A DNA stretch of 64,000 bases from Acidobacteriota bacterium (lineage in GTDB: Bacteria; Acidobacteriota; Terriglobia; Terriglobales; Acidobacteriaceae). Below, piece by piece: positions 1 through 64,000 of this stretch. A program made the position numbers and the translations under genes. Every line of letters begins with the position of its first letter. The stretch's first letter is position 1. The stretch is from contig JAJYZC010000007.1 in assembly GCA_021800255.1 (NCBI GenBank), positions 1 to 64,000 of the forward strand, in the 5' to 3' direction. Under the pieces are notes generated by a model. It saw only the letters and a list, made by a program, of their open reading frames with translations. It had not been told where the DNA came from and ran no database searches.

Positions 1-60
1 GGGAGCAGGAGCCTTCAGGCTCCTGAATACGGCCGGCTAAGGCTCGGCTTTAGCCGCGGG
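1..60. repeat. Left REP-like palindrome pair
   Basis: Bases 1-25 form a hairpin around ggagcc-ttca-ggctcc and are followed by a second palindrome built on cggctaa/ttagccg at about 35-57. The first 25 bases recur inverted at 578-602. Confidence 0.7.
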
Positions 61-81
61 TCTCTGCTGTATATTGCTTGC

Positions 82-531
82 GTGCGATTGGCTCCCCAGG
101 AAACCCGGACCTACATGGTCACCGCGGTAACCGCGCAACGCCGCCGGCTCTTCCAGGTCACGGCTGCGGCGGAGTTGCTCAAGCAAACCATCCTCGACTA
201 TCGCAGCCAGGGAAAATTCCTCTTGCACGCATTCGTCATCATGCCGGACCACTTTCACGTCCTAATCACGCCCGCTCCGCAGGTGTCGCTCGAAAAAGCT
301 ATGCAGTTCATCAAGGGCGGCTTCTCCTTTCGTTTGAAGAGCAAGCTCGATGTGTGGATGCGCAGCTTCAACGAGAGCCAGGTTATGAGCCAAGATAAGT
401 TCCGCAGTTGTTTGCGGTACATTGAGGAGAATCCGGTGCGGCGCGGACTGGCAACAGCGCCGGACGCATATCCTTATAGCTCCGCCTCCTCTGGCGACCG
501 GGACCCCATGCCTTCGCACTTTCCGGCGTGA
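82..531 (+). CDS. REP-associated tyrosine transposase (RAYT, Y1_Tnp)
   Basis: 149-residue single-domain protein of the IS200/IS605-like Y1 nuclease superfamily. It would nick and rejoin single-stranded REP DNA. The HUH metal-binding motif is seen as MPDHFHVLI (His57, His59). The nucleophile is expected to be Tyr113 in RYIEENPVRRGL, the same YIxxNP context as the catalytic Tyr115 of E. coli TnpA-REP. A C-terminal YPYSS segment is also typical. It starts with GTG; no ATG lies upstream in the frame. The WMRSFNES stretch departs from the WqrsfhdH usual in the family, so activity is not certain. It is flanked by inverted REP hairpins. Confidence 0.82.
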   Translation: MRLAPQETRTYMVTAVTAQRRRLFQVTAAAELLKQTILDYRSQGKFLLHAFVIMPDHFHVLITPAPQVSLEKAMQFIKGGFSFRLKSKLDVWMRSFNESQVMSQDKFRSCLRYIEENPVRRGLATAPDAYPYSSASSGDRDPMPSHFPA

Positions 532-539
532 AGGGAATA

Positions 540-602
540 GGTCCGGGCCTAAAGGCCCGGCATAGCGATACCACAGTCAGGAGCCTGAAGGCTCCTGCTC
601 CC
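540..602. repeat. Right REP-like palindrome pair
   Basis: ccgggcct-aa-aggcccgg (about 543-561) is a perfect hairpin. It is followed at 578-602 by the exact reverse complement of the first 25 bases of the window. The stop codon of the RAYT gene lies only a few bases upstream. Confidence 0.7.
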
Positions 603-822
603 TCCGGCGGCGTTAATGCCTTCTCGCGCTACGAATACAGCACGGCCAAGACGCCTCTGCTCTGGTCAAGCTCAAGGCGCTGGTTCCTTGTTCGGCTCGG
701 AAGAGGCGCTGCGCGAAAGGCCATGGTTGAGAGCAAGTCTTTCGCAACCCAGCATGAAGCACTTATAGCCGTCCCCGCCGGCTCGCTGGGACCCGGCTCC
801 CCGAAGTTGCTATCATTGATCC

Positions 823-1960
823 ATGTCGCTGAACGATCTCGAATTCGCTTACGCTCCGGTCCGCACTCAGGTGCGCGACCTGCGGGAGTATCTTTGACCC
901 TGCACGGCTGCGCAGGGAACTCACTGACATTGAAACCAAACTATCCGATCCGGCGTTGTGGAACGATCCGGCGGCCAGCCAGCCGTTGATGCGCGAACGC
1001 AAGCGGCTGGAAACCCTCATCAAGGACGATGATGAGCTGGTGCGCCGCACGGGCGACATCGAGGCCTACTTCGAGCTGGCCCGCGAGGGCGAGGACGTGG
1101 AAACCGACCTCGGCCGCGAGATCAAGGCTCTGGCCGCGTTTGCCGACGAGCTCGAAGCGCGCACCATGCTCAGCGGCGAGGCCGACCCGCTGAACGCCAT
1201 CGTCACCGTGCACCCCGGCGCTGGCGGCACCGAGAGCCAGGACTGGGCCGAGATGCTGCTGCGCATGTACCTGCGCTGGGCCGAGCAGCAGGGCTTTAAG
1301 ACCGAGATGAACGACTACCAGAACGGTGAAGAGGCGGGCATCAAATCCGCAACCTTCACCATCACTGGTGAGTACGCCTTCGGCCTGCTGGCCGGCGAGA
1401 GCGGCGTACACCGGCTGGTGCGCATCTCGCCCTTCGACGCGGCCAAGCGGCGGCACACCTCGTTCGCGTCGGTCTTCGTCTCGCCGGAGATCGACGACTC
1501 CATTCACGTGGACCTGAAGATGGAAGACCTGCGCATCGATACCTACCGCTCCGGCGGCAAGGGCGGCCAGCACGTGAACACGACTGATTCGGCGGTCCGA
1601 ATGACCCACATCCCGACAGGAATTGTCGTCCAGTGCCAGAACGAGCGCAGCCAGCACAAGAACCGCGACAAGGCCATGAAGATGATGCGCTCGCGCCTCT
1701 ATGAGTACGAGCTCGAAAAGAAGCGCGCCGAATCGAAAAAACTGGAAGACTCGAAACTCGACATCAACTTCGGCTCCCAGATTCGCTCCTATGTCTTGCA
1801 GCCCTACCGCATGGTTAAGGATCACCGCACCAAGATCGAGGTGGGCGACGCCGACAAGGTGCTGGACGGCTACCTGGAGCCGTTCCTGCGCGGATACCTG
1901 CTGGCCAAGCGGCGGGGAACGGCGGTGGCCACCGGCGCGGAGGATGATTTAGAAGAGTAG
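823..1960 (+). CDS. prfB: Peptide chain release factor 2, programmed +1 frameshift
   Basis: RF2 recognises UGA/UAA stop codons and triggers peptidyl-tRNA hydrolysis on the ribosome. Translation begins at ATG 823, reads 24 codons to an in-frame TGA at 895-897, then shifts +1 (823..894 joined to 896..1960), giving 378 residues, close to the usual RF2 length. The zero-frame peptide is MSLNDLEFAYAPVRTQVRDL plus REYL, and the +1 frame continues DPARLRRELTDIETKLSDP. The catalytic GGQ lies at 1562-1570 (SGGKGGQHVN). The RF2-type SPF tripeptide (RISPFDAAKR) recognises the stop codon. An annotation starting at 956 would lose the N-terminal domain. Confidence 0.97.
882..898 (+). promoter_or_regulatory. 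prfB +1 programmed frameshift site
   Basis: The slippery CTT-TGA-C is preceded by an internal Shine-Dalgarno-like gcgggag three bases upstream, matching the E. coli arrangement (AGGGGG-TAT-CTT-TGA-C). Low RF2 levels slow termination at the TGA and favour the shift, which autoregulates RF2. Confidence 0.93.
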
Positions 1961-1970
1961 AAGACAAGGA

Positions 1971-2018
1971 CCAGGCATTAGGCATTAGGGACTAGGGACT
2001 AGGGACTAGAGACTAGAG
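1971..2018. repeat. Tandem heptamer repeat (CTAGGGA-type)
   Basis: After the prfB stop the DNA runs through ggcatta-ggcatta then gggacta units decaying to gagacta. The same heptamer family occurs at 30219-30263 and, more diverged, at about 51298-51330. All three are intergenic. Confidence 0.7.
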
Positions 2019-2057
2019 AAGCGATCATGGTCCTTGATTCAAAATGCACTGACTGCT

Positions 2058-2519
2058 ATGACGAACGACTCCGCTCTCATCGACGAAATGCTGCGCACGG
2101 CCAAGACCATCGCTGTGGTGGGCATGAGCGATAAACCGCATCGCGCCAGCTTCAACATCGGCAAGTACCTGGCCGCCAACGGCTATCGCGTGCTGCCCGT
2201 GAACCCGCTCCTCAAGGAAGTGCTGGGGATGCTGTGCTATCCCGATCTCGACGCCGCACAGGCCGCCGCGCTCAAAGAGTCCGAATCAGATCAGGCCGGG
2301 AAGGGAATTGACCTGGTGGACGTCTTTCGCGCGCCGGAGTTCGTGCCCGCTATCGTAGACGATGTGATCCGCCTCGGCATTCCCTACCTCTGGCTGCAAG
2401 ACGAGATCGTCCACGACGAGGCCGTGGCTCGCGCCCGCGCCGCCGGCGTCAAGTGCGTCCAGAACGACTGCATCTTCCGTGAGCACGCCGCCCGGGCGGG
2501 GTCGCATTCCAGCCAATGA
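2058..2519 (+). CDS. CoA-binding domain protein (YccU-like)
   Basis: About 153 residues forming one CoA-binding Rossmann domain of the YccU family. The N-terminal signature TIAVVGMSDKPHRAS is followed by a strand-helix unit (NGYRVLPVNP), as in characterised YccU-like proteins that bind CoA but whose cellular role is not established. A TTG at 2034 would add eight residues; I prefer ATG 2058 because family members begin shortly before the TIAVVG strand. Neither start has a strong Shine-Dalgarno. It lies between prfB and a thiol reductase gene, with no obvious functional link. Confidence 0.82.
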   Translation: MTNDSALIDEMLRTAKTIAVVGMSDKPHRASFNIGKYLAANGYRVLPVNPLLKEVLGMLCYPDLDAAQAAALKESESDQAGKGIDLVDVFRAPEFVPAIVDDVIRLGIPYLWLQDEIVHDEAVARARAAGVKCVQNDCIFREHAARAGSHSSQ

Positions 2520-2598
2520 TCTCCAAGCATTCTGCGACCTTGGTCCGGTACACTGAGTCCAAAGAAAGGGATCAAGTCTGGGACCGGGTTTAGCCGCC

Positions 2599-4818
2599 GT
2601 GCATCGTTTCCGAGCCATCGTCGTGCTGGCCTGCGGGCTGGCGTTAGGGGCGCCGGCCTTCGCCGTTTCAAGCTCCGCTGCCGCTGCGCACCTGCGCGTC
2701 GAACTGATGGTTCCGGGCAGCAATCTTTACAGCGGCAAGCAGGGGAACCTGGCCGGGCTCTACTTCAAGCTCGACCCGGGCTGGCACGTCTACTGGGAAA
2801 ACGCCGGCGACGCGGGCGAGCCCCCGGCGATTCATTGGACGCTGCCCAAAGGCGTGACCGCCGCTCCGCTCGAGTTTCCCGCGCCGCAGCGCCTGCCGGT
2901 GGGGCCGTTGATGGATTACGGTTACCCCAACGGCGTGCTGTTTCCCTTTAAGCTGCACGTGGCTCCGGGCTCCCAAGCCGGCCCCGCGGTGCTCGACGCC
3001 CAGGTGAGCTGGCTGGTTTGCAGCTCGGTTTGCATTCCCGGCCGGGCGGAGCTTCAGATCACGCGCAACATAGTGCTTGGGCAAGGTCCGCTGGCCGCTC
3101 CTGCGCCGCCGCTGTTTCAGCGCTTTTTGAGCCAGATCCCCACCCCGCTCCCAGCCGGAGACAAAGCCGTCTTTCTGGCAACGCCGATGGGCTTCCGTCT
3201 TGCTGTCCAGACCGGCCGCCGGGAGGCGCAAGCGGCGTTTTTCCCGCTCGACCAATCGGTCATCGACAATCCCGCGCCGCAGTTGCTCGAACCCACGGCG
3301 AAGGGCCTGATTCTGACCTTAAAGAAAGATCCGAGCATTTCCGGGAATCCCGCTCATTTAAATGGAGTTCTTGAGCTCGCCGGCGGCAGAAACTACCTGA
3401 TCTCGGCAGGGTCCGGCCAGGTCGCTGTTTTGCCCCCGGGGGGCGCATCATCGTTCGGGGCCGCGCGCATGGAGGGTCCGGGGAATGCCGGAACTACTGC
3501 TGTGCCTGCCTCTTCGCCTGCGTTCCCGTTCGGCGGTTTCCTGCGCATTGTAGGCTTGGCGTTTCTGGGCGGGATGCTGTTGAACCTGATGCCCTGCGTC
3601 TTTCCGGTGCTGTTTCTGAAGGGGCTGGCGCTGGTCAACTCCGGCAGCGAAGAACGGCATAAGCTGCGGGCGCACGGGTTCGTGTACACGGCCGGCATTG
3701 TGGTTTCCTTTTGGGTCCTGGTGGCTGCGCTCGTGGGGCTGCGCGCGGCCGGGGCGACGCTGGGCTGGGGATTCCAGTTCCAGTCGCCGGTCTTCCTGTT
3801 TCTTTTGGACGGGCTGTTTTTCTTGCTCGGTCTCTCGCTGGCCGGGCAGTTTGAGATGGGGCTTTCGCTCACCAGCGCGGGAGGGTCGCTCGCCGCGAAA
3901 AAGGGTTACGCAGGCAGCTTTTTCACCGGCGTGCTGGCCGTGCTGGTAGCCACGCCCTGCACCGCGCCCTTTATGGCGGCGGCGATTGCCTACGCGCTGG
4001 CGCAGCCCATCCTCATCACCTTTGCGGTCTTCACCGCGTTGGCGCTGGGGCTGGCCGCGCCTTACCTGGCGCTCACCCTGCAGCCGGCCTGGACGCGCTG
4101 GCTGCCCAAGCCCGGCGCGTGGATGGACGTGCTCAAGCAGGCCGCTTCGCTCTTCATGTTCGGCACGGTCATCTGGCTCACCTGGGTGGTGGCCCAGGCG
4201 TATGGGGCGAACACCATGGCTGTGCTGCTCATCGGTTTGTTGCTGGTGGCCATCGCGGGGTGGTTTCTGGGCCGCTGGCCGGCGCGGCGATGGGCCACGG
4301 GAGCGGCGGCGGTGATTCTGCTCGCAGTGGTGGGACTGGCCTTCGCGGGGCAGCGGCTTGCAGGGCAGGGCGCGACGGCACCGGGTGCGGCTGACTCTGC
4401 CGCGGGCGGCCCAGGCGGGTCAAGCTCCGAGTCTGGCGCGTGGCAGCCGTGGTCGCCGTCGGCGGTCAGCCAATATCTGGCCCAGGGACGGCCTGTGTTT
4501 GTGGACTTCACGGCGAGCTGGTGCCTGAGCTGCCAGGTCAACGAGCGCGTGGCCCTCAGCCGGCCCGAGGTCGAGCAGGCCTTTCACCGCGCCAACGTGG
4601 CTCTGCTCAAGGCCGACTGGACCCGGCAGGACCCCGCCATCTCGCAGGCGCTGGCGGCCTTGGGACGCGACGGCGTGCCGGTTTACGCGCTGTACATTCC
4701 CGGCCAGAGTGCGCCGCAACTGCTGCCGCAGGTGCTTACGCCGGGCATTGTCATGGATGCGCTTGCAAAGCTGCCGCACGCGGAAGCGAGCGCCGCTGCG
4801 GGGACGGCCAACCCCTAG
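2599..4818 (+). CDS. dsbD: Protein-disulfide reductase, DsbD/ScsB family
   Basis: 739-residue inner-membrane protein that carries reducing equivalents from cytoplasmic thioredoxin to periplasmic or exported thiol proteins. After a signal peptide (about 1-23) comes a periplasmic DsbD-alpha/ScsB-type domain with the redox pair Cys141 and Cys145 (CSSVCIPG). The central transmembrane domain has Cys333 (NLMPCVFPV) and Cys454 (VATPCTAPF), the usual membrane relay pair. A C-terminal thioredoxin-like domain has WCLSCQ (Cys642/Cys645). All six redox cysteines are present. Start is GTG 2599; a later start would damage the signal peptide. DsbD versus ScsB naming is not settled from sequence alone. Confidence 0.88.
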   Translation: MHRFRAIVVLACGLALGAPAFAVSSSAAAAHLRVELMVPGSNLYSGKQGNLAGLYFKLDPGWHVYWENAGDAGEPPAIHWTLPKGVTAAPLEFPAPQRLPVGPLMDYGYPNGVLFPFKLHVAPGSQAGPAVLDAQVSWLVCSSVCIPGRAELQITRNIVLGQGPLAAPAPPLFQRFLSQIPTPLPAGDKAVFLATPMGFRLAVQTGRREAQAAFFPLDQSVIDNPAPQLLEPTAKGLILTLKKDPSISGNPAHLNGVLELAGGRNYLISAGSGQVAVLPPGGASSFGAARMEGPGNAGTTAVPASSPAFPFGGFLRIVGLAFLGGMLLNLMPCVFPVLFLKGLALVNSGSEERHKLRAHGFVYTAGIVVSFWVLVAALVGLRAAGATLGWGFQFQSPVFLFLLDGLFFLLGLSLAGQFEMGLSLTSAGGSLAAKKGYAGSFFTGVLAVLVATPCTAPFMAAAIAYALAQPILITFAVFTALALGLAAPYLALTLQPAWTRWLPKPGAWMDVLKQAASLFMFGTVIWLTWVVAQAYGANTMAVLLIGLLLVAIAGWFLGRWPARRWATGAAAVILLAVVGLAFAGQRLAGQGATAPGAADSAAGGPGGSSSESGAWQPWSPSAVSQYLAQGRPVFVDFTASWCLSCQVNERVALSRPEVEQAFHRANVALLKADWTRQDPAISQALAALGRDGVPVYALYIPGQSAPQLLPQVLTPGIVMDALAKLPHAEASAAAGTANP

Positions 4819-4857
4819 CAAGTCAGCAAGCCGGCGAGTCAGCCTGCTGGGAGCGCC

Positions 4858-5859
4858 TTAGCTGAAACCGAGAACAGGATGGGGAGTGTAGGGCTCTTCG
4901 AGGGAAGCGATCTCCTCTGGAGAAAGCTGGATGCTGAGCGCGGCGGCGGCATCCTGAAGGTGATGGGGCTTGGTGGCGCCAACGATGGGAGCCGTGACCC
5001 CGGGCTTGGAGAGCAGCCAGGCGAGGGCGATCTGCGCGCGGGGAAGACCGCGCTTTTCGGCAACCTGGCCCAGGCGGTCCACCACTTTGTGATCGGCCTC
5101 CTCAGTGCGGGAGTACATGGACCTGGCGAAGAGATCGGTTTCAGAGCGGGCGGTCCTTTCGCCGCGCCAGGGCCGCGTCAGAAGGCCGCGGGCAAGCGGG
5201 CTCCAGGGAAGGACGGCGATGCCTTCGGCGCGGCAGAGTCCCATCATCTCGCGCTCCTCCTCGCGGTAAAGGAGGTTCAAGTGGTTCTGCATGGAGACGA
5301 AACGGGTCCAGCCGCGGAGGTCGGCGAGATAGAGAGCCTTGGCGAACTGCCAGGCATGCATGGAAGAGGCGCCGATGTAGCGGACCTTCCCGGCCTTGAT
5401 CGCGTCATGGAGGGCATCGAGTGTTTCCTCGATGGGGGTTTCCGGGTCCCAGCGGTGGATCTGGTAGAGATCGACGTAATCGGTTTCAAGGCGCCGGAGG
5501 CTCTGGTCGAGCTCGTAGAGGATGGCCTTGCGGGAGAGGCCGCGGCCGTTGGGCTCGTCGCGCATCAGGCCGCAGACCTTGCTGGCGATGACGACAGACT
5601 CGCGGCGCAGGTTGGCCTTGACGAAGCGGCCAAGGATATTTTCGCTGTCGCCGCCGGAGTAGACGTTGGCGGTATCGAAAAAGTTAATGCCGAGATCGAT
5701 GGCTTGGCGCAGGAAGGGCTGGGCATCGGGTTCGCTGAGGGTCCAGGCGTGGCTGCCCGGTTTGCGCTCGCCGCTGACCACAGGGTTGCCGTAGCTCATG
5801 CAGCCCAGACAGATGCGCGAGACTTTGAGTCCGGTCTTGCCAAGATTGACGTAATCCAT
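4858..5859 (-). CDS. Aldo/keto reductase
   Basis: 333-residue NADPH-dependent (beta/alpha)8-barrel oxidoreductase reducing aldehydes or ketones; substrate unknown. The AKR tetrad is visible: Asp and Tyr in FFDTANVYSGGDSE, Lys in VIASKV and His in YQIHRWD. The C-terminal cofactor region APIVGATKPHHL is typical. The N-terminus MDYVNLGKTGLKVSRICLG matches families close to YajO and plant-type AKRs. It is convergent with dsbD (39-bp gap) and may be cotranscribed with the macrodomain gene upstream (116-bp gap). Confidence 0.9.
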   Translation of the reverse strand: MDYVNLGKTGLKVSRICLGCMSYGNPVVSGERKPGSHAWTLSEPDAQPFLRQAIDLGINFFDTANVYSGGDSENILGRFVKANLRRESVVIASKVCGLMRDEPNGRGLSRKAILYELDQSLRRLETDYVDLYQIHRWDPETPIEETLDALHDAIKAGKVRYIGASSMHAWQFAKALYLADLRGWTRFVSMQNHLNLLYREEEREMMGLCRAEGIAVLPWSPLARGLLTRPWRGERTARSETDLFARSMYSRTEEADHKVVDRLGQVAEKRGLPRAQIALAWLLSKPGVTAPIVGATKPHHLQDAAAALSIQLSPEEIASLEEPYTPHPVLGFS

Positions 5860-5975
5860 GATTCCCTGCTCCAGGCGGTAAGTATGCGCGATCTAACCTT
5901 CGGGGGTTGTACAGTCGATTGAGACCTGGGCGGCCTGCGCGGCCGCCGCCCTCCATTCAGTCTACGGCGCGCAAC

Positions 5976-6506
5976 TCAGAGTTGATCGTCGTCTTCCATG
6001 CCCGCGCTGGAAAGCAGTTGCTCGTAGAGGGCGAGGGTAGTGGGATCGAAGCAGACGAAGTGGACCGTCTCTACGCCGCTCGGCGCGATATGAGCCTTCA
6101 CGGCGCGAAAGGCGGTGACGGCCGCGCATCTCTGGGGAAAGCCGTAGGCGCCGGTGCTGATGGCCGGAAAGGCGATGGAGCGCACGCCGTGTTCGCGGGC
6201 CAACTCCAGGCAGCGGCGGTAGCAGGAGGTCAGGAGGGCCTCCTCATTGTGGCCGCCGCCACGCCAGACCGGGCCGGCGGCGTGAAAAACCCACTTGGCG
6301 GGCAGACGAAAACCGGGCGTAGCCTTGGCGTCGCCGGTGGCGCAGCCGCCTAGCTTCTTGCAGGCTTCAAGCAGTTCCGGGCCGGCGGCGCGATGAATCG
6401 CGCCATCCACCCCGCCGCCGCCGAGCAAGGAGGTGTTGGCGGCGTTCACGATGGCGTCGACAGAAAGCTGGGTGATGTCGCCAAGGACCGCTTTGAGTTC
6501 AGGCAT
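5976..6506 (-). CDS. Macrodomain protein (O-acetyl-ADP-ribose deacetylase-like)
   Basis: About 176 residues forming a single MacroD/YmdB-type macrodomain, which binds ADP-ribose and usually hydrolyses O-acetyl-ADP-ribose or mono-ADP-ribosylated protein. The family motifs are clear: GDITQLSVDAIVNAAN, the glycine-rich LLGGGGVDGAIHRAAG loop with its catalytic Asp, and the phosphate loop PAISTGAYGFP. Start at 6506 gives MPELKAVLGDIT, matching family N-termini; an in-frame ATG at 6542 would add 12 residues (MIVRVFVGSTQT) and cannot be excluded. Confidence 0.88.
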   Translation of the reverse strand: MPELKAVLGDITQLSVDAIVNAANTSLLGGGGVDGAIHRAAGPELLEACKKLGGCATGDAKATPGFRLPAKWVFHAAGPVWRGGGHNEEALLTSCYRRCLELAREHGVRSIAFPAISTGAYGFPQRCAAVTAFRAVKAHIAPSGVETVHFVCFDPTTLALYEQLLSSAGMEDDDQL

Positions 6507-6880
6507 AGTTTGCGTAGACCCCACAAAAACGCGCACAATCATTATACGACCGCGCATGTCCGTCCGCACAGGCAGGCAACTGCCAATTTGGGATGCGCAG
6601 GGTGCAAGTGAGCCAATTGCGGACAGTAAGCAAGTTGAAGGTAGCCTTCGTATGATGTTGAAGGCTATCGTAGAGACAGACGGGCTGGCGCGCGGACGGG
6701 ATTGAGTACGGCAAGGCGCCATTTGACCAAGCACCGGGGTCGCAATGGACATCGCTGATGCGAGAGTGCGCATGGGCCCGGATTCCGCAGGCGCGGGACT
6801 AACCGCAATGTGTCATTGAGCCTGAAGCGGAGAGAGCCGATCATTAAAGCCCAGGATTCAACGGGAAAGCATAAGGAAAA
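6507..6880. other. Intergenic region between divergent genes
   Basis: No convincing gene. The only structure I see is a hairpin at about 6642-6667 (tagccttc/gaaggcta, 10-nt loop) with a direct repeat of gttgaagg across it. Promoters for both flanking divergent genes should lie here, but none is clear by eye. Confidence 0.5.
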
Positions 6881-9208
6881 TTGCCGGGAGACGCATCCAT
6901 TCCGAACAAACACAGGGCGAAACGCGCCGCGGTCAGCCAAAGAACGGCGGGCAGGGGGTTCTTGCGTGCGTGTGTCAGGCGGCAGGTGGTGCGGGCAGCG
7001 GCGCTGATGGCGGTTCCCGCGCTGATGGCGCTGGCGGGCTGCGGCGGCGCGGTCAGCGGCGACCCGGCAAGCGGAGGTCTTTCCGTGTCTCCGGGCTTGG
7101 TCACGATAGACACGAACTGCACAGGCTGCAATGCGACCAGCTCGTCGGGCGGTGCGGTGGAACAGTTTACGGCAACGCAGCCGGACGTGATCTGGAGCGT
7201 GAGCGGCGGGGACGCGAAAAGCGGAGCGGGAACGATTACTGCGAACGGGCAATACACTCCGCCGAGCTATTTGACAGCCGATCGTGTGCAGGTGACGGTA
7301 ACGGCGGCGCTCGCGTCCAATCCCAACACGAAGGCCAGCGCGGTGCTGACCGTGACGCCGGGATTTTTGCAGCCGCTGACGCCGGAGAATGCTGCGCTGG
7401 GGGCCGGCGGCCAGTTGACCATCACCGGATATGTTGCCGAAGCGGGCGGCACGGACGGGATCAACTACACGGTCTCGAGCACGGCCACGGGATCAGGCGG
7501 CGGGCAGGGCACGGTGGTTGCGGATCCGTGCGTGCGCAGCGCCAGTGCGTTCACCTACTGCACGGCCACCTACACCGCGCCGGCCGCGGTTTCATCCACC
7601 GGCGCGGCCTATGTGGTGGCCACGATAGGGAGTTCCTCATCGAGGACCGCAACCGAAGTGCTGCTGAATCAGCAGGGAGTGACGAGCAGCCCGATGTCGC
7701 ACCAGACACAGCAAGCGGCGGCGCCGGTCCTGCTCGGCACTTCGGGAGGCAACGATAACGACTACGACACTCAGGGAAACCAGATCGTGGACTGCTGCGG
7801 CGGAACGCTCGGCTCGCTGATTCAGAACGCGAGCGGAACGCAGTACCTGCTCAGCAACAACCACGTACTGGCAGAGAGCGACCAGGCCAAGGAAGGCGAC
7901 ACGATCATCCAGCCGGGACTGATCGACGACAACTGCACCCCGTACATCGACGGCGGCGCGGTGACGCCGGTGGGCACGCTGACCGCATGGCTGCCGTTGA
8001 GTTCGAGCTCAACCAACGCCGATGCTGCGATTGCGCAGGTGAACCCTGGCGCGGTGAATGCGAGCGGCAGCATTCTGGAAATGGGCGCGAAGCAAAATGG
8101 AAAGCTGCTGGCCGCTCCTCCCGGCACTTCCTCGACGGGCGGGAAGGGCGAGAACGCGGCGCTCAATATGACCGTGGCCAAGAGCGGACGGACAACGGGA
8201 CTGACCTGCGGCAGCGTCTCGGTGCTGGATCTGGACGTGCAGGTGCAGTACTACCGGAATTGCGCGGAGACCAAGCCCTATTTGACGAAGAACTACACCA
8301 ACCAGGTAGGCATCGTGGGCAACCAGTTTAGCGATGCCGGCGACTCGGGGGCGCTGGTGGTGGACCAGAGCGACGCCGAACCGGTGGGGCTGTTTTTTGC
8401 CGGGGGCGTCGATGCATCGGGGGTGAGCGAGGGCGTGGCCAACCCCGTCTCCGATGTGCTGAGCGAGCTCGACACTCAGGTGAGCGGAGGGCCGTTTACA
8501 TTCGTTGGAGGGCCCGACCACGCCGTGAGCTGCTTGAACTACGGCAACGCTGCTGTGACCGCGGCCGCAGAGAGTGTGCTGACGGGCGCCGAGACGCAGC
8601 GGACCGAGCAGGCAGTGATGCAGGCGCAGAAGCTGGTGAATCCCTCGGCGGGAATTCTGGGCGTGGCCATGGGCAAGAGCAGCGACCACATCGGCGAGGG
8701 CGCGGTGATCGTCTACGTGGATCAGAACAGGAACGTGCAGGCGCCCGCTACGGTGGATGGGGTGCGCACAGTGGTGATTCCCACTACGGCTAACGCCGTG
8801 GCCCTCGGCGCTGCGCCGTTGACGCCGTTTGCGGCCGGGGCGGCTCCGGCCCTGCCGGCTGCGGCGCTCCGGCATGCCATAGCCTTGCAGCAGCAGATTG
8901 CTGGGAGCCTGATGCAGCAGAATCCGGCCTTTTTCGGCGTGGGAGTAGGCCAGAGCTACGACGATCCCTCGCAGGCGGCCTTGGTGATCTACGTGGACCG
9001 CGAGCAGATTCCCGCCGCGCTCCCGGCCACTATCGACGGGCTGCGCACGCGCTACGTGATTATGAACCGCCTGCACGTAACCCGCGCTTATGCCACCGGA
9101 TTGCAGTCGCGCAGCCGGTGCATGATCCAGACGGCAAAGCCAACGGATGAGAGTGATCCATTGCGTTCGAACAAACTGAGCCAGCCGGTGCGGTTGAAAG
9201 TCCACTGA
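6881..9208 (+). CDS. Secreted trypsin-like serine protease lipoprotein
   Basis: 775-residue putative exported protease. After a basic N-region and hydrophobic segment comes a lipobox, ALAGCGG, so it is probably membrane anchored. A beta-rich Thr/Ser/Gly region precedes a chymotrypsin-fold domain whose triad can be read as His328 (LLSNNHVLA), Asp381 (TNADAAIAQV) and Ser489 (DAGDSGALVV). The C-terminal third contains two copies of a roughly 45-residue module, GVAMGKSSDHIGEGAVIVYV and GVGVGQSYDDPSQAALVIYV, each ending PAT-V/I-DG-V/L-RT. The TTG start at 6881 is uncertain; initiation just before the hydrophobic segment is equally possible. Confidence 0.75.
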   Translation: MPGDASIPNKHRAKRAAVSQRTAGRGFLRACVRRQVVRAAALMAVPALMALAGCGGAVSGDPASGGLSVSPGLVTIDTNCTGCNATSSSGGAVEQFTATQPDVIWSVSGGDAKSGAGTITANGQYTPPSYLTADRVQVTVTAALASNPNTKASAVLTVTPGFLQPLTPENAALGAGGQLTITGYVAEAGGTDGINYTVSSTATGSGGGQGTVVADPCVRSASAFTYCTATYTAPAAVSSTGAAYVVATIGSSSSRTATEVLLNQQGVTSSPMSHQTQQAAAPVLLGTSGGNDNDYDTQGNQIVDCCGGTLGSLIQNASGTQYLLSNNHVLAESDQAKEGDTIIQPGLIDDNCTPYIDGGAVTPVGTLTAWLPLSSSSTNADAAIAQVNPGAVNASGSILEMGAKQNGKLLAAPPGTSSTGGKGENAALNMTVAKSGRTTGLTCGSVSVLDLDVQVQYYRNCAETKPYLTKNYTNQVGIVGNQFSDAGDSGALVVDQSDAEPVGLFFAGGVDASGVSEGVANPVSDVLSELDTQVSGGPFTFVGGPDHAVSCLNYGNAAVTAAAESVLTGAETQRTEQAVMQAQKLVNPSAGILGVAMGKSSDHIGEGAVIVYVDQNRNVQAPATVDGVRTVVIPTTANAVALGAAPLTPFAAGAAPALPAAALRHAIALQQQIAGSLMQQNPAFFGVGVGQSYDDPSQAALVIYVDREQIPAALPATIDGLRTRYVIMNRLHVTRAYATGLQSRSRCMIQTAKPTDESDPLRSNKLSQPVRLKVH

Positions 9209-9337
9209 GCGGGAAACGCGGCCGGCGCCGTATGGCGCGGACGGCGGGCGTCGTTTCTTCACACTTCCGTGCAGTTGAAGGCGAGTGTTGGTTGCAGCCA
9301 GCGCCTATAAAATAAGAGACAAGTTTCAAGAGGAGTC

Positions 9338-10132
9338 ATGTCCAATACGAGTGCGCCCAATACAAGTGTGCGAGGAAAGATTGTCTTCATCACCGGCTCC
9401 AGCAGAGGCATCGGCGCAGCCACGGCCATGGCCTTTGCGGCCCAGGGAGCGCGATTGTTGCTGGCTGCCCGGCGCGCCGGCAAACTGTCTGAGGTGGCGT
9501 CGATGGCTCTGGAGCGCGGCGCGCAGGCGGTTCACTCCTTCCAACTGGACGTGCGCAGCCGCAACGCCGTGCAGAGAGCCATCGACGAGCTGCCGCCGGA
9601 GTGGGCTGAGATCGACATATTGGTGAACAACGCCGGATTGAGCCGCGGCATGGATAAGCTCTATACCGGCAAGACAGAAGACTGGGACGAAATGATCGAC
9701 ACCAACGTGAAGGGGCTGCTCTACGTGACGCGCGCTGTGGTGCCGGGCATGGTGGTGCGCGGACGGGGCCACGTGGTGAACCTGGGTTCGATGGCAGGCG
9801 AGATGGTCTACCCCAACGGAGCGGTCTACTGCGGCAGCAAAGCCGCGGAGCGGGCCATCAACGACGGCCTGCGCGAGGACGTGCTGGGAACCCCGGTGCG
9901 CGTGACCAGCATTGATCCGGGGCTGGTGGAGACCGATTTCAGCCTGGTCCGTTTTCACGGCGACGCTGCTCGCGCTGCCAAGGTCTATAAGGGGCTAACG
10001 CCGTTGACTGCGGAAGACGTAGCCGATGTAATCCTGTGGGCTGTTACGCGGCCGCAACATGTCAATATCGCCAGAGTGTCGTTTTCTTCCGTCCATCAGG
10101 CCAATACGCTGCTCATTCATCGCCAGGCCTAG
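9338..10132 (+). CDS. SDR family NAD(P)-dependent oxidoreductase
   Basis: 264-residue classical short-chain dehydrogenase of the YdfG/serine-3-dehydrogenase type. The Rossmann motif is TGSSRGIG, followed by VNNAG, the catalytic Ser in NLGSMAG and Tyr/Lys in YCGSKAA. The C-terminal segment (DVADVILWAVTRPQHVNI) matches the YdfG group, which oxidises 3-hydroxy acids such as L-allo-threonine. ATG 9338 follows a gaggag Shine-Dalgarno. Real substrate unknown. Confidence 0.9.
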   Translation: MSNTSAPNTSVRGKIVFITGSSRGIGAATAMAFAAQGARLLLAARRAGKLSEVASMALERGAQAVHSFQLDVRSRNAVQRAIDELPPEWAEIDILVNNAGLSRGMDKLYTGKTEDWDEMIDTNVKGLLYVTRAVVPGMVVRGRGHVVNLGSMAGEMVYPNGAVYCGSKAAERAINDGLREDVLGTPVRVTSIDPGLVETDFSLVRFHGDAARAAKVYKGLTPLTAEDVADVILWAVTRPQHVNIARVSFSSVHQANTLLIHRQA

Positions 10133-10150
10133 CTGCTTGAGCCTGACGGC

Positions 10151-10417
10151 CTAACCCAGAGCTGAGATTTGCGCCTCGATTTGAGCCAGAGCGTCTGCCA
10201 GGGCCGCTCGCCGCGCAGGGTGCGAAGTCCTTTGCGAGAGGATATTTTCTCGTTGCAAATAAAGAGCTTGCCTCTGCCGTTCCCGCCCGGCGCGGTGCTG
10301 TTCGGCAAGGCGCCGCTGCTCGTCTGTCACTAAGCCGCTCCCAGAGCCGCCCCCAGAACCTTCGAATGCTGTTGCCATCTGCTCCTCCACGGATTTACTT
10401 TCCCATCCACGAGCCAT
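10151..10417 (-). CDS. Small conserved hypothetical protein
   Basis: 88 residues, no signal peptide or membrane segment. The N-terminus (MARGWESKSVEEQ) is followed by a Gly/Ser linker (GSGGGSGSG) and then a charged, Arg/Gln-rich alpha-helical stretch likely to form a coiled coil (RRLAEQHRAGRERQRQAL). I recall similar short proteins from acidobacterial genomes, but no function. It is convergent with the SDR gene and divergent from the MDR gene downstream. Codon pattern looks coding and no better frame overlaps it. Confidence 0.6.
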   Translation of the reverse strand: MARGWESKSVEEQMATAFEGSGGGSGSGLVTDEQRRLAEQHRAGRERQRQALYLQRENILSQRTSHPARRAALADALAQIEAQISALG

Positions 10418-10498
10418 ATCTTCATTCTACGAGGGTTTTGCCGAAGTGCGTCCCAGAATTGGAACCGGTAACCTGGAAAGGCAGGAGGGTCTTAGCGT

Positions 10499-11503
10499 AT
10501 GCGCGCGTGGCAGATTTCGGCTTTTGGCATTCATTCTTTAGAGTTTGTGGAACGGCTGACGCCGGCGCCTGGTCCTGGGGAAGTCCTTGTATCAGTGCGG
10601 GCGATTTCATTCAACTTCCGTGATCTGATGATGGTGAAGGGACTCTACAACCCCAAGATGCAATTGCCGCGGATCCCCTGCTCGGACGGAGCCGGGGAAG
10701 TGGCGGACGTCGGGCCAGGCGTCACGGCATGGAAGCCGGGTGACCGCGTGGCCGGCATCTTCATGCAAAACTGGCTGGACGGTCCTCTCACTCCGGCACG
10801 GGCCAGGGGTGCGCTGGGAGGGGACATCGACGGCACATTGGCCGAATATATCTTGGTCAAAGAGAACGGACTCGTGGCGCTGCCCGAGCATCTGAGCTTT
10901 CAGGAGGCGGCTACGCTGCCTTGCGCAGCAGTCACGGCGTGGAACGCGCTGGCGGCGGGCGACCTGAAGCCGGGCTCGACTGTGCTCATCCAGGGTACCG
11001 GCGGGGTCTCCATCTTCGCGTTGCAATTTGCCCGGCTCAGAGGGGCGCGGGTGCTGGGAATCTCGTCGAGCTACGAAAAGCTGGAGCGAGCCAGCGGGAT
11101 GGGCCTGGACGCGGGACTGAACTACAGGGACAACCCGGATTGGGATCGCTGGGCGCTGGATCAGACGGGCGGCGAAGGCGTGGACCTGGTGGTGGAAGTC
11201 GGCGGCGCGGGCACGCTCGCGCGATCGCTCAAGGCCATCCGCATCGGCGGCACGGTGGCCCAGGTGGGCGTCCTGGCAGCCGCCGCCGAAGCCTTTCCCA
11301 TCCCCCTCATCCTGCACAAAATGGCGCGCATTCGCGGCGTCTATGTAGGCTCGCGGAGGGATTTCGTGGAGATGAACCGGGCCATCAGCCTGGCGCAGCT
11401 CCGCCCCGTAGGCGAAGAGTTCCACTGGACGCAGGCGCGCGAAGTATTCGAGCGCATGGAAGAAGCCAGCCACTTCGGCAAGCTGGTGCTTACCGTGAGT
11501 TAG
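10499..11503 (+). CDS. MDR family NAD(P)-dependent reductase (quinone oxidoreductase/ADH-like)
   Basis: 334-residue medium-chain dehydrogenase/reductase. The N-terminal GroES-like domain (PGPGEVLVSVRAISFNFRD) is followed by a Rossmann domain with QGTGGVSIFALQFARLRGA. The catalytic and structural zinc ligands of true alcohol dehydrogenases are missing, so it is a zinc-independent reductase. DGAGEVADVGPGV and PGDRVAG are standard family motifs. An aggaggg Shine-Dalgarno lies upstream of ATG 10499. Substrate not predictable. Confidence 0.87.
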   Translation: MRAWQISAFGIHSLEFVERLTPAPGPGEVLVSVRAISFNFRDLMMVKGLYNPKMQLPRIPCSDGAGEVADVGPGVTAWKPGDRVAGIFMQNWLDGPLTPARARGALGGDIDGTLAEYILVKENGLVALPEHLSFQEAATLPCAAVTAWNALAAGDLKPGSTVLIQGTGGVSIFALQFARLRGARVLGISSSYEKLERASGMGLDAGLNYRDNPDWDRWALDQTGGEGVDLVVEVGGAGTLARSLKAIRIGGTVAQVGVLAAAAEAFPIPLILHKMARIRGVYVGSRRDFVEMNRAISLAQLRPVGEEFHWTQAREVFERMEEASHFGKLVLTVS

Positions 11504-11552
11504 GGCCCAGTCCGAAGATCACTCTGACAACCTGAAAGGATTTCGCTGCAAG

Positions 11553-12941
11553 CTATGTTTTCTTGGCAAGAGGCTCGGCTCCTGCCAGAAGCGATTCGGC
11601 GGAAAGGCCGCGGATGGAGGCATCCAGGATCTCGACCATGTGGAAGGCGGGCATCGCCTGAAGGCCGCGGCGGCGCAACCCGTTCATCAGTTGCAGCAGG
11701 CAGCCGGGATTGGCGCTGAGCACGGCTTCGGCGTGGGTCGCGAGCAGGTTCTCTGCCTTGCGGTCGCCGAGGGCGTTGGCGGTATCGGGATTGAGCAGGT
11801 TATAGACGCCGGCCGAGCCGCAACAGAGCGAGCTCTCGGGAATCTCGGCGACCTCGAGGCCGGGAATGGATTTGAGCAGACGGCGTGGTTCGGCGCGTAT
11901 GCCCTGCGCATGTTGGAGGTGGCAGGCGTCGTGATAGGCGACGCGCAGCTTCAGCGGATGGCGCGGCGCCTGGGGCTCGAGTTCGCACAGGATTTCAGAG
12001 ATGTCTTTACATTGGGCGGAGAAGGCGGCGGCGCGCGCAGCCCAGCCCGGCTCGTCGCGCAGCAGATGGCCGTACTCCTTCATGGTGGAACCACAGCCGG
12101 CGGCGTTGATGACCACGGCGTCAACCTTAGCCGCCTCGAAGAGGGCAATCATCTTTTTGGCCAGATCTGCAGCCGCTTCTTCCATGCCGGAGTGGACCAT
12201 CAGCGCGCCGCAGCAGGACTGATGGCGGGGAATGACCACCTCGCAGCCCTCAGCGGCGAGGACCCGCGCCGTAGCGGCGTTGACATGCGAGAAGAAGACA
12301 TCCTGGACGCAGCCGGTCAACATACCCACGCGGAGGCGCGGGGCGCTGCGCGGGCTGACGGTCTCAGGCAGGCGGGCGAAGAGATGCGATGGGACTTCGG
12401 GCAGCAGGGCTTCCATGGCCGCCAGCCGTTTGGGCAGAAGCTTGAAAATGCCTGTGGAGCGCATCAGGGCGCGCAGCCCCGATTTTTGATAAAAGCGCAG
12501 CGGAAGAGCGAGCAGACGCAGCCGGTTGGGATGGGGGAAGGTAGCGAACATCAGCTTGCGGAAGAGCGAATCGGCGGCGCCGCGAGGCAGATGGCGCTCG
12601 ATCTGGGCGCGCGTAGGCTCAATCAGCTTGTTGTACTCGACGCCCGAGGGGCAGGCGGTCACGCAGGCCATGCAGCCCAGGCAGTTGTCCATGTGGCGGC
12701 GGAAGGTGAGGTCGATGGGCGCCTCGCCCTCGGCAGCTTTCTTCATCATGTAAATGCGGCCGCGGGGCGAATCCATCTCCTGGCCCCAGAGCACGTAGGT
12801 GGGACAGACGGGCAGGCAAAAGCCGCAGTGGACGCACCTATCGAGGACGCTGTTCTCCGGTCGATGATGAGCGTCGAAGCTCGACGGAAGACTGGTTGAG
12901 CAGCTTGAAGGGAGGGTTTCCGGCGGGGCGGCATGCGGCAT
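11553..12941 (-). CDS. glcF: Glycolate oxidase iron-sulfur subunit
   Basis: About 462 residues. GlcF passes electrons from the GlcD/GlcE flavoproteins to the quinone pool. Two 4Fe-4S ferredoxin motifs are visible, CVHCGFCLPVCP and CLGCMACVTACP, followed by two cysteine-rich CCG domains (SCCGALMVHSG and LCCGSAGVYN) that bind a non-cubane or heterodisulfide-type cluster. I placed the start at ATG 12941, 4 bp after the glcE stop; a longer frame reaching 13154 overlaps glcE and has no family similarity. Last gene of the glcDEF operon. Confidence 0.93.
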   Translation of the reverse strand: MPHAAPPETLPSSCSTSLPSSFDAHHRPENSVLDRCVHCGFCLPVCPTYVLWGQEMDSPRGRIYMMKKAAEGEAPIDLTFRRHMDNCLGCMACVTACPSGVEYNKLIEPTRAQIERHLPRGAADSLFRKLMFATFPHPNRLRLLALPLRFYQKSGLRALMRSTGIFKLLPKRLAAMEALLPEVPSHLFARLPETVSPRSAPRLRVGMLTGCVQDVFFSHVNAATARVLAAEGCEVVIPRHQSCCGALMVHSGMEEAAADLAKKMIALFEAAKVDAVVINAAGCGSTMKEYGHLLRDEPGWAARAAAFSAQCKDISEILCELEPQAPRHPLKLRVAYHDACHLQHAQGIRAEPRRLLKSIPGLEVAEIPESSLCCGSAGVYNLLNPDTANALGDRKAENLLATHAEAVLSANPGCLLQLMNGLRRRGLQAMPAFHMVEILDASIRGLSAESLLAGAEPLAKKT

Positions 12942-12945
12942 AGGC

Positions 12946-14187
12946 TCAGATGCCTCCCACAAAACGGCCAGGATTGAGGATGCGGTTGGGATCGAAGCGG
13001 CGCTTGATCTCACGCATGAGCGGGAGAGCGTTGGATTGGCAGTCCCAGACTTCGAGCCGGCCGCGGAGCGAGTCAGGAACCTGGAGCGCAACCACGCTGC
13101 CGCCCGATGGACGGAGGCGCGCGCGCAGACGCTCGACGAACAAAAAGGCCGCATCGGGCGGGGCGGTAAGCGCCACGGTCATCAGGCCGAAGGCCTGGGC
13201 GACGATGGCGAGTTCGATTTGATCCTTGGCGGCCTGCTGGCGAAGCTCAGCGGCGATGGAGCAGAGATCGGCGGGCAGCAGCGTGACCTTGAGAACCAGA
13301 GCCCCGGGTTGGGCAAAGAGGCTTTCGCGGGCCCGCCAGACAGAGGGGTCCGGCTCGGCGAGCGCAACCGGCGCGAAAATCTGTTGCAGACGGACCTCGT
13401 GCTCGCGGAGACACTCGGGAACGGCGGCTACGCGCACGTCGAGCGCGCACTCCTGCGGGCCCATGCGAAGCTGCGCAGAGCAGGGAATCATCTGCGAGTC
13501 GAGGAGCGCGTGCAGGGGCGCACGCAGTTCGGCGGGATCGGGCGCGGTTGCGGTCCAGGCGCGCGCGTGCTTCTCAAGAGGATGAAGGCGGAAGTTGACG
13601 CTGGCAATCACGGCCAGGGTGCCGAAGCCGCCGGTCATCAGTTTGGGCAGGTCGTAGCCGGCGCAGTTTTTTACGACTTTGCCGCCAGATTTGGTGATGG
13701 ATCCCTCGGCGAGGACAACAGTCATGCCAAGAATGAGGTCGCGCAGACTGCCGTAGCGGAGCCGGAGAGCGCCTCCGTCGTTGGTGGAGACGATGCCGCC
13801 GGCGGTGGCGCGGTCCGGCCAGAGGGGATCGACAGCGACCATCTGGCCGTGGAGAGCGAGCTGCGCCTGCATGACGTTCCAAGCGCAGCCGGCCTCAACG
13901 GTGCAGGTCATGTCGTGCCAGGAGTGCTCGCGCAGGGCGGCCATGCGGCCCAGGCCGAGCAGGATGGGCGCGGCGACGGAATTTCCCCACCCCAGCTTGG
14001 TGCCGCCGCCGGTGGGCGTTACGGCGAGACCGGCTGAGTCGGCAAAGCGGAGAACCTCAGCGATTTCAGAAGCGTTTGCCGGATAGGCAGAGATGGTTTG
14101 GCCGCTGAGGTGCGTGTGCTCTTCGCCAACGATGGAAGCCAGATGGGCAGCGGTCTGCTCCAGGGACACAACCGCGGAGGAGCTCAT
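12946..14187 (-). CDS. glcE: Glycolate oxidase FAD-binding subunit
   Basis: 413 residues, a half-length GlcD paralogue that works in the same complex. The PCMH-type FAD-binding fold is recognised from TPTGGGTKLGWGN and ATAGGIVSTNDGGALRLRYG, with KNCAGYDLPKLMTGGFGTL typical of GlcE. The start overlaps the end of glcD by 4 bp (ATGA type), indicating translational coupling. Confidence 0.93.
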   Translation of the reverse strand: MSSSAVVSLEQTAAHLASIVGEEHTHLSGQTISAYPANASEIAEVLRFADSAGLAVTPTGGGTKLGWGNSVAAPILLGLGRMAALREHSWHDMTCTVEAGCAWNVMQAQLALHGQMVAVDPLWPDRATAGGIVSTNDGGALRLRYGSLRDLILGMTVVLAEGSITKSGGKVVKNCAGYDLPKLMTGGFGTLAVIASVNFRLHPLEKHARAWTATAPDPAELRAPLHALLDSQMIPCSAQLRMGPQECALDVRVAAVPECLREHEVRLQQIFAPVALAEPDPSVWRARESLFAQPGALVLKVTLLPADLCSIAAELRQQAAKDQIELAIVAQAFGLMTVALTAPPDAAFLFVERLRARLRPSGGSVVALQVPDSLRGRLEVWDCQSNALPLMREIKRRFDPNRILNPGRFVGGI

Positions 14188-15638
14188 GACGGGGCCTCCG
14201 CGGAGATAGGCGTCTCCAGGGGATGAGCCGTGGGCGGCCCGGCTTGCTCGGCGCAGAGGTGCAAACGGGGGAAGATCTTGCCGGGGTTGGCGATCTTCTC
14301 AGGATCGAAGGCGCAGCGCACCCGCTGCATGGCGTCCAGATCGGGCTCGGCGAACATGTAGCCGAGCGCCTCCTGCTTTTCCTTGCCCACGCCGTGCTCG
14401 CCGGTGATGGAGCCGCCGCGGTCCACGCACAGGCGAAGGATGCGATAGGAGAGATCGAGCGCGGTCTCTTCCTGACCGGCGATGGCGCGGTCGTAGAGCA
14501 CGAGGGGGTGCAGGTTGCCGTCGCCGGCGTGAAAGACGTTGGCCACGCGGAGGCCGGCTTCGGCCGCCATGCGGCCGATTTCAGCCAGCACCTCGTGGAG
14601 CGCGGTGCGGGGAATGACGCCGTCCTGAACGATGTAGCTGGGTGAGATGCGGCCCACGGCGGCAAAGGCGGCTTTGCGCCCCTTCCAGACCAGGGCGCGC
14701 TCCTCGTCCGACTGCGCGAGGCGAATCTCGCCAGCGCCGTTAGCGAGGCAAATGGCGCGCACTTCAGGCATGAGGGCCGCGACTTCGCTCGCCGGGCCGT
14801 CGAGCTCAACCAGCAGCAAGCCGCCGCACCTGGGGTAGTGGGCGTGTACGGCGGCCTCAGCGGCCTCAATGGCCAGCGTGTCCATGATCTCCAGCGCCGA
14901 GGGGAGCATTCCCGCGGCGATGATCTCGCTGACGGTCTGGCCGGCGGCCTGCGGGGAGTCGAAGGCGGCCAGGAGCGTCTGCACCGCCTCAGGGCGCTTG
15001 ACGATGCGCAATGTGATCTTGGTGACCACGCCTAATGTGCCTTCAGAACCGATGAAGACGCCGGTGAGATCGTACCCGGAGGCGTCGGGCGCGGGCGAGC
15101 CGAAGGAGACGAGCTCGCCGTTGGGCAACACAACTTCCAGGCCGAGGGTGTGCGTGGCCGTGAAGCCGTACTTGAGGCAGTGCGCGCCGCCGGCGTTCTC
15201 CGCCACGTTGCCGCCGATGGTGCAAACCGGCTGCGAGGAGGGATCGGGAGCGTAAAAGTAGCCGCTGGAGGCGACACGCTGAGAGACCTGCGAGTTAAAA
15301 ACGCCGGGCTCGACAACGGCAAAGCGGTTGGGAATATCGACCTGGAGGATGCGGTTCATGCGCGTGAGCGCGATCAGCACCCCGCCCTCGGCCGGCAAGG
15401 CGCCTCCGCTCAAGCCAGTGCCCGATCCGCGGCTGACAAAGGGAATTTTATGGCGGGCGCAGATGCGGACCACGGCCTGAACCTCGCGGGCGCTGCGCGG
15501 CAGAACGACGATGCCGGGGAGCGCGCGGAGATTGGTCAGGCCGTCGCACTCATAGGTTTGCAACTGGCTTTTAAGCGTGATGATGCCGTCCGGGTCAACG
15601 GCGGCGCGAAACTCGTCGATCTGAGATGGGGTCAGCAC
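14184..15638 (-). CDS. glcD: Glycolate oxidase subunit, FAD-linked dehydrogenase
   Basis: About 484 residues. The catalytic flavoprotein oxidises glycolate (or D-lactate in close relatives) to glyoxylate. The FAD-binding domain shows FVSRGSGTGLSGGALP and GGNVAENAGGAHCLKYG; the FAD-oxidase C-terminal domain ends with EHGVGKEKQ and AFDPEKIANPGKIFP. I chose GTG 15638 because VLTPSQIDEFRAAV aligns with family N-termini; the frame extends to TTG 15713 with an Arg/Pro-rich unlikely extension. First gene of glcDEF, divergent from the ABC transporter operon. Confidence 0.92.
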   Translation of the reverse strand: MLTPSQIDEFRAAVDPDGIITLKSQLQTYECDGLTNLRALPGIVVLPRSAREVQAVVRICARHKIPFVSRGSGTGLSGGALPAEGGVLIALTRMNRILQVDIPNRFAVVEPGVFNSQVSQRVASSGYFYAPDPSSQPVCTIGGNVAENAGGAHCLKYGFTATHTLGLEVVLPNGELVSFGSPAPDASGYDLTGVFIGSEGTLGVVTKITLRIVKRPEAVQTLLAAFDSPQAAGQTVSEIIAAGMLPSALEIMDTLAIEAAEAAVHAHYPRCGGLLLVELDGPASEVAALMPEVRAICLANGAGEIRLAQSDEERALVWKGRKAAFAAVGRISPSYIVQDGVIPRTALHEVLAEIGRMAAEAGLRVANVFHAGDGNLHPLVLYDRAIAGQEETALDLSYRILRLCVDRGGSITGEHGVGKEKQEALGYMFAEPDLDAMQRVRCAFDPEKIANPGKIFPRLHLCAEQAGPPTAHPLETPISAEAPS

Positions 15639-15816
15639 TCTGGAGATAGTGTACTGAATGCGTGGAGAGCGGGAGCAGGCAGGCGCACCGTTCCCAAATC
15701 GGCGCGCTGCCAAAACGGGAACGCGCTAAGGCGCCGGGAACGCCGCGGGTTTGCGAACTGGGAGCGGGAAAGTCCGTTTGCCGATAAGGTGAGCAGGGTG
15801 GGAGGGCCTTTCATCG

Positions 15817-16713
15817 GTGGGCAGCGTTGTGGGTAAGCCTCGGCGGCGCTTGGTGCGCAAGCTCAGCGGCCACGTGGCGCGGATTCTGGTGGTGCTGTTG
15901 GCCGGCGGCTTTTTGGGAGCGACGCTGGTGCGGCTGGCGCCCGGATACGGCACGAATCCGGAGGAGTTGGACAGCCGTCTGAGCGCCGCGAGCATTCAGG
16001 CTCTCAGGCAAGCGCGGGGCGCGAACGAAGGGCTGGCGAGCTTTTACGCGCATTATCTGGAGCGGCTCGTGCGGGGCGGCCTGGGCGAGTCGCAGACCCT
16101 GAACGAGCCGGTGCGGCAACTGCTGGCAGAGCGGTTTCCTGAGACGCTGCAATCGGTAGGGCTGGGGCTGGCGCTGGGCTGGATGGCGGGTCTGGCGCTG
16201 GCTATGGCGGCTGTGATGTCGCGGACAGGGATCGCCGGCGTGGCCGCCGGGTTGCTAGCCAGCATTTTGCTGTGTGTACCGGCGGCGGTGCTGGCGCTCT
16301 TGTTCGTCATCGTGCAGGCGCCGGGGCGGCTGGTGATCGGGCTGATCGTGTTTCCGAACATCTTCCATTACGCGCGCAATCTGCTGGCTCGCGCGGCGGC
16401 GATGCCCCACGTGCTCACGGCCAGGGCCAAGGGATTGGGCAATGCGCGGGTTCTGCTGCGCCACATTTTGCCCGTGGCTGCGCCGCAGTTGCTGGCGCTG
16501 GCCGGGGTCTCGGTGAGCATGGCGTTTGCGGCGGCGATCCCCGTGGAGGTGCTGTGCGATCTGCCGGGGATCGGGCAACTGGCGTGGAAAGCGGCCATGG
16601 GGCGCGACCTGCCGCTGCTGGTGAACCTGACGATGATCGTCACGTTGATTACGCTCGTGGCCAACACGGTTGCGGACCTTGTGGCGCAGCCGCGGCAGGC
16701 GGGTGAAGCATGA
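15817..16713 (+). CDS. ABC transporter permease (DppB/OppB-like)
   Basis: 298-residue inner-membrane permease of a peptide/nickel/opine-type importer. It has an N-terminal membrane anchor, a periplasmic segment with LAPGYGTNPEELDSR, then five hydrophobic segments. The cytoplasmic EAA loop that docks on the ATPase reads ARAKGLGNARVLLRHILP. GTG start, with gggaggg about 10 bases upstream. First gene of a four-gene overlapping operon. Confidence 0.87.
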   Translation: MGSVVGKPRRRLVRKLSGHVARILVVLLAGGFLGATLVRLAPGYGTNPEELDSRLSAASIQALRQARGANEGLASFYAHYLERLVRGGLGESQTLNEPVRQLLAERFPETLQSVGLGLALGWMAGLALAMAAVMSRTGIAGVAAGLLASILLCVPAAVLALLFVIVQAPGRLVIGLIVFPNIFHYARNLLARAAAMPHVLTARAKGLGNARVLLRHILPVAAPQLLALAGVSVSMAFAAAIPVEVLCDLPGIGQLAWKAAMGRDLPLLVNLTMIVTLITLVANTVADLVAQPRQAGEA

Positions 16714-17516
16714 AATGGGTGCGGCGGGGAGCGATGGCGTTTCTAGTGGCCGTGTTCGCAGCCAGTATGCTGGCGAATTTCATTGCGCCGGCCTCCTATG
16801 CCTACCAGTTTCGGGAGCTGCCCGATGCGGCGCCCTCCAGCCAGCACTGGCTGGGCACCGACGATCTGGGGCGCGACCGGCTTTCGCGGCTGCTCTATGG
16901 AACGCGGGTTTCGCTCCTGTTGGCACCGGCGGCCGCGCTGGTTTCCTGCGCGCTGGCCGCGGCCATCGGCGGTGCGGCGGGATTCGCCGGGGGCTGGCTT
17001 GAGAGCGCGGTGATGGCGGCGACGGACCTGGTGCTCTCGCTGCCGTGGCTATTTCTGCTCATCACGGTGCGCGCGTTTCTGCCCTTGAACGTCGCGCCCA
17101 TCGCCTCGGTAGCGATCACGTTTGCGCTGTTGGGCTGCCTGGGGTGGGCGGCGGCGGCGCGCGTGGTCTGCGCGGATGCGCGCACGCTCAAGAACTCTGA
17201 GATCGCGCTGCTGGCGCGGGCCACCGGCAGCGGAGGCTTGCGCTTGCTGTGGCGGCACATGGTTCCCAATCTGAAGCCGGTTCTTTACGCGCAGTTCTGG
17301 ATTTCGATTCCGGTCTTCATTCTTACCGAGGCCAACCTGAGCATTCTGGGGCTGGGCGTGGCCGAGCCATTGCCGTCCTGGGGCGGGCTGCTGCGCGAGC
17401 TTGAAGACCTTACCAGCTTTTCCGCGCAGCCCTGGCTCTTCGCCCCGCTGATTTTGCTGGTGCTGACGGTGAGCTGTTTTCACGTGGTGGTGCGGGAAGA
17501 GGAGATGTGGGGATGA
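16710..17516 (+). CDS. ABC transporter permease (DppC/OppC-like)
   Basis: 268 residues, the partner permease. The N-terminal segment contains HWLGTDDLGRDRLSRLLYG, a hallmark of DppC-type proteins, and the EAA loop is ARATGSGGLRLLWRHMVPN. The C-terminus ends with LGLGVAEPLPSWGGLL, another family signature. Its ATG overlaps the previous stop by 4 bp. Confidence 0.9.
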   Translation: MKWVRRGAMAFLVAVFAASMLANFIAPASYAYQFRELPDAAPSSQHWLGTDDLGRDRLSRLLYGTRVSLLLAPAAALVSCALAAAIGGAAGFAGGWLESAVMAATDLVLSLPWLFLLITVRAFLPLNVAPIASVAITFALLGCLGWAAAARVVCADARTLKNSEIALLARATGSGGLRLLWRHMVPNLKPVLYAQFWISIPVFILTEANLSILGLGVAEPLPSWGGLLRELEDLTSFSAQPWLFAPLILLVLTVSCFHVVVREEEMWG

Positions 17517-19153
17517 AGCTGCCGGCGATCTCCGCAACCCTGCTGCTGATGGGCCTGATGAGCGGCCCATTGGTGCGTGCGCAGCGCGGCAGCCAGTTGC
17601 GTTTCAGCTTGGCGTCGGACCCCAAAACCTTCAACCCGCTGCTGGTGGACGACGATGCATCGGAGGCCATTCGCTACCTGACTGGAGGCGTGCTGGTACG
17701 GCTCAACCGTGAAACGCAGCAGTTGGAGCCGGATCTGGCTACGTCGTGGAGGGTCAGCCGCGCGGGCAATTCGATCACTTTCACGTTGCGCCGGAACCTG
17801 CGCTTCTCCGACGGCACGCCGTTCACGGCCCAGGACGTGGCTTACACCATCCAGCGGCTGATGGACCCGGTGCTGCACTCGCCCACGGGAGATTCATTTC
17901 GCTCCGGGCCGGGGAATGTGACGGCGCGAATCATAGGCAAGAACCAGATTACAATCGTGTTTCCTCGCCCGATCGTGGGGCTGGCCAAACTCTTCGACCA
18001 GGTGGGGATTCTCTCCGCGCATTCGCCCCACAAGGAGATGGCGGTGCTGGGGCCGTACTACGTCGCCGAGTACAAACCGGGATCGTACCTGCTGCTCGAA
18101 CGCAATCCGAACTACTGGAAGCGCGACGGGGCGGGGAATCAACTGCCGTACATCGAATCGATCCGCATCTCCATCGAGGAGAACCGCGACATTGAGATGC
18201 TGCGCCTGATGCGCGGCGAGATCGACTTCATCAATTCGCTCGATCCCGATCTGTACGACCGGCTCGCAAGACAGGCGCCCAAGATGGCCTATGACGCCGG
18301 AGTTTCGCTGGACTCCGAGCAGATGTGGTTCAACGAAGTTCCCGCCGCGCCCATCCCGGCCTATAAGAAAGCCTGGTTTACTTCCACCCGCTTCCGGCGC
18401 GCCGTCTCGGAATCGATCAACCGCGCGGACCTGGTGCGGGTAGTGTTTCGCGGCCATGCGCAGCCGGCGGTGAGCTGGATCTCTCCGGCCAACAAGTTCT
18501 GGTTCGACGCCGGCCTCCATCCGCATCCTTTCGACCGAAAGGATGCGCTGCGGCTGCTGGCCGAGGACGGATTCCACTTGCAAAACGGGGTGCTGCGCGA
18601 CCGCGGCGGCCACGCCGTCGAGTTTTCCGTAATCACCAACGGGGGCAATATGGAGCGCGTGCACATGGCGGCCATGATTCAGCAGGACCTGGCCGGGATC
18701 GGCATCCGGCTGAACGTGGTGACGCTGGATTTTCCTTCCTTGATCGACCGCATCACGCGCAGCTTCAACTACGAGGCCTGCCTCCTGGGGTTGGTAAATG
18801 ACGGCCTGGACCCGAATGCGCAGATGAACGTCTGGCTGAGCTCGGCTGACAATCACCAGTGGGACCCTGACGAGAAGACGCCGGCGACGGCCTGGGAGGC
18901 CCAGATCGACCGGCTGATGCGAGCGCAGGCCGCGACGCTGGATGTGAAGAAGCGAAAACAGGAGGTCGATGAGGTGCAGCAGATCGTGTGGCGCGAGGAG
19001 CCGTTCATTTACCTGGTGTACAAGGACGCTCTGGCGGGGGTTTCGACGCGGCTGCGCAACGTCCATCCGGTGGCCCTGCGGCCGCAGGTCTACTGGAACA
19101 TCGACCAGCTTTGGATTGCGGGCGGAAGAGCGGAAGGACGCGGATGGAATTGA
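17513..19153 (+). CDS. Extracellular solute-binding protein (SBP_bac_5 family)
   Basis: About 546 residues, the periplasmic receptor of the importer. A signal peptide (LPAISATLLLMGLMSGPLVRA) precedes a family 5 solute-binding domain recognised from SDPKTFNPLLVDDDASEAI, LATSWRVSRAGNSITFTLR and FSDGTPFTAQDVAYTIQRL. Such proteins bind oligopeptides, but also sugars or metal chelates. ATG 17513 follows gaagaggag and overlaps the permease stop (ATGA); GTG 17507 is an alternative. Its end overlaps the ATPase start by 10 bp. Confidence 0.92.
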   Translation: MKLPAISATLLLMGLMSGPLVRAQRGSQLRFSLASDPKTFNPLLVDDDASEAIRYLTGGVLVRLNRETQQLEPDLATSWRVSRAGNSITFTLRRNLRFSDGTPFTAQDVAYTIQRLMDPVLHSPTGDSFRSGPGNVTARIIGKNQITIVFPRPIVGLAKLFDQVGILSAHSPHKEMAVLGPYYVAEYKPGSYLLLERNPNYWKRDGAGNQLPYIESIRISIEENRDIEMLRLMRGEIDFINSLDPDLYDRLARQAPKMAYDAGVSLDSEQMWFNEVPAAPIPAYKKAWFTSTRFRRAVSESINRADLVRVVFRGHAQPAVSWISPANKFWFDAGLHPHPFDRKDALRLLAEDGFHLQNGVLRDRGGHAVEFSVITNGGNMERVHMAAMIQQDLAGIGIRLNVVTLDFPSLIDRITRSFNYEACLLGLVNDGLDPNAQMNVWLSSADNHQWDPDEKTPATAWEAQIDRLMRAQAATLDVKKRKQEVDEVQQIVWREEPFIYLVYKDALAGVSTRLRNVHPVALRPQVYWNIDQLWIAGGRAEGRGWN

Positions 19154-19962
19154 CGCCACTGCTGTCGTTGCGGCTTTCAGCCAGCTATCCGGGCAAGCCC
19201 GGCGCGCTCAAAAATGTATCGCTGGAGCTTGGGCGCGGCGAAGTGCTGGGTCTGGTCGGCCAGAGCGGCTGCGGCAAAAGCACGCTGGCGCTGGCGATTC
19301 TCAAGCTGCTCTATTTGAAGCGTGGGCGCGCCGAAGGCGAGATCGTGCTCAACGGGCGCGACCTGATGCCGCTGAAGGAGCGGGCCATGCGCGCGGTCCG
19401 CGGGCGGGAGATGGCGCTGGTCTTGCAAAGCCCCATGTCGGCGTTGAATCCTGCCCTGCGCATCGGCGCCCAGCTCGAAGAGGCGTGGAAGGTGCACCGG
19501 CGCAGCTCTCGGCAGGAGCGCGCGCGGGCAGTGCGCGAGACGCTTGAAAACGTAAGCCTGCCTGCGGACGCAGAATTTCTGCGGCGCTTTCCGGCCGAGC
19601 TGAGCGTGGGGCAGGCGCAGCGGGTGCTGATCGGAATGGCGGTGCTGCACCGGCCTCCGCTTTTGATCGCGGACGAACCCACCAGCGCGCTGGACATCGT
19701 GACCCAGGCGGAGATTCTGCAACTGTTTTCGGCGCTGAGCCGTAAGCTGGGGATGGGCATCCTCTACATTTCCCACGATCTCTTGTCGGTAGCGGCCATC
19801 AGCCGGCGCGTCGCCGTGATGGAGCAGGGCGAGATCGTAGAGTGCCGGGCGGCAGCGGAGCTGTTTCGCAGCCCGGCGCACCCCTACACACGCAAATTGA
19901 TCGCCTCTCTGCCCGTGACGCCGCGATTCGAGAGCGATGCTGCTCACCAGGCCGTGGCGTGA
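19144..19962 (+). CDS. ABC transporter ATP-binding protein (DppD/OppD-like)
   Basis: 272 residues. Walker A is GLVGQSGCGKST, Walker B LLIADEPTSALD and the switch His lies in YISHDLLS. The signature loop reads LSVGQ rather than LSGGQ. The C-terminal FRSPAHPYTRKLIASLP is the OppD/DppD-type tail. It starts within the end of the solute-binding gene. Peptide importers normally have two different ATPases; no second one follows here, so this protein may homodimerise or a partner may be encoded elsewhere. Confidence 0.9.
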   Translation: MELTPLLSLRLSASYPGKPGALKNVSLELGRGEVLGLVGQSGCGKSTLALAILKLLYLKRGRAEGEIVLNGRDLMPLKERAMRAVRGREMALVLQSPMSALNPALRIGAQLEEAWKVHRRSSRQERARAVRETLENVSLPADAEFLRRFPAELSVGQAQRVLIGMAVLHRPPLLIADEPTSALDIVTQAEILQLFSALSRKLGMGILYISHDLLSVAAISRRVAVMEQGEIVECRAAAELFRSPAHPYTRKLIASLPVTPRFESDAAHQAVA

Positions 19963-20247
19963 GGCCGAAGGCGAGCCAGAGTGCCGGCGGCGGGCTCGCA
20001 AATCGGGGTCATCCGCGCGTAGCGAGTTTGCACCGAAGAGACGCAGAGACAAGGACGCGGGCGGCGCGCGCTGTGCGACGGCCGCCCGCAGCGGGAGTGA
20101 GCAGTTACGGAAAGCATCGGCCCGGCTGTCCCGGTTCCGTCCCGATGCCTTCCGAGTATCGCCGTCCCGCAGGCCGCGCGCTGGATGCAAACTGCGCTTT
20201 CCAACAGCGGCGGCTGATGAGACAATCGCTCCTTCGCTGCCCTCCCG
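19963..20247. other. Intergenic region between convergent genes
   Basis: Between the ABC ATPase and the convergent subtilase gene. I see no gene here, in particular no second ATP-binding subunit, and no clear terminator. Confidence 0.45.
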
Positions 20248-22140
20248 TTATGGTTTGTCGCCGTGGTATGAAACCTCTGCCGCGGGCGAATGGGATTTCC
20301 AATTTACGCTCTGGGCGTCCGAGTTGGAGCTTGAAGCTCCCCACAGCACGCTGTCGCCCCACAGGACGCTCGAACCCCACAAGACGCTTTCCTCGTCGAC
20401 GGTGCTGGATCCCCAGAGGACGCTCTCGTTTTCAAGCGAGTTGGAACCCCAAAGGACCGAATCGCCGGTGGTATCCGTGCCCCACAGGACAGAACTGCCC
20501 CACAAGACGCTTTCATCCTGTGCGGCGCTGGCGCCCCAAAGTACCGAACTGCCCCAAAGAACGCTGCTGGGCCACGCCACCCCGCCGTTCCAGATCACAG
20601 GCTCGCCGTTGGACGGAGTGCCGGTAACCATTACGACGTTGCCCTCGCTATCCACCTCGGCAAAGGGCGACATGGCGCTCGCCCCTGCGGGCGGAGGCGT
20701 GAGGTCAGCGGCCAAAGCGGTCTTCAGATCAAGATAGCCGGCGCCGACAGTGAAGATGTCGGCCTCGACCGGGAAGGTTTGCCCGGTGGTGGCATCGGTG
20801 ACGACGGCGCTCTGGACGAGGTTCTTGTCGGCGGTGACCATGAGCAGCGCCTTGACTTGATCGGGCGTCAAAGCGGGATTCTGCTCGAGCATCAGAGCCG
20901 CAGCGGCGCTGACCATGGGCGCGGCCATGCTGGTGCCGCTGAGCAGGAAGTACTCGCCGGAGTTACCGGAGGGAGCGCCGTTCTCATAGATGGAAAGCGG
21001 AGCCTCATTCTCAGGATTGTCCTCATTCAGAGTCTCCGAAGGCGTGTACAGCGAGACGATCATATTGCCCGGGGCTACGATGTCCGGCTTAATCACCTGG
21101 TCCCACAGCGTCGGTCCCTTGGAGCTATAACTCGCGGGGATGTCGTCGGAGGGATCGGGCGTGCCCATGGTGTTCATGGCGCCCACGGTGATCACGTAGG
21201 GATCGTTGCCCGGCGCGGTGATGGTGCCGTAGCCGTTGGTGCCGGCGGCGTTATTGCGGCCCTCGTTGCCGGCCGAAACCACCACCACGATGCCGGCATT
21301 CCAGGCCTGCTCGACGGCCTGGCAAAGCGGATCCTCGGTGTAGCTTTCAAAGACGCCTGCGCCCACCGAAAGGTTGATGACGCGGATGTTGTAAGTGTTT
21401 TTCAAAGCGATGGCCTGCTGGATGGCGGCAATCACTTCGTCCTCAGTGCCGTTGCCGTTGGCGTCGAGCACGCGCAGGTTGATGATGTTGACGCCCGGGG
21501 CGATGCCCTGGAACGTGTAGAGGAAGTTCGAGCCGGTGGAGTCGGCGCCGTCGCCGGCGATGATGCCGGCCACGTGTGTTCCATGACCGAACAGGTCGGT
21601 GGCGCTGCCGCCGTTGTCGCCCACAAAGTCCTGGCTGTAGACGACGTGGCTGGCGCTGAGGTCATCGACATTGGCTACGCCGCTATCGATGACGGCCACG
21701 CCGATGCCGGAGCCGTCGAGGCCCTGATTCCAGGCCGCGGAGGCGTTGATGGTTTCAGTATGGTAGTCGAGCTCTGCCGGCACGCCGCCGCTGGTGTTGC
21801 CGAGCTGGTGCACCGGTGCGTCGGGCGCGATGAAGGCGACCGCTGGATCGGCAGCCAGATTGTCGAGCTGCTCGGCCGGCACGGTGTAAACTCCGCTCCG
21901 AATCAAGTGAAGCGCGCCCTTGCGTGCGCCGCCCCACTGAATGACCTTCTGGTCCATGGCCGGCGTAACAGGCTGGTTGAATCGCACGATCACGCGAACC
22001 TGGCCGGTCTTCCCCCATAAGTGACGCGAGATTTTGTGCGAGTGCTGGCCGGCGAAGACCAGGTTCGCGCTCGCGATCAATACGCACATGACAAGGAACT
22101 TTCTTCCCCACATGGCGCTGCGTTTTTGTTTGTCTTTCAT
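20248..22140 (-). CDS. Secreted S8 (subtilisin-like) serine protease with SVLWG-repeat tail
   Basis: 630-residue exported protease. The signal peptide (1-30, ending ANLVFA) is followed by a propeptide-like I9 segment (about 45-110) and the S8 catalytic domain: Asp152 (AVIDSG), His186 (GHGTHVAG), Asn of the oxyanion hole in SAGNEG, and Ser404 (SGTSMAAP). Residues 525-602 contain nine SVLWG pentapeptides separated by 1-7 acidic or Ser-rich residues, then one degenerate SVNWK. ATG 22140 is preceded by aaggag; the frame continues upstream to 22221 without family similarity. The repeats probably form a surface-exposed beta tail, function unknown. Confidence 0.92.
   Translation of the reverse strand: MKDKQKRSAMWGRKFLVMCVLIASANLVFAGQHSHKISRHLWGKTGQVRVIVRFNQPVTPAMDQKVIQWGGARKGALHLIRSGVYTVPAEQLDNLAADPAVAFIAPDAPVHQLGNTSGGVPAELDYHTETINASAAWNQGLDGSGIGVAVIDSGVANVDDLSASHVVYSQDFVGDNGGSATDLFGHGTHVAGIIAGDGADSTGSNFLYTFQGIAPGVNIINLRVLDANGNGTEDEVIAAIQQAIALKNTYNIRVINLSVGAGVFESYTEDPLCQAVEQAWNAGIVVVVSAGNEGRNNAAGTNGYGTITAPGNDPYVITVGAMNTMGTPDPSDDIPASYSSKGPTLWDQVIKPDIVAPGNMIVSLYTPSETLNEDNPENEAPLSIYENGAPSGNSGEYFLLSGTSMAAPMVSAAAALMLEQNPALTPDQVKALLMVTADKNLVQSAVVTDATTGQTFPVEADIFTVGAGYLDLKTALAADLTPPPAGASAMSPFAEVDSEGNVVMVTGTPSNGEPVIWNGGVAWPSSVLWGSSVLWGASAAQDESVLWGSSVLWGTDTTGDSVLWGSNSLENESVLWGSSTVDEESVLWGSSVLWGDSVLWGASSSNSDAQSVNWKSHSPAAEVSYHGDKP
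20335..20568 (-). repeat. Nine in-frame SVLWG coding repeats
   Basis: The DNA shows recurrent copies of a 15-bp core coding SVLWG, spaced irregularly (18-36 bp). Synonymous positions differ between copies, so selection appears to act on the peptide rather than on the DNA. Confidence 0.9.
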
Positions 22141-22719
22141 TCCTGTTTCTCCTTCCGGTTCCTTGCGGTTCAAGATGAAATTTTCCGTTTCAGAAGAGCC
22201 AGATGAGCGACCGCGAAGCACTGGCCTTTCCTGTTCAGCCGCCGGTCAGGGCGCCTGGTTCACGGCCCAAATTCGCCCCTCGCAAACCAGCTACGGCGAA
22301 GGGCGCAGCCGCTGCGTACAAGAACCTCCCATGAGAGGCTTCTCATGCGAACAAGGGGGTTATCGGCAGAAGATTAAAGATTGCTTAGAAAGAATCGCAG
22401 TCCAAGGTAATTCGACCTATGGGGTACGTGCGCAAACCATTTCCGGGGCCGCATGGTGTGGGCCGGTGACGGCAGCACCTGCGAGCGCGAGATTGGAATG
22501 GGAGCGACGCTACAGGCAAGAAAGAATCTGTTTTGAGCGGGTTGCGGCGAGTTTTTCACTGGGTGAGGGTGTCGATTAGGGCCGTTTCGAGACAGAATTT
22601 CTGCGCATCTCAAGGCTGCGGAAGCGCGCACAACGGCCGGATTACCCGCACAGATTGAAGACGCAATTGCTACCTGGGGGCTATGCCGCTCCACTGAAGT
22701 TGTAGCCGGCGGAGCAGCC
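22141..22719. other. Long intergenic region upstream of the subtilase
   Basis: About 580 bp between two minus-strand genes, gltD and the subtilase gene. GC content looks lower than in the surrounding genes. A perfect hairpin catgaga-ggct-tctcatg lies at about 22330-22347. I see no recognisable gene or known riboswitch. The region should contain the gltD 3' end and the subtilase promoter and leader. Confidence 0.5.
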
Positions 22720-24187
22720 CTAGCGCGCGATAGCGTGAACAGCTTTGGCCGCGCGGGATTGTGAAGATACGCGCGTGGAGAGCCAGGCATTCACAGCGGC
22801 GGCGGCTTTGCGGCCCTCGGCGATGGCCCAGACCACCAGCGACTGCCCGCGGCGCATGTCGCCGGCCGCGAAGACGCCTTCACGCGAGGTCATGAAATTG
22901 GTGGTGGCCACGTTGCCGCGCTTGTCTAGCTCCAGGCCCAACTGCTCGATCATGCCGTTGCGGACGGGACCGAGGAAGCCCAGAGCGAGGAGCACGAGAT
23001 CGGCGTCCAAGGTGAACTCGGTGCCGGGGATGGGCTCAAACTTGGGCGGAGGGCCGACGCGAATGGCGTGAAGCTGCTTCACGTTGCCGTTTTCGTCGCC
23101 GGTGAATCTCAGCGTATTGATGCTCCAGCCGCGGATGCCGCCCTCTTCGTGCGCGCCCTCCGTGCGTAGCTGCAGCGGCCACAGCGGCCAGGGGGTGAGC
23201 GGCGAGCGCTCGTCCGGCGGCTGGGGCATGATCTCGAACTGATGGACGCTCAAGGGATGCTGGCGATGCGTGGTGCCCAGGCAGTCGGCGCCCGTGTCGC
23301 CGCCGCCGATGATGACCACGTGTTTGCCGGTGGCCAGGATGGACCCGGATGCGCCCATGCTGGCAAGGAGCTTCTCTTCTGGGTCGCCCTCGTTGCGGCG
23401 GTTTTGCTGGGGCAGGAACTCCATGGCGTAGTGGATGCCCTTCAGCTCGCGGCCGGGGATGGGCAGGTCGCGGGGCTGCTCGGCGCCGCCGCAGAGGAGG
23501 ATCGCGTCGAACTGGGCGGTGAGGGTTTCGACGGGAAAGTTGACGCCGACGTGAGCGTTGGTGCGGAAGCGGACGCCCTCGGCTTCCATCTGCTCGATGC
23601 GGCGGTCGAGGACATGCTTCTCCAGCTTGAAGTTGGGGATGCCGTAGCGGAGCAGGCCGCCGATGCGGTCGGCCTTCTCGAACACGGTGACCTCGTGGCC
23701 GGCGCGGCGAAGCTGCTGCGCGGCGGCAAGGCCGGCGGGACCGCTGCCCACCACGGCAATCTTCCAGCCGCTGATTTGCTGCGGCGGCTCGGCATGAATC
23801 CAGCCCTCGTCCCACGCCCGTTCAACAATCGACCGCTCAAGGAGCTTGATCGAAACCGGCGGCTGGTTGATGCCCAGCACGCAGGCGGCCTCGCATGGGG
23901 CGGGGCAGATGCGCCCGGTGAACTCAGGGAAGTTGTTGGTGGCGTGAAGACGGCGGATGGCGGCCTGCCAGCGGCCGTGGTAGACCAGATCGTTCCAGTC
24001 GGGGATGAGGTTGTTGACTGGGCAGCCGGAGTGGCAGAAGGGTACGCCGCAGTCCATGCAGCGGGCACCCTGCTCACGCTGCTTCTCCTCGGGAAACGGC
24101 TCGTAGATCTCAAACCAGTCGTTGATGCGCTCCGAGGCTTTGCGGCGGGAGGGCTGCTCGCGGTTGATTTCGAGGAATCCGGTGTCC

Positions 24188-24195
<8 letters not shown>
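22720..24195 (-). CDS. gltD: Glutamate synthase (NADPH) small subunit
   Basis: 491 residues. GltD oxidises NADPH and passes electrons through FAD and Fe-S clusters to GltB. The N-terminal cysteines for the 4Fe-4S clusters are [14 protein letters not shown] and CPAPCEAAC. The FAD-binding motif is [20 protein letters not shown] and the NADPH motif [13 protein letters not shown]. The family C-terminus [19 protein letters not shown] is present. Its ATG lies inside the end of gltB (8-bp overlap), so it is translationally coupled. Confidence 0.96.
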
Positions 24196-28789
<4,594 letters not shown>

Positions 28790-29135
28790 GGCAGCCTTTT
28801 CGGAAAGAGGTTTTGCGCGGAGCTCCGGACCATCACCAGAGACACAACCACGGCGCGATTCCGTTGCTGGAAATCGCCCTGCTCGTCGATCAGAAGGTTC
28901 GCTTGAGCAGATCGGGCCGCGTCCGGGGCAACACTTACTTATTAATATATCGAAAATTGAGAGCAGGTGCAGGAAGTTCCTCTCACCAAGTGGACCGGCA
29001 GCCGGGCGGAATGTGAAAAAACGGCTTATTGCCGGCCCTGAAAGCCTGAGATCCCAGACCGGGTGTGCCAATGCACAGGCCCACGCCGGGAATAAGGCGC
29101 AGCGCAGTTTGCACGTATACTGAGGGCCGGGAGAG
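28790..29135. other. Divergent gltB/rfbB intergenic region
   Basis: No gene seen. An AT-rich island at about 28937-28959 (containing tatatt on the minus strand) is the best candidate for the gltB promoter. TATACT at about 29116-29121 could be the -10 of an rfbB promoter, but I see no good -35. No known glutamine or GlnA-type RNA motif was recognised. Confidence 0.4.
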
Positions 29136-30221
29136 ACGAACACGCAAGACACGATTCTGGTTACGGGCGGGGCTGGCTTTATCGGCTCGAATTTTATTTT
29201 GAGCTGGATGAAGACCGCCGATGCGTCCGTCGTCAATTTCGATCTGCTGACCTACGCGGGCAACGCCGCGAACCTGGCGGCGCTCGACGCAGACCAGCGG
29301 TATACGTTCGTGCGCGGCGATATTTGCGACGCGGGGCTTGTGGCGCAGTTGCTGCGCGAGCATCGGCCGCGGGCAATCCTCCACTTTGCGGCCGAGAGCC
29401 ACGTGGACCGGTCGATTGTCTCGCCGGAGGCGTTCATCCGCACCAATGTGCAGGGAACGTTTGTGCTGCTTGAGCAGGCGCGGCTTTATTGGGCAGGGCT
29501 GAGTGCGGCCGAAAGGGCGCGGTTCCGCTTCCTGCACGTTTCCACGGATGAGGTCTACGGCTCGCTGGGCCCGGAGGATGCGGCGTTCACGGAGACGGCG
29601 GCCTATGCGCCCAACAGCCCTTACGCGGCCTCGAAGGCCGGCTCGGACCATCTGGCGCGGGCCTATCATCACACCTATGGATTGCCGGTGCTGACCACCA
29701 ACTGCTCGAACAACTACGGGCCTTATCAATTCCCGGAAAAACTGATTCCGCTGATGATCCTCAACGCGCTCGAAGGCAAGCCGCTGCCCGTCTACGGCGA
29801 CGGGAAAAACGTGCGCGACTGGCTCTTCGTAGAGGATCACTGCGCGGCCATCCGCGCGGTGCTCGAACGGGGCCGGCCGGGCGACACCTACAATATCGGC
29901 GGCAATAGCGAGCGGGCGAACATCGGCGTGGTGACGGCGATCTGCGGCCTGGTGGACGAGATGCGTCCGCGGAAAAACGGCGCGGCAAGCAAAGAGCTGA
30001 TTACCTATGTGAAGGACCGGCCAGGGCACGACCGGCGCTACGCCATCGACGCAAGCAAGATTGGCCGGGAGCTAGGATGGAAGCCGGCGGAGAACTTCGA
30101 GAGCGGGCTGCGCAAGACCGTGCGCTGGTACCTGGAGCACCCGGAGTGGGTCAAGAGCGTGCGCACCGGTGCATACAGAGAGTGGATGGAGAAGAATTAC
30201 GCGGAGCGGGCGGGGATATAG
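29136..30221 (+). CDS. rfbB: dTDP-glucose 4,6-dehydratase, non-canonical start
   Basis: About 361 residues. RmlB converts dTDP-glucose to dTDP-4-keto-6-deoxyglucose for rhamnose and related sugars. The Rossmann motif [14 protein letters not shown] is followed by [11 protein letters not shown], the catalytic [10 protein letters not shown] and the Tyr/Lys motif [10 protein letters not shown]. The frame is open from the TGA at 29121, but no ATG, GTG or TTG precedes the Rossmann motif. The first standard codon, TTG 29199, would delete the nucleotide-binding loop. Likely real starts are ACG 29136 (giving an otherwise normal [12 protein letters not shown]) or ATT 29154. Start is therefore provisional; the function is secure. 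Confidence 0.88.
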
Positions 30222-30263
30222 GGACTAGGGATTAGGGACTAGGGATTAGGGACTAGGGACGGA
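30219..30263. repeat. Tandem heptamer repeat (GGGACTA/GGGATTA)
   Basis: About six alternating gggacta and gggatta units begin at the rfbB stop codon and end 25 bp before rfbA. Same repeat family as 1971-2018. Confidence 0.75.
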
Positions 30264-30287
30264 CGATCGGCGGTTCAGAGGTTCGCG

Positions 30288-31184
30288 ATGAAAGGGATTG
30301 TACTTGCCGGCGGATCGGGGACGCGGCTGTATCCCGCGACGCATGTCGTGTCGAAGCAGCTTCTGCCCGTCTACAACAAGCCCATGATCTATTACGCGCT
30401 GAGCACGCTGATGCTGGCGGGCTTGCGCGAAATCCTCATCATCTCCACGCCGCAGGACACAGGGCGGTTCCGGGAGCTCGTGGGCGATGGGCGCAAGTGG
30501 GGAATCGGGATCGAGTACGCGGTGCAGCCGCGCCCGGAGGGGCTGGCGCAGGCCTTTCTGATCGGGAGGGATTTTGTCGGCGGGAGCCCCAGCGCGCTGA
30601 TTCTGGGCGACAACATCTTTTATGGACAGGGATTTTCACGGCAGCTTCAGACGGCGGCGCAGCTCACCGAGGGCGCGACGGTGTTTGCCTACCCGGTCGA
30701 GGACCCGGAACGGTATGGGGTGGTGGAGTTTGACGCGCAGGGACGCGCGGTGAGCTTGGAAGAAAAGCCCAAGGAGCCGAAGTCGCGGTACGCGGTGACG
30801 GGGTTGTACTTCTACGACCACCGGGCGCCGGAGATCGCAGCCACGTTGAAGCCCTCGGCGCGCGGAGAGCTGGAGATTACGGACCTCAACCGGCGCTACC
30901 TGGAGGCAGGGAAGCTGAATGTGGAGATTATGAGCCGGGGCATGGCCTGGCTGGATACGGGAACGCACGAGGCGCTGCTGGAGGCGGCGCTGTTTGTGCA
31001 CACCATCGAGCGCCGCCAGGGGTTGGACATCGCCTGCCCGGAGGAGATCGCCTACCGGCAGGGGTTCATCGGCGCCGAGCAACTGGAGGCGTTGGCGCAG
31101 CCGATTTTGAAGAGCGGCTACGGCCAATACCTGCTGGCGCTTCTCCGCGAGCCGTATTTTGCTGCCAAAGACAGGCAGGCGTGA
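30288..31184 (+). CDS. rfbA: Glucose-1-phosphate thymidylyltransferase
   Basis: 298 residues. RmlA makes dTDP-glucose, the substrate for RfbB, so the two adjacent genes catalyse the first two steps of dTDP-deoxysugar synthesis. The nucleotidyltransferase signature [20 protein letters not shown] and the conserved [23 protein letters not shown] and [10 protein letters not shown] motifs are all present. rfbC and rfbD are not in the window. Confidence 0.96.
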
Positions 31185-31240
31185 GGGGCAAGTCAGCCTG
31201 CCGGCTTTGCAAGTCAACAGGCAGCGTGGGCGAGGGTTGA

Positions 31241-31642
31241 ATGGACGAACGATCACAGACGCGCCAGTTTTGGCTGAGGGTCCTGCTCGCGGTGGGGATG
31301 CTGTGGGGGTTTCTGCCCTTCGTGATGGTTCCGTTTATCACCAAGGGGCCGGGATTCACTGATTTTGACGTGGCGGCATCGATTTTGAACTCTCTGACGG
31401 TGCTTCCGGCGAGCGCGCTGGCCTTCTGGCATCGGCGGATTGCCTGCTTCTGGCTGAGCGTGAATGCGCTGCTGCTCCCGCTGGCTCTAATCACCTATAT
31501 TGAGCGCACGGGAAAGGCGAATGCGCTCATGATCGCCGAGGTCGCGGGTCCGGTTTTGCTTGCGCTCTGCCTGGATGTGATGGAAGGTCTGCGCTGGCCG
31601 GCGGCCACGAAGCCGCGCACGGCCAAGACGCAGCAGGGGTAG
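31241..31642 (+). CDS. Hypothetical membrane protein
   Basis: 133 residues with about four hydrophobic segments (FWLRVLLAVGMLWGFLPFVM, ILNSLTVLPASALAFW, CFWLSVNALLLPLALI, IAEVAGPVLLALCL) and a basic C-terminal tail, so an inner-membrane protein. Not recognised. It lies 56 bp after rfbA and may be cotranscribed, though nothing links it to sugar synthesis. Confidence 0.65.
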   Translation: MDERSQTRQFWLRVLLAVGMLWGFLPFVMVPFITKGPGFTDFDVAASILNSLTVLPASALAFWHRRIACFWLSVNALLLPLALITYIERTGKANALMIAEVAGPVLLALCLDVMEGLRWPAATKPRTAKTQQG

Positions 31643-31757
31643 GCGGGAACCGGGCCAGGGAGCGGTGGGCAGAGCATACCTGACGCCGCGCTGCGGATGG
31701 TATACTCACTTTTCAGGCGCCTGCTCGCGCCGCTATCTTCTGTTCCATGAGGTCGTT

Positions 31758-32504
31758 ATGTCCGGCCACTCGAAATGGGCCACCATCAAGCACAAGAAAG
31801 GCGCGCTGGACGCTAAGCGCGGCAAGATCTTCACCCGGCTCATCAAGGAAATCACCATTGCCGCCAGGGCCGGGGGCGATCCCGACGGCAATCCGCGGCT
31901 GCGCACGGCGATTCTGGCCGCCAAGGCCGAGAACATGCCGGCCGACAACATCAAGCGGGCCATCCAGCGCGGCACCGGAGAGCTGGAAGGCGCCACCTAT
32001 GAAGAGGCTGCGTTCGAGGGGTACGGACCGGGCGGTGTGGCGATTATCGTCGAGGTGCTGACGGACAACCGCAACCGCGCAGTCAGCGAAATCCGGCATA
32101 CCTTCGCCAAGAACGGCGGCAACCTGGGCGAGGCAGGATCGGTGAAGTTCATGTTCGCCAAGAAGGGGCTGATCGCGGTTGAAAAATCTGCGGCTACTGA
32201 AGAGCAGTTGATGGACATCGTGCTGGAGCATGGCGGCGAAGACCTGAGCGACGCCGGCGATACATGGGAGATCGTGACCGAGCCGGGCGCACACGAGAAG
32301 GTGGCGGAGGCGATCAAGGCGGCGGGGATTCCCACCGTGATGAGTGAAGTGACCATGGTGGCCTCGACCTATACCAAGCTCGAGGGCGCGGCGGCCGCCC
32401 AGATGATGCGGCTGCTGGAGGCTCTGGAAGAGTTGGACGACGTGCAGAACGTCTACTCGAACTTCGACATGGACGCCGAGCAGATGGAGCACGCCGCGGG
32501 ATGA
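31758..32504 (+). CDS. yebC: YebC/PmpR family protein
   Basis: 248 residues. The N-terminus MSGHSKWATIKHKKGALDAK is diagnostic. YebC family members act as transcriptional regulators (PmpR) or ribosome-associated factors relieving polyproline stalling. The conserved RGTGELEGATYEEAAFEGYG and VLTDNRNRAVSEIRHTFAK segments are intact, as is the acidic C-terminal domain. Start chosen at ATG 31758; an in-frame extension to 31665 has no similarity. A terminator-like hairpin follows the stop. Confidence 0.96.
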   Translation: MSGHSKWATIKHKKGALDAKRGKIFTRLIKEITIAARAGGDPDGNPRLRTAILAAKAENMPADNIKRAIQRGTGELEGATYEEAAFEGYGPGGVAIIVEVLTDNRNRAVSEIRHTFAKNGGNLGEAGSVKFMFAKKGLIAVEKSAATEEQLMDIVLEHGGEDLSDAGDTWEIVTEPGAHEKVAEAIKAAGIPTVMSEVTMVASTYTKLEGAAAAQMMRLLEALEELDDVQNVYSNFDMDAEQMEHAAG

Positions 32505-32519
32505 TGCCCTTTGATAAGG

Positions 32520-32554
32520 CGCCAGCGGCCGCCCGCGCGTGGCGGTCTTTTTTT
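32520..32554 (+). terminator. Possible intrinsic terminator after yebC
   Basis: A GC-rich stem (cgcca...tggcg, with further pairing in gcggccgcccgcgc) is followed by a run of eight T residues at about 32547-32554. It sits between the yebC stop and the start of the PagL-like gene. Confidence 0.55.
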
Positions 32555-32590
32555 GAGATTGAGAAAATACACAGGAGGGAAGGAAAAGCA

Positions 32591-33328
32591 TTGAGGCGAA
32601 CCCGGCGGTTGGTGTTGGCGATGTTGATGACGGTAACCGTGGCGGCCGGAGCCCAGGCGCCGGGCAACGCCGCAAAGGCCAGCGATGCGGCTAATCCCGT
32701 GGCCCAGGTCAGAAACGAGCAAAGTTGGGAGTACGGGCCGTTTGTAAATTGGGGATCAGGCGTTGGCAGCCGCTCGAATTTCAAATTCTTCTGGGGCGGA
32801 TTTGAGTTGGGCAAAGTGCTCACTCCTGTCGTCCATGCGCGCTTCCTCAGCGGCCAATTTGAGTTTGCCGGCAACATTATGCCGCTTTGGCAGGCCTACA
32901 CCCCGCCGCCGCACCTCGCGAATTACACCTGCGTCACGCCAAGCGGGCAGCCCTATACGTGCACTCTACCCACTGGTGGAGGAACGTTCCGCGGGGTGAG
33001 CCTGACGCCCGTGATTCTGCGCTGGAATTTTCTCACCCATTCGCGGCGGATTCAGCCCTGGTTTCAAGCGGCGGGGGGATTGATTTACACCACCCACAAA
33101 TTTCCGCCCAACATGCTGAGTAATCCGGCCTTGGGCATTGACGGCGGGACCTCGGTGTGGAACTTTGCGCCCCAGGGTGGTTTTGGAATTCATATTTTTA
33201 CCCGCGCCAAGCGGTCGATTGATCTCTGCGTGAGCGGCGTGCACATCTCCTCGGCGTCGCTGGGAGACCGCAACCCCGGCGTGAACGCCAGCGTCCAGGT
33301 GCAGGTAGGCTACACATTCTGGAAGTGA
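32591..33328 (+). CDS. PagL-like acyloxyacyl hydrolase (lipid A deacylase family)
   Basis: About 245 residues. A signal peptide (RRTRRLVLAMLMTVTVAAGA) precedes an outer-membrane beta-barrel of the PagL family, which removes the 3-O acyl chain from lipid A. The family's catalytic HxS is His218 and Ser220 (VHISSASLGDRNPG), and the chain ends in aromatic VQVGYTFWK. The position of the PagL catalytic Glu, twelve residues after Ser, is Asn232 (NPGVN), a variant I believe is common outside Pseudomonas. TTG 32591 has ggaggg upstream; a frame starting at ATG 32501 would run through the terminator. Confidence 0.72.
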   Translation: MRRTRRLVLAMLMTVTVAAGAQAPGNAAKASDAANPVAQVRNEQSWEYGPFVNWGSGVGSRSNFKFFWGGFELGKVLTPVVHARFLSGQFEFAGNIMPLWQAYTPPPHLANYTCVTPSGQPYTCTLPTGGGTFRGVSLTPVILRWNFLTHSRRIQPWFQAAGGLIYTTHKFPPNMLSNPALGIDGGTSVWNFAPQGGFGIHIFTRAKRSIDLCVSGVHISSASLGDRNPGVNASVQVQVGYTFWK

Positions 33329-33375
33329 AAAAACCTCCGAAAGTGAAAAACAGACACTGAGGGACTGAGAGACGG

Positions 33376-34317
33376 ATGAACGGGCCGGTGATCGAATGCG
33401 TTCCCAACTTCTCAGAGGGCGTGGATGCGCAGCGCGTGGAGGCGATCGTATCCGCGATGCGCGTGGAGGGGGTGCGGCTGCTCGATTGGTCGATGGATGG
33501 GGACCACAACCGCTCCGTGGTGACCATTGCGGGCGAGCCGGCGGGGGTGGTGGAAGCCGCGGTGCGCGGAGCAGGCAAGGCTGTGGAGTTGATCGACCTC
33601 ACCCGGCAGCGGGGGGTGCATCCCCGCATCGGCGCGGCGGACGTGATTCCATTCGTGCCCATTTCCGGCATCAAGCTGGAGCAATGCGTGCTGCTGGCGC
33701 GGCAGGCTGGGCAGGAGATATGGCGGCGGTTCGGAGTGCCGGTGTATTTTTACGAGGCGGCGGCGGCGCGGCCCGACCGGGCCAAACTCGAAGATGTGCG
33801 GCGTGGTCAGTTCGAGGGAATGCGGGAGGCGGTGCGCAATGACCCTTCGCGGCGGCCCGACTTGGGGGGGCCGGAACTGCACCCAACCGCAGGCGCCTGC
33901 GCGGTAGGGGCGCGCAAGTTCCTGGTGGCCTACAACATCTACTTCGACTCCTCAGACGTGGCCCAGGTGCGCGCCATTGCCCGTGAAATTCGCGCCGCCA
34001 CGGGCGGACTGAAGGGCGTAAAGGCCATGGGAGTGCTTGCCCGCGGGCGGGCGCAGCTCTCGATGAACATCACCGACTTTGCGGCTACGCCGGTCTCGCA
34101 GGTGTACAGCGCGGTTCAGAGCCTGGCGGCGCAACGCAGGATCGCGATCGCCGAGGGCGAGATCATCGGCCTGCTTCCTGAAGCTGCATGTGAGCGCAAA
34201 AGCGAGTGGATGCGTCAATTAAACGGATTCGACGAGCAGACCAAGGTCCTGGAGCGGCGGCTCAGCGTTCCGCTGCCGTGGCCGGACGAGGCGCGGGCGG
34301 CGCGTGGAGCGGCCTAG
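33376..34317 (+). CDS. ftcD: Glutamate formimidoyltransferase
   Basis: 313 residues. Transfers the formimino group of N-formimino-L-glutamate to tetrahydrofolate, the last step of one histidine degradation route. It matches the formiminotransferase domains only (ECVPNFSEGVDAQRV, DGDHNRSVVT, HPRIGAADVIPFVPI); the cyclodeaminase half found in mammalian FTCD is absent, as in many bacteria. No hut genes are nearby. ATG 33376 follows gggactgagag. Confidence 0.93.
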   Translation: MNGPVIECVPNFSEGVDAQRVEAIVSAMRVEGVRLLDWSMDGDHNRSVVTIAGEPAGVVEAAVRGAGKAVELIDLTRQRGVHPRIGAADVIPFVPISGIKLEQCVLLARQAGQEIWRRFGVPVYFYEAAAARPDRAKLEDVRRGQFEGMREAVRNDPSRRPDLGGPELHPTAGACAVGARKFLVAYNIYFDSSDVAQVRAIAREIRAATGGLKGVKAMGVLARGRAQLSMNITDFAATPVSQVYSAVQSLAAQRRIAIAEGEIIGLLPEAACERKSEWMRQLNGFDEQTKVLERRLSVPLPWPDEARAARGAA

Positions 34318-34430
34318 AGACAGGACTGGCGCGTAGAATGGAACGTGTGGCCGGGGAAGGATTTAGGTTTGCCGGCGCCTGGAATGGGCCTGGAAAGGCT
34401 TGGCGGCCGGCGGGTTTGAGGAGGTGGAAA

Positions 34431-35384
34431 TTGGTAAAAGCGATGGTTAAGTTCTCGGTAGCGCCCTTGCTGCTGCTGGCGGCCACGGCGGCGCTGGCAT
34501 CGCAGTTGTCTACTGACGCTGACTCGACGGTTCCTCACAACGTTCAGCAACTGGTGGTTATCGACTACCAGGCGATGGAGAATTCGCCGACCGCGATGCA
34601 ATTGCGCAACAAGGTCATGCCGCCGGAGCTCAAGCAACTGCAAACGGCGCTGGAGAAGTCGGGCCTGAACGACAACTACGACGTGGATCAACTGGCGTTC
34701 GTGCTGTTCAGCGCCTCGCCCACGAGCAAGACTTTGTACACCGTGGGTATCGCCGAGGGCGAGTTCTCTGAGCCGCGCATTGTGGCCAACTTCACGAAGC
34801 TGAAGATCAAACCCATAAAGCTGCGCACCAACAGCATCTATCCGATGACCAAATCGGGCATGGTGCTCTGCTTCGTGGATCCCTCGACCCTGGTGTTCGG
34901 CGATAAAGACGCGGTGGAGAAGGCTTTGAACGCCCGCGACGGGTTAGCCCCCAACGTACTCACCAACAACGCCATGATGAGCGCCATGCAGAGCGTGGAC
35001 TCCGCGTCGCTGTGGAGCATCCTGGACGCCAAGGGGACGCAGACAATGATGAGCCAGTTGCTGGGCCAGGCCGGCTCGGTGACCAACTATAAGGCGGTGA
35101 AAGACCGGCTGCAGAGCAGTTGGTATTCCATGAACTTTCAGAGCGGGGTGCAGTTCAACCTGACCATCTCCACCGGCGATGCGTTTACGGCCGCCACGAT
35201 GTCATCGCTGTTGAGCGCGGCCATACTGGTGCGCGAGATGACCAGCACGGCTGCGGAGAAAAATGCTCTCAGCGCGACCACCGTCTCATCCAACGCGGGC
35301 CAGCTTACGATCCACTTCTCGAGCAGCGATACCGATTTCAGCAGCCTGTTGCAGTCGCCGCTCTTCCATAGCGTGGTGCAATAG
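34431..35384 (+). CDS. Secreted hypothetical protein
   Basis: About 317 residues. A signal peptide (FSVAPLLLLAATAALAS) precedes a domain of mixed alpha/beta character with no transmembrane segment. Recurrent phrases include LVVIDYQAMENSPTAMQLRN, VDQLAFVLFSAS and CFVDPSTLVFGDKDAVEKAL, which resemble surface-exposed acidobacterial proteins of unknown role. TTG 34431 has gaggagg 7 bp upstream; ATG 34443 is the alternative. The frame further upstream overlaps ftcD and is not credible. Confidence 0.68.
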   Translation: MVKAMVKFSVAPLLLLAATAALASQLSTDADSTVPHNVQQLVVIDYQAMENSPTAMQLRNKVMPPELKQLQTALEKSGLNDNYDVDQLAFVLFSASPTSKTLYTVGIAEGEFSEPRIVANFTKLKIKPIKLRTNSIYPMTKSGMVLCFVDPSTLVFGDKDAVEKALNARDGLAPNVLTNNAMMSAMQSVDSASLWSILDAKGTQTMMSQLLGQAGSVTNYKAVKDRLQSSWYSMNFQSGVQFNLTISTGDAFTAATMSSLLSAAILVREMTSTAAEKNALSATTVSSNAGQLTIHFSSSDTDFSSLLQSPLFHSVVQ

Positions 35385-35536
35385 GTCTCTGTCAGCCTAG
35401 TTTTGCACCGCTTGCCGGCGGCCAGGTCTCTGTTTAGGACCTGGGAAGCCACGCGACTGCCTTTTTACCGCGCACCGGACATCTCTCTTGCAGGAGCCAA
35501 TAGTCCTCGCTGGGACCCGCCACGCGCCGGCCCATC

Positions 35537-37450
35537 CTACCTCACCTTGAGCACGATGATGGTCTCGTCGTCGAAGCGATCCTGCGCGCCTTGGAAGCGG
35601 GTGACGCCGCCGAGGATGGCATCGGCAATCTCCTCAGACGGACGGCTGCGATGAGCGCAAAGCAAGCCGGAGAGACGCTCCTCGCCGTACATCTCTTCGC
35701 GCTCGTTCTCAGCATCCAGAATTCCATCCGAGACGAAGACGATGACGTCGCCGGGTTGAGCGGCGACCCGGTGTTCGTCGTAGACGGCATTGGAAAACAT
35801 GCCCAGGGGAAAGCCCTCGGCGGGGATGGTGAGCGACTCCCACCCCGCCGAATCTGGACCGTCCGGCGAAGACCCTGGTTTTGCATCCCAGCGGCGAAGA
35901 CCTTCCGTGGTGGGACCCGGCCGCGCGGCGCGGCAGACGATGGGCTGGACGGCGCCCGAGTTGGCTACCTCGAGGGTGCGTTCCTCGTCGTTCCAGAGCG
36001 CGAAGAGCATGGTCACGTACTGGGAGTCGAGCTTGCGTTCCTGGAGGGCGCTGTTGAGCAGGGCGAGCATTTGCGCGGGCGGAGGCTGCTGCTGCGCGGC
36101 AGAGCGCATGATGCCGCTGAGGAGCGCGGCGAAGAGGGCTGCGGGCGCGCCCTTGCCGCTGACGTCGCCGAGCATAATCGCGGTGCGGCCGGGGCCGTAG
36201 TCTACAAAGTCGTAAAGGTCGCCGCCGATAGTGCGCGCCGGCAGGAAGCGGGCGGCAATCTCAGCGTGGCTATGCGCGGGCGGCGCGCCCGGCAGCAGAC
36301 GGAGCTGGACTTCGCGGGCCATCGATAGGTCGCGCTCAAGCTGCTGCTCCTGGCTGCGCACGGCCTGGTAAAGCCGGGCATTCTCGATGGCGATGGCCAC
36401 CTGCGCGCCCAGCGTGGCCAGCATGCGCTCGTGAGTTTCATTGAAAAAGGCAGGGCGGGTGTGTTCGAGATCGAGTACGCCGATGATGCGTCCCTTGTAA
36501 AAAAGGGGCACCACCAGCTCCGAGCTGGTTTCAGGGTTGACGGCTAGGTAACGCGGGTCCTTGTGAACATCGGGGACATTGATCGGGCGCCACTCGCGCA
36601 CGGCTGCTCCCACCAGGCCGGTGTCGATGGGGATGCGGCGCATGGGGGCGTGGGCGTGGCCGAACCGCCAGGCGTAGCGCGTGACCAGCGTTGTTCCTTT
36701 CTCGTCGAGCAGCATGAGGGAAAACATTTGGTAGTCGATGATGCGGCGCAGGAGTTGGCCGATGCGCTCAAGCAGCGGATTGAGGTCGAGAATAGAGGCC
36801 AGCTCGGCGGAGATCTCGTTGAGCACCTCCAGAGTTTGCGCTTGCCGCGAGACACGCGCATAGAGGCGCGCGTTCTCAATGGCCTGGGCGATGCGCGAGG
36901 CGGTGAGGGTGAGCAGATGCAGGTGTTCGGGACGAAAGAAGCCGGTCTGCTCGCTTTCGAGATCGATGACGCCAATCAGACGGTTTTTAGCGATAAGGGG
37001 TACGGCCAGCTCAGAGCGGACCTCCGGGTTGGCGCTGATGTAGCTGGGTTCTGTGGTGACGTCATTGATGAGCAAGGGCTGGCGCGTAAGCGCGACCTGG
37101 CCGGCGATGCCCTTGCCCACAGGAATCCGCATCCGCTCCACCTGGGGCGTGTGGCCGATCTGGAACCTCATGCGCAGCTCGCGCGTGCGCTCGTTGAGCA
37201 GGAAGATGGCGAAGATGCGGTAAGGGATAACCGCGCGCACCAGCTCGGAGGTGCGGCTGAGGAGGGTTTCAAGATCGAGCGTTGTGTTCAGGGCGTCGCT
37301 CAGCTTCATCAGATAGGCAGCGTCGGCGGGCTCGGTGTGTGAGTTAGCGGGATCGAGGGGCACGGGTGCGGCGGGGCGGTAATCGCCTTCGAGGTCTTGC
37401 GCCGCTGGTTGGCGGGCCGGCTCTGGAGCGGGGTTTGCGTCTTTAGGCAT
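35537..37450 (-). CDS. GAF-GAF-PP2C (SpoIIE/RsbU-type) serine phosphatase
   Basis: About 637 residues. Two GAF domains (about 60-205 and 225-380; ELAVPLIAKNRLIGVIDLES and ELVVPLFYKGRIIGVLDLEH) are followed by a coiled-coil linker and a PP2C/SpoIIE phosphatase domain (about 415-635) with IGGDLYDFVDY and LGDVSGKGAPAAL, the Mn-binding acidic residues. Such proteins dephosphorylate anti-sigma antagonists in response to small ligands. No anti-sigma kinase or antagonist gene is adjacent. ATG 37450; an extension to 37597 is unsupported. Confidence 0.92.
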   Translation of the reverse strand: MPKDANPAPEPARQPAAQDLEGDYRPAAPVPLDPANSHTEPADAAYLMKLSDALNTTLDLETLLSRTSELVRAVIPYRIFAIFLLNERTRELRMRFQIGHTPQVERMRIPVGKGIAGQVALTRQPLLINDVTTEPSYISANPEVRSELAVPLIAKNRLIGVIDLESEQTGFFRPEHLHLLTLTASRIAQAIENARLYARVSRQAQTLEVLNEISAELASILDLNPLLERIGQLLRRIIDYQMFSLMLLDEKGTTLVTRYAWRFGHAHAPMRRIPIDTGLVGAAVREWRPINVPDVHKDPRYLAVNPETSSELVVPLFYKGRIIGVLDLEHTRPAFFNETHERMLATLGAQVAIAIENARLYQAVRSQEQQLERDLSMAREVQLRLLPGAPPAHSHAEIAARFLPARTIGGDLYDFVDYGPGRTAIMLGDVSGKGAPAALFAALLSGIMRSAAQQQPPPAQMLALLNSALQERKLDSQYVTMLFALWNDEERTLEVANSGAVQPIVCRAARPGPTTEGLRRWDAKPGSSPDGPDSAGWESLTIPAEGFPLGMFSNAVYDEHRVAAQPGDVIVFVSDGILDAENEREEMYGEERLSGLLCAHRSRPSEEIADAILGGVTRFQGAQDRFDDETIIVLKVR

Positions 37451-37786
37451 CGGGGTGATTGTAGCGGAAAAGCGGGCTTGTGCGAATCTGCGGCATGGCC
37501 CTATTGCGCTGGAGCTCCGGCCCTGTGCGTAAACGACCGCCGTTTTTGATTGACGATGTGGACGGCCATCACAAACGTTCCCAAGCGGCGGGCGCAATGA
37601 TAGTGGAAGGGCTGCACGTGCTCGTCTACGCCAAATTCCATCTCACTTCGCTCGATTTGGATGGCCAGTTTTCGCGCCCCTACCGGATTTTTCGCCTGAA
37701 GATTGCTGCTCCCGTGCCGCGCGCCCGCAGGCAGGGTAAACAAAAGCAGCGGTTTCTCCCGCTCCGGATCCCTGTTCCCTGATTTT
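37451..37786. other. Intergenic region, no gene recognised
   Basis: Between the GAF-PP2C gene and deoC, both on the minus strand. Short open frames occur on both strands (about 100 residues at most) but have no recognisable motif or credible ribosome-binding site. Confidence 0.4.
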
Positions 37787-38542
37787 TCACGCCGCGCCCA
37801 GCTCGCGGAGGATGGGGACCGAGGCGGAGGTGCTGATGCGATTGGCGCCGGCTTCAAGCAGGGCGCGGACCTCGGCAAGAGAACCAATGCCGCCGGCGGC
37901 CAGGACGCCGCAGCGTGCTCCGGCTACACCGCGCAGCAGGGCAACGTCGGCGGGCGTTGCGCCGCCGGAAACAAAGCCGGTAGAGGTGACGATGAAGCCT
38001 GCCCCTGCCTGGATGGCGATCTCAGCGGCGCGCAGTTTTTCCTCCATGGTGAGCAGGGCGGCTTCAAGGATCACCTTCAAGAGAACGCCGTGCTCGTGGG
38101 CCACGCCGCTGGCGGCTTGGATGGAATGCTGGACGGCCTGGTGGTTGCCGCTCTTGAGCTGGCCGATGGGAATCACCAGGCCCAGCTCGCGGGCGCCGAG
38201 GCGAATGACGGCGGAAGCCTCTTGACGGAGGGTGGAGACAAGGGAAGCGCCCAAGGGAAAGCCGATCACGGCGCCGGCCGGAATGCCCGTGCCGGTAAGC
38301 GCGGCGGCGGCGGTGGAAGTCCATGCGGGGTTGACCATGACGCAAGCGAAGCGGTAACGGATGGCCTCGGCGCAGAGGGTTTCGATCTGTGCGCGCGTGG
38401 CGGCGGGGTTGAGCAGGGAGTGGTCGATGATCGCGGCCAGCGATTGCCAATTCGAGAGCGCCTGGGCGGTGAAGGCGGCCGCGTCGAAGCTGCCATGATC
38501 GAACTCAAGGTCCAAATTATCGATTGGCGCGATCCCTATCAT
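37787..38542 (-). CDS. deoC: DeoC-like protein lacking aldolase catalytic residues
   Basis: 251 residues, clearly of the deoxyribose-phosphate aldolase family by fold motifs: IIDHSLLNP, VNPAWTSTAAAALTG, VIGFPLGAS, KVILEAALLTMEEK, TSTGFVSGGATPADVALLR and AAGGIGS. The mechanistic residues are missing. The Schiff-base Lys in the family motif vKTSTGF is Val185, the second Lys of VKAAGGIR is Leu214, its Arg is Gly220, and the Asp of the eVDMV segment is Gly121. It is probably a pseudoenzyme or has a changed function. The reading frame is intact. ATG 38542 chosen; the frame upstream is unsupported. Confidence 0.85.
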   Translation of the reverse strand: MIGIAPIDNLDLEFDHGSFDAAAFTAQALSNWQSLAAIIDHSLLNPAATRAQIETLCAEAIRYRFACVMVNPAWTSTAAAALTGTGIPAGAVIGFPLGASLVSTLRQEASAVIRLGARELGLVIPIGQLKSGNHQAVQHSIQAASGVAHEHGVLLKVILEAALLTMEEKLRAAEIAIQAGAGFIVTSTGFVSGGATPADVALLRGVAGARCGVLAAGGIGSLAEVRALLEAGANRISTSASVPILRELGAA

Positions 38543-38679
38543 CGGCAATGTCCCTAACGTAAACCCAGCGCGGTCCCCAGTCCGATTACCGGGCCGGCTC
38601 CGAATCTCGAGTTCCGGGAGTCGAGTATAGAACCAGTGGGAGCCGCTGGCCAAGCCGGCAGCGAGCCTGCCGCGGGCTG

Positions 38680-39225
38680 CTACTCCGGTTGGCCGGGGTC
38701 GAGGATGCAGATGTCGGGCAGGTTGCGATAGCGTTCGCCGTAGTCCATCCCGTAACCGATGACGAAAAGGTTGGGAATGGAGAATCCCACGTAATCGGCC
38801 TCGATGGGCTCGATGCGGCGCGAGGGCTTGTCGAGGAGGGTGGCGATGCGCAGGGTCTTCGGCCGCTGCTGGAGAAAGAGCTTGCGCAGGTAGGCGAGCG
38901 TGAGACCGGTGTCGAGGATGTCCTCGACAATCAGCACGTTCTTGCCCTCGATGGGCTGGTCGAGGTCCTTGATGAGCTTCACGGCGCCGGAGGAGCGCAG
39001 CCCGTTGCCGTAGCTGGAGGTAGCCACAAAGTCGTAGGTGGCGTCAGCCTGAATGGCGCGCGAAAGGTCCACGAGAAAAAATGCGGCGCCTTTGAGCACG
39101 CCCACCATAACCAGTTTTTCGCCGTGCAGGTCGCGGGTGATCTCAGCGCCCATCTCGGCCACGCGCTCGGCGATCTGCTGGCGGGAGTAGAGGATTTCTA
39201 GGCCCTGACAGGTCACGGTAGCCAT
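38680..39225 (-). CDS. hpt: Hypoxanthine phosphoribosyltransferase
   Basis: About 181 residues. Salvages hypoxanthine and guanine using PRPP. The PRPP-binding motif is VLIVEDILDTGLTL, and the N-terminal VGVLKGAAFFLVDL and C-terminal DYVGFSIPNLFVIGYGMDY are characteristic. ATG 39225 is preferred; a GTG two codons upstream is possible. It is divergent from lgt. Confidence 0.95.
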   Translation of the reverse strand: MATVTCQGLEILYSRQQIAERVAEMGAEITRDLHGEKLVMVGVLKGAAFFLVDLSRAIQADATYDFVATSSYGNGLRSSGAVKLIKDLDQPIEGKNVLIVEDILDTGLTLAYLRKLFLQQRPKTLRIATLLDKPSRRIEPIEADYVGFSIPNLFVIGYGMDYGERYRNLPDICILDPGQPE

Positions 39226-39361
39226 GCACACAGTATCGCGCGAAGGTCAAGCGGACGCGAATGTGCAAATCAAGGGTGAAAATTAGCCGTGTAGATCGAG
39301 GCAATAATTACGGAGGGGCGCGGCCGGCGGGGCAGGGCGGCGCGTCTATACTGGAAGAGCA

Positions 39362-40183
39362 GTGATTCCCTATCTTCATCTCGGACCCATCACCCTCCCA
39401 ACCTTCGGGCTGATGCTGTGGTTGTCAGCGGTTGCGGCCGTAGTCGTGGTAGACCGCAACTTCAAACGTGCCCACATCACCGCCGATGCGGTGGGGATGG
39501 TGGCCATCGCGGTGGTGGCGGGGATCGTAGGCTCGAAGCTCTGGCACGTGCTCGACACGCCCTTGGACTTCCGTGAGGAAGGCTGGCGCACGCTGTGGAG
39601 TTCGGCGGGATTCGCGTGGTACGGCGGCCTGACCTTCGGCATCTCCGCGCTCCTGATCCAGGGCTGGAAGGCGAAGATCGGGGCTTTACGGATGCTGGAT
39701 TTGTGCGCTCCGGCGGCGGCCATCGGCTACGGCCTGGGACGCATCGGGTGTTATCTTTCCGGCGACGGAGACTACGGGATCGCTATTAAACCCGTGCACA
39801 TCTTCGGGTGGACATTCCGTGCCTGGGGCACGAGCTTTCCCCACGGCCTTGTGCCGGTCTTCGTTCCCGTGTATCCCACGCCCCTCTATGAGCTGGCCGG
39901 AGGGCTGGTGATTGGCTGGTGGCTGTGGCGGCTCGGCGGCCGGACGCAACCTACGGGGCTGATTACCGGCCAGTACCTGCTGCTCACAGGATTGGCGCGG
40001 TTTCTGGTCGAGTTCATACGGCGCAACCCCAAGGTTTTGTGGGGCATGTCGAACGCGCAGGCAGCCAGCGCGGTAGCCGCGATTGCAGGCATCGCGCTCG
40101 CTTGGTGGGCGGCGCGCAGGCCCGTCAGCCAGCCGGTTCCAGCCGTAGTAAAAGAAGAAGAAGCCGCCGCCGCGCAGCGATAG
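39362..40183 (+). CDS. lgt: Prolipoprotein diacylglyceryl transferase
   Basis: 273-residue polytopic inner-membrane enzyme that attaches diacylglycerol to lipobox cysteines, the first step in maturing the lipoproteins encoded elsewhere in this window. The family motifs are FAWYGGLTFGI, the conserved Arg in YGLGRIGCYLSGDGDYG and VYPTPLYELAGG, with seven hydrophobic segments. It starts at GTG 39362. A TATACT sequence lies about 10 bases upstream, so the leader may be very short. A Lys/Glu/Ala tail follows the last membrane segment. Confidence 0.95.
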   Translation: MIPYLHLGPITLPTFGLMLWLSAVAAVVVVDRNFKRAHITADAVGMVAIAVVAGIVGSKLWHVLDTPLDFREEGWRTLWSSAGFAWYGGLTFGISALLIQGWKAKIGALRMLDLCAPAAAIGYGLGRIGCYLSGDGDYGIAIKPVHIFGWTFRAWGTSFPHGLVPVFVPVYPTPLYELAGGLVIGWWLWRLGGRTQPTGLITGQYLLLTGLARFLVEFIRRNPKVLWGMSNAQAASAVAAIAGIALAWWAARRPVSQPVPAVVKEEEAAAAQR

Positions 40184-40283
40184 CATTTTCGGAACAGGTG
40201 TAGACCGGAACCGCTCCTGCTGAGTGAGTTTTTCCTCAAGAAAAATCCACCTCCTCGCCTCTCAATAGTTCCCATCATTTCCC

Positions 40284-40309
40284 AAAAAATGCCGTCGAGA
40301 AGCCGGCAT
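40284..40309 (-). terminator. Possible intrinsic terminator downstream of the SprT-like gene
   Basis: On the minus strand the stem atgccg...cggcat (about 40289-40309) is followed by six T residues. It lies about 120 bp beyond the stop codon of the minus-strand gene at 40426. Confidence 0.5.
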
Positions 40310-40425
40310 AGCGCCAGGATCGCATTCTCTTCATAGCTCCCATTTGACTTTGGCAAAACGAATCGTTCGCTTTTATCTTGAGCGGCGGTCGCTGCGCCGC
40401 GCTCTGTTCCGGCCGGCAGGGAGGT

Positions 40426-41112
40426 TTACAGCCGTCGAATGAACGCCATGGCCTCGGCGAGCTGCGGGAAGCGGGCCTCCTCGGCTTTGAACTCCGCCGG
40501 GTGAACGCAGCGGCGCAGGCCGCGCATGCGCACTGGGAATTTGAGATGCAGCATCTCATGGTAAAGAAGGTATTCCAGAGCGTAGCGCGGGCTGGAGGGG
40601 CGGTCGAAGACGCGGCTGACGACGATGGTGTTGTGGGCGGCGTCATAGTGGCCCAGCGATCGCTTGGCGTGGTGTTCGCTCCAGGTGAGCTCGGGGCGAC
40701 CGAGGAGGCCGTTGAAGAAGCGTGCGTTCAGTGAGTCGAAGACCTCTTCGAGGTGGTAGTAGCGGCCCTGCGGACCGAAGTACCGCTTCCTCCCGCGCGC
40801 CGTGCGGACGAGCTCAATTTGGTGGCTGACAGTGGCGCTGGCGGCGAAGCGTTTGTAGCGCAGATTCTGCGCGGCGTCGATGGGCTTCTTGTAGAGCTTG
40901 GCAAGCAGAATGTGTGCGATCGCGCGAACCACGGTCTCCGGTGCGCCTTCTAGCAGATCGGAGAGGCTGACCAGAATCTTACCCTGGCGGAGGCGGATGG
41001 TGGTGTTCAGGGAAGTGAAGCGGCGAAAACGGACCACGACCGGCGGCATGGGCGCCCGCGGGCGCAAAGCGCGATACTCCTCCTGGAAAATATCGACGAA
41101 ATCTGTGGCCAC
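40426..41112 (-). CDS. SprT-like zinc metallopeptidase-domain protein
   Basis: 228 residues. The HExxH zinc site is YHEMLHL (185-189), and His204 in RRCVHPAEFKAEE is a likely third ligand. The preceding segment WSEHHAKRSLGHYDAAHNTI is typical of SprT/YgjP-like domains. An earlier helix, VRAIAHILLAKLYKK (62-76), resembles the HExxH helix in position but lacks the Glu, suggesting an N-terminal partner subdomain. No signal peptide, so probably cytoplasmic. Substrate unknown. Confidence 0.85.
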   Translation of the reverse strand: MATDFVDIFQEEYRALRPRAPMPPVVVRFRRFTSLNTTIRLRQGKILVSLSDLLEGAPETVVRAIAHILLAKLYKKPIDAAQNLRYKRFAASATVSHQIELVRTARGRKRYFGPQGRYYHLEEVFDSLNARFFNGLLGRPELTWSEHHAKRSLGHYDAAHNTIVVSRVFDRPSSPRYALEYLLYHEMLHLKFPVRMRGLRRCVHPAEFKAEEARFPQLAEAMAFIRRL

Positions 41113-41311
41113 TAACTGGAGAATAGCAAATCGGGGATCAAGGTTCAGGTGTCAGGTTGCAGGGGGGCTCGACGGGGATCATAGGATGCATGGCAATTTA
41201 GGCGCAACATTCACCCGCGTTGAAGAAAAATCCCGCCGGCATCTTCCTATCAGGTGCAGCTTCGTCGCGCTGCATCTCTCTTTTATCTCCTGAGACCTGA
41301 CGCCTCGCCCT

Positions 41312-41857
41312 TTACTGCGGCGGTTCGTACCGCTGCTGGCCGCGCTGGTGCTTATGGATCTTGAAGTAAGCGGTCTGGCTGACAAGCAGCTTCTTGGCTT
41401 GGCGGGCCAGATCGTTGCTGCTATCTACGGCATCCGCGAGCGCAACTGAGAAGCCTTGATTGCCGGGCAGGCCGTGAAGAATCTGCTGCCAGCGCGGAAT
41501 GGCCTCGTTGAGCTTCTTCAGGCTCTTGCGCAGATCGGCCCTGCGCCCGCCATAGGTGTCGAGGTTGTCGCCCAGCTCATCCATCAGGTTGGCGAAGTCC
41601 TCGAGGCCGTTTCGCAGTTGATGGTCGCGCGCGACCGAGGGGATGCGGCGGCCGAGAGCCTGGATATTCTCAGCGTGCTCGTTGAGAAACTTGGTGTAGA
41701 GACCAATACGAGCGTCAGGATCGAGGCCGGCGTTGGCAATTTGCTCAGCTTGGGCGCCGGTGAGGGGGTCGCGCTGCTGGCGCTGGGCGTGGAGTGGCGC
41801 GGCGAGGAACAGGCCGAGCAACGTAGCGGGAACGAAAATTAAGATACGCATCGGCAT
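41312..41857 (-). CDS. Secreted helical hypothetical protein
   Basis: 181 residues. A signal peptide (MRILIFVPATLLGLFLAAPL, cleavage after HAQ) precedes a mainly alpha-helical mature domain with many Arg, Asp and Leu residues (RRADLRKSLKKLNEAIPRWQ) and a basic C-terminus ending RGQQRYEPPQ. Not recognised. Located 163 bp downstream of the gene at 42021-42479, which encodes another small secreted helical protein with a similar architecture. Confidence 0.68.
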   Translation of the reverse strand: MPMRILIFVPATLLGLFLAAPLHAQRQQRDPLTGAQAEQIANAGLDPDARIGLYTKFLNEHAENIQALGRRIPSVARDHQLRNGLEDFANLMDELGDNLDTYGGRRADLRKSLKKLNEAIPRWQQILHGLPGNQGFSVALADAVDSSNDLARQAKKLLVSQTAYFKIHKHQRGQQRYEPPQ

Positions 41858-42020
41858 TCACGCTTCTCAGCTCTTCCGGTCGAAGACATTGCCCGTGAGC
41901 AGGCATGCCGGAAGATGGAATTCATGGCCGCATACTCAAAGTGAAAGCCGCTGTGAGAACAGATGACGAAGCCTGCGGCGAACTCTGGCAGGCTGCGCCG
42001 CGCCCAAGAGCAGCGGAAAG

Positions 42021-42479
42021 CTATTTTTGGAAGACCTGCATCATGGTCTCGCGCTGGGCCTCATTGACCTCAGCCAAGGTCTCCTTTACCAGACGCTGGT
42101 CTTGATAGTTGCTGGCGTGGAGCATCTCAGTCAGACGGAAAGCGGTGTTGCTGAGCAGAATTTGCGCTCTGATCAGCCTCCTGTCGTTCCTGGCCAGCGA
42201 CAGGTGAACCTTTTTCACCATGCTCTGGACCTCCCTCAGCAGGCTATCGGCAACCGTCACGTTGCCTGCGACGTACTGATGCAGGCTCAGCTCAGTCATG
42301 TCGTGGACGATCTTGGCATAAAGAAAACATTGATCGCGCGCTTTGGCCTGGCCGGCTTTGGCTTCAAGGACTTCAATGCTTTGTTGATCGGGGGGTGTGT
42401 TTTCATGACCGAAGGCGCACAAGGGCCCCCAGGCCAAAATCAAAACAAAACATACGGCCACTGGAACCGCCGACCGCAT
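42021..42479 (-). CDS. Secreted helical hypothetical protein
   Basis: 152 residues. A signal peptide (VPVAVCFVLILAWGPLCAFG) precedes a helical domain with two heptad-like stretches (VTVADSLLREVQSMVKKVHL and QRLVKETLAEVNEAQRETMM). Not recognised. Its N-terminal mature phrase ARDQCFLYAKI is faintly like DARIGLYTKF in the next gene, which may hint at distant common ancestry. A long perfect hairpin lies just upstream of the start. Confidence 0.65.
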   Translation of the reverse strand: MRSAVPVAVCFVLILAWGPLCAFGHENTPPDQQSIEVLEAKAGQAKARDQCFLYAKIVHDMTELSLHQYVAGNVTVADSLLREVQSMVKKVHLSLARNDRRLIRAQILLSNTAFRLTEMLHASNYQDQRLVKETLAEVNEAQRETMMQVFQK

Positions 42480-42505
42480 GAGGGGACTCCGCTGATGGGG
42501 TTCAT

Positions 42506-42534
42506 CTCCGGCGGCGCCGATAGCGCCGCCGGAG
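42506..42534. repeat. Perfect 12-bp stem hairpin
   Basis: Left arm ctccggcggcgc (42506-42517), 5-base loop cgata, right arm gcgccgccggag (42523-42534). It has no T run on either side, so it is not a standard terminator. It lies 27 bp before the start of a minus-strand gene, within its expected leader. Confidence 0.75.
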
Positions 42535-42684
42535 GTGGGATGAACTTAATATAGGCACAACTTTAGACGAACTGCAACATTAAGATGCACAAAATCGCCG
42601 GCGGGGCTGTCCAGGGGATGAAAAAAGCTGGCGCAGAAAACGGGGGTAGAGAATCCGCAGCCGGACTCTAGGACAGGGGACGGG

Positions 42685-44070
42685 TTATTTTTCAAGCAAT
42701 TGTAGACGCTGCCGCGCCTGCCACTCCTGATCGGGAAAGTGGCCGCCGGCGGCGGCAAGAAAATGACGGTAATAGACGATGGCCTGGGCGTTCATGCGCA
42801 GGGTGTCATAGGCGGTGGCCCAAAGGAAGTAAGTGGAGGCGTTTTCAGGCAAGTATTGGGATCGCATGGTGAGCGCGTGTATGGTCACGGCGGGGCGGCC
42901 GGTCTTGGAGGCGGTAAAGGCCAGTCCGCTCCAGCCATCGCCGTTGGTGGGATCGATCTGGGTGACTTGGTTGAAGACAGCGTAGGCTTGGCCGAATTTA
43001 AGTTCCTGCACAAGGTTCTGCCCGTGCGCAATCAGGAGATCGGGATCGTCAGGGGCGGCCGCGAGGAGTTGGACGTACAGTTGATCGGAGGCGGCGTATT
43101 CTCCGGCATCGGCCATCACGTCAGCCAACATGCGCGTGATAACGATGTCCGTGGGATGCGCCGCGTGAAGCTGCTGGAGGAGCGGAACCGCTTCGGGCTT
43201 GTTCTCAGCCGCAAGGGCAGTGGCAAGCTGCGCCGTGAGCGTGGGATCGCCGGGATTTTTCTGAAGCGCGGGACGCAGGAGGGCTTCGGCCTGGGAATAC
43301 TGCTTTTTCTGGATGAGGATATGAGCCAGGCCAATGATAGCCCGTTTGGAGTTGGGATCTTGGGCGAGCACTGAGCGGTAAGCGGTTGCGGCGCCGTCGA
43401 TCTGGCCGGTGCGCTCGGCGAGGCTGGCGGCGAGGAGGGTGTCGTCGACCGTTGTCGGGGCGAACTGGAGGGCCTTCAACAGCTCGCTCGAAGCCAGCGT
43501 AGGGTCAGAGGTGCTGTCAATGCGAGCCAGGGCGCTCCAGGCGCGGGCCATGAGCGCAGGACCAGCGTCACCGGGGTTGAGCTTGGTGGCCGCAGCGAGA
43601 ATCGGTCGCGCTTCTTTAAACTTTCCTTCGCGAGCCAGCAAAAGGCCGAGTGAGATGTGGGCCAGAAACGAGTTGGGATCGGCCGCAATGGCGCGGCGAT
43701 AGAAACCGGCCGCATCGTCAAGATGGTTTTGCGCGTCGGCGACGTAACCGGCGTCGAAGAGCGCGCGGGGATCGGCGGGATGGCTGGCCAGCCAGTCATT
43801 CAGTTTTGTCTCTGCGCTCTTCCAATCGGAGGCGGCGATGGCCGATTCAGCGGCCGCCATCTGCGCGGAGATGGGCTGCTGGGCTTCGGCCGGCTGAGCA
43901 GCTTTGGCCGCCTGCTGCGGCGCGGCCGGCGACGCGGCCGGCGCGGGCGGAGAGGTTTGGGCGATGGCGGCGGCCAGCACGGCGAAACTGCGCCGCAAGC
44001 TTTGCGCCCTTGCCAGCGGAGCGCCGAAAAGCGCGGCGAGTAACAGAAGCAAAAAGACCCTGCGAAACAC
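42685..44070 (-). CDS. Exported TPR-repeat protein
   Basis: About 461 residues. A signal peptide (FRRVFLLLLLAALFGAPLARA) precedes an Ala/Pro-rich linker and at least six tetratricopeptide repeats, such as DPRALFDAGYVADAQNHLDD and PNSFLAHISLGLLLAREGKF. TPR arrays mediate protein-protein contacts. GTG 44070 is preceded by gggggag; the frame upstream to 44127 is unsupported. It is probably cotranscribed with the LolA-like gene, 78 bp upstream. Confidence 0.85.
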   Translation of the reverse strand: MFRRVFLLLLLAALFGAPLARAQSLRRSFAVLAAAIAQTSPPAPAASPAAPQQAAKAAQPAEAQQPISAQMAAAESAIAASDWKSAETKLNDWLASHPADPRALFDAGYVADAQNHLDDAAGFYRRAIAADPNSFLAHISLGLLLAREGKFKEARPILAAATKLNPGDAGPALMARAWSALARIDSTSDPTLASSELLKALQFAPTTVDDTLLAASLAERTGQIDGAATAYRSVLAQDPNSKRAIIGLAHILIQKKQYSQAEALLRPALQKNPGDPTLTAQLATALAAENKPEAVPLLQQLHAAHPTDIVITRMLADVMADAGEYAASDQLYVQLLAAAPDDPDLLIAHGQNLVQELKFGQAYAVFNQVTQIDPTNGDGWSGLAFTASKTGRPAVTIHALTMRSQYLPENASTYFLWATAYDTLRMNAQAIVYYRHFLAAAGGHFPDQEWQARQRLQLLEK

Positions 44071-44148
44071 GATCGACTCCCCCCTTAGTTTAACGGGCGT
44101 GGCTATGGCTCCGGTGTGAGGCTCCATGATGAAATCACGAAGTCCGCG

Positions 44149-44874
44149 TCACCGATCAGGCCGAACCTTGAGGTGATAGCCGGTGTAATCGATGATCAGA
44201 ACCGTGCGGCCGAAGAGGAAGCTGTCCGACTCGGCATGGGCATAAGTAGCCATGGGGTAGCCGTCGATATTCACGTACTGGCGCATCATGTGCGTAGTTC
44301 CCGCAAAGACGAATGGTTTTTTCGACGCGATGCCTTGAACTTTGACAATCGAATAGTCCTTGGCATCTACCCACAACGTTCCTTCGATCATCTTCGTCGC
44401 CTTGTACTTGGGAGTGATGGCCAGCGCATAGCAGTTGCGTCCGTTCACGCGCTCCATTCCGCCAGGCTTCAATCTCATCTTGTAGTTGGCTGAAGTGAAC
44501 CAGGAATCTTCCACCCGGCCAGGCTTGTTGATGTTGGTCTCGTGCTCCACGAGCGGGCGCAGACCAAACCGTAGCACGATCCCCGAGCCGCTCTGCGAGA
44601 GGATCGTATAGGTCTTGCCCGCGCCCTTTTTGTAGGCGTCCCGGACGGTCATCTGCGCTACGGGATGAGTCTCGTCGTTGCCGCGATAGACAGCGTAGTG
44701 CTCGATGTCTGTGAAAGCCAAGACATTTTTTACCCTGGAGGCGACCTCGGCATCGACGCCCTGGATAATGGCTGCGGCGCTTGGCTGCTGGGCGTGAGCC
44801 GCAGAGGAGGCCGAACAAGCCAGCCCCAGCACCGCCGTCACGCACGCCCTGCTCCAATGTCTCGAACCATTCAT
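44149..44874 (-). CDS. LolA/LolB-like outer-membrane lipoprotein-sorting domain protein
   Basis: 241 residues. The signal peptide (ending SAAHAQ) is followed by a domain whose strand pattern and YKMRLKPGG, VNGRNCYALAITPK and EGTLWVDAKDYSIVKVQG phrases resemble the RseB/LolA-like unclosed beta-barrel family, proteins that bind lipids or lipoproteins in the periplasm. Similarity to true LolA is distant, so the role is inferred. Located upstream of the TPR gene on the same strand. Confidence 0.68.
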   Translation of the reverse strand: MNGSRHWSRACVTAVLGLACSASSAAHAQQPSAAAIIQGVDAEVASRVKNVLAFTDIEHYAVYRGNDETHPVAQMTVRDAYKKGAGKTYTILSQSGSGIVLRFGLRPLVEHETNINKPGRVEDSWFTSANYKMRLKPGGMERVNGRNCYALAITPKYKATKMIEGTLWVDAKDYSIVKVQGIASKKPFVFAGTTHMMRQYVNIDGYPMATYAHAESDSFLFGRTVLIIDYTGYHLKVRPDR

Positions 44875-45196
44875 GCCGCCGCTCCGCGCCTCAAGCCCTC
44901 TTTCAGATTATGCTTTTTGCCCCTGCCCCGCACGGCGGGGCAACGGCTGGCGGACTGGGCCGCCTGCAGTGCCCATGCAGCCTCAATTGCGCGCCAACAG
45001 CCCGAAGAGCGCGTGAGCAGATGCAAAAACGCTTGCACATTGGCGCGGCGGAAGGTATCGTTAACTTTATCGTTTGTTCCGGCTCGGCGTTCTGAGCATA
45101 GCGGCAGCCAGGCAGCAGCAAGCGTGCGTCTGGCCGGTCCCGATACAGCGCCGTACAGGAGTCGCGTGGTCCAATCAACCCAAGGAGCTATGAAAA
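44875..45196. other. Divergent intergenic region
   Basis: Contains no gene. A GC-rich hairpin ccccgc-acg-gcgggg lies at about 44930-44945. AGGAG at 45183-45187 is correctly spaced for the fucosidase ATG at 45197. The five-codon frame ATG 45190 to TAG 45207 is too close to that Shine-Dalgarno to be convincing. Confidence 0.45.
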
Positions 45197-47026
45197 ATGC
45201 AGCGTAGGGAGTTTTGCAAACTGATTGCGGCCGCAACAGCCGCCGGCGCGATTCGCGCCTCGGGGCAAAGCCAGGCGGCAGCGGGCGCCAGTGTGCCGGC
45301 GGGCTTTAACACGCTTCATCAATCTTATGCGGAGTTTTGTGCCACGCCTGCTGACAAAAGGGTATTTTACGCGCTGGTCGATGGCCGGATCGTGGAGGAA
45401 AAGCTCGACGAGGCGAACTGGGAGCCAACCGGCTGGGGCAAGCCGCCCGAACTGCCGGTCCCCGGCGGCTCCTGGGACGGCGTGCCCATGATTGCGCCCG
45501 TCGCAGGCTTGAGCGGCGATGGGCCCTACAAGCCTGTCTGGGACTCGCTCCTCCAATACGAGGCTCCGGAGTGGTACCGCGACGCCAAGTTCGGAATCTG
45601 GGCGCACTGGAGCCCGCAGTGCGTCCCGGAAGACGGCGATTGGTACGCGCGCAACATGTACATTCAGAGTCAAAACGGGTGGGGCGCGCACCACCAGAGC
45701 CAGTATGCGTACCAACTTGAGCACTACGGTCCGCCTTCGCGCTTCGGTTACAAGGACCTTTGCGCGCAATGGACGCTGCTCAACTGGGACCCCGAAGCGT
45801 TAATCCAACGATACAAAAATGCGGGAGCACGGTTCTTCATCGCGCTCGCCAACCATCACGACGGCTTCGACACTTGGGACTCGAAGCATCACCAGTGGAA
45901 CGCGGCGCGCATCGGGCCGCACCGCGACGTGGTGGGCGGCTGGGCGGCAGCGGCGCGCAAACATGGGCTGCGGCTGGGCGTCACCATCCACCAGGCGCGC
46001 AACTGGTGGTGGTTCCAGACCTCGCACGGCGCCGATAAGACGGGGCCGCTGGCGGGCGTGCCTTACGACGGCGTGATGACGGAGGCCGAGGGCAGGGAAC
46101 AGTGGTGGCAGGGCTTCGATCCTCAGCAGCTCTACTCGGCCAAGCATCCGCACAATGCGCTGCCTGACCCCTCCTATGTGAAGAACTTTTACGACCGCAC
46201 CCGCGATCTGATCGATCAGCACGATCCCGACCTGCTTTACTTTGACAATGCTCTGTTCCCGCTTGGCTGGGGCGGAATGAACATCGGCGCCTACTTCTAC
46301 AATCACAACCTCCAGACTCACGGCGGCAAGATGGAGGGTGTTATCAACATCAAAAATGTCCCCCTCCGGCTGGCCAAGGCCGTGGTGGCCGACTACGAGC
46401 GCGGGCTGACCAGCGGCATCATGCCCTACGCATGGCAGTCAGAGACCTGCATTGGGCAGTGGCACTATCAGCGTGCGCTCTATGAGATGGAGGGCGAGTA
46501 CGGAGGTTACTTGCCGCCGCGCGACGTCATCCACTGGCTCATCGACACCGTGAGCAAGAACGGCACCTTCATCCTGAACATTCCCGGCAAACCCGATGGG
46601 ACCATCGACAGCAAGGAGATCGCGGTGCTCGACCAGATCACCGCCTGGATGAAGATCAACGGCGAGGCCATCTACGCCACGCGCCCCTGGAAGGTGTACG
46701 GCGAAGGCCCAACCAAGGTGGTGAGCGGCTCATTCCAGGGAAACAGCGTCAGCCTGCTAGGCCCTCAAGACATCCGCTTCACGCGCAACAAGGCGAACAC
46801 GGTGCTCTACGCGATCTTCATGGGCTGGCCGGAGGGCGAGACAAAGATCGCTTCACTGGGCACGGCAAGCCCGGCGCAGCCCGGCAAGATCGTGGACGTA
46901 GCCCTGCTGGGCGTGGATCGAAAGCTGGTATGGCAGCAGACGGCGCAGGCGCTCGAGGTGCGCATGCCCACGCAGCCCGGCCCGGCCTATGGCTACGGCG
47001 CGGCGCTCAAAATCTCACTCGGGTGA
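45197..47026 (+). CDS. Alpha-L-fucosidase (GH29), Tat-exported
   Basis: 609 residues. A twin-arginine signal (MQRREFCKLIAAATAAGAIR) leads to a GH29 (beta/alpha)8 domain with KFGIWAHWSPQCVPE, NHHDGFDTWDSKHHQW and the presumed nucleophile Asp350 in DLLYFDNALFP. NGTFILNIPGKPDGTID and the C-terminal beta-sandwich are typical. GH29 enzymes release L-fucose from plant or animal glycans; true specificity is not predictable. No other glycosidase or transporter gene adjoins it. Confidence 0.9.
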   Translation: MQRREFCKLIAAATAAGAIRASGQSQAAAGASVPAGFNTLHQSYAEFCATPADKRVFYALVDGRIVEEKLDEANWEPTGWGKPPELPVPGGSWDGVPMIAPVAGLSGDGPYKPVWDSLLQYEAPEWYRDAKFGIWAHWSPQCVPEDGDWYARNMYIQSQNGWGAHHQSQYAYQLEHYGPPSRFGYKDLCAQWTLLNWDPEALIQRYKNAGARFFIALANHHDGFDTWDSKHHQWNAARIGPHRDVVGGWAAAARKHGLRLGVTIHQARNWWWFQTSHGADKTGPLAGVPYDGVMTEAEGREQWWQGFDPQQLYSAKHPHNALPDPSYVKNFYDRTRDLIDQHDPDLLYFDNALFPLGWGGMNIGAYFYNHNLQTHGGKMEGVINIKNVPLRLAKAVVADYERGLTSGIMPYAWQSETCIGQWHYQRALYEMEGEYGGYLPPRDVIHWLIDTVSKNGTFILNIPGKPDGTIDSKEIAVLDQITAWMKINGEAIYATRPWKVYGEGPTKVVSGSFQGNSVSLLGPQDIRFTRNKANTVLYAIFMGWPEGETKIASLGTASPAQPGKIVDVALLGVDRKLVWQQTAQALEVRMPTQPGPAYGYGAALKISLG

Positions 47027-47068
47027 GACAAAGCGGGTTTCGGATGAGTACTTAACCCAGGACACGGA

Positions 47069-47734
47069 TCACGTGTCCGCTGACTTTGCAATTCTTGGGC
47101 GCCCAGGGATGAGTCGGCCGAGCGCCAAGTTGATAAGAAAAGCTGAAATTAACAGGGCCGAAATCCAAGGGACAATGCGATCGAAGTCACGTACCCACCC
47201 CCGCAGCGCTATCATTACAAAGAGCCAGAACAGGGTTGCTAGTACAGGAGTTCCAACGCCGATGAACATAGATGCGGATAATCCAAAATACCAGGGAAAA
47301 ACCTGGTAGATCGGCCGTGCAAACCAGCTTTTGGCAGTCACGATTTGCGTTGATTTATCGATCTCGACCTTCCCTGACATAAGAAAACTGGCCGCGCCGG
47401 AATTGATCCGTGGAATACCTGGGAGCGATTCCAGATAAATCAGATAGGTCTTGATGCACTGGAGCCCCCGAACGTAAGCGAGGCCAAGAGGGATGTAGAA
47501 CATCGCTAGTGTCAGGCCGAAAAGATCGACCAGGAACTGAATCTCCCGCCCTCCGGAGCGTGCGCTTCCATTGCCCAATGCAAGCGCAGCAGCAAGGAAG
47601 GCTTGAACGGTCCAGAAATGGTACATCCGCTGGTTCATGAGGTCGTCCTCATGGTAGAGACGTCCCAGAAGATGCTGCCAAATGATGAGGGGACCGTCCA
47701 AGGGCACTGCCTCATTGATCGTGGATTGGTCCAT
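47069..47734 (-). CDS. Hypothetical multipass membrane protein
   Basis: 221 residues with four predicted membrane segments (TVQAFLAAALALG, VDLFGLTLAMFYIPLGLAY, YFGLSASMFIGVGTPVLATL and IVPWISALLISAFLINLALG) and an N-terminal soluble part containing HEDDLMNQRMYHFW. Not recognised with confidence. The stretch 47040-47900 is visibly less GC-rich than its neighbours, suggesting a separate origin. A hairpin ggacacg...cgtgtcc (about 47060-47078) spans its stop codon. Confidence 0.6.
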   Translation of the reverse strand: MDQSTINEAVPLDGPLIIWQHLLGRLYHEDDLMNQRMYHFWTVQAFLAAALALGNGSARSGGREIQFLVDLFGLTLAMFYIPLGLAYVRGLQCIKTYLIYLESLPGIPRINSGAASFLMSGKVEIDKSTQIVTAKSWFARPIYQVFPWYFGLSASMFIGVGTPVLATLFWLFVMIALRGWVRDFDRIVPWISALLISAFLINLALGRLIPGRPRIAKSADT

Positions 47735-47971
47735 TGACTGGGCCTCCTTGGACTACCGCACGGTATCTTTCGTGTTAGTTTCTCGTTTAGGCTCGCCGGG
47801 GGGATGATCCACACATAATTTGCGCATGAAGTTGAGAAACGGTTTGCCTGAATTCTACCGCTCCTGAGCAACACGGCAATAGAAAACCGTGGCGTAGGAG
47901 CTTGGCGGCTAGTGTCGCCCTATCGGGCACCTTCTGAGCACACCGCAGGACCTACCTGCTCTCGTGAGGCA

Positions 47972-48493
47972 TCAGCCCGACAGCCGCACCAGCTCCTGCG
48001 CCTCGTGCTTCGGCCCAAGAATCGACATCCGCGGAATGCGCCCGCGCACCATGGCCACTTCGTCGCAGCGGTGCAGGCGCGGGCAGCTCTGGCAGTCCTT
48101 GAAGATCTTGTCGGGCAGCTCGGCTTTGTCTTCCACGATGCGGAAGCCGTACTTGAAGAAGAAATCGGGAATGCGCGTAAACAGGCAGACGGACTGAATG
48201 CCGTGCTCCTCCGCTTCCTCAATCAGCGCCTTCAGAATGCTTCCGCCGGCGCCCTGGCTCTTGGCCTCCGGTTTCACCACGATAGAGCGCACCTCGCTGA
48301 GATGCGGGCCGTAGAAATGCAGCGCGCCGCAGCCGAGGAAGACCCCGCCGTCGGACTCGGCGACCGTGAAGTCGCGGATGTTCTCGCAGACTTCAGCAAA
48401 AGGGCGCCGCAGCAGCGTGCCGTCAGAGGAGAGCGAATTCACCAGGTCGTAGACGTTCGAGGCATCCTGGAGCAGGGCTTTACGCACCCGCAT
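47972..48493 (-). CDS. GNAT N-acetyltransferase, candidate N-acetylglutamate synthase
   Basis: 173 residues. A GNAT acetyltransferase domain is recognised from SIVVKPEAKSQGAGGSILKA (acetyl-CoA binding) and EEHGIQSVCLFTRIPDFFFK, the latter phrase typical of the ArgA/NAGS C-terminal domain. A cysteine group CQSCPRLHRC near the C-terminus may bind a metal. It lies last in the arginine cluster and its ATG 48493 is inside the end of argH (14-bp overlap). Short stand-alone NAGS proteins of this type are known in bacteria, and argH-NAGS fusions exist in marine gammaproteobacteria, so arginine synthesis step 1 is a good guess. Confidence 0.85.
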   Translation of the reverse strand: MRVRKALLQDASNVYDLVNSLSSDGTLLRRPFAEVCENIRDFTVAESDGGVFLGCGALHFYGPHLSEVRSIVVKPEAKSQGAGGSILKALIEEAEEHGIQSVCLFTRIPDFFFKYGFRIVEDKAELPDKIFKDCQSCPRLHRCDEVAMVRGRIPRMSILGPKHEAQELVRLSG

Positions 48494-49925
48494 GGGCAGC
48501 CTCCGCGACGTGGATTCCGGCGAGCGCGGCAACGCGCTTGGATGCGACCGCCAGCGCGCGCTCAACCTGCCGGCGCGCGGTCCCGCCGGCTACATCGTGG
48601 CAGTCCAGCGTCGCCGCAAGCGTAACGGCGCGATAAAAGTCCTCGTCGAACTCGTCACCGAACTGGCGCAGCTCATCCAGCGCCAGTCCGTTCAGCTCCA
48701 CGCCCTTGTCCAGCGCATAGCGAACCGCATTGCCAATCTTCTCGTGCGCCGTGCGGAAGGGCACGCCCTTGCCCGCCAGATAGGTTGCTGCGGCCATGGC
48801 ATTTAGATAGCCGGACTGCGCGGCGAGATTCATGCGCTCTTTGTTGAATTGAAGGGCCGCGGTAAAGCGGGCGACGAGTGCGAGCATCTGCGGGACGAAA
48901 TCCGCGGCAAAGGCCGGCTCCTGGGTCTCCTGCATGTCCTTATTGTAGGCCAAGGGCAGACCCTTCAGTTGCATCGCAACGGCTTGCGCCGCGCCGTGAA
49001 TGCGGCCCACCTTGGCGCGGAGCAGCTCGGCCAGATCGGGGTTCTTCTTTTGCGGCATGGCGCTGGAGCCAGTTGAAAAGGCTTCCGGCAGCACAATAAA
49101 TCCGTACTCTGCGGTCGCAAAGAGCGCAATCTCCTCGGCAAAGCGGCTCAGGTGCAGACCAACAAAAGTGAGCGCCTGCAAGTACTCGAGAATGAAGTCG
49201 CGGTCGCTGGTCGCGTCGATGGAGTTGGCCGTGGGCGCGGTGAATCCCAGTTCGCGCGCTGCAACGGAGCGGTCGAGCGCCAGCGTGGCTCCGGCCAGCG
49301 CGCCTGCGCCCAGCGGGCACTCGTTCAGGCGCACAGCGCAATCGCGCAGACGGTCCGCGTCGCGCAGCGCCATCTCCACATAAGCCAGAAGCCAATGCGC
49401 AACCAGCACCGGCTCGGCGCGCTGCATGTGCGTATAGCCCGGCATCGCTGCCTCGCCGGCAGCGCGCGCTTGTTCGAGCAGGGCGCTGGCCCACTGGGCA
49501 AGCCCGGTGACGGCAAGCCCGATCTGAGCGCGCACATACAGGCGCAGGCCGGTAGCGATCTGCTCGTTGCGGCTGCGGCCGGTGTGGAGCTTGCGGCCCA
49601 GCGAGCCAAGGCGTTCCACGAGCTTGAGCTCGACGAAGTGATGAATGTCTTCGGCAGCCGGGTGATCGCGCACCATCGCTTTGCCAGCTTCGGAGGCGTG
49701 CTCTGCGGCGATGGCGTCGAGCGCCGCGCGCAGCTCCGCTCCTTCACTTTTAGTCAGGATTCCTGCGGCACAGAGAGCGGATGCATGAGCCTTGCTGGCG
49801 GCGATCTCCTGCGGCAGCAGCCGCCAGTCGAAACCAATCGACCGCTGCCACGCCTCGAACTCCGCGTCCTGCGGCTCGCCAAAGCGCCCCGACCACATCT
49901 TTCCGGATTGTTGTTCGTTCGTCAT
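48480..49925 (-). CDS. argH: Argininosuccinate lyase
   Basis: 481 residues. Cleaves argininosuccinate to arginine and fumarate. The fumarase-superfamily signature GSSAMPQKKNPD is present, together with HTGRSRNEQIATGLRLY and GYTHMQRAEPVLVAHW. It follows argG after 20 bp and overlaps the GNAT gene by 14 bp. Confidence 0.97.
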   Translation of the reverse strand: MTNEQQSGKMWSGRFGEPQDAEFEAWQRSIGFDWRLLPQEIAASKAHASALCAAGILTKSEGAELRAALDAIAAEHASEAGKAMVRDHPAAEDIHHFVELKLVERLGSLGRKLHTGRSRNEQIATGLRLYVRAQIGLAVTGLAQWASALLEQARAAGEAAMPGYTHMQRAEPVLVAHWLLAYVEMALRDADRLRDCAVRLNECPLGAGALAGATLALDRSVAARELGFTAPTANSIDATSDRDFILEYLQALTFVGLHLSRFAEEIALFATAEYGFIVLPEAFSTGSSAMPQKKNPDLAELLRAKVGRIHGAAQAVAMQLKGLPLAYNKDMQETQEPAFAADFVPQMLALVARFTAALQFNKERMNLAAQSGYLNAMAAATYLAGKGVPFRTAHEKIGNAVRYALDKGVELNGLALDELRQFGDEFDEDFYRAVTLAATLDCHDVAGGTARRQVERALAVASKRVAALAGIHVAEAAHAGA

Positions 49926-49945
49926 CTTCTTAAGCGCGCCTCATG

Positions 49946-51458
<1,513 letters not shown>

Positions 51459-52541
51459 TCATAGCACTCGCGTTTGAAAGCCGCCAGGAGCACAGGCAGA
51501 AGGGCGATTGGCAGAGCTAAAAACTTCCACATTGGCCAACCCGCCCAGCAGCAGCAGCAACAGCGCCTTCTGCGCGTGCAGCCGGTTCTCGGCCTGGTCG
51601 AAGACGATCGACTGCGGCGAGTCGATCACCGCGTCGGTCACTTCCTCGTTGCGGCGCGCCGGCAGGCAGTGCATGAACACCGCCGTGGGCTTGGCCTTGG
51701 ACATGAGCGCCTCATTCACCTGAAACGGCCGGAAGATCGGCGCGCGCTTGGTGGATTCGTGCTCCATGCCCATGCTCACGCAGACATCGGTATATACCGC
51801 GTCGGCGCCTTCGACGGCCACCTGCGGGTCCTGGAGCAGCCGGACCTCGACTCCGTTCTTAGCGGCGATCTCGCGCGCGATGGTCACAATTTCAATGTCC
51901 GGCGAGTAGCCGCGCGGCGTGGCCACCGTGACGTTCACGGCCAGTTGTGCTCCGGTGAGCATGAGCGAATGGCAGACGTTGTTGCCGTCGCCTACAAAGG
52001 TGAAGTTGAGGCCCGCCACGGCGCCGAAGTGCTCTTCGAGGGTCATAAAATCGGCCAGCGCCTGGCACGGGTGCTCGAAGTCCGAAAGCGCGTTGATGAC
52101 CGGGACGCGCGCGTTGGCGGCCATCTCGGTAATCGTGTCGTGCGCGTAGGTGCGCAGCACGATCACGTCGCACCATCGCTCCAGGTTGCGCGCCACGTCG
52201 GCGATGGTCTCACGCTCGCCCAGGGGCGAGTTGGTCTGATCGACGAAGATGGCGTTGCCGCCCATGGTGTTGATGCCGGTCTCGAAGGCCAGGCGTGTGC
52301 GCAGGCTGGCCTTCTCGAACATCAGCACCATCTGCTTGGCGTCCAGCGCATGGCGGTATTCGGCGGGCGAGCGCTTCACCTCGCGGCCCAGCTTGAGAAT
52401 GGCGCGCACTTCGGCGCTCGAGAGATCGGCGATGGAGCACAGGTCTTCGCCGGCCATGCGCGCGGCGGCGGCCAGCACGTCCGGGTCCTTCTCCACCGGA
52501 ATGGCTGCGGCGGGACGTTCCATAGTGGCTCTGCTAGGCAT
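51459..52541 (-). CDS. argF: Ornithine carbamoyltransferase
   Basis: About 360 residues. Makes citrulline from ornithine and carbamoyl phosphate. The carbamoyl phosphate site is FEKASLRTRLAFE; HPCQALADFMTLEEHFG, FVGDGNNVCHSLM, TDVCVSMGMEHES and MHCLPARRNEEVTD are OTC-type rather than acetylornithine-type motifs. ATG 52541 follows aggagga and overlaps argD by 8 bp. After the normal OTC end (QKALLLLLLGG) there are about 23 extra residues (NVEVFSSANRPSACAPGGF and a few more) that look non-homologous and reach toward the repeat-containing spacer. Confidence 0.93.
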   Translation of the reverse strand: MPSRATMERPAAAIPVEKDPDVLAAAARMAGEDLCSIADLSSAEVRAILKLGREVKRSPAEYRHALDAKQMVLMFEKASLRTRLAFETGINTMGGNAIFVDQTNSPLGERETIADVARNLERWCDVIVLRTYAHDTITEMAANARVPVINALSDFEHPCQALADFMTLEEHFGAVAGLNFTFVGDGNNVCHSLMLTGAQLAVNVTVATPRGYSPDIEIVTIAREIAAKNGVEVRLLQDPQVAVEGADAVYTDVCVSMGMEHESTKRAPIFRPFQVNEALMSKAKPTAVFMHCLPARRNEEVTDAVIDSPQSIVFDQAENRLHAQKALLLLLLGGLANVEVFSSANRPSACAPGGFQTRVL

Positions 52542-53790
52542 GATGTTGTCCTCCTGCGGATGCGGCTCCGGCCTGCGCGGCGGCGTATTCAGTGAAAATC
52601 TCGTCCAGCGCCGAGATGGCTGCGTCCACGTGCGCGCGCTCAAGAATGTAAGGCGGCAAGAAACGCAGCACCGTTTCGCTGGTGCAGTTGATGAGGATGC
52701 GGCGCTTGAACATCTCCGCGGCAGCGCGCTTGGCCAGCTCTGCGGAGTCCAGCTCGGCGGCGACCATCAAACCTTTGCCCCGCACCTCAGTGATGCAGGC
52801 GTGGCGCCGGCCGAGCGCGCGCAACTGCTCCTGGAAGTAGCCGCCCACCGCTGTGGCGTTCGCCAGCAAGCCTTCCTTTTCTATAGCGCCGATGACGGCG
52901 ATGGCCACGGCGCAGGCCAGCGGTCCTCCGCCAAAGGTGCTGCCATGCATCCCCGGATGAATGGCTCGCGCCACCTCCTCGGAGCACAGAACTGCTCCCA
53001 GGGGAAGGCCCCCCGCCAAAGGCTTGGCGAAGGTGGTCACGTCGGGCAGAATCCCGTAATGCTGATAGGCGCACCATTTGCCGGTGCGGCCCATGCCGGC
53101 CTGAATCTCGTCCGCGATGAGCAGCGCGCCGGTAGAGCTGGCAAGCGCGCGCGCCTCGGCCAAAAACTCCTGCGTCAGCGGGCGCACACCGCCCTCGCCC
53201 TGGATGGCCTCAACCAGAATCGCGCAAACCTCGCTCGAAAACCTGGCGCGCAGATCGGCTGTATCATTCAAGCGCACAAACTCCACGCCCGGAACCACGG
53301 GCGCGAAGGGCGCGCGGTATTTCTCCTTGTGCGTGGTGGAGACGGCGCCGAAGGTGCGGCCGTGAAAGCCCTGCTCCAGGGCCAGAAACTTGGTTCCAAC
53401 CGTCTTGCCTTCGCTACGACGCAATCCCGCATACGCGCGCGCCAGCTTGAGCGCGCCCTCCCATGCCTCGGCGCCGGAGTTGGCGAAGAAGACGCGATCC
53501 AGGCCGGTGCGCTCGGTCAGCCGCAGCGCCAGCTCCGCCTGCCCCTCGTGATAGTAGAGGTTCGAGGTATGAATCAGGGCGCGGCTCTGGCGGTTGATGG
53601 CGTCCACAATGGCAGGGTGGTTGTAACCCAGCGCGTTGACGCCGATGCCGCTAAGCAGATCGAGATAGCGGTTGCCCTGTTCGTCGATCAGGTGCACGCC
53701 CTCGCCGCCCACAAAAAGAACCGGACTGCGGTCGTAAGTGGAAAGCAAAAGCCGCGCTTCGGCGGCGCGAATCTCTTCGAGTTTTGTCAC
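52534..53790 (-). CDS. argD: Acetylornithine aminotransferase
   Basis: 418 residues, a class III PLP aminotransferase converting N-acetylglutamate semialdehyde to N-acetylornithine. The PLP Lys lies in TTFAKPLAGGLPLGAVL after the conserved LIADEIQAGMGRTGKW; FFANSGAEAWEGALKLAR forms the phosphate loop. Located 15 bp after argB. Confidence 0.95.
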   Translation of the reverse strand: MTKLEEIRAAEARLLLSTYDRSPVLFVGGEGVHLIDEQGNRYLDLLSGIGVNALGYNHPAIVDAINRQSRALIHTSNLYYHEGQAELALRLTERTGLDRVFFANSGAEAWEGALKLARAYAGLRRSEGKTVGTKFLALEQGFHGRTFGAVSTTHKEKYRAPFAPVVPGVEFVRLNDTADLRARFSSEVCAILVEAIQGEGGVRPLTQEFLAEARALASSTGALLIADEIQAGMGRTGKWCAYQHYGILPDVTTFAKPLAGGLPLGAVLCSEEVARAIHPGMHGSTFGGGPLACAVAIAVIGAIEKEGLLANATAVGGYFQEQLRALGRRHACITEVRGKGLMVAAELDSAELAKRAAAEMFKRRILINCTSETVLRFLPPYILERAHVDAAISALDEIFTEYAAAQAGAASAGGQHHA

Positions 53791-53805
53791 TTCGTCTTAG
53801 CCTCC

Positions 53806-54588
53806 TCAGGCCACCATCACCTCAGTGCCGTGGGTTACGCGCGCGCTGCACAGGTCGGGCAGCGCGCCGGCCGCCTCGGCGGGCAAAATGCGCACGCGCT
53901 TGACGCCGTTCAATAGGGCTTCGCGGCAGGCGGCCAGCTTGGGCAGCATTCCTCCGGAGATCACCGCCCCCTGGGCCATCTCGGCGATCTGGTCGATGGA
54001 GAGCCAGCGCAGCACCTCTCCATCTGCCCCTTTCACGCCCGGAACGTCGGTGAGAAAGACCAGAGCGTCAGCGCGGCAGGCGATGGCGCAGGCCGCCGCC
54101 ATCTCGTCGGCGTTGATGTTGTAATACTCGCCGTCAAACCCCAAAGCCATCGAGCAGAGCACGGGCACGCCGTTCAACTGCCAGATGGCCTCAATCCAGC
54201 GTGGATCGCTGGCCGCGATTTCGCCCACGTAGCCGAGATCGGGCGCGCTGCGTTTTTTGCGGGCGCGGAAGAGCAGGCCGTCGCCGCCCGAAAGACCGAC
54301 CGCCGCCTGCCCCTGCGCGCCCAGAGCCGCCACCAAGCCTTTGTTCACGCGCCCCGCAAAGACCATCAGCGCCACATCGCGGGTTTCAGCGTCGGTGATG
54401 CGCAGACCGTCGATGAACTGGCTTTGCTTGCCCATCGCCTTCAGGGTGCGGGTGAGCTGCGCGCCGCCGCCGTGCACCACGGCCACCTGATGGCCGTCGC
54501 GCACCAGCTCCGCGATGGCGCGCGTGCAGCCTTCCAGAAGCGCCGGCGCTTCCAAACCCGCTCCGCCCAATTTGACGACGTACTTCAT
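53806..54588 (-). CDS. argB: Acetylglutamate kinase
   Basis: About 260 residues. Phosphorylates N-acetylglutamate. The amino-acid-kinase motifs KYVVKLGGAGLEAP, VVHGGGAQLT, GLSGGDGLLF and NINADEMAAACAIA are present, with the C-terminal GVKRVRIL segment. It lacks the long N-terminal helix of arginine-inhibited hexameric kinases, so feedback control at this step may be absent. ATG 54588 overlaps argC by 4 bp; the longer frame to 54798 lies inside argC. Confidence 0.95.
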   Translation of the reverse strand: MKYVVKLGGAGLEAPALLEGCTRAIAELVRDGHQVAVVHGGGAQLTRTLKAMGKQSQFIDGLRITDAETRDVALMVFAGRVNKGLVAALGAQGQAAVGLSGGDGLLFRARKKRSAPDLGYVGEIAASDPRWIEAIWQLNGVPVLCSMALGFDGEYYNINADEMAAACAIACRADALVFLTDVPGVKGADGEVLRWLSIDQIAEMAQGAVISGGMLPKLAACREALLNGVKRVRILPAEAAGALPDLCSARVTHGTEVMVA

Positions 54589-55652
54589 TCCAGTCCCTCC
54601 GCTTCGGGCCAGCCCAGCATCACATTCAGATTCTGCACCGCCTGGCCCGCCGCGCCCTTCAAGAGATTGTCGAGGCAACTGACAATCACCGCTCGCCGGC
54701 CGCCTCCATCGAGCTGGAATCCGATGTCCGCGTAGTTGGTGCGCACCGAGTACTGAATCTGCGGCAGCGCATGATCGTAGAGCCGGACCATGGGGCACGA
54801 AGAAAAGAAATCGCGATAGACCTGCGCCACGCCAGCCCGCGTTTGCGGCTCCTTGAAGTGAACGTAAACGGTGGACAAAATTCCGCGCGGAATCGGCAGC
54901 AGGTGCGGCGTAAACACCATCTCGTCTGCCGTGAGGCCAAGCTGCTCCAGCAGCTCGCCGGTGTGGCGATGGGTGAAGACCGCGTAGGCCGAGAGGTTGT
55001 CGGCGGCGTACATGAAGTGCGTCTTGGCCGTGGGCGCCTTGCCGGCTCCGCTCACGCCGCTCTTGGAGTCGGCGATAATGCCTCGGTCGAGATCCACCAG
55101 ACCAGCCGTAAGAAGCGGCTTGAGCGGCAGAATCACCGAGGTTGCATAGCAGCCGGGGTTAGCCACCAGACGCGCGCCGTCAATCCGCTCGCGGTGCAGC
55201 TCAGGCAGGCCATAAACGGACTGCTCCTGGATGGCAGCGGCTCTTTCCGAGCCTTCATCCTCGAAGGCGTAGACGGCGCGGTTTCTGGCCTCAGTCAGAC
55301 GCCACGCGGCGCTCAGGTCGATGACCCTCAGACCGCGTTCGAGGGCTTCAGGAACCCAGGCGCGCGACTGCTCGTGAGGCGTGGCGAGGAAGAGCACATC
55401 GACGCCGCGATCGGCTAAAAGCTGCCACGAAAAGGGCTCGAGCTTCAGCTTGCCATTACCGCCGGAATCAGCCAACTGGGGATGAATCTCGACTAGGGGT
55501 ACTCCGCCGCGCGCCAGGTCCTTCTCTTCCACGCGGCCGGCAAACACGGGAGCCGTGGAACGCAGCCGCGGATGACGCAGCAGCAGCCGCGCCAGCTCCG
55601 CGCCGGCATAGCCCGTCACGCCGATCACGGCGGTCTGAATGGTTTCCTTCAT
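54585..55652 (-). CDS. argC: N-acetyl-gamma-glutamyl-phosphate reductase
   Basis: 355 residues. NADPH-dependent reduction of acetylglutamyl phosphate to the semialdehyde. The Rossmann start is VIGVTGYAGAELARLLLRHP and the catalytic Cys is in VANPGCYATSVILPL. HRHTGELLEQLG and PHLLPIPRGILSTVYV are typical C-terminal motifs. It overlaps both neighbours by 4 bp. Confidence 0.97.
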   Translation of the reverse strand: MKETIQTAVIGVTGYAGAELARLLLRHPRLRSTAPVFAGRVEEKDLARGGVPLVEIHPQLADSGGNGKLKLEPFSWQLLADRGVDVLFLATPHEQSRAWVPEALERGLRVIDLSAAWRLTEARNRAVYAFEDEGSERAAAIQEQSVYGLPELHRERIDGARLVANPGCYATSVILPLKPLLTAGLVDLDRGIIADSKSGVSGAGKAPTAKTHFMYAADNLSAYAVFTHRHTGELLEQLGLTADEMVFTPHLLPIPRGILSTVYVHFKEPQTRAGVAQVYRDFFSSCPMVRLYDHALPQIQYSVRTNYADIGFQLDGGGRRAVIVSCLDNLLKGAAGQAVQNLNVMLGWPEAEGLE

Positions 55653-56107
55653 GCGGTCAACATCGCTTTCATCCGGGCCTCCACGCCGGCAGCGCGGCGC
55701 TGGTCAGAGCAGATAATCAAAATGGTATCGTCTCCCGCCACCGTGCCCACCACCTCCGGCCATCCCTCGCGGTCCAGGGCCGCGGCTACCGGCTGCGCCC
55801 CGCCCATCACCGTGCCCACCACCACCTGATTCATCGCCCGGCGTACCCGCAGCGCGAAACTCGCAAACATCTCCCTCAACGAGGGCGGGCTGGAGTCTTC
55901 TCCTGGCGCGGCCGCGTCAGCGTGCCTGTTGAGCAGCGAATAGCCGCCGGGCCCCTTGAAAAGCCGCAGTTCGTGAATATCGCGCGAAAGCGTGGCCTGC
56001 GTCACCCGGAAGCCGCGGCGGCGCAGTTTGCGGCGCAGCTCATCCTGGCTGGCCACCAGGGAACTGGATACGAGATCCCGTATTGCGTTCAAACGCTGGT
56101 CTTTCAT
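55649..56107 (-). CDS. argR: Arginine repressor
   Basis: About 152 residues. The winged-helix N-domain has the recognition region RRRGFRVTQATLSRDIHELR. The C-terminal oligomerisation and arginine-binding domain has VGTVAGDDTILIICSD with the GTVAGDDTI arginine-binding signature. It is the first gene of the minus-strand arginine operon and overlaps argC by 4 bp. ATG 56107 chosen; the frame to 56200 would run through the promoter. Two ARG-box-like sites cover its promoter, consistent with autorepression. Confidence 0.96.
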   Translation of the reverse strand: MKDQRLNAIRDLVSSSLVASQDELRRKLRRRGFRVTQATLSRDIHELRLFKGPGGYSLLNRHADAAAPGEDSSPPSLREMFASFALRVRRAMNQVVVGTVMGGAQPVAAALDREGWPEVVGTVAGDDTILIICSDQRRAAGVEARMKAMLTA

Positions 56108-56165
56108 AACCGGCTTTCTCTTCTCACGGGCCAGCAAAGGACAAGCCCCGCGCGCAGTCGCATCA

Positions 56166-56200
56166 CGAATAAATATACAGTAAAACGCATAAGTATGCAA
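56166..56200 (-). promoter_or_regulatory. argR promoter with two ARG-box-like operators
   Basis: Reading the minus strand, TTGCAT (56200-56195), a 17-bp spacer and TATATT (56177-56172) make a near-consensus sigma70 promoter. One operator-like palindrome, gcata-N2-tatgc (56187-56198), overlaps the -35. A second similar AT-rich element (about 56166-56179, gtatatttattc) overlaps the -10. Their centres are about 20 bp apart, close to the 21-bp spacing of tandem ARG boxes in E. coli. Confidence 0.78.
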
Positions 56201-56345
56201 TGGCCGGGTATGGCGCGCGTTCCGGGGCGGCGATGAGATTCGCTCCGGAACGCAGCCCCATTTGACTTCCTCAAGCTTGAATTTTGATTGCCCTTACCGG
56301 CATCCATGTGCAATAAACGAATCTATGTGTCGAGGGAGGGTGAAG

Positions 56346-59300
56346 ATGAAAAGCTTTCATGTGGGACTAAGATTCCTGATGGCGGCGGCATTCTTATTGC
56401 CGGCCGGGGCGCTCCGGGCAGCGCAGCCGCTGTTGCTTCTGCAAGCGCCCACCGTGAGCAAAACGCAAATCGCCTTCGAATATGGCGGCGACATCTGGAT
56501 CGTGAACCGGAAGGGCGGCGTGGCGCACCGTCTGGTGACGGGCAGCGATCAGTTGAGCGGGCCTATCTTCTCCCCAGACGGCTCGATGATCGCCTATTCC
56601 GGGGTCTTCAACGGCAACCAGGATGTTTACGTTGTCCCCGCTGACGGCGGCCAGCCTACGCGCCTTACCTATTTTCCCGGCCCCGATGTCGCCGTGGGCT
56701 GGACGCCCGACGGCAAAAGCGTGCTCTTTCGTTCCAACCGCTACAGTTACTCGGATCCCGATCAGCTCTTCACCGTGCCCGTCACCGGCGGTTTCCCCTC
56801 CGAACTGCCCCTGCCGATGGCGGAGCGCGGCTCCTATTCGTCCGGCGGCACGCACCTGGCTTACGTTCCCAACTTCCAATGGGAGCCTTTTTGGAGAGGC
56901 TATCGCGGCGGACAGACGACGCCCATCTGGATCGCCAACCTGGCCGATTCAAGCGTGGTTAAAATTCCGCGTCCCAACTCCAACGACAGCGACCCCATGT
57001 GGGTCGGCAAGACAGTTTACTTTTTGTCCGACCGCGCCGGCCCAATCACGCTTTTCGCGTACAACACTGAAACCCGGAAAGTCACCCAGGTCCTCAACAA
57101 TTCCGGCTTTGATATCACCTCCGCCTCGGCCGGACCTGGAGCTATCGTGTATTCGCAGTTCGGCCAGATTTATCTTTACAGCCTCAAGTCGCACCGCTCG
57201 CGCCTGGTCCCGATCAGGGTTGCGGGCGATATGCCCCAACTCCAACCCCACTTTGAAAAAGTGGCCGCGCAGATTCGGAGTTTTGACATCTCGCCCACTG
57301 GCGTGAGGGCGCTCTTTGAGGCTCACGGCGAGATCCTTACCGTCCCAACCAAACACGGCGACATTCGTAATCTGACCAACAGCCCAGGCGTCGAAGACCG
57401 CGACCCCGCGTGGTCGCCGGACGGCAAGTCTATCGCCTACTTTTCCGACCGCTTTGGCGAGTACGATCTGCGCATTCGCAATCAAACCGGTCTGGGACCC
57501 GTTCAAACCATCCATCTGGGAAACCCTGCGGCCTTTTATTACCAGCTCTCGTGGTCGCCGGATAGCAAAAAACTCGCCTTCAGTGATTCGGCGCTGCACT
57601 TGTGGGTAGTGGACCTCGCCCATCCCAAGCCAGTCTTGGTCGATACCGATCTCTACGACACGCCCCTGCATGAATTCGACCAGACCTGGTCTCCTGACAG
57701 TGATTGGCTCGCCTACACCAAGCAGCTCACAAACCATTTGCGCGCCGTGTTTGTCTATTCCTTCGTCTCCCGCAGTGCCACCCAGATTACAGACGGCATG
57801 AGCGATTGTCTGTATCCCAACTTCGATAAAAGCGGCAAATACATTTACTTCACCTCCAGCACCAACATGGGCCTGACCACGGGCTGGCTCGACATGACCA
57901 GCGAGGCTCATCCCGTCACCCGCAGCGTATACGTCGTGGTCCTCCGCAAGACCCAGCCTTCACCGCTGGCGCCCGAGCCAGGCAACGAAAAAGTGAAACC
58001 GCCTTCTGCGAGCGGTCCGGGCGCGGCCACGGCCAACAAAGGTGCGACTGCGGGTAAGAAAGAAGCGCCTGCGGCCAAGAAAGAAGCGAAGAACAAGCCG
58101 GTCAAGGTGCAGATCGACTTTGCCGGCATCCTCCAGCGCACGCTCGCCTTGCCCATTCCTCCCGGCCGTTATCAATCCCTCTCTGCGGGCAAGGCGGGGG
58201 AGTTATTTCTGGTGCGCGCGCCCACGGTCAACCCCATGTACGGCGGCCTGATGAGCCCTCCCACAACCGATGTGGTGAAATTTGACCTCAAATCCCGCAA
58301 GACCACAACCCTTCTCACCGGCGTCTCGGCCTTCGCTCTATCCTTCGACGGCAGCAAGATGCTCTACGGCCAGGGCCCTCCAGGGCATGAAACTTGGTTC
58401 ATCAACCCCACCGCAGCTCCTCCCAAGCCGGGAGCAGGCATGTTGAAGACCGCCGCTATGCAGGTGTACGTCGTTCCGCGAGAAGAGTGGAAGGAGATGT
58501 ATTACGACGCCTGGCGGGTTGAGCGCGCCTTCTTTCCCGACCCGAACTACCACGGCCTCAATATCGACGCCGCTGAGAAGGAGTTTGCCGCCTACTTGCC
58601 CGGCATCGCCAGCCGCGACGGACTGACCTTCCTGTTCCGGGAAATGTTCAGTTATCTGACCGTCGGGCACATGTTTGTAGGCGGCGGGTACGAGCCCAAG
58701 CAGACTCCGGTTTCAGTGGGCCTGCTCGGCGCCGACTATCAGATCAAGAACAACCGCTATCAGTTCACCAAAATTTACAACGGCGAGAATTGGAACCCGC
58801 AGATCCACGCGCCGCTTACCCAGCCGGGCGTGAATGTAAAGACCGGCGAGTACCTGCTGGCGGTCAACGGCCGCGAGCTTTACGGAACCGACAACATCTA
58901 CAGCTTTTTCCTGAATCTTGCCGGCCAGCAAACGGTGTTGAGAGTCGGCCCCAACCCCAGCGATAAAGGCTCGCGTCTGGTGACCGTAATCCCGGTGGCC
59001 AGCGAACACGCCCTGCGCAACCTGGCGTGGATTGCCCACAACCAGCGCAAGGTGGATCAACTGAGCGGCGGCAAGCTGGCTTATGTTTATTTGCCCGACA
59101 CGGCCTTTGGCGGCTTCACCAACTTCAATCGCTATTTCTTTTCCCAAGTGAATAAGGAGGGGGTGATTCTCGACGAGCGGTTCAACCATGGCGGCCAGCT
59201 TGCCGACTACATCATCATGTTTCTGAATCGCAGGCCCATGTCCATTCAGGAAACCCGGCACGGCCAGCCCTACGTGGAGCCGCCGGAGGCGATCTTCGGT

Positions 59301-59705
59301 CCCAAAGTCATGATTATCAACCAATTCTCCGGCTCAGGCGGCGACGCCATGCCCTGGTATTTCAGGCAGGCCCATCTTGGGCCGCTCGTGGGCGTGCGCA
59401 CCTGGGGCGGGTTATACGGCTGGGGCGGTATGCCCATCCTTATGGATGGCGGTTTCGTCTCTGATCCCCGCTGGGCTCTGGGCGGGCTCGATGGCCATTG
59501 GGTCGTGGAGGGTCACGGCATCGCACCGGACATTCGAGTGTGGCAGGATCCCAAGCTCGTGCGCGAGGGGCAGGACCCCCAGCTAGACAAGGCGGTTGCG
59601 GTAGCTATGGAGCAGATCAAAGAACACCCGCTGCCCCACTACATTCCGCCGCCGTTCCCCAATAACCATCCCTACCTTCCGCCCCTGCCCCAAGGGCAGC
59701 AATGA
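56346..59705 (+). CDS. Tricorn-like S41 protease with N-terminal beta-propellers
   Basis: About 1119 residues. A signal peptide (VGLRFLMAAAFLLPAGALRA) precedes a seven-bladed PD40/WD40-like propeller (PIFSPDGSMIAYSG, PAWSPDGKSIAYFSDRFGEY), a second propeller, a Lys/Ala linker (GATAGKKEAPAAKKEAKNKP, about 585-605), a core domain, PDZ and the S41 protease domain. The presumed nucleophile is Ser997 in NQFSGSGGDAMPW. Tricorn-type enzymes trim oligopeptides; this one appears exported. ATG 56346 follows gagggaggg. A bidirectional terminator follows it. Confidence 0.88.
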   Translation: MKSFHVGLRFLMAAAFLLPAGALRAAQPLLLLQAPTVSKTQIAFEYGGDIWIVNRKGGVAHRLVTGSDQLSGPIFSPDGSMIAYSGVFNGNQDVYVVPADGGQPTRLTYFPGPDVAVGWTPDGKSVLFRSNRYSYSDPDQLFTVPVTGGFPSELPLPMAERGSYSSGGTHLAYVPNFQWEPFWRGYRGGQTTPIWIANLADSSVVKIPRPNSNDSDPMWVGKTVYFLSDRAGPITLFAYNTETRKVTQVLNNSGFDITSASAGPGAIVYSQFGQIYLYSLKSHRSRLVPIRVAGDMPQLQPHFEKVAAQIRSFDISPTGVRALFEAHGEILTVPTKHGDIRNLTNSPGVEDRDPAWSPDGKSIAYFSDRFGEYDLRIRNQTGLGPVQTIHLGNPAAFYYQLSWSPDSKKLAFSDSALHLWVVDLAHPKPVLVDTDLYDTPLHEFDQTWSPDSDWLAYTKQLTNHLRAVFVYSFVSRSATQITDGMSDCLYPNFDKSGKYIYFTSSTNMGLTTGWLDMTSEAHPVTRSVYVVVLRKTQPSPLAPEPGNEKVKPPSASGPGAATANKGATAGKKEAPAAKKEAKNKPVKVQIDFAGILQRTLALPIPPGRYQSLSAGKAGELFLVRAPTVNPMYGGLMSPPTTDVVKFDLKSRKTTTLLTGVSAFALSFDGSKMLYGQGPPGHETWFINPTAAPPKPGAGMLKTAAMQVYVVPREEWKEMYYDAWRVERAFFPDPNYHGLNIDAAEKEFAAYLPGIASRDGLTFLFREMFSYLTVGHMFVGGGYEPKQTPVSVGLLGADYQIKNNRYQFTKIYNGENWNPQIHAPLTQPGVNVKTGEYLLAVNGRELYGTDNIYSFFLNLAGQQTVLRVGPNPSDKGSRLVTVIPVASEHALRNLAWIAHNQRKVDQLSGGKLAYVYLPDTAFGGFTNFNRYFFSQVNKEGVILDERFNHGGQLADYIIMFLNRRPMSIQETRHGQPYVEPPEAIFGPKVMIINQFSGSGGDAMPWYFRQAHLGPLVGVRTWGGLYGWGGMPILMDGGFVSDPRWALGGLDGHWVVEGHGIAPDIRVWQDPKLVREGQDPQLDKAVAVAMEQIKEHPLPHYIPPPFPNNHPYLPPLPQGQQ

Positions 59706-59733
59706 ATCGCGCGTGACAGGGCCTTGGCAAAAA

Positions 59734-59759
59734 AGCCCAGCCATGCGGCTGGGCTTTTT
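59734..59759. terminator. Bidirectional intrinsic terminator
   Basis: Perfect 9-bp stem agcccagcc/ggctgggct (59734-59742 and 59747-59755) with a 4-base loop, A-rich 5' flank and T-rich 3' flank. It lies between two convergent genes and can serve both. Confidence 0.9.
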
Positions 59760-59783
59760 CTTGGCGCCGGAATGCGGCTGTGT

Positions 59784-61028
59784 TTATGGGGTGATCGACT
59801 CTATGGCGTGGTTGCCGTGGGGAACGGCGACAATCGCAGTGGGATTTACGCCGGTCGGATAAGGCGTATTCTCAGTCGTGTACTCAAAGCTGCCGTTATT
59901 GGGGTTGAGGCGAAAGCCGGAGATGGAATCGGAGACATAGTTCGCTGTATAGACGTACCGGCCTAACGACGGTTCGACGATGATGTCCACCGGATCGGTA
60001 TCCGTGGTATTGGTGGCAGTGACGGTACCGAATATGGCCGAAGGAGTGCCGTTGGCAAGATTAATGGCATAGCCTGAAACGCTGGACTGGAGAGAGTTGG
60101 CGACGTAGATAAACAGCCCGCGCGGATCCACCGTGACTGAAGAGGGCTCGTCGCCGGTTTGGAAGGGTCCGTCAACCAAGAACTCCAGCCGGGTGCCGTC
60201 GATGATTCCGTAGCCTATCAACTGGTTGGACGCATAGTCGGTGGCGTACACTTCGAGGTTGTTGGGATCGGCGGCGATGGAAGTGGGTTTGACGCCCGCC
60301 TCCCAGGGGCTGTACAAAGACGGGGTCAGCACGCCATTCGAGCCGATTGCATAGCCGAAGATCCAACCGGGATTGGCGCTGCTGGTCACCGTTCCGCCCG
60401 GATTGTATGCCGACTGGTCGTAAGCCGTAACGTAAACCGCCTGGTTATTGGCCAGTACAGTAACCGCGGTGGGAACGATGGTGTCGCTGGTGTAGCCGGG
60501 CAGAACCAGAGTTTCGGTGGCGACTGCCGAGCCGATGGCTCCTCCCGTTCCCAGAGCATATTCCGTCAGCGTGGCCGGAGTGGTCCCCGTCCCGGAGATG
60601 ACATAAAGATAGGTGTTAACGTAGGCGTTACCTTGAACTTTGACGGTGCTTATGGCAAGGGCCACAGGAGGGGCGCTGGTCGTAATCTCGTCCTCCTTCG
60701 TGAGCGCGCCGCTGTAAGCGATGCTGAAGTGGACGATAGAATTGTTGCCCTGATTGGCGGCGTAGAGGTTCGCGTAGTCAGAGGTAGCAGCCAGAGCCAC
60801 GGGATGGCTCCCGCCCGACGGCACCGCCTGATCGACGGGACGCAACGCCCCGGTTTCGGCGTCCACCGCGTAGATTTCAATCTGGCCGGTGCTGCCCGGC
60901 GAGGTTCCCGTAGAGTCCGCCACGAACACGTAGTCGAGGGTGACGATCAAGCAGCCCGATAAGAGAGTGGCCACCAGCAGGCCGAGTGCTGAGACCAGTA
61001 AGAGCTGGCTCAATTTGGTGAACTTCAT
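59784..61028 (-). CDS. Beta-propeller lipoprotein (lactonase/YncE-like), copy 1
   Basis: 414 residues. A lipobox (TLLSGC) follows the signal peptide (LLVSALGLLVATLLSGC). The mature part is a seven-bladed propeller of the 6-phosphogluconolactonase/YncE type with repeated phrases such as NLEVYATDYASNQLIGYGI and LFIYVANSLQSSVSGYAI. No lactonase catalytic residues can be assigned. It is one of three tandem paralogues and shares a near-identical N-terminus (MKFTKLSQLLLVSA) with copy 2. Confidence 0.85.
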   Translation of the reverse strand: MKFTKLSQLLLVSALGLLVATLLSGCLIVTLDYVFVADSTGTSPGSTGQIEIYAVDAETGALRPVDQAVPSGGSHPVALAATSDYANLYAANQGNNSIVHFSIAYSGALTKEDEITTSAPPVALAISTVKVQGNAYVNTYLYVISGTGTTPATLTEYALGTGGAIGSAVATETLVLPGYTSDTIVPTAVTVLANNQAVYVTAYDQSAYNPGGTVTSSANPGWIFGYAIGSNGVLTPSLYSPWEAGVKPTSIAADPNNLEVYATDYASNQLIGYGIIDGTRLEFLVDGPFQTGDEPSSVTVDPRGLFIYVANSLQSSVSGYAINLANGTPSAIFGTVTATNTTDTDPVDIIVEPSLGRYVYTANYVSDSISGFRLNPNNGSFEYTTENTPYPTGVNPTAIVAVPHGNHAIESITP

Positions 61029-61168
61029 GCGCGTCCTTCGTCATGGGCAAGTCGATTCAAGCCCTATGAAATGCCTGATTCAGTTGCCCCCGTGGTTATT
61101 GTAAAAGCCCGCCGCGGGGTGTTGCCGCCGGCTCCGCTTCCAAATGAGAGTTAAATGGGGACCTCATG

Positions 61169-62437
61169 CTACTGCGTTCCGGTGGGCGAGATCCCGGCGC
61201 CCGTGCCGTTGTGTGGAATGGCCGCCACCGCGGTCGGCCAAGCGTTGGCTCCAGAGGGAGAGAATTGCGCGTCGAGAAGCGTTCCGTCGCTGGTGTTCAA
61301 CTCAAAGCCGGAGACGTCGCTGCCTAGATAGTTGGCCGTATAGAGAAAATGGTTGGTGGAGGGATCGATGCCGATGGCTACCGGCTCCCGGTCGGTCGTG
61401 TACGCGCCAATGTTAGTGAGGGTTCCGTTGCTCATGGAGTAAGCCGTCACGGTGGCGTCAAGAGAGTTAGCCACATAGACAAACGGGTAGGTTGGGTTCA
61501 CCACGATCGAGCTCGGCTCGTTGCCGGCCGGAAACTCATTGGTACCGCCGGCGCCGGTCGTCATGGGAACCAGATTCCCGGATTTGACTGTATAGCCCAG
61601 GACATCGGCATTCGCGTAGTCGGTCGCGTACACGTAGGAACTCGAAGCATCGCTGGCGATAGCCGATGGCTGGATCCCGGCAGGATACGGCGAACCGCTC
61701 AGGGGTGTCAGCAATCCGCCTGAGCCAACTGCGAAGCCGAAGATATAACCGGCGCTGGGCGTTACCGAGGAATCGTAAGCGGTGACGTAGACGTAGGCCC
61801 CGGAAGCAAGCACATTGACCGCTGTGGGCACGATGATGTCGGAGGATTTACTGCCCCCAAGCGTAAGCGCCCAATAGTTGGCGCTGATGGCCGGATTGGT
61901 GGCTGGCGTCCCGATCTTGGTGATCGCTGAACTGGTGCCGCCGGTCAGAGGAAAAACGGAAATCGAGCCTGGACAGGGGTCCGCATCGGAACAAATGGCA
62001 AGCGGCTCGTAAAGGTCGGCGACGAAAAGGTTCGATTTATCTACGGCCAGCGCCACAGGGAAGATCCCCGGCGTGTTCACGGTGTTATACGCATAGAGCT
62101 TGCCGTCGATGCCAATGACAAATTGGACGATGTTGTTGTCGTCCTGATTGACCACGAACAGACTGTCATAATTTGCCGAGACGGCCTCCGCCACTGGATC
62201 GCGCCCCTCCGACGGGAACGGAGAAGTGGGAATCTGCCGCATGTGGCCCGACTCCGAGTTGACCTCAAAAACGTCGATCAGACCATACTGATTGGGTCCA
62301 AACGCCTGCGAGCAGGCAACGTAAACAAAGTCCACGGTGAGGGTTTGCGTGATCTGAGAGCACGCGGTTACCAGCGACGCAATCAGCAGGCTGGCCGCGG
62401 AGACCAACACCAGTTGGCTCGATTTTTTTAACTTCAT
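61169..62437 (-). CDS. Beta-propeller lipoprotein (lactonase/YncE-like), copy 2
   Basis: About 422 residues. The signal peptide starts MKLKKSSQLVLVSAASLLI and ends with lipobox SLVTAC. Propeller blades include SSYVYATDYANADVLGYTV and PFVYVANSLDATVTAYSM, clearly paralogous to copy 1. It has extra cysteines (CSDADPC), shared with copy 3 (CTSADPC), that might form a disulfide. I chose ATG 62437 because it aligns with the copy 1 start; ATG 62443 lies two codons earlier. Confidence 0.85.
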   Translation of the reverse strand: MKLKKSSQLVLVSAASLLIASLVTACSQITQTLTVDFVYVACSQAFGPNQYGLIDVFEVNSESGHMRQIPTSPFPSEGRDPVAEAVSANYDSLFVVNQDDNNIVQFVIGIDGKLYAYNTVNTPGIFPVALAVDKSNLFVADLYEPLAICSDADPCPGSISVFPLTGGTSSAITKIGTPATNPAISANYWALTLGGSKSSDIIVPTAVNVLASGAYVYVTAYDSSVTPSAGYIFGFAVGSGGLLTPLSGSPYPAGIQPSAIASDASSSYVYATDYANADVLGYTVKSGNLVPMTTGAGGTNEFPAGNEPSSIVVNPTYPFVYVANSLDATVTAYSMSNGTLTNIGAYTTDREPVAIGIDPSTNHFLYTANYLGSDVSGFELNTSDGTLLDAQFSPSGANAWPTAVAAIPHNGTGAGISPTGTQ

Positions 62438-62618
62438 CTGCATCTTTCTTCAGTCGGCCGAATCCCGGCCGCGGAAATCGTTTTTTAATCCAATCTCCCG
62501 GGCGCGCTGAAAGGCGCGCCTGGTAATCGTCTCCATCGCCATGCCGTCACCGCAGATTTTGAAACCTGACGGTGGCCGCCGGCAAGCCTTTTCCGCCGCG
62601 CGCAGATCCTCCGCCCCT

Positions 62619-64000
62619 TTAGCCCGTGCGTCCGTCAGTCAAACACCAAGTGGCCGGCCCCTGAAGTGGATATTGGGCCGCGACTCCTTGCAGGGGCTTC
62701 AGAGCGCCGGAATTTTGGTCGACAAAGTAGCCGTTGACATTCGAGCTGTTGTAATTGGCGGTGTAAATAAACTGGTTGGATGGATCCTCTACGATGCACT
62801 GGGGACCGGCGCCGGAGCCGAATGGTTCCCCGAGCAGGAACGCAAGCTGGTAAGGATTGGCGTAAAGGTCGTAGCCGGCTAAGCCGCTCTGCGCGTTTTG
62901 CCCCAGAGCATTGTTCCCTTGGTTCGCTACATAAAGCCATTTGCCGGTATGCTCCAACAGAAGCTGGATGGGGTTAGCGAGAGTGGGATCGTCAGGCACA
63001 GTTCCGCCCGGTTCCGCGTTGAGAGCGCCGTCGGCGCCCATGGTATAGGGTTCAAGCTGGCTGGCCGATTGCACCGGTTCGACCTCGCCGGCGTTGTTGA
63101 ATGTGGTTGAAATGGGTTGATTATCAAGCACATAAATCACGCTGTTGGCATTCAAAATCGCCGTGCCGCCGGTGATTCCAAGGGGCTGGGCGCTGTTTTG
63201 GGTCAGCGTCAACTGCCCGGTGTTGGAGGCGTAAGCGTAAGGCCACACTGCGGTCGCCCCCGCATAGGGGAAAGAACCACCAGCCGTGCCTTCCGTGAGC
63301 GTGAGAGCAAAGTTGCCGTTCATAACGATGTCAACTGGATTGGCGGGAACCGGAAAATAGGTCAACTGCACCCCGTTGACCGCGGTGACTTGGGAATTAA
63401 TCACCACCGATAGGTAGCCCGTGGTCGGATCGATCTTAAAGACAGTAATATCTCCGCAGGTTTTCACGCCGGTTCCCAGCGCCAGAGTACAGCCATTGGT
63501 GCCGGCATTGTAGGTGGTGTCGTAGTTGTCGGCGGCATCGTGCGAGAGCACCAGCAGGTAGCTGCCGGAGGAATCGAGAATGATGCGGAAGGGATTGACG
63601 CCTTGTATATTCGTATAAGTTTTCTGCGGCGCGAGAATCCCGTTTCCGCCCACTGAGAACTCGGTGATATTGGAGTTCTCGCACGGGTCCGCAGAGGTGC
63701 AATTGGCGCTACCCGCGGCGGTCACACCACGGTTGAGGACATATAAGAATCGGCTGCCGGAGGTCAGCACGGCGCGCACCGGGTTGGCCCCGCCGGAGGA
63801 AATAGGCAGGCCATTGATCGGTGTCAACATGCCTGTGTCGTGATCGATCTTGTAGCCGGTGATGAGACCGTTGCCAGCGGGTTGTACCGTCACCGTGCCG
63901 GTGACGTACAAATAGCCGACCGTATAGCTCACGACGCAAGACGCAACGCCGAAAATCGCGCCAACCGAGAGAGCGCCTATCAGAAGTATCTTGCCGAATT
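62619..64000 (-). CDS. Beta-propeller lipoprotein, copy 3 (5' end outside window)
   Basis: The open frame runs off the right edge. The first visible codons read FGKILLIGALSVGAIFGVAS followed by Cys, a signal peptide with lipobox, so the true start lies just beyond 64000; a GTG at 63932 is not the start. At least 459 residues are visible. Blades such as TGSRFLYVLNRGVTAAGS and NQFIYTANYNSSNVNGYFV show it is a third paralogue of the two preceding genes, with a CTSADPC motif. Confidence 0.85.
   Translation of the reverse strand, partial: FGKILLIGALSVGAIFGVASCVVSYTVGYLYVTGTVTVQPAGNGLITGYKIDHDTGMLTPINGLPISSGGANPVRAVLTSGSRFLYVLNRGVTAAGSANCTSADPCENSNITEFSVGGNGILAPQKTYTNIQGVNPFRIILDSSGSYLLVLSHDAADNYDTTYNAGTNGCTLALGTGVKTCGDITVFKIDPTTGYLSVVINSQVTAVNGVQLTYFPVPANPVDIVMNGNFALTLTEGTAGGSFPYAGATAVWPYAYASNTGQLTLTQNSAQPLGITGGTAILNANSVIYVLDNQPISTTFNNAGEVEPVQSASQLEPYTMGADGALNAEPGGTVPDDPTLANPIQLLLEHTGKWLYVANQGNNALGQNAQSGLAGYDLYANPYQLAFLLGEPFGSGAGPQCIVEDPSNQFIYTANYNSSNVNGYFVDQNSGALKPLQGVAAQYPLQGPATWCLTDGRTG

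Follow-up and report, generated by a model that had tools for sequence, protein, structure and literature searches.

The window analysed here is a stretch of 64,000 nucleotides on contig C31 of a metagenome-assembled genome of Acidobacteriaceae (3.36 Mb in 102 contigs). The subject of this study is a deoC homologue read on the minus strand from 38542 to 37790, with its stop codon at 37787, and its frame is intact without any interruption. The gene and its conserved surroundings comprise the following features:

35537..37597, minus strand: ORF of a GAF/PP2C-type phosphatase regulator, the conserved downstream neighbour (synteny; matches to GAF-bearing regulators and SpoIIE-type phosphatases)
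37787..38542, minus strand: type A DeoC homologue (putative pseudo-DERA), 251 aa plus stop (profile, alignment, AlphaFold model)
37883..37885, minus strand: Gly220 codon, replacing the Arg that follows Lys201 (alignment)
37901..37903, minus strand: Leu214 codon, replacing Lys201 (alignment)
37988..37990, minus strand: Val185 codon GTC, replacing the Schiff-base Lys167 (alignment and codon reading)
38075..38077, minus strand: Lys156 codon (Lys137 of E. coli), the sole Lys remaining in the pocket (lysine content of the protein)
38180..38182, minus strand: Gly121 codon, replacing Asp102 of E. coli DERA (alignment)
38438..38518, minus strand: N-terminal extension, residues 9-35, LEFDHGSFDAAAF...NWQSLAA (alignments; regional omega)
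38680..39231, minus strand: hpt, hypoxanthine phosphoribosyltransferase, the conserved upstream neighbour (TIGR01203, 200 bits; synteny)
39362..40183, plus strand: lgt homologue, conserved and divergent from hpt (synteny)

By sequence and by fold, the window protein is a member of the DERA (DeoC) family. It scores 212 bits against TIGR00126, the equivalog model of deoC (curated cut-off: 117), and its matches among the sequences of solved structures are DERAs, with 8qps at the top (E 2e-55). The AlphaFold model presents a confident DERA barrel (mean pLDDT 91.4; pTM 0.87), for which the best solved structural match is the same Geobacillus DERA, 8qps (48% identity; rmsd 1.3 Å; TM-score 0.95 by target length). 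The open ORF of 251 aa, the profile score and the alignment to solved DERAs confirm what a previous sequence-only reading of this DNA had reported, namely an intact frame with the fold motifs of DeoC. The N-terminal extension, with its conserved LEFDxGTFDSAAF, is not found in the aligned solved DERAs and is retained by the dead copies described below.

We mapped the active site by aligning the window protein with 8qps and 6d33, using E. coli numbering for positions that were picked after the finding had been seen, though they are the textbook ones. In E. coli DERA, the Schiff base forms on Lys167 and the proton transfers involve Asp102 and Lys201 (PMC8403123). Lys167 is described in the review literature as not exchangeable without loss of function (PMC6244999) and Lys201 as critical (PMC8403123). 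The window protein lacks what the sequence of an EC 4.1.2.4 enzyme requires, since Lys167 is replaced by Val185, Lys201 by Leu214 and Asp102 by Gly121. The following Arg is replaced by Gly220, and the sequence-only reading had placed all four substitutions correctly. Two more positions depart from the solved enzymes: the Lys of LLKP is replaced by N45, and Gly236 by S237. Residues D40, H41, N71, K156 (Lys137) and E160 are retained, as are TSTGF and G217/G218, in line with the conserved TSTGF and AAGG frames noted earlier; the phosphate site keeps G189, G217, G218 and S239. We searched the window protein for a replacement Schiff-base Lys and found none: its only lysines are at positions 130, 156 and 169, and Lys156 corresponds to the ancestral Lys137, so that no Lys has moved to the lost site and substitution by another Lys is ruled out. 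According to the alignment and the model, the window protein thus keeps the fold of the enzyme without its conserved catalytic residues, as expected of a pseudoenzyme, and its catalytic activity was presumably lost. TIGR00126 nevertheless names such catalytically broken proteins deoxyribose-phosphate aldolases with an ample margin, which calls for caution in annotation.

Most type A copies carry a Met at the position of E. coli Cys47 (residue 69 of the window protein). This substitution was engineered to render E. coli DERA resistant to aldehydes (PMC6244999), and the type A DeoC of Acidobacteriaceae constitutes a natural source of Cys47Met-type DERAs.

We then compared type A, the native deoC, across 80 genomes of the genus (Terracidiphilus-type Acidobacteriaceae). 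The locus, in which lgt diverges from the series hpt, deoC and GAF/PP2C, is common to the genus and to other Acidobacteriaceae. The four core positions (E. coli Asp102, Lys137, Lys167 and Lys201; DKKK hereafter) were all readable in 74 type A copies of the genus; 60 present DKKK and 14 are broken. The same core was found in all 29 outgroup sequences, and its loss in the window protein is far from chance. Most orthologues of the genus, at this very locus, still have the full catalytic set, so the losses arose secondarily and in particular lineages. The possibility that the substitutions are conserved among acidobacterial relatives, raised with the sequence-only reading, was therefore rejected. 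Two other DeoC-like types were observed in the genus. About 16 genomes (loci L054, L057-L066 and others) contain a type B paralogue, 33-40% identical, whose catalytic lysines are all in place. A fourth, divergent type (31-33% identity) was found at L067 (G034:C132) and at G064:C208, and the copy at L067 keeps its lysines with unusual residues elsewhere in the site.

The genome of the window carries a further DeoC, which we call type C. This gene (C45:3064..2039, on a contig of 5.4 kb) encodes 342 aa with a complete catalytic set, belongs to the E. coli/human type and scores 148 bits against TIGR00126. The question of whether a second, normal deoC exists in this genome can thus be answered in the affirmative. 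Type C was detected in 21 of the 80 genomes of the genus, although its absence from draft genomes may be false, and DKKK is intact in every type C copy that was read (31/31). In the cassettes examined, type C is followed by an aldehyde dehydrogenase of roughly 800 aa: a homologous ORF lies downstream at 19 of the 22 loci, and contig ends cut several of those that lack it. The genes around type C vary from genome to genome. Between genus g49 and the window genome, type C is 88-90% identical, compared with 70-72% for hpt and 57-61% for type A. The variable neighbours and these uneven identities suggest that type C is mobile and spread by horizontal transfer. Across the 398 genomes of the family, type C was found in 147 and type A in 233, and the two seldom coexist: some genera (g23 and g80) possess type C only, and some others almost only type A, a distribution that looks like wholesale replacement. 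The window genome also contains a second, partial type C sequence on a short contig (G000:C80:395-712; L275), 98% identical over 106 aa, which could represent strain variation or a recent duplication.

The loss of catalytic residues in type A is associated with the presence of type C. A catalytic Lys was lost in 17 of the 36 type A copies coexisting with type C (C+) versus none of the 119 copies without it (C-); these are raw copy counts, for which plain Fisher p-values disregard relatedness. Within the genus, 13/20 C+ genomes have a broken core versus 1/54 C- genomes; the only broken C- copy, from an assembly that is 76% complete, presents a conservative change of Asp to Glu, and DKKK is found in the other 53. 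Outside the genus, it is broken in 4/16 C+ copies (the 16 genomes with both types having been identified by comparing the two family-wide lists) versus 1/65 C- copies; among these 65 copies of other genera, 64 possess DKKK, none has lost a Lys and one shows Asp to Glu. Over 45 columns invariant in the outgroup (29 sequences), C+ copies accumulated 5.6 changes on average versus 2.0 in C- copies. We rejected the type B paralogue as the trigger of the losses, since genomes bearing type B without type C keep DKKK. One C- genome that is 84% complete (G100) has a type A similar to that of its C+ sisters at a number of positions, and its type C may be missing from the assembly.

The C+ genomes are scattered over the gene tree, as they are over the tree of the neighbouring genes (the latter built with FastTree and with treekit in quick mode), and the residues that replace the lost catalytic ones vary by lineage (V, N, S, R, Q, T and C), which led us to reject a single ancestral loss. 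Parsimony yielded at least six Lys-loss events (6-7) in the genus and about four outside, suggesting about ten independent losses. Two genomes of another genus (G391 and G402) both present Gln for Lys167 in type A, but the two copies share 71% identity, less than the 78-80% that they share with intact congeners, indicating that Lys167 was lost separately in each. Elsewhere, the type A copy of G306 has lost Lys137 and Asp102, and that of G235 all four residues. All of the 6-7 losses of the genus fall on C+ branches, which represent about 25% of the length of the gene tree; the chance of six events all falling there is about 2e-4 to 7e-4. On the neighbour-gene tree, the conservative independent-pairs test of treekit counted about three pairs in favour of the association and none against, a number with which it cannot reach 0.05.

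These recurrent losses also bear on the idea that the substitutions reflect an error of sequencing, assembly or binning. The sequence-only reading had proposed that the usual lysines in relatives would point to such an error, and most relatives do carry them. The conclusion drawn from this was not borne out: the residues were lost on separate occasions, with varying replacements, and in no genome that lacks a second DERA. The fragmentation of the window genome into 102 contigs and the position of type C on a 5.4 kb contig would leave room for an artifact. However, the same class of loss was found in 16 further genomes, G391 and G402 each carry both genes on a single megabase contig, and the changes consist of several missense substitutions and zero frameshifts. 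We consider an error to be extremely improbable.

The distribution of intact copies is informative about which change came first. An intact type A core persists in 7 C+ genomes of the genus and in 12 outside it, including three of g49, and no Lys-less type A was found among the 119 copies of C- genomes. This fits a scenario in which type C arrived first and the loss in type A followed. In the complete C+ genome G102, hpt and the GAF/PP2C gene have no deoC between them, so that any non-catalytic role of type A was dispensable at least once. A small ORF occupies the place of deoC in this genome (L271:6162-6542) and resembles a TonB C-terminal domain by eye.

We analyzed selection on the dead copies with an MG94-type codon model (own code) on the gene tree and on the neighbour-gene tree. 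Within dead clades, omega was 0.070 and 0.074, respectively, very close to the values of C- branches (0.074 and 0.063), and a synonymous divergence of about 2.8 substitutions per codon underlies the dead-clade estimate. Imposing omega = 1 in dead clades worsened the fit by 368 and 460 lnL units. The branches leading to dead clades presented an omega of 0.13-0.14. The neighbouring hpt, used as control, showed no shift (0.034-0.039 in every branch class), and the dead pair G084/G089 yielded a dN/dS of 0.03. On the branch of the window itself, omega was 0.127 (P = 0.17 relative to the background; below 1 at P = 3e-15), this single branch including a stretch of undefined length that predates the loss. 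As the dead lineage of the window consists of a single branch, selection on its own gene after the loss is deduced from the other dead clades. These results bear directly on whether type A, made redundant by type C, is a decaying pseudogene without any role. Its catalytic positions do decay in C+ genomes only and with varied replacements, and type A is missing altogether in G102 and in the majority of C+ genera. Against this, all 20 C+ copies of the genus are open and encode 250-253 aa, and omega lies far below 1 in dead clades as it does in active copies; neither a disrupted frame nor neutral evolution was found. Ongoing decay therefore appears quite improbable, and the evidence argues for a gene retained by selection. 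The sequence-only reading had suggested a retained pseudoenzyme, and this proposal is supported by the complete second DERA and by dead orthologues that are open, full length and under the same purifying selection as active copies.

Constraint was not distributed evenly along the protein. With branch lengths fixed, omega rose from 0.012 to 0.038 in dead clades (P = 0.002) for a set of 34 pocket residues of our own choice. The barrel outside the pocket changed little (0.065 to 0.071; P = 0.42). Omega of the N-terminal extension was 0.17 in the background and 0.082 within dead clades, and this region is apparently more constrained in dead copies.

The sequence-only reading had also considered an enzyme with a new reaction, for instance one using Lys156 as nucleophile or chemistry without a Schiff base in the same pocket. 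This part fares less well. The pocket is still constrained, K156 and E160 are retained in nearly all dead copies and Lys201 in 14 of 17. However, the replaced positions differ between lineages, which a shared chemistry would not predict, K156 itself was lost in three copies, and the window protein has also lost the Asp and the second Lys. On balance, we regard a changed reaction as unlikely. A related idea is that the pocket serves as a non-catalytic sensor, binding a sugar phosphate and signaling to a partner. The phosphate-site residues kept by the window protein and the remaining constraint on the pocket are compatible with this idea. But the Gly205 position of the phosphate loop is occupied by Arg in one dead clade and by Asp in three other C+ copies, and Gly236 was lost in the window protein; ligand binding is thus not commonly conserved. 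A sensor is conceivable, though rather unlikely, as a special form of the explanation that we favor.

We favor a scenario of repeated enzyme displacement, which has probably turned the native DeoC into a selected pseudoenzyme with a non-catalytic role. The native deoC of Acidobacteriaceae would have been inherited vertically at the hpt-deoC-GAF/PP2C locus. A mobile type C DERA would then have taken over the cleavage of deoxyribose-5-phosphate, here and in about nine further lineages. The aldehyde dehydrogenase beside it could oxidize the acetaldehyde released by this cleavage, and we take the two genes to form such a pathway from what is known of their families. Relieved of its chemistry, type A would have lost Lys167, Lys201, Lys137 and/or Asp102 lineage by lineage. 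Because the barrel and the N-terminal extension stayed under purifying selection, we infer that a non-catalytic job was kept. This job was most likely already present in the active enzyme, as the equal constraint outside the pocket before and after the loss suggests, and might be that of a structural or regulatory partner; as a guess, the protein it works with could be HPRT or the GAF/PP2C regulator, both encoded at the same locus. It is an even bet whether the DeoC of Acidobacteriaceae was ancestrally two-functional, combining an aldolase with a selected non-catalytic role tied to the N-terminal extension and the barrel, with the repeated arrival of type C removing the chemistry. If true, nature would have provided about ten independent separation-of-function mutants of DeoC.

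Pseudoenzymes are usually traced to duplication. Here, a native DeoC repeatedly loses a catalytic Lys only beside a distant isofunctional enzyme and the remnant stays selected. Comparisons between closely related genomes could thereby test directly whether a textbook metabolic enzyme conceals a non-catalytic role.

Our search of open-access papers for a DERA or aldolase pseudoenzyme returned nothing relevant, and we compared the window protein with the closest known systems. It resembles DERA (DeoC; TIGR00126, PF01791) in its TIM barrel, superposable on 8qps as described above, its TSTGF and AAGG motifs, its Lys137 and most of its phosphate-site residues. It differs from DERA by the missing Schiff-base Lys, second Lys, Asp and Arg, by the additional N-terminal extension and by the Met at the Cys47 position. 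The engineered K184L variant of Bacillus halodurans DERA (6MSW) has a Leu where the E. coli enzyme has Lys201, matching L214 of the window protein, but only this one residue was changed and its Schiff-base Lys is still present. The prozyme of Trypanosoma brucei is a dead AdoMet decarboxylase paralogue that regulates the active enzyme (PMC5201418). It shares with our case a dead homologue retained beside an active enzyme; in contrast, it has another fold and family, is a close paralogue and has a function shown experimentally. PDX1.2, of the eudicot PDX1 family of pyridoxal-phosphate synthases, is a retained beta/alpha8-barrel pseudoenzyme that joins catalytic PDX1 partners (PMC6829848). Like the window protein, it is a barrel homologue without key active-site residues that is retained and conserved. 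Whereas PDX1.2 pairs with a close catalytic paralogue, in our case it is the native DeoC itself that lost its catalytic residues, next to a distantly related gene of the same function; we estimate that this happened in about ten lineages. By analogy, PDX1.2 illustrates how a barrel pseudoenzyme can act through its partners.
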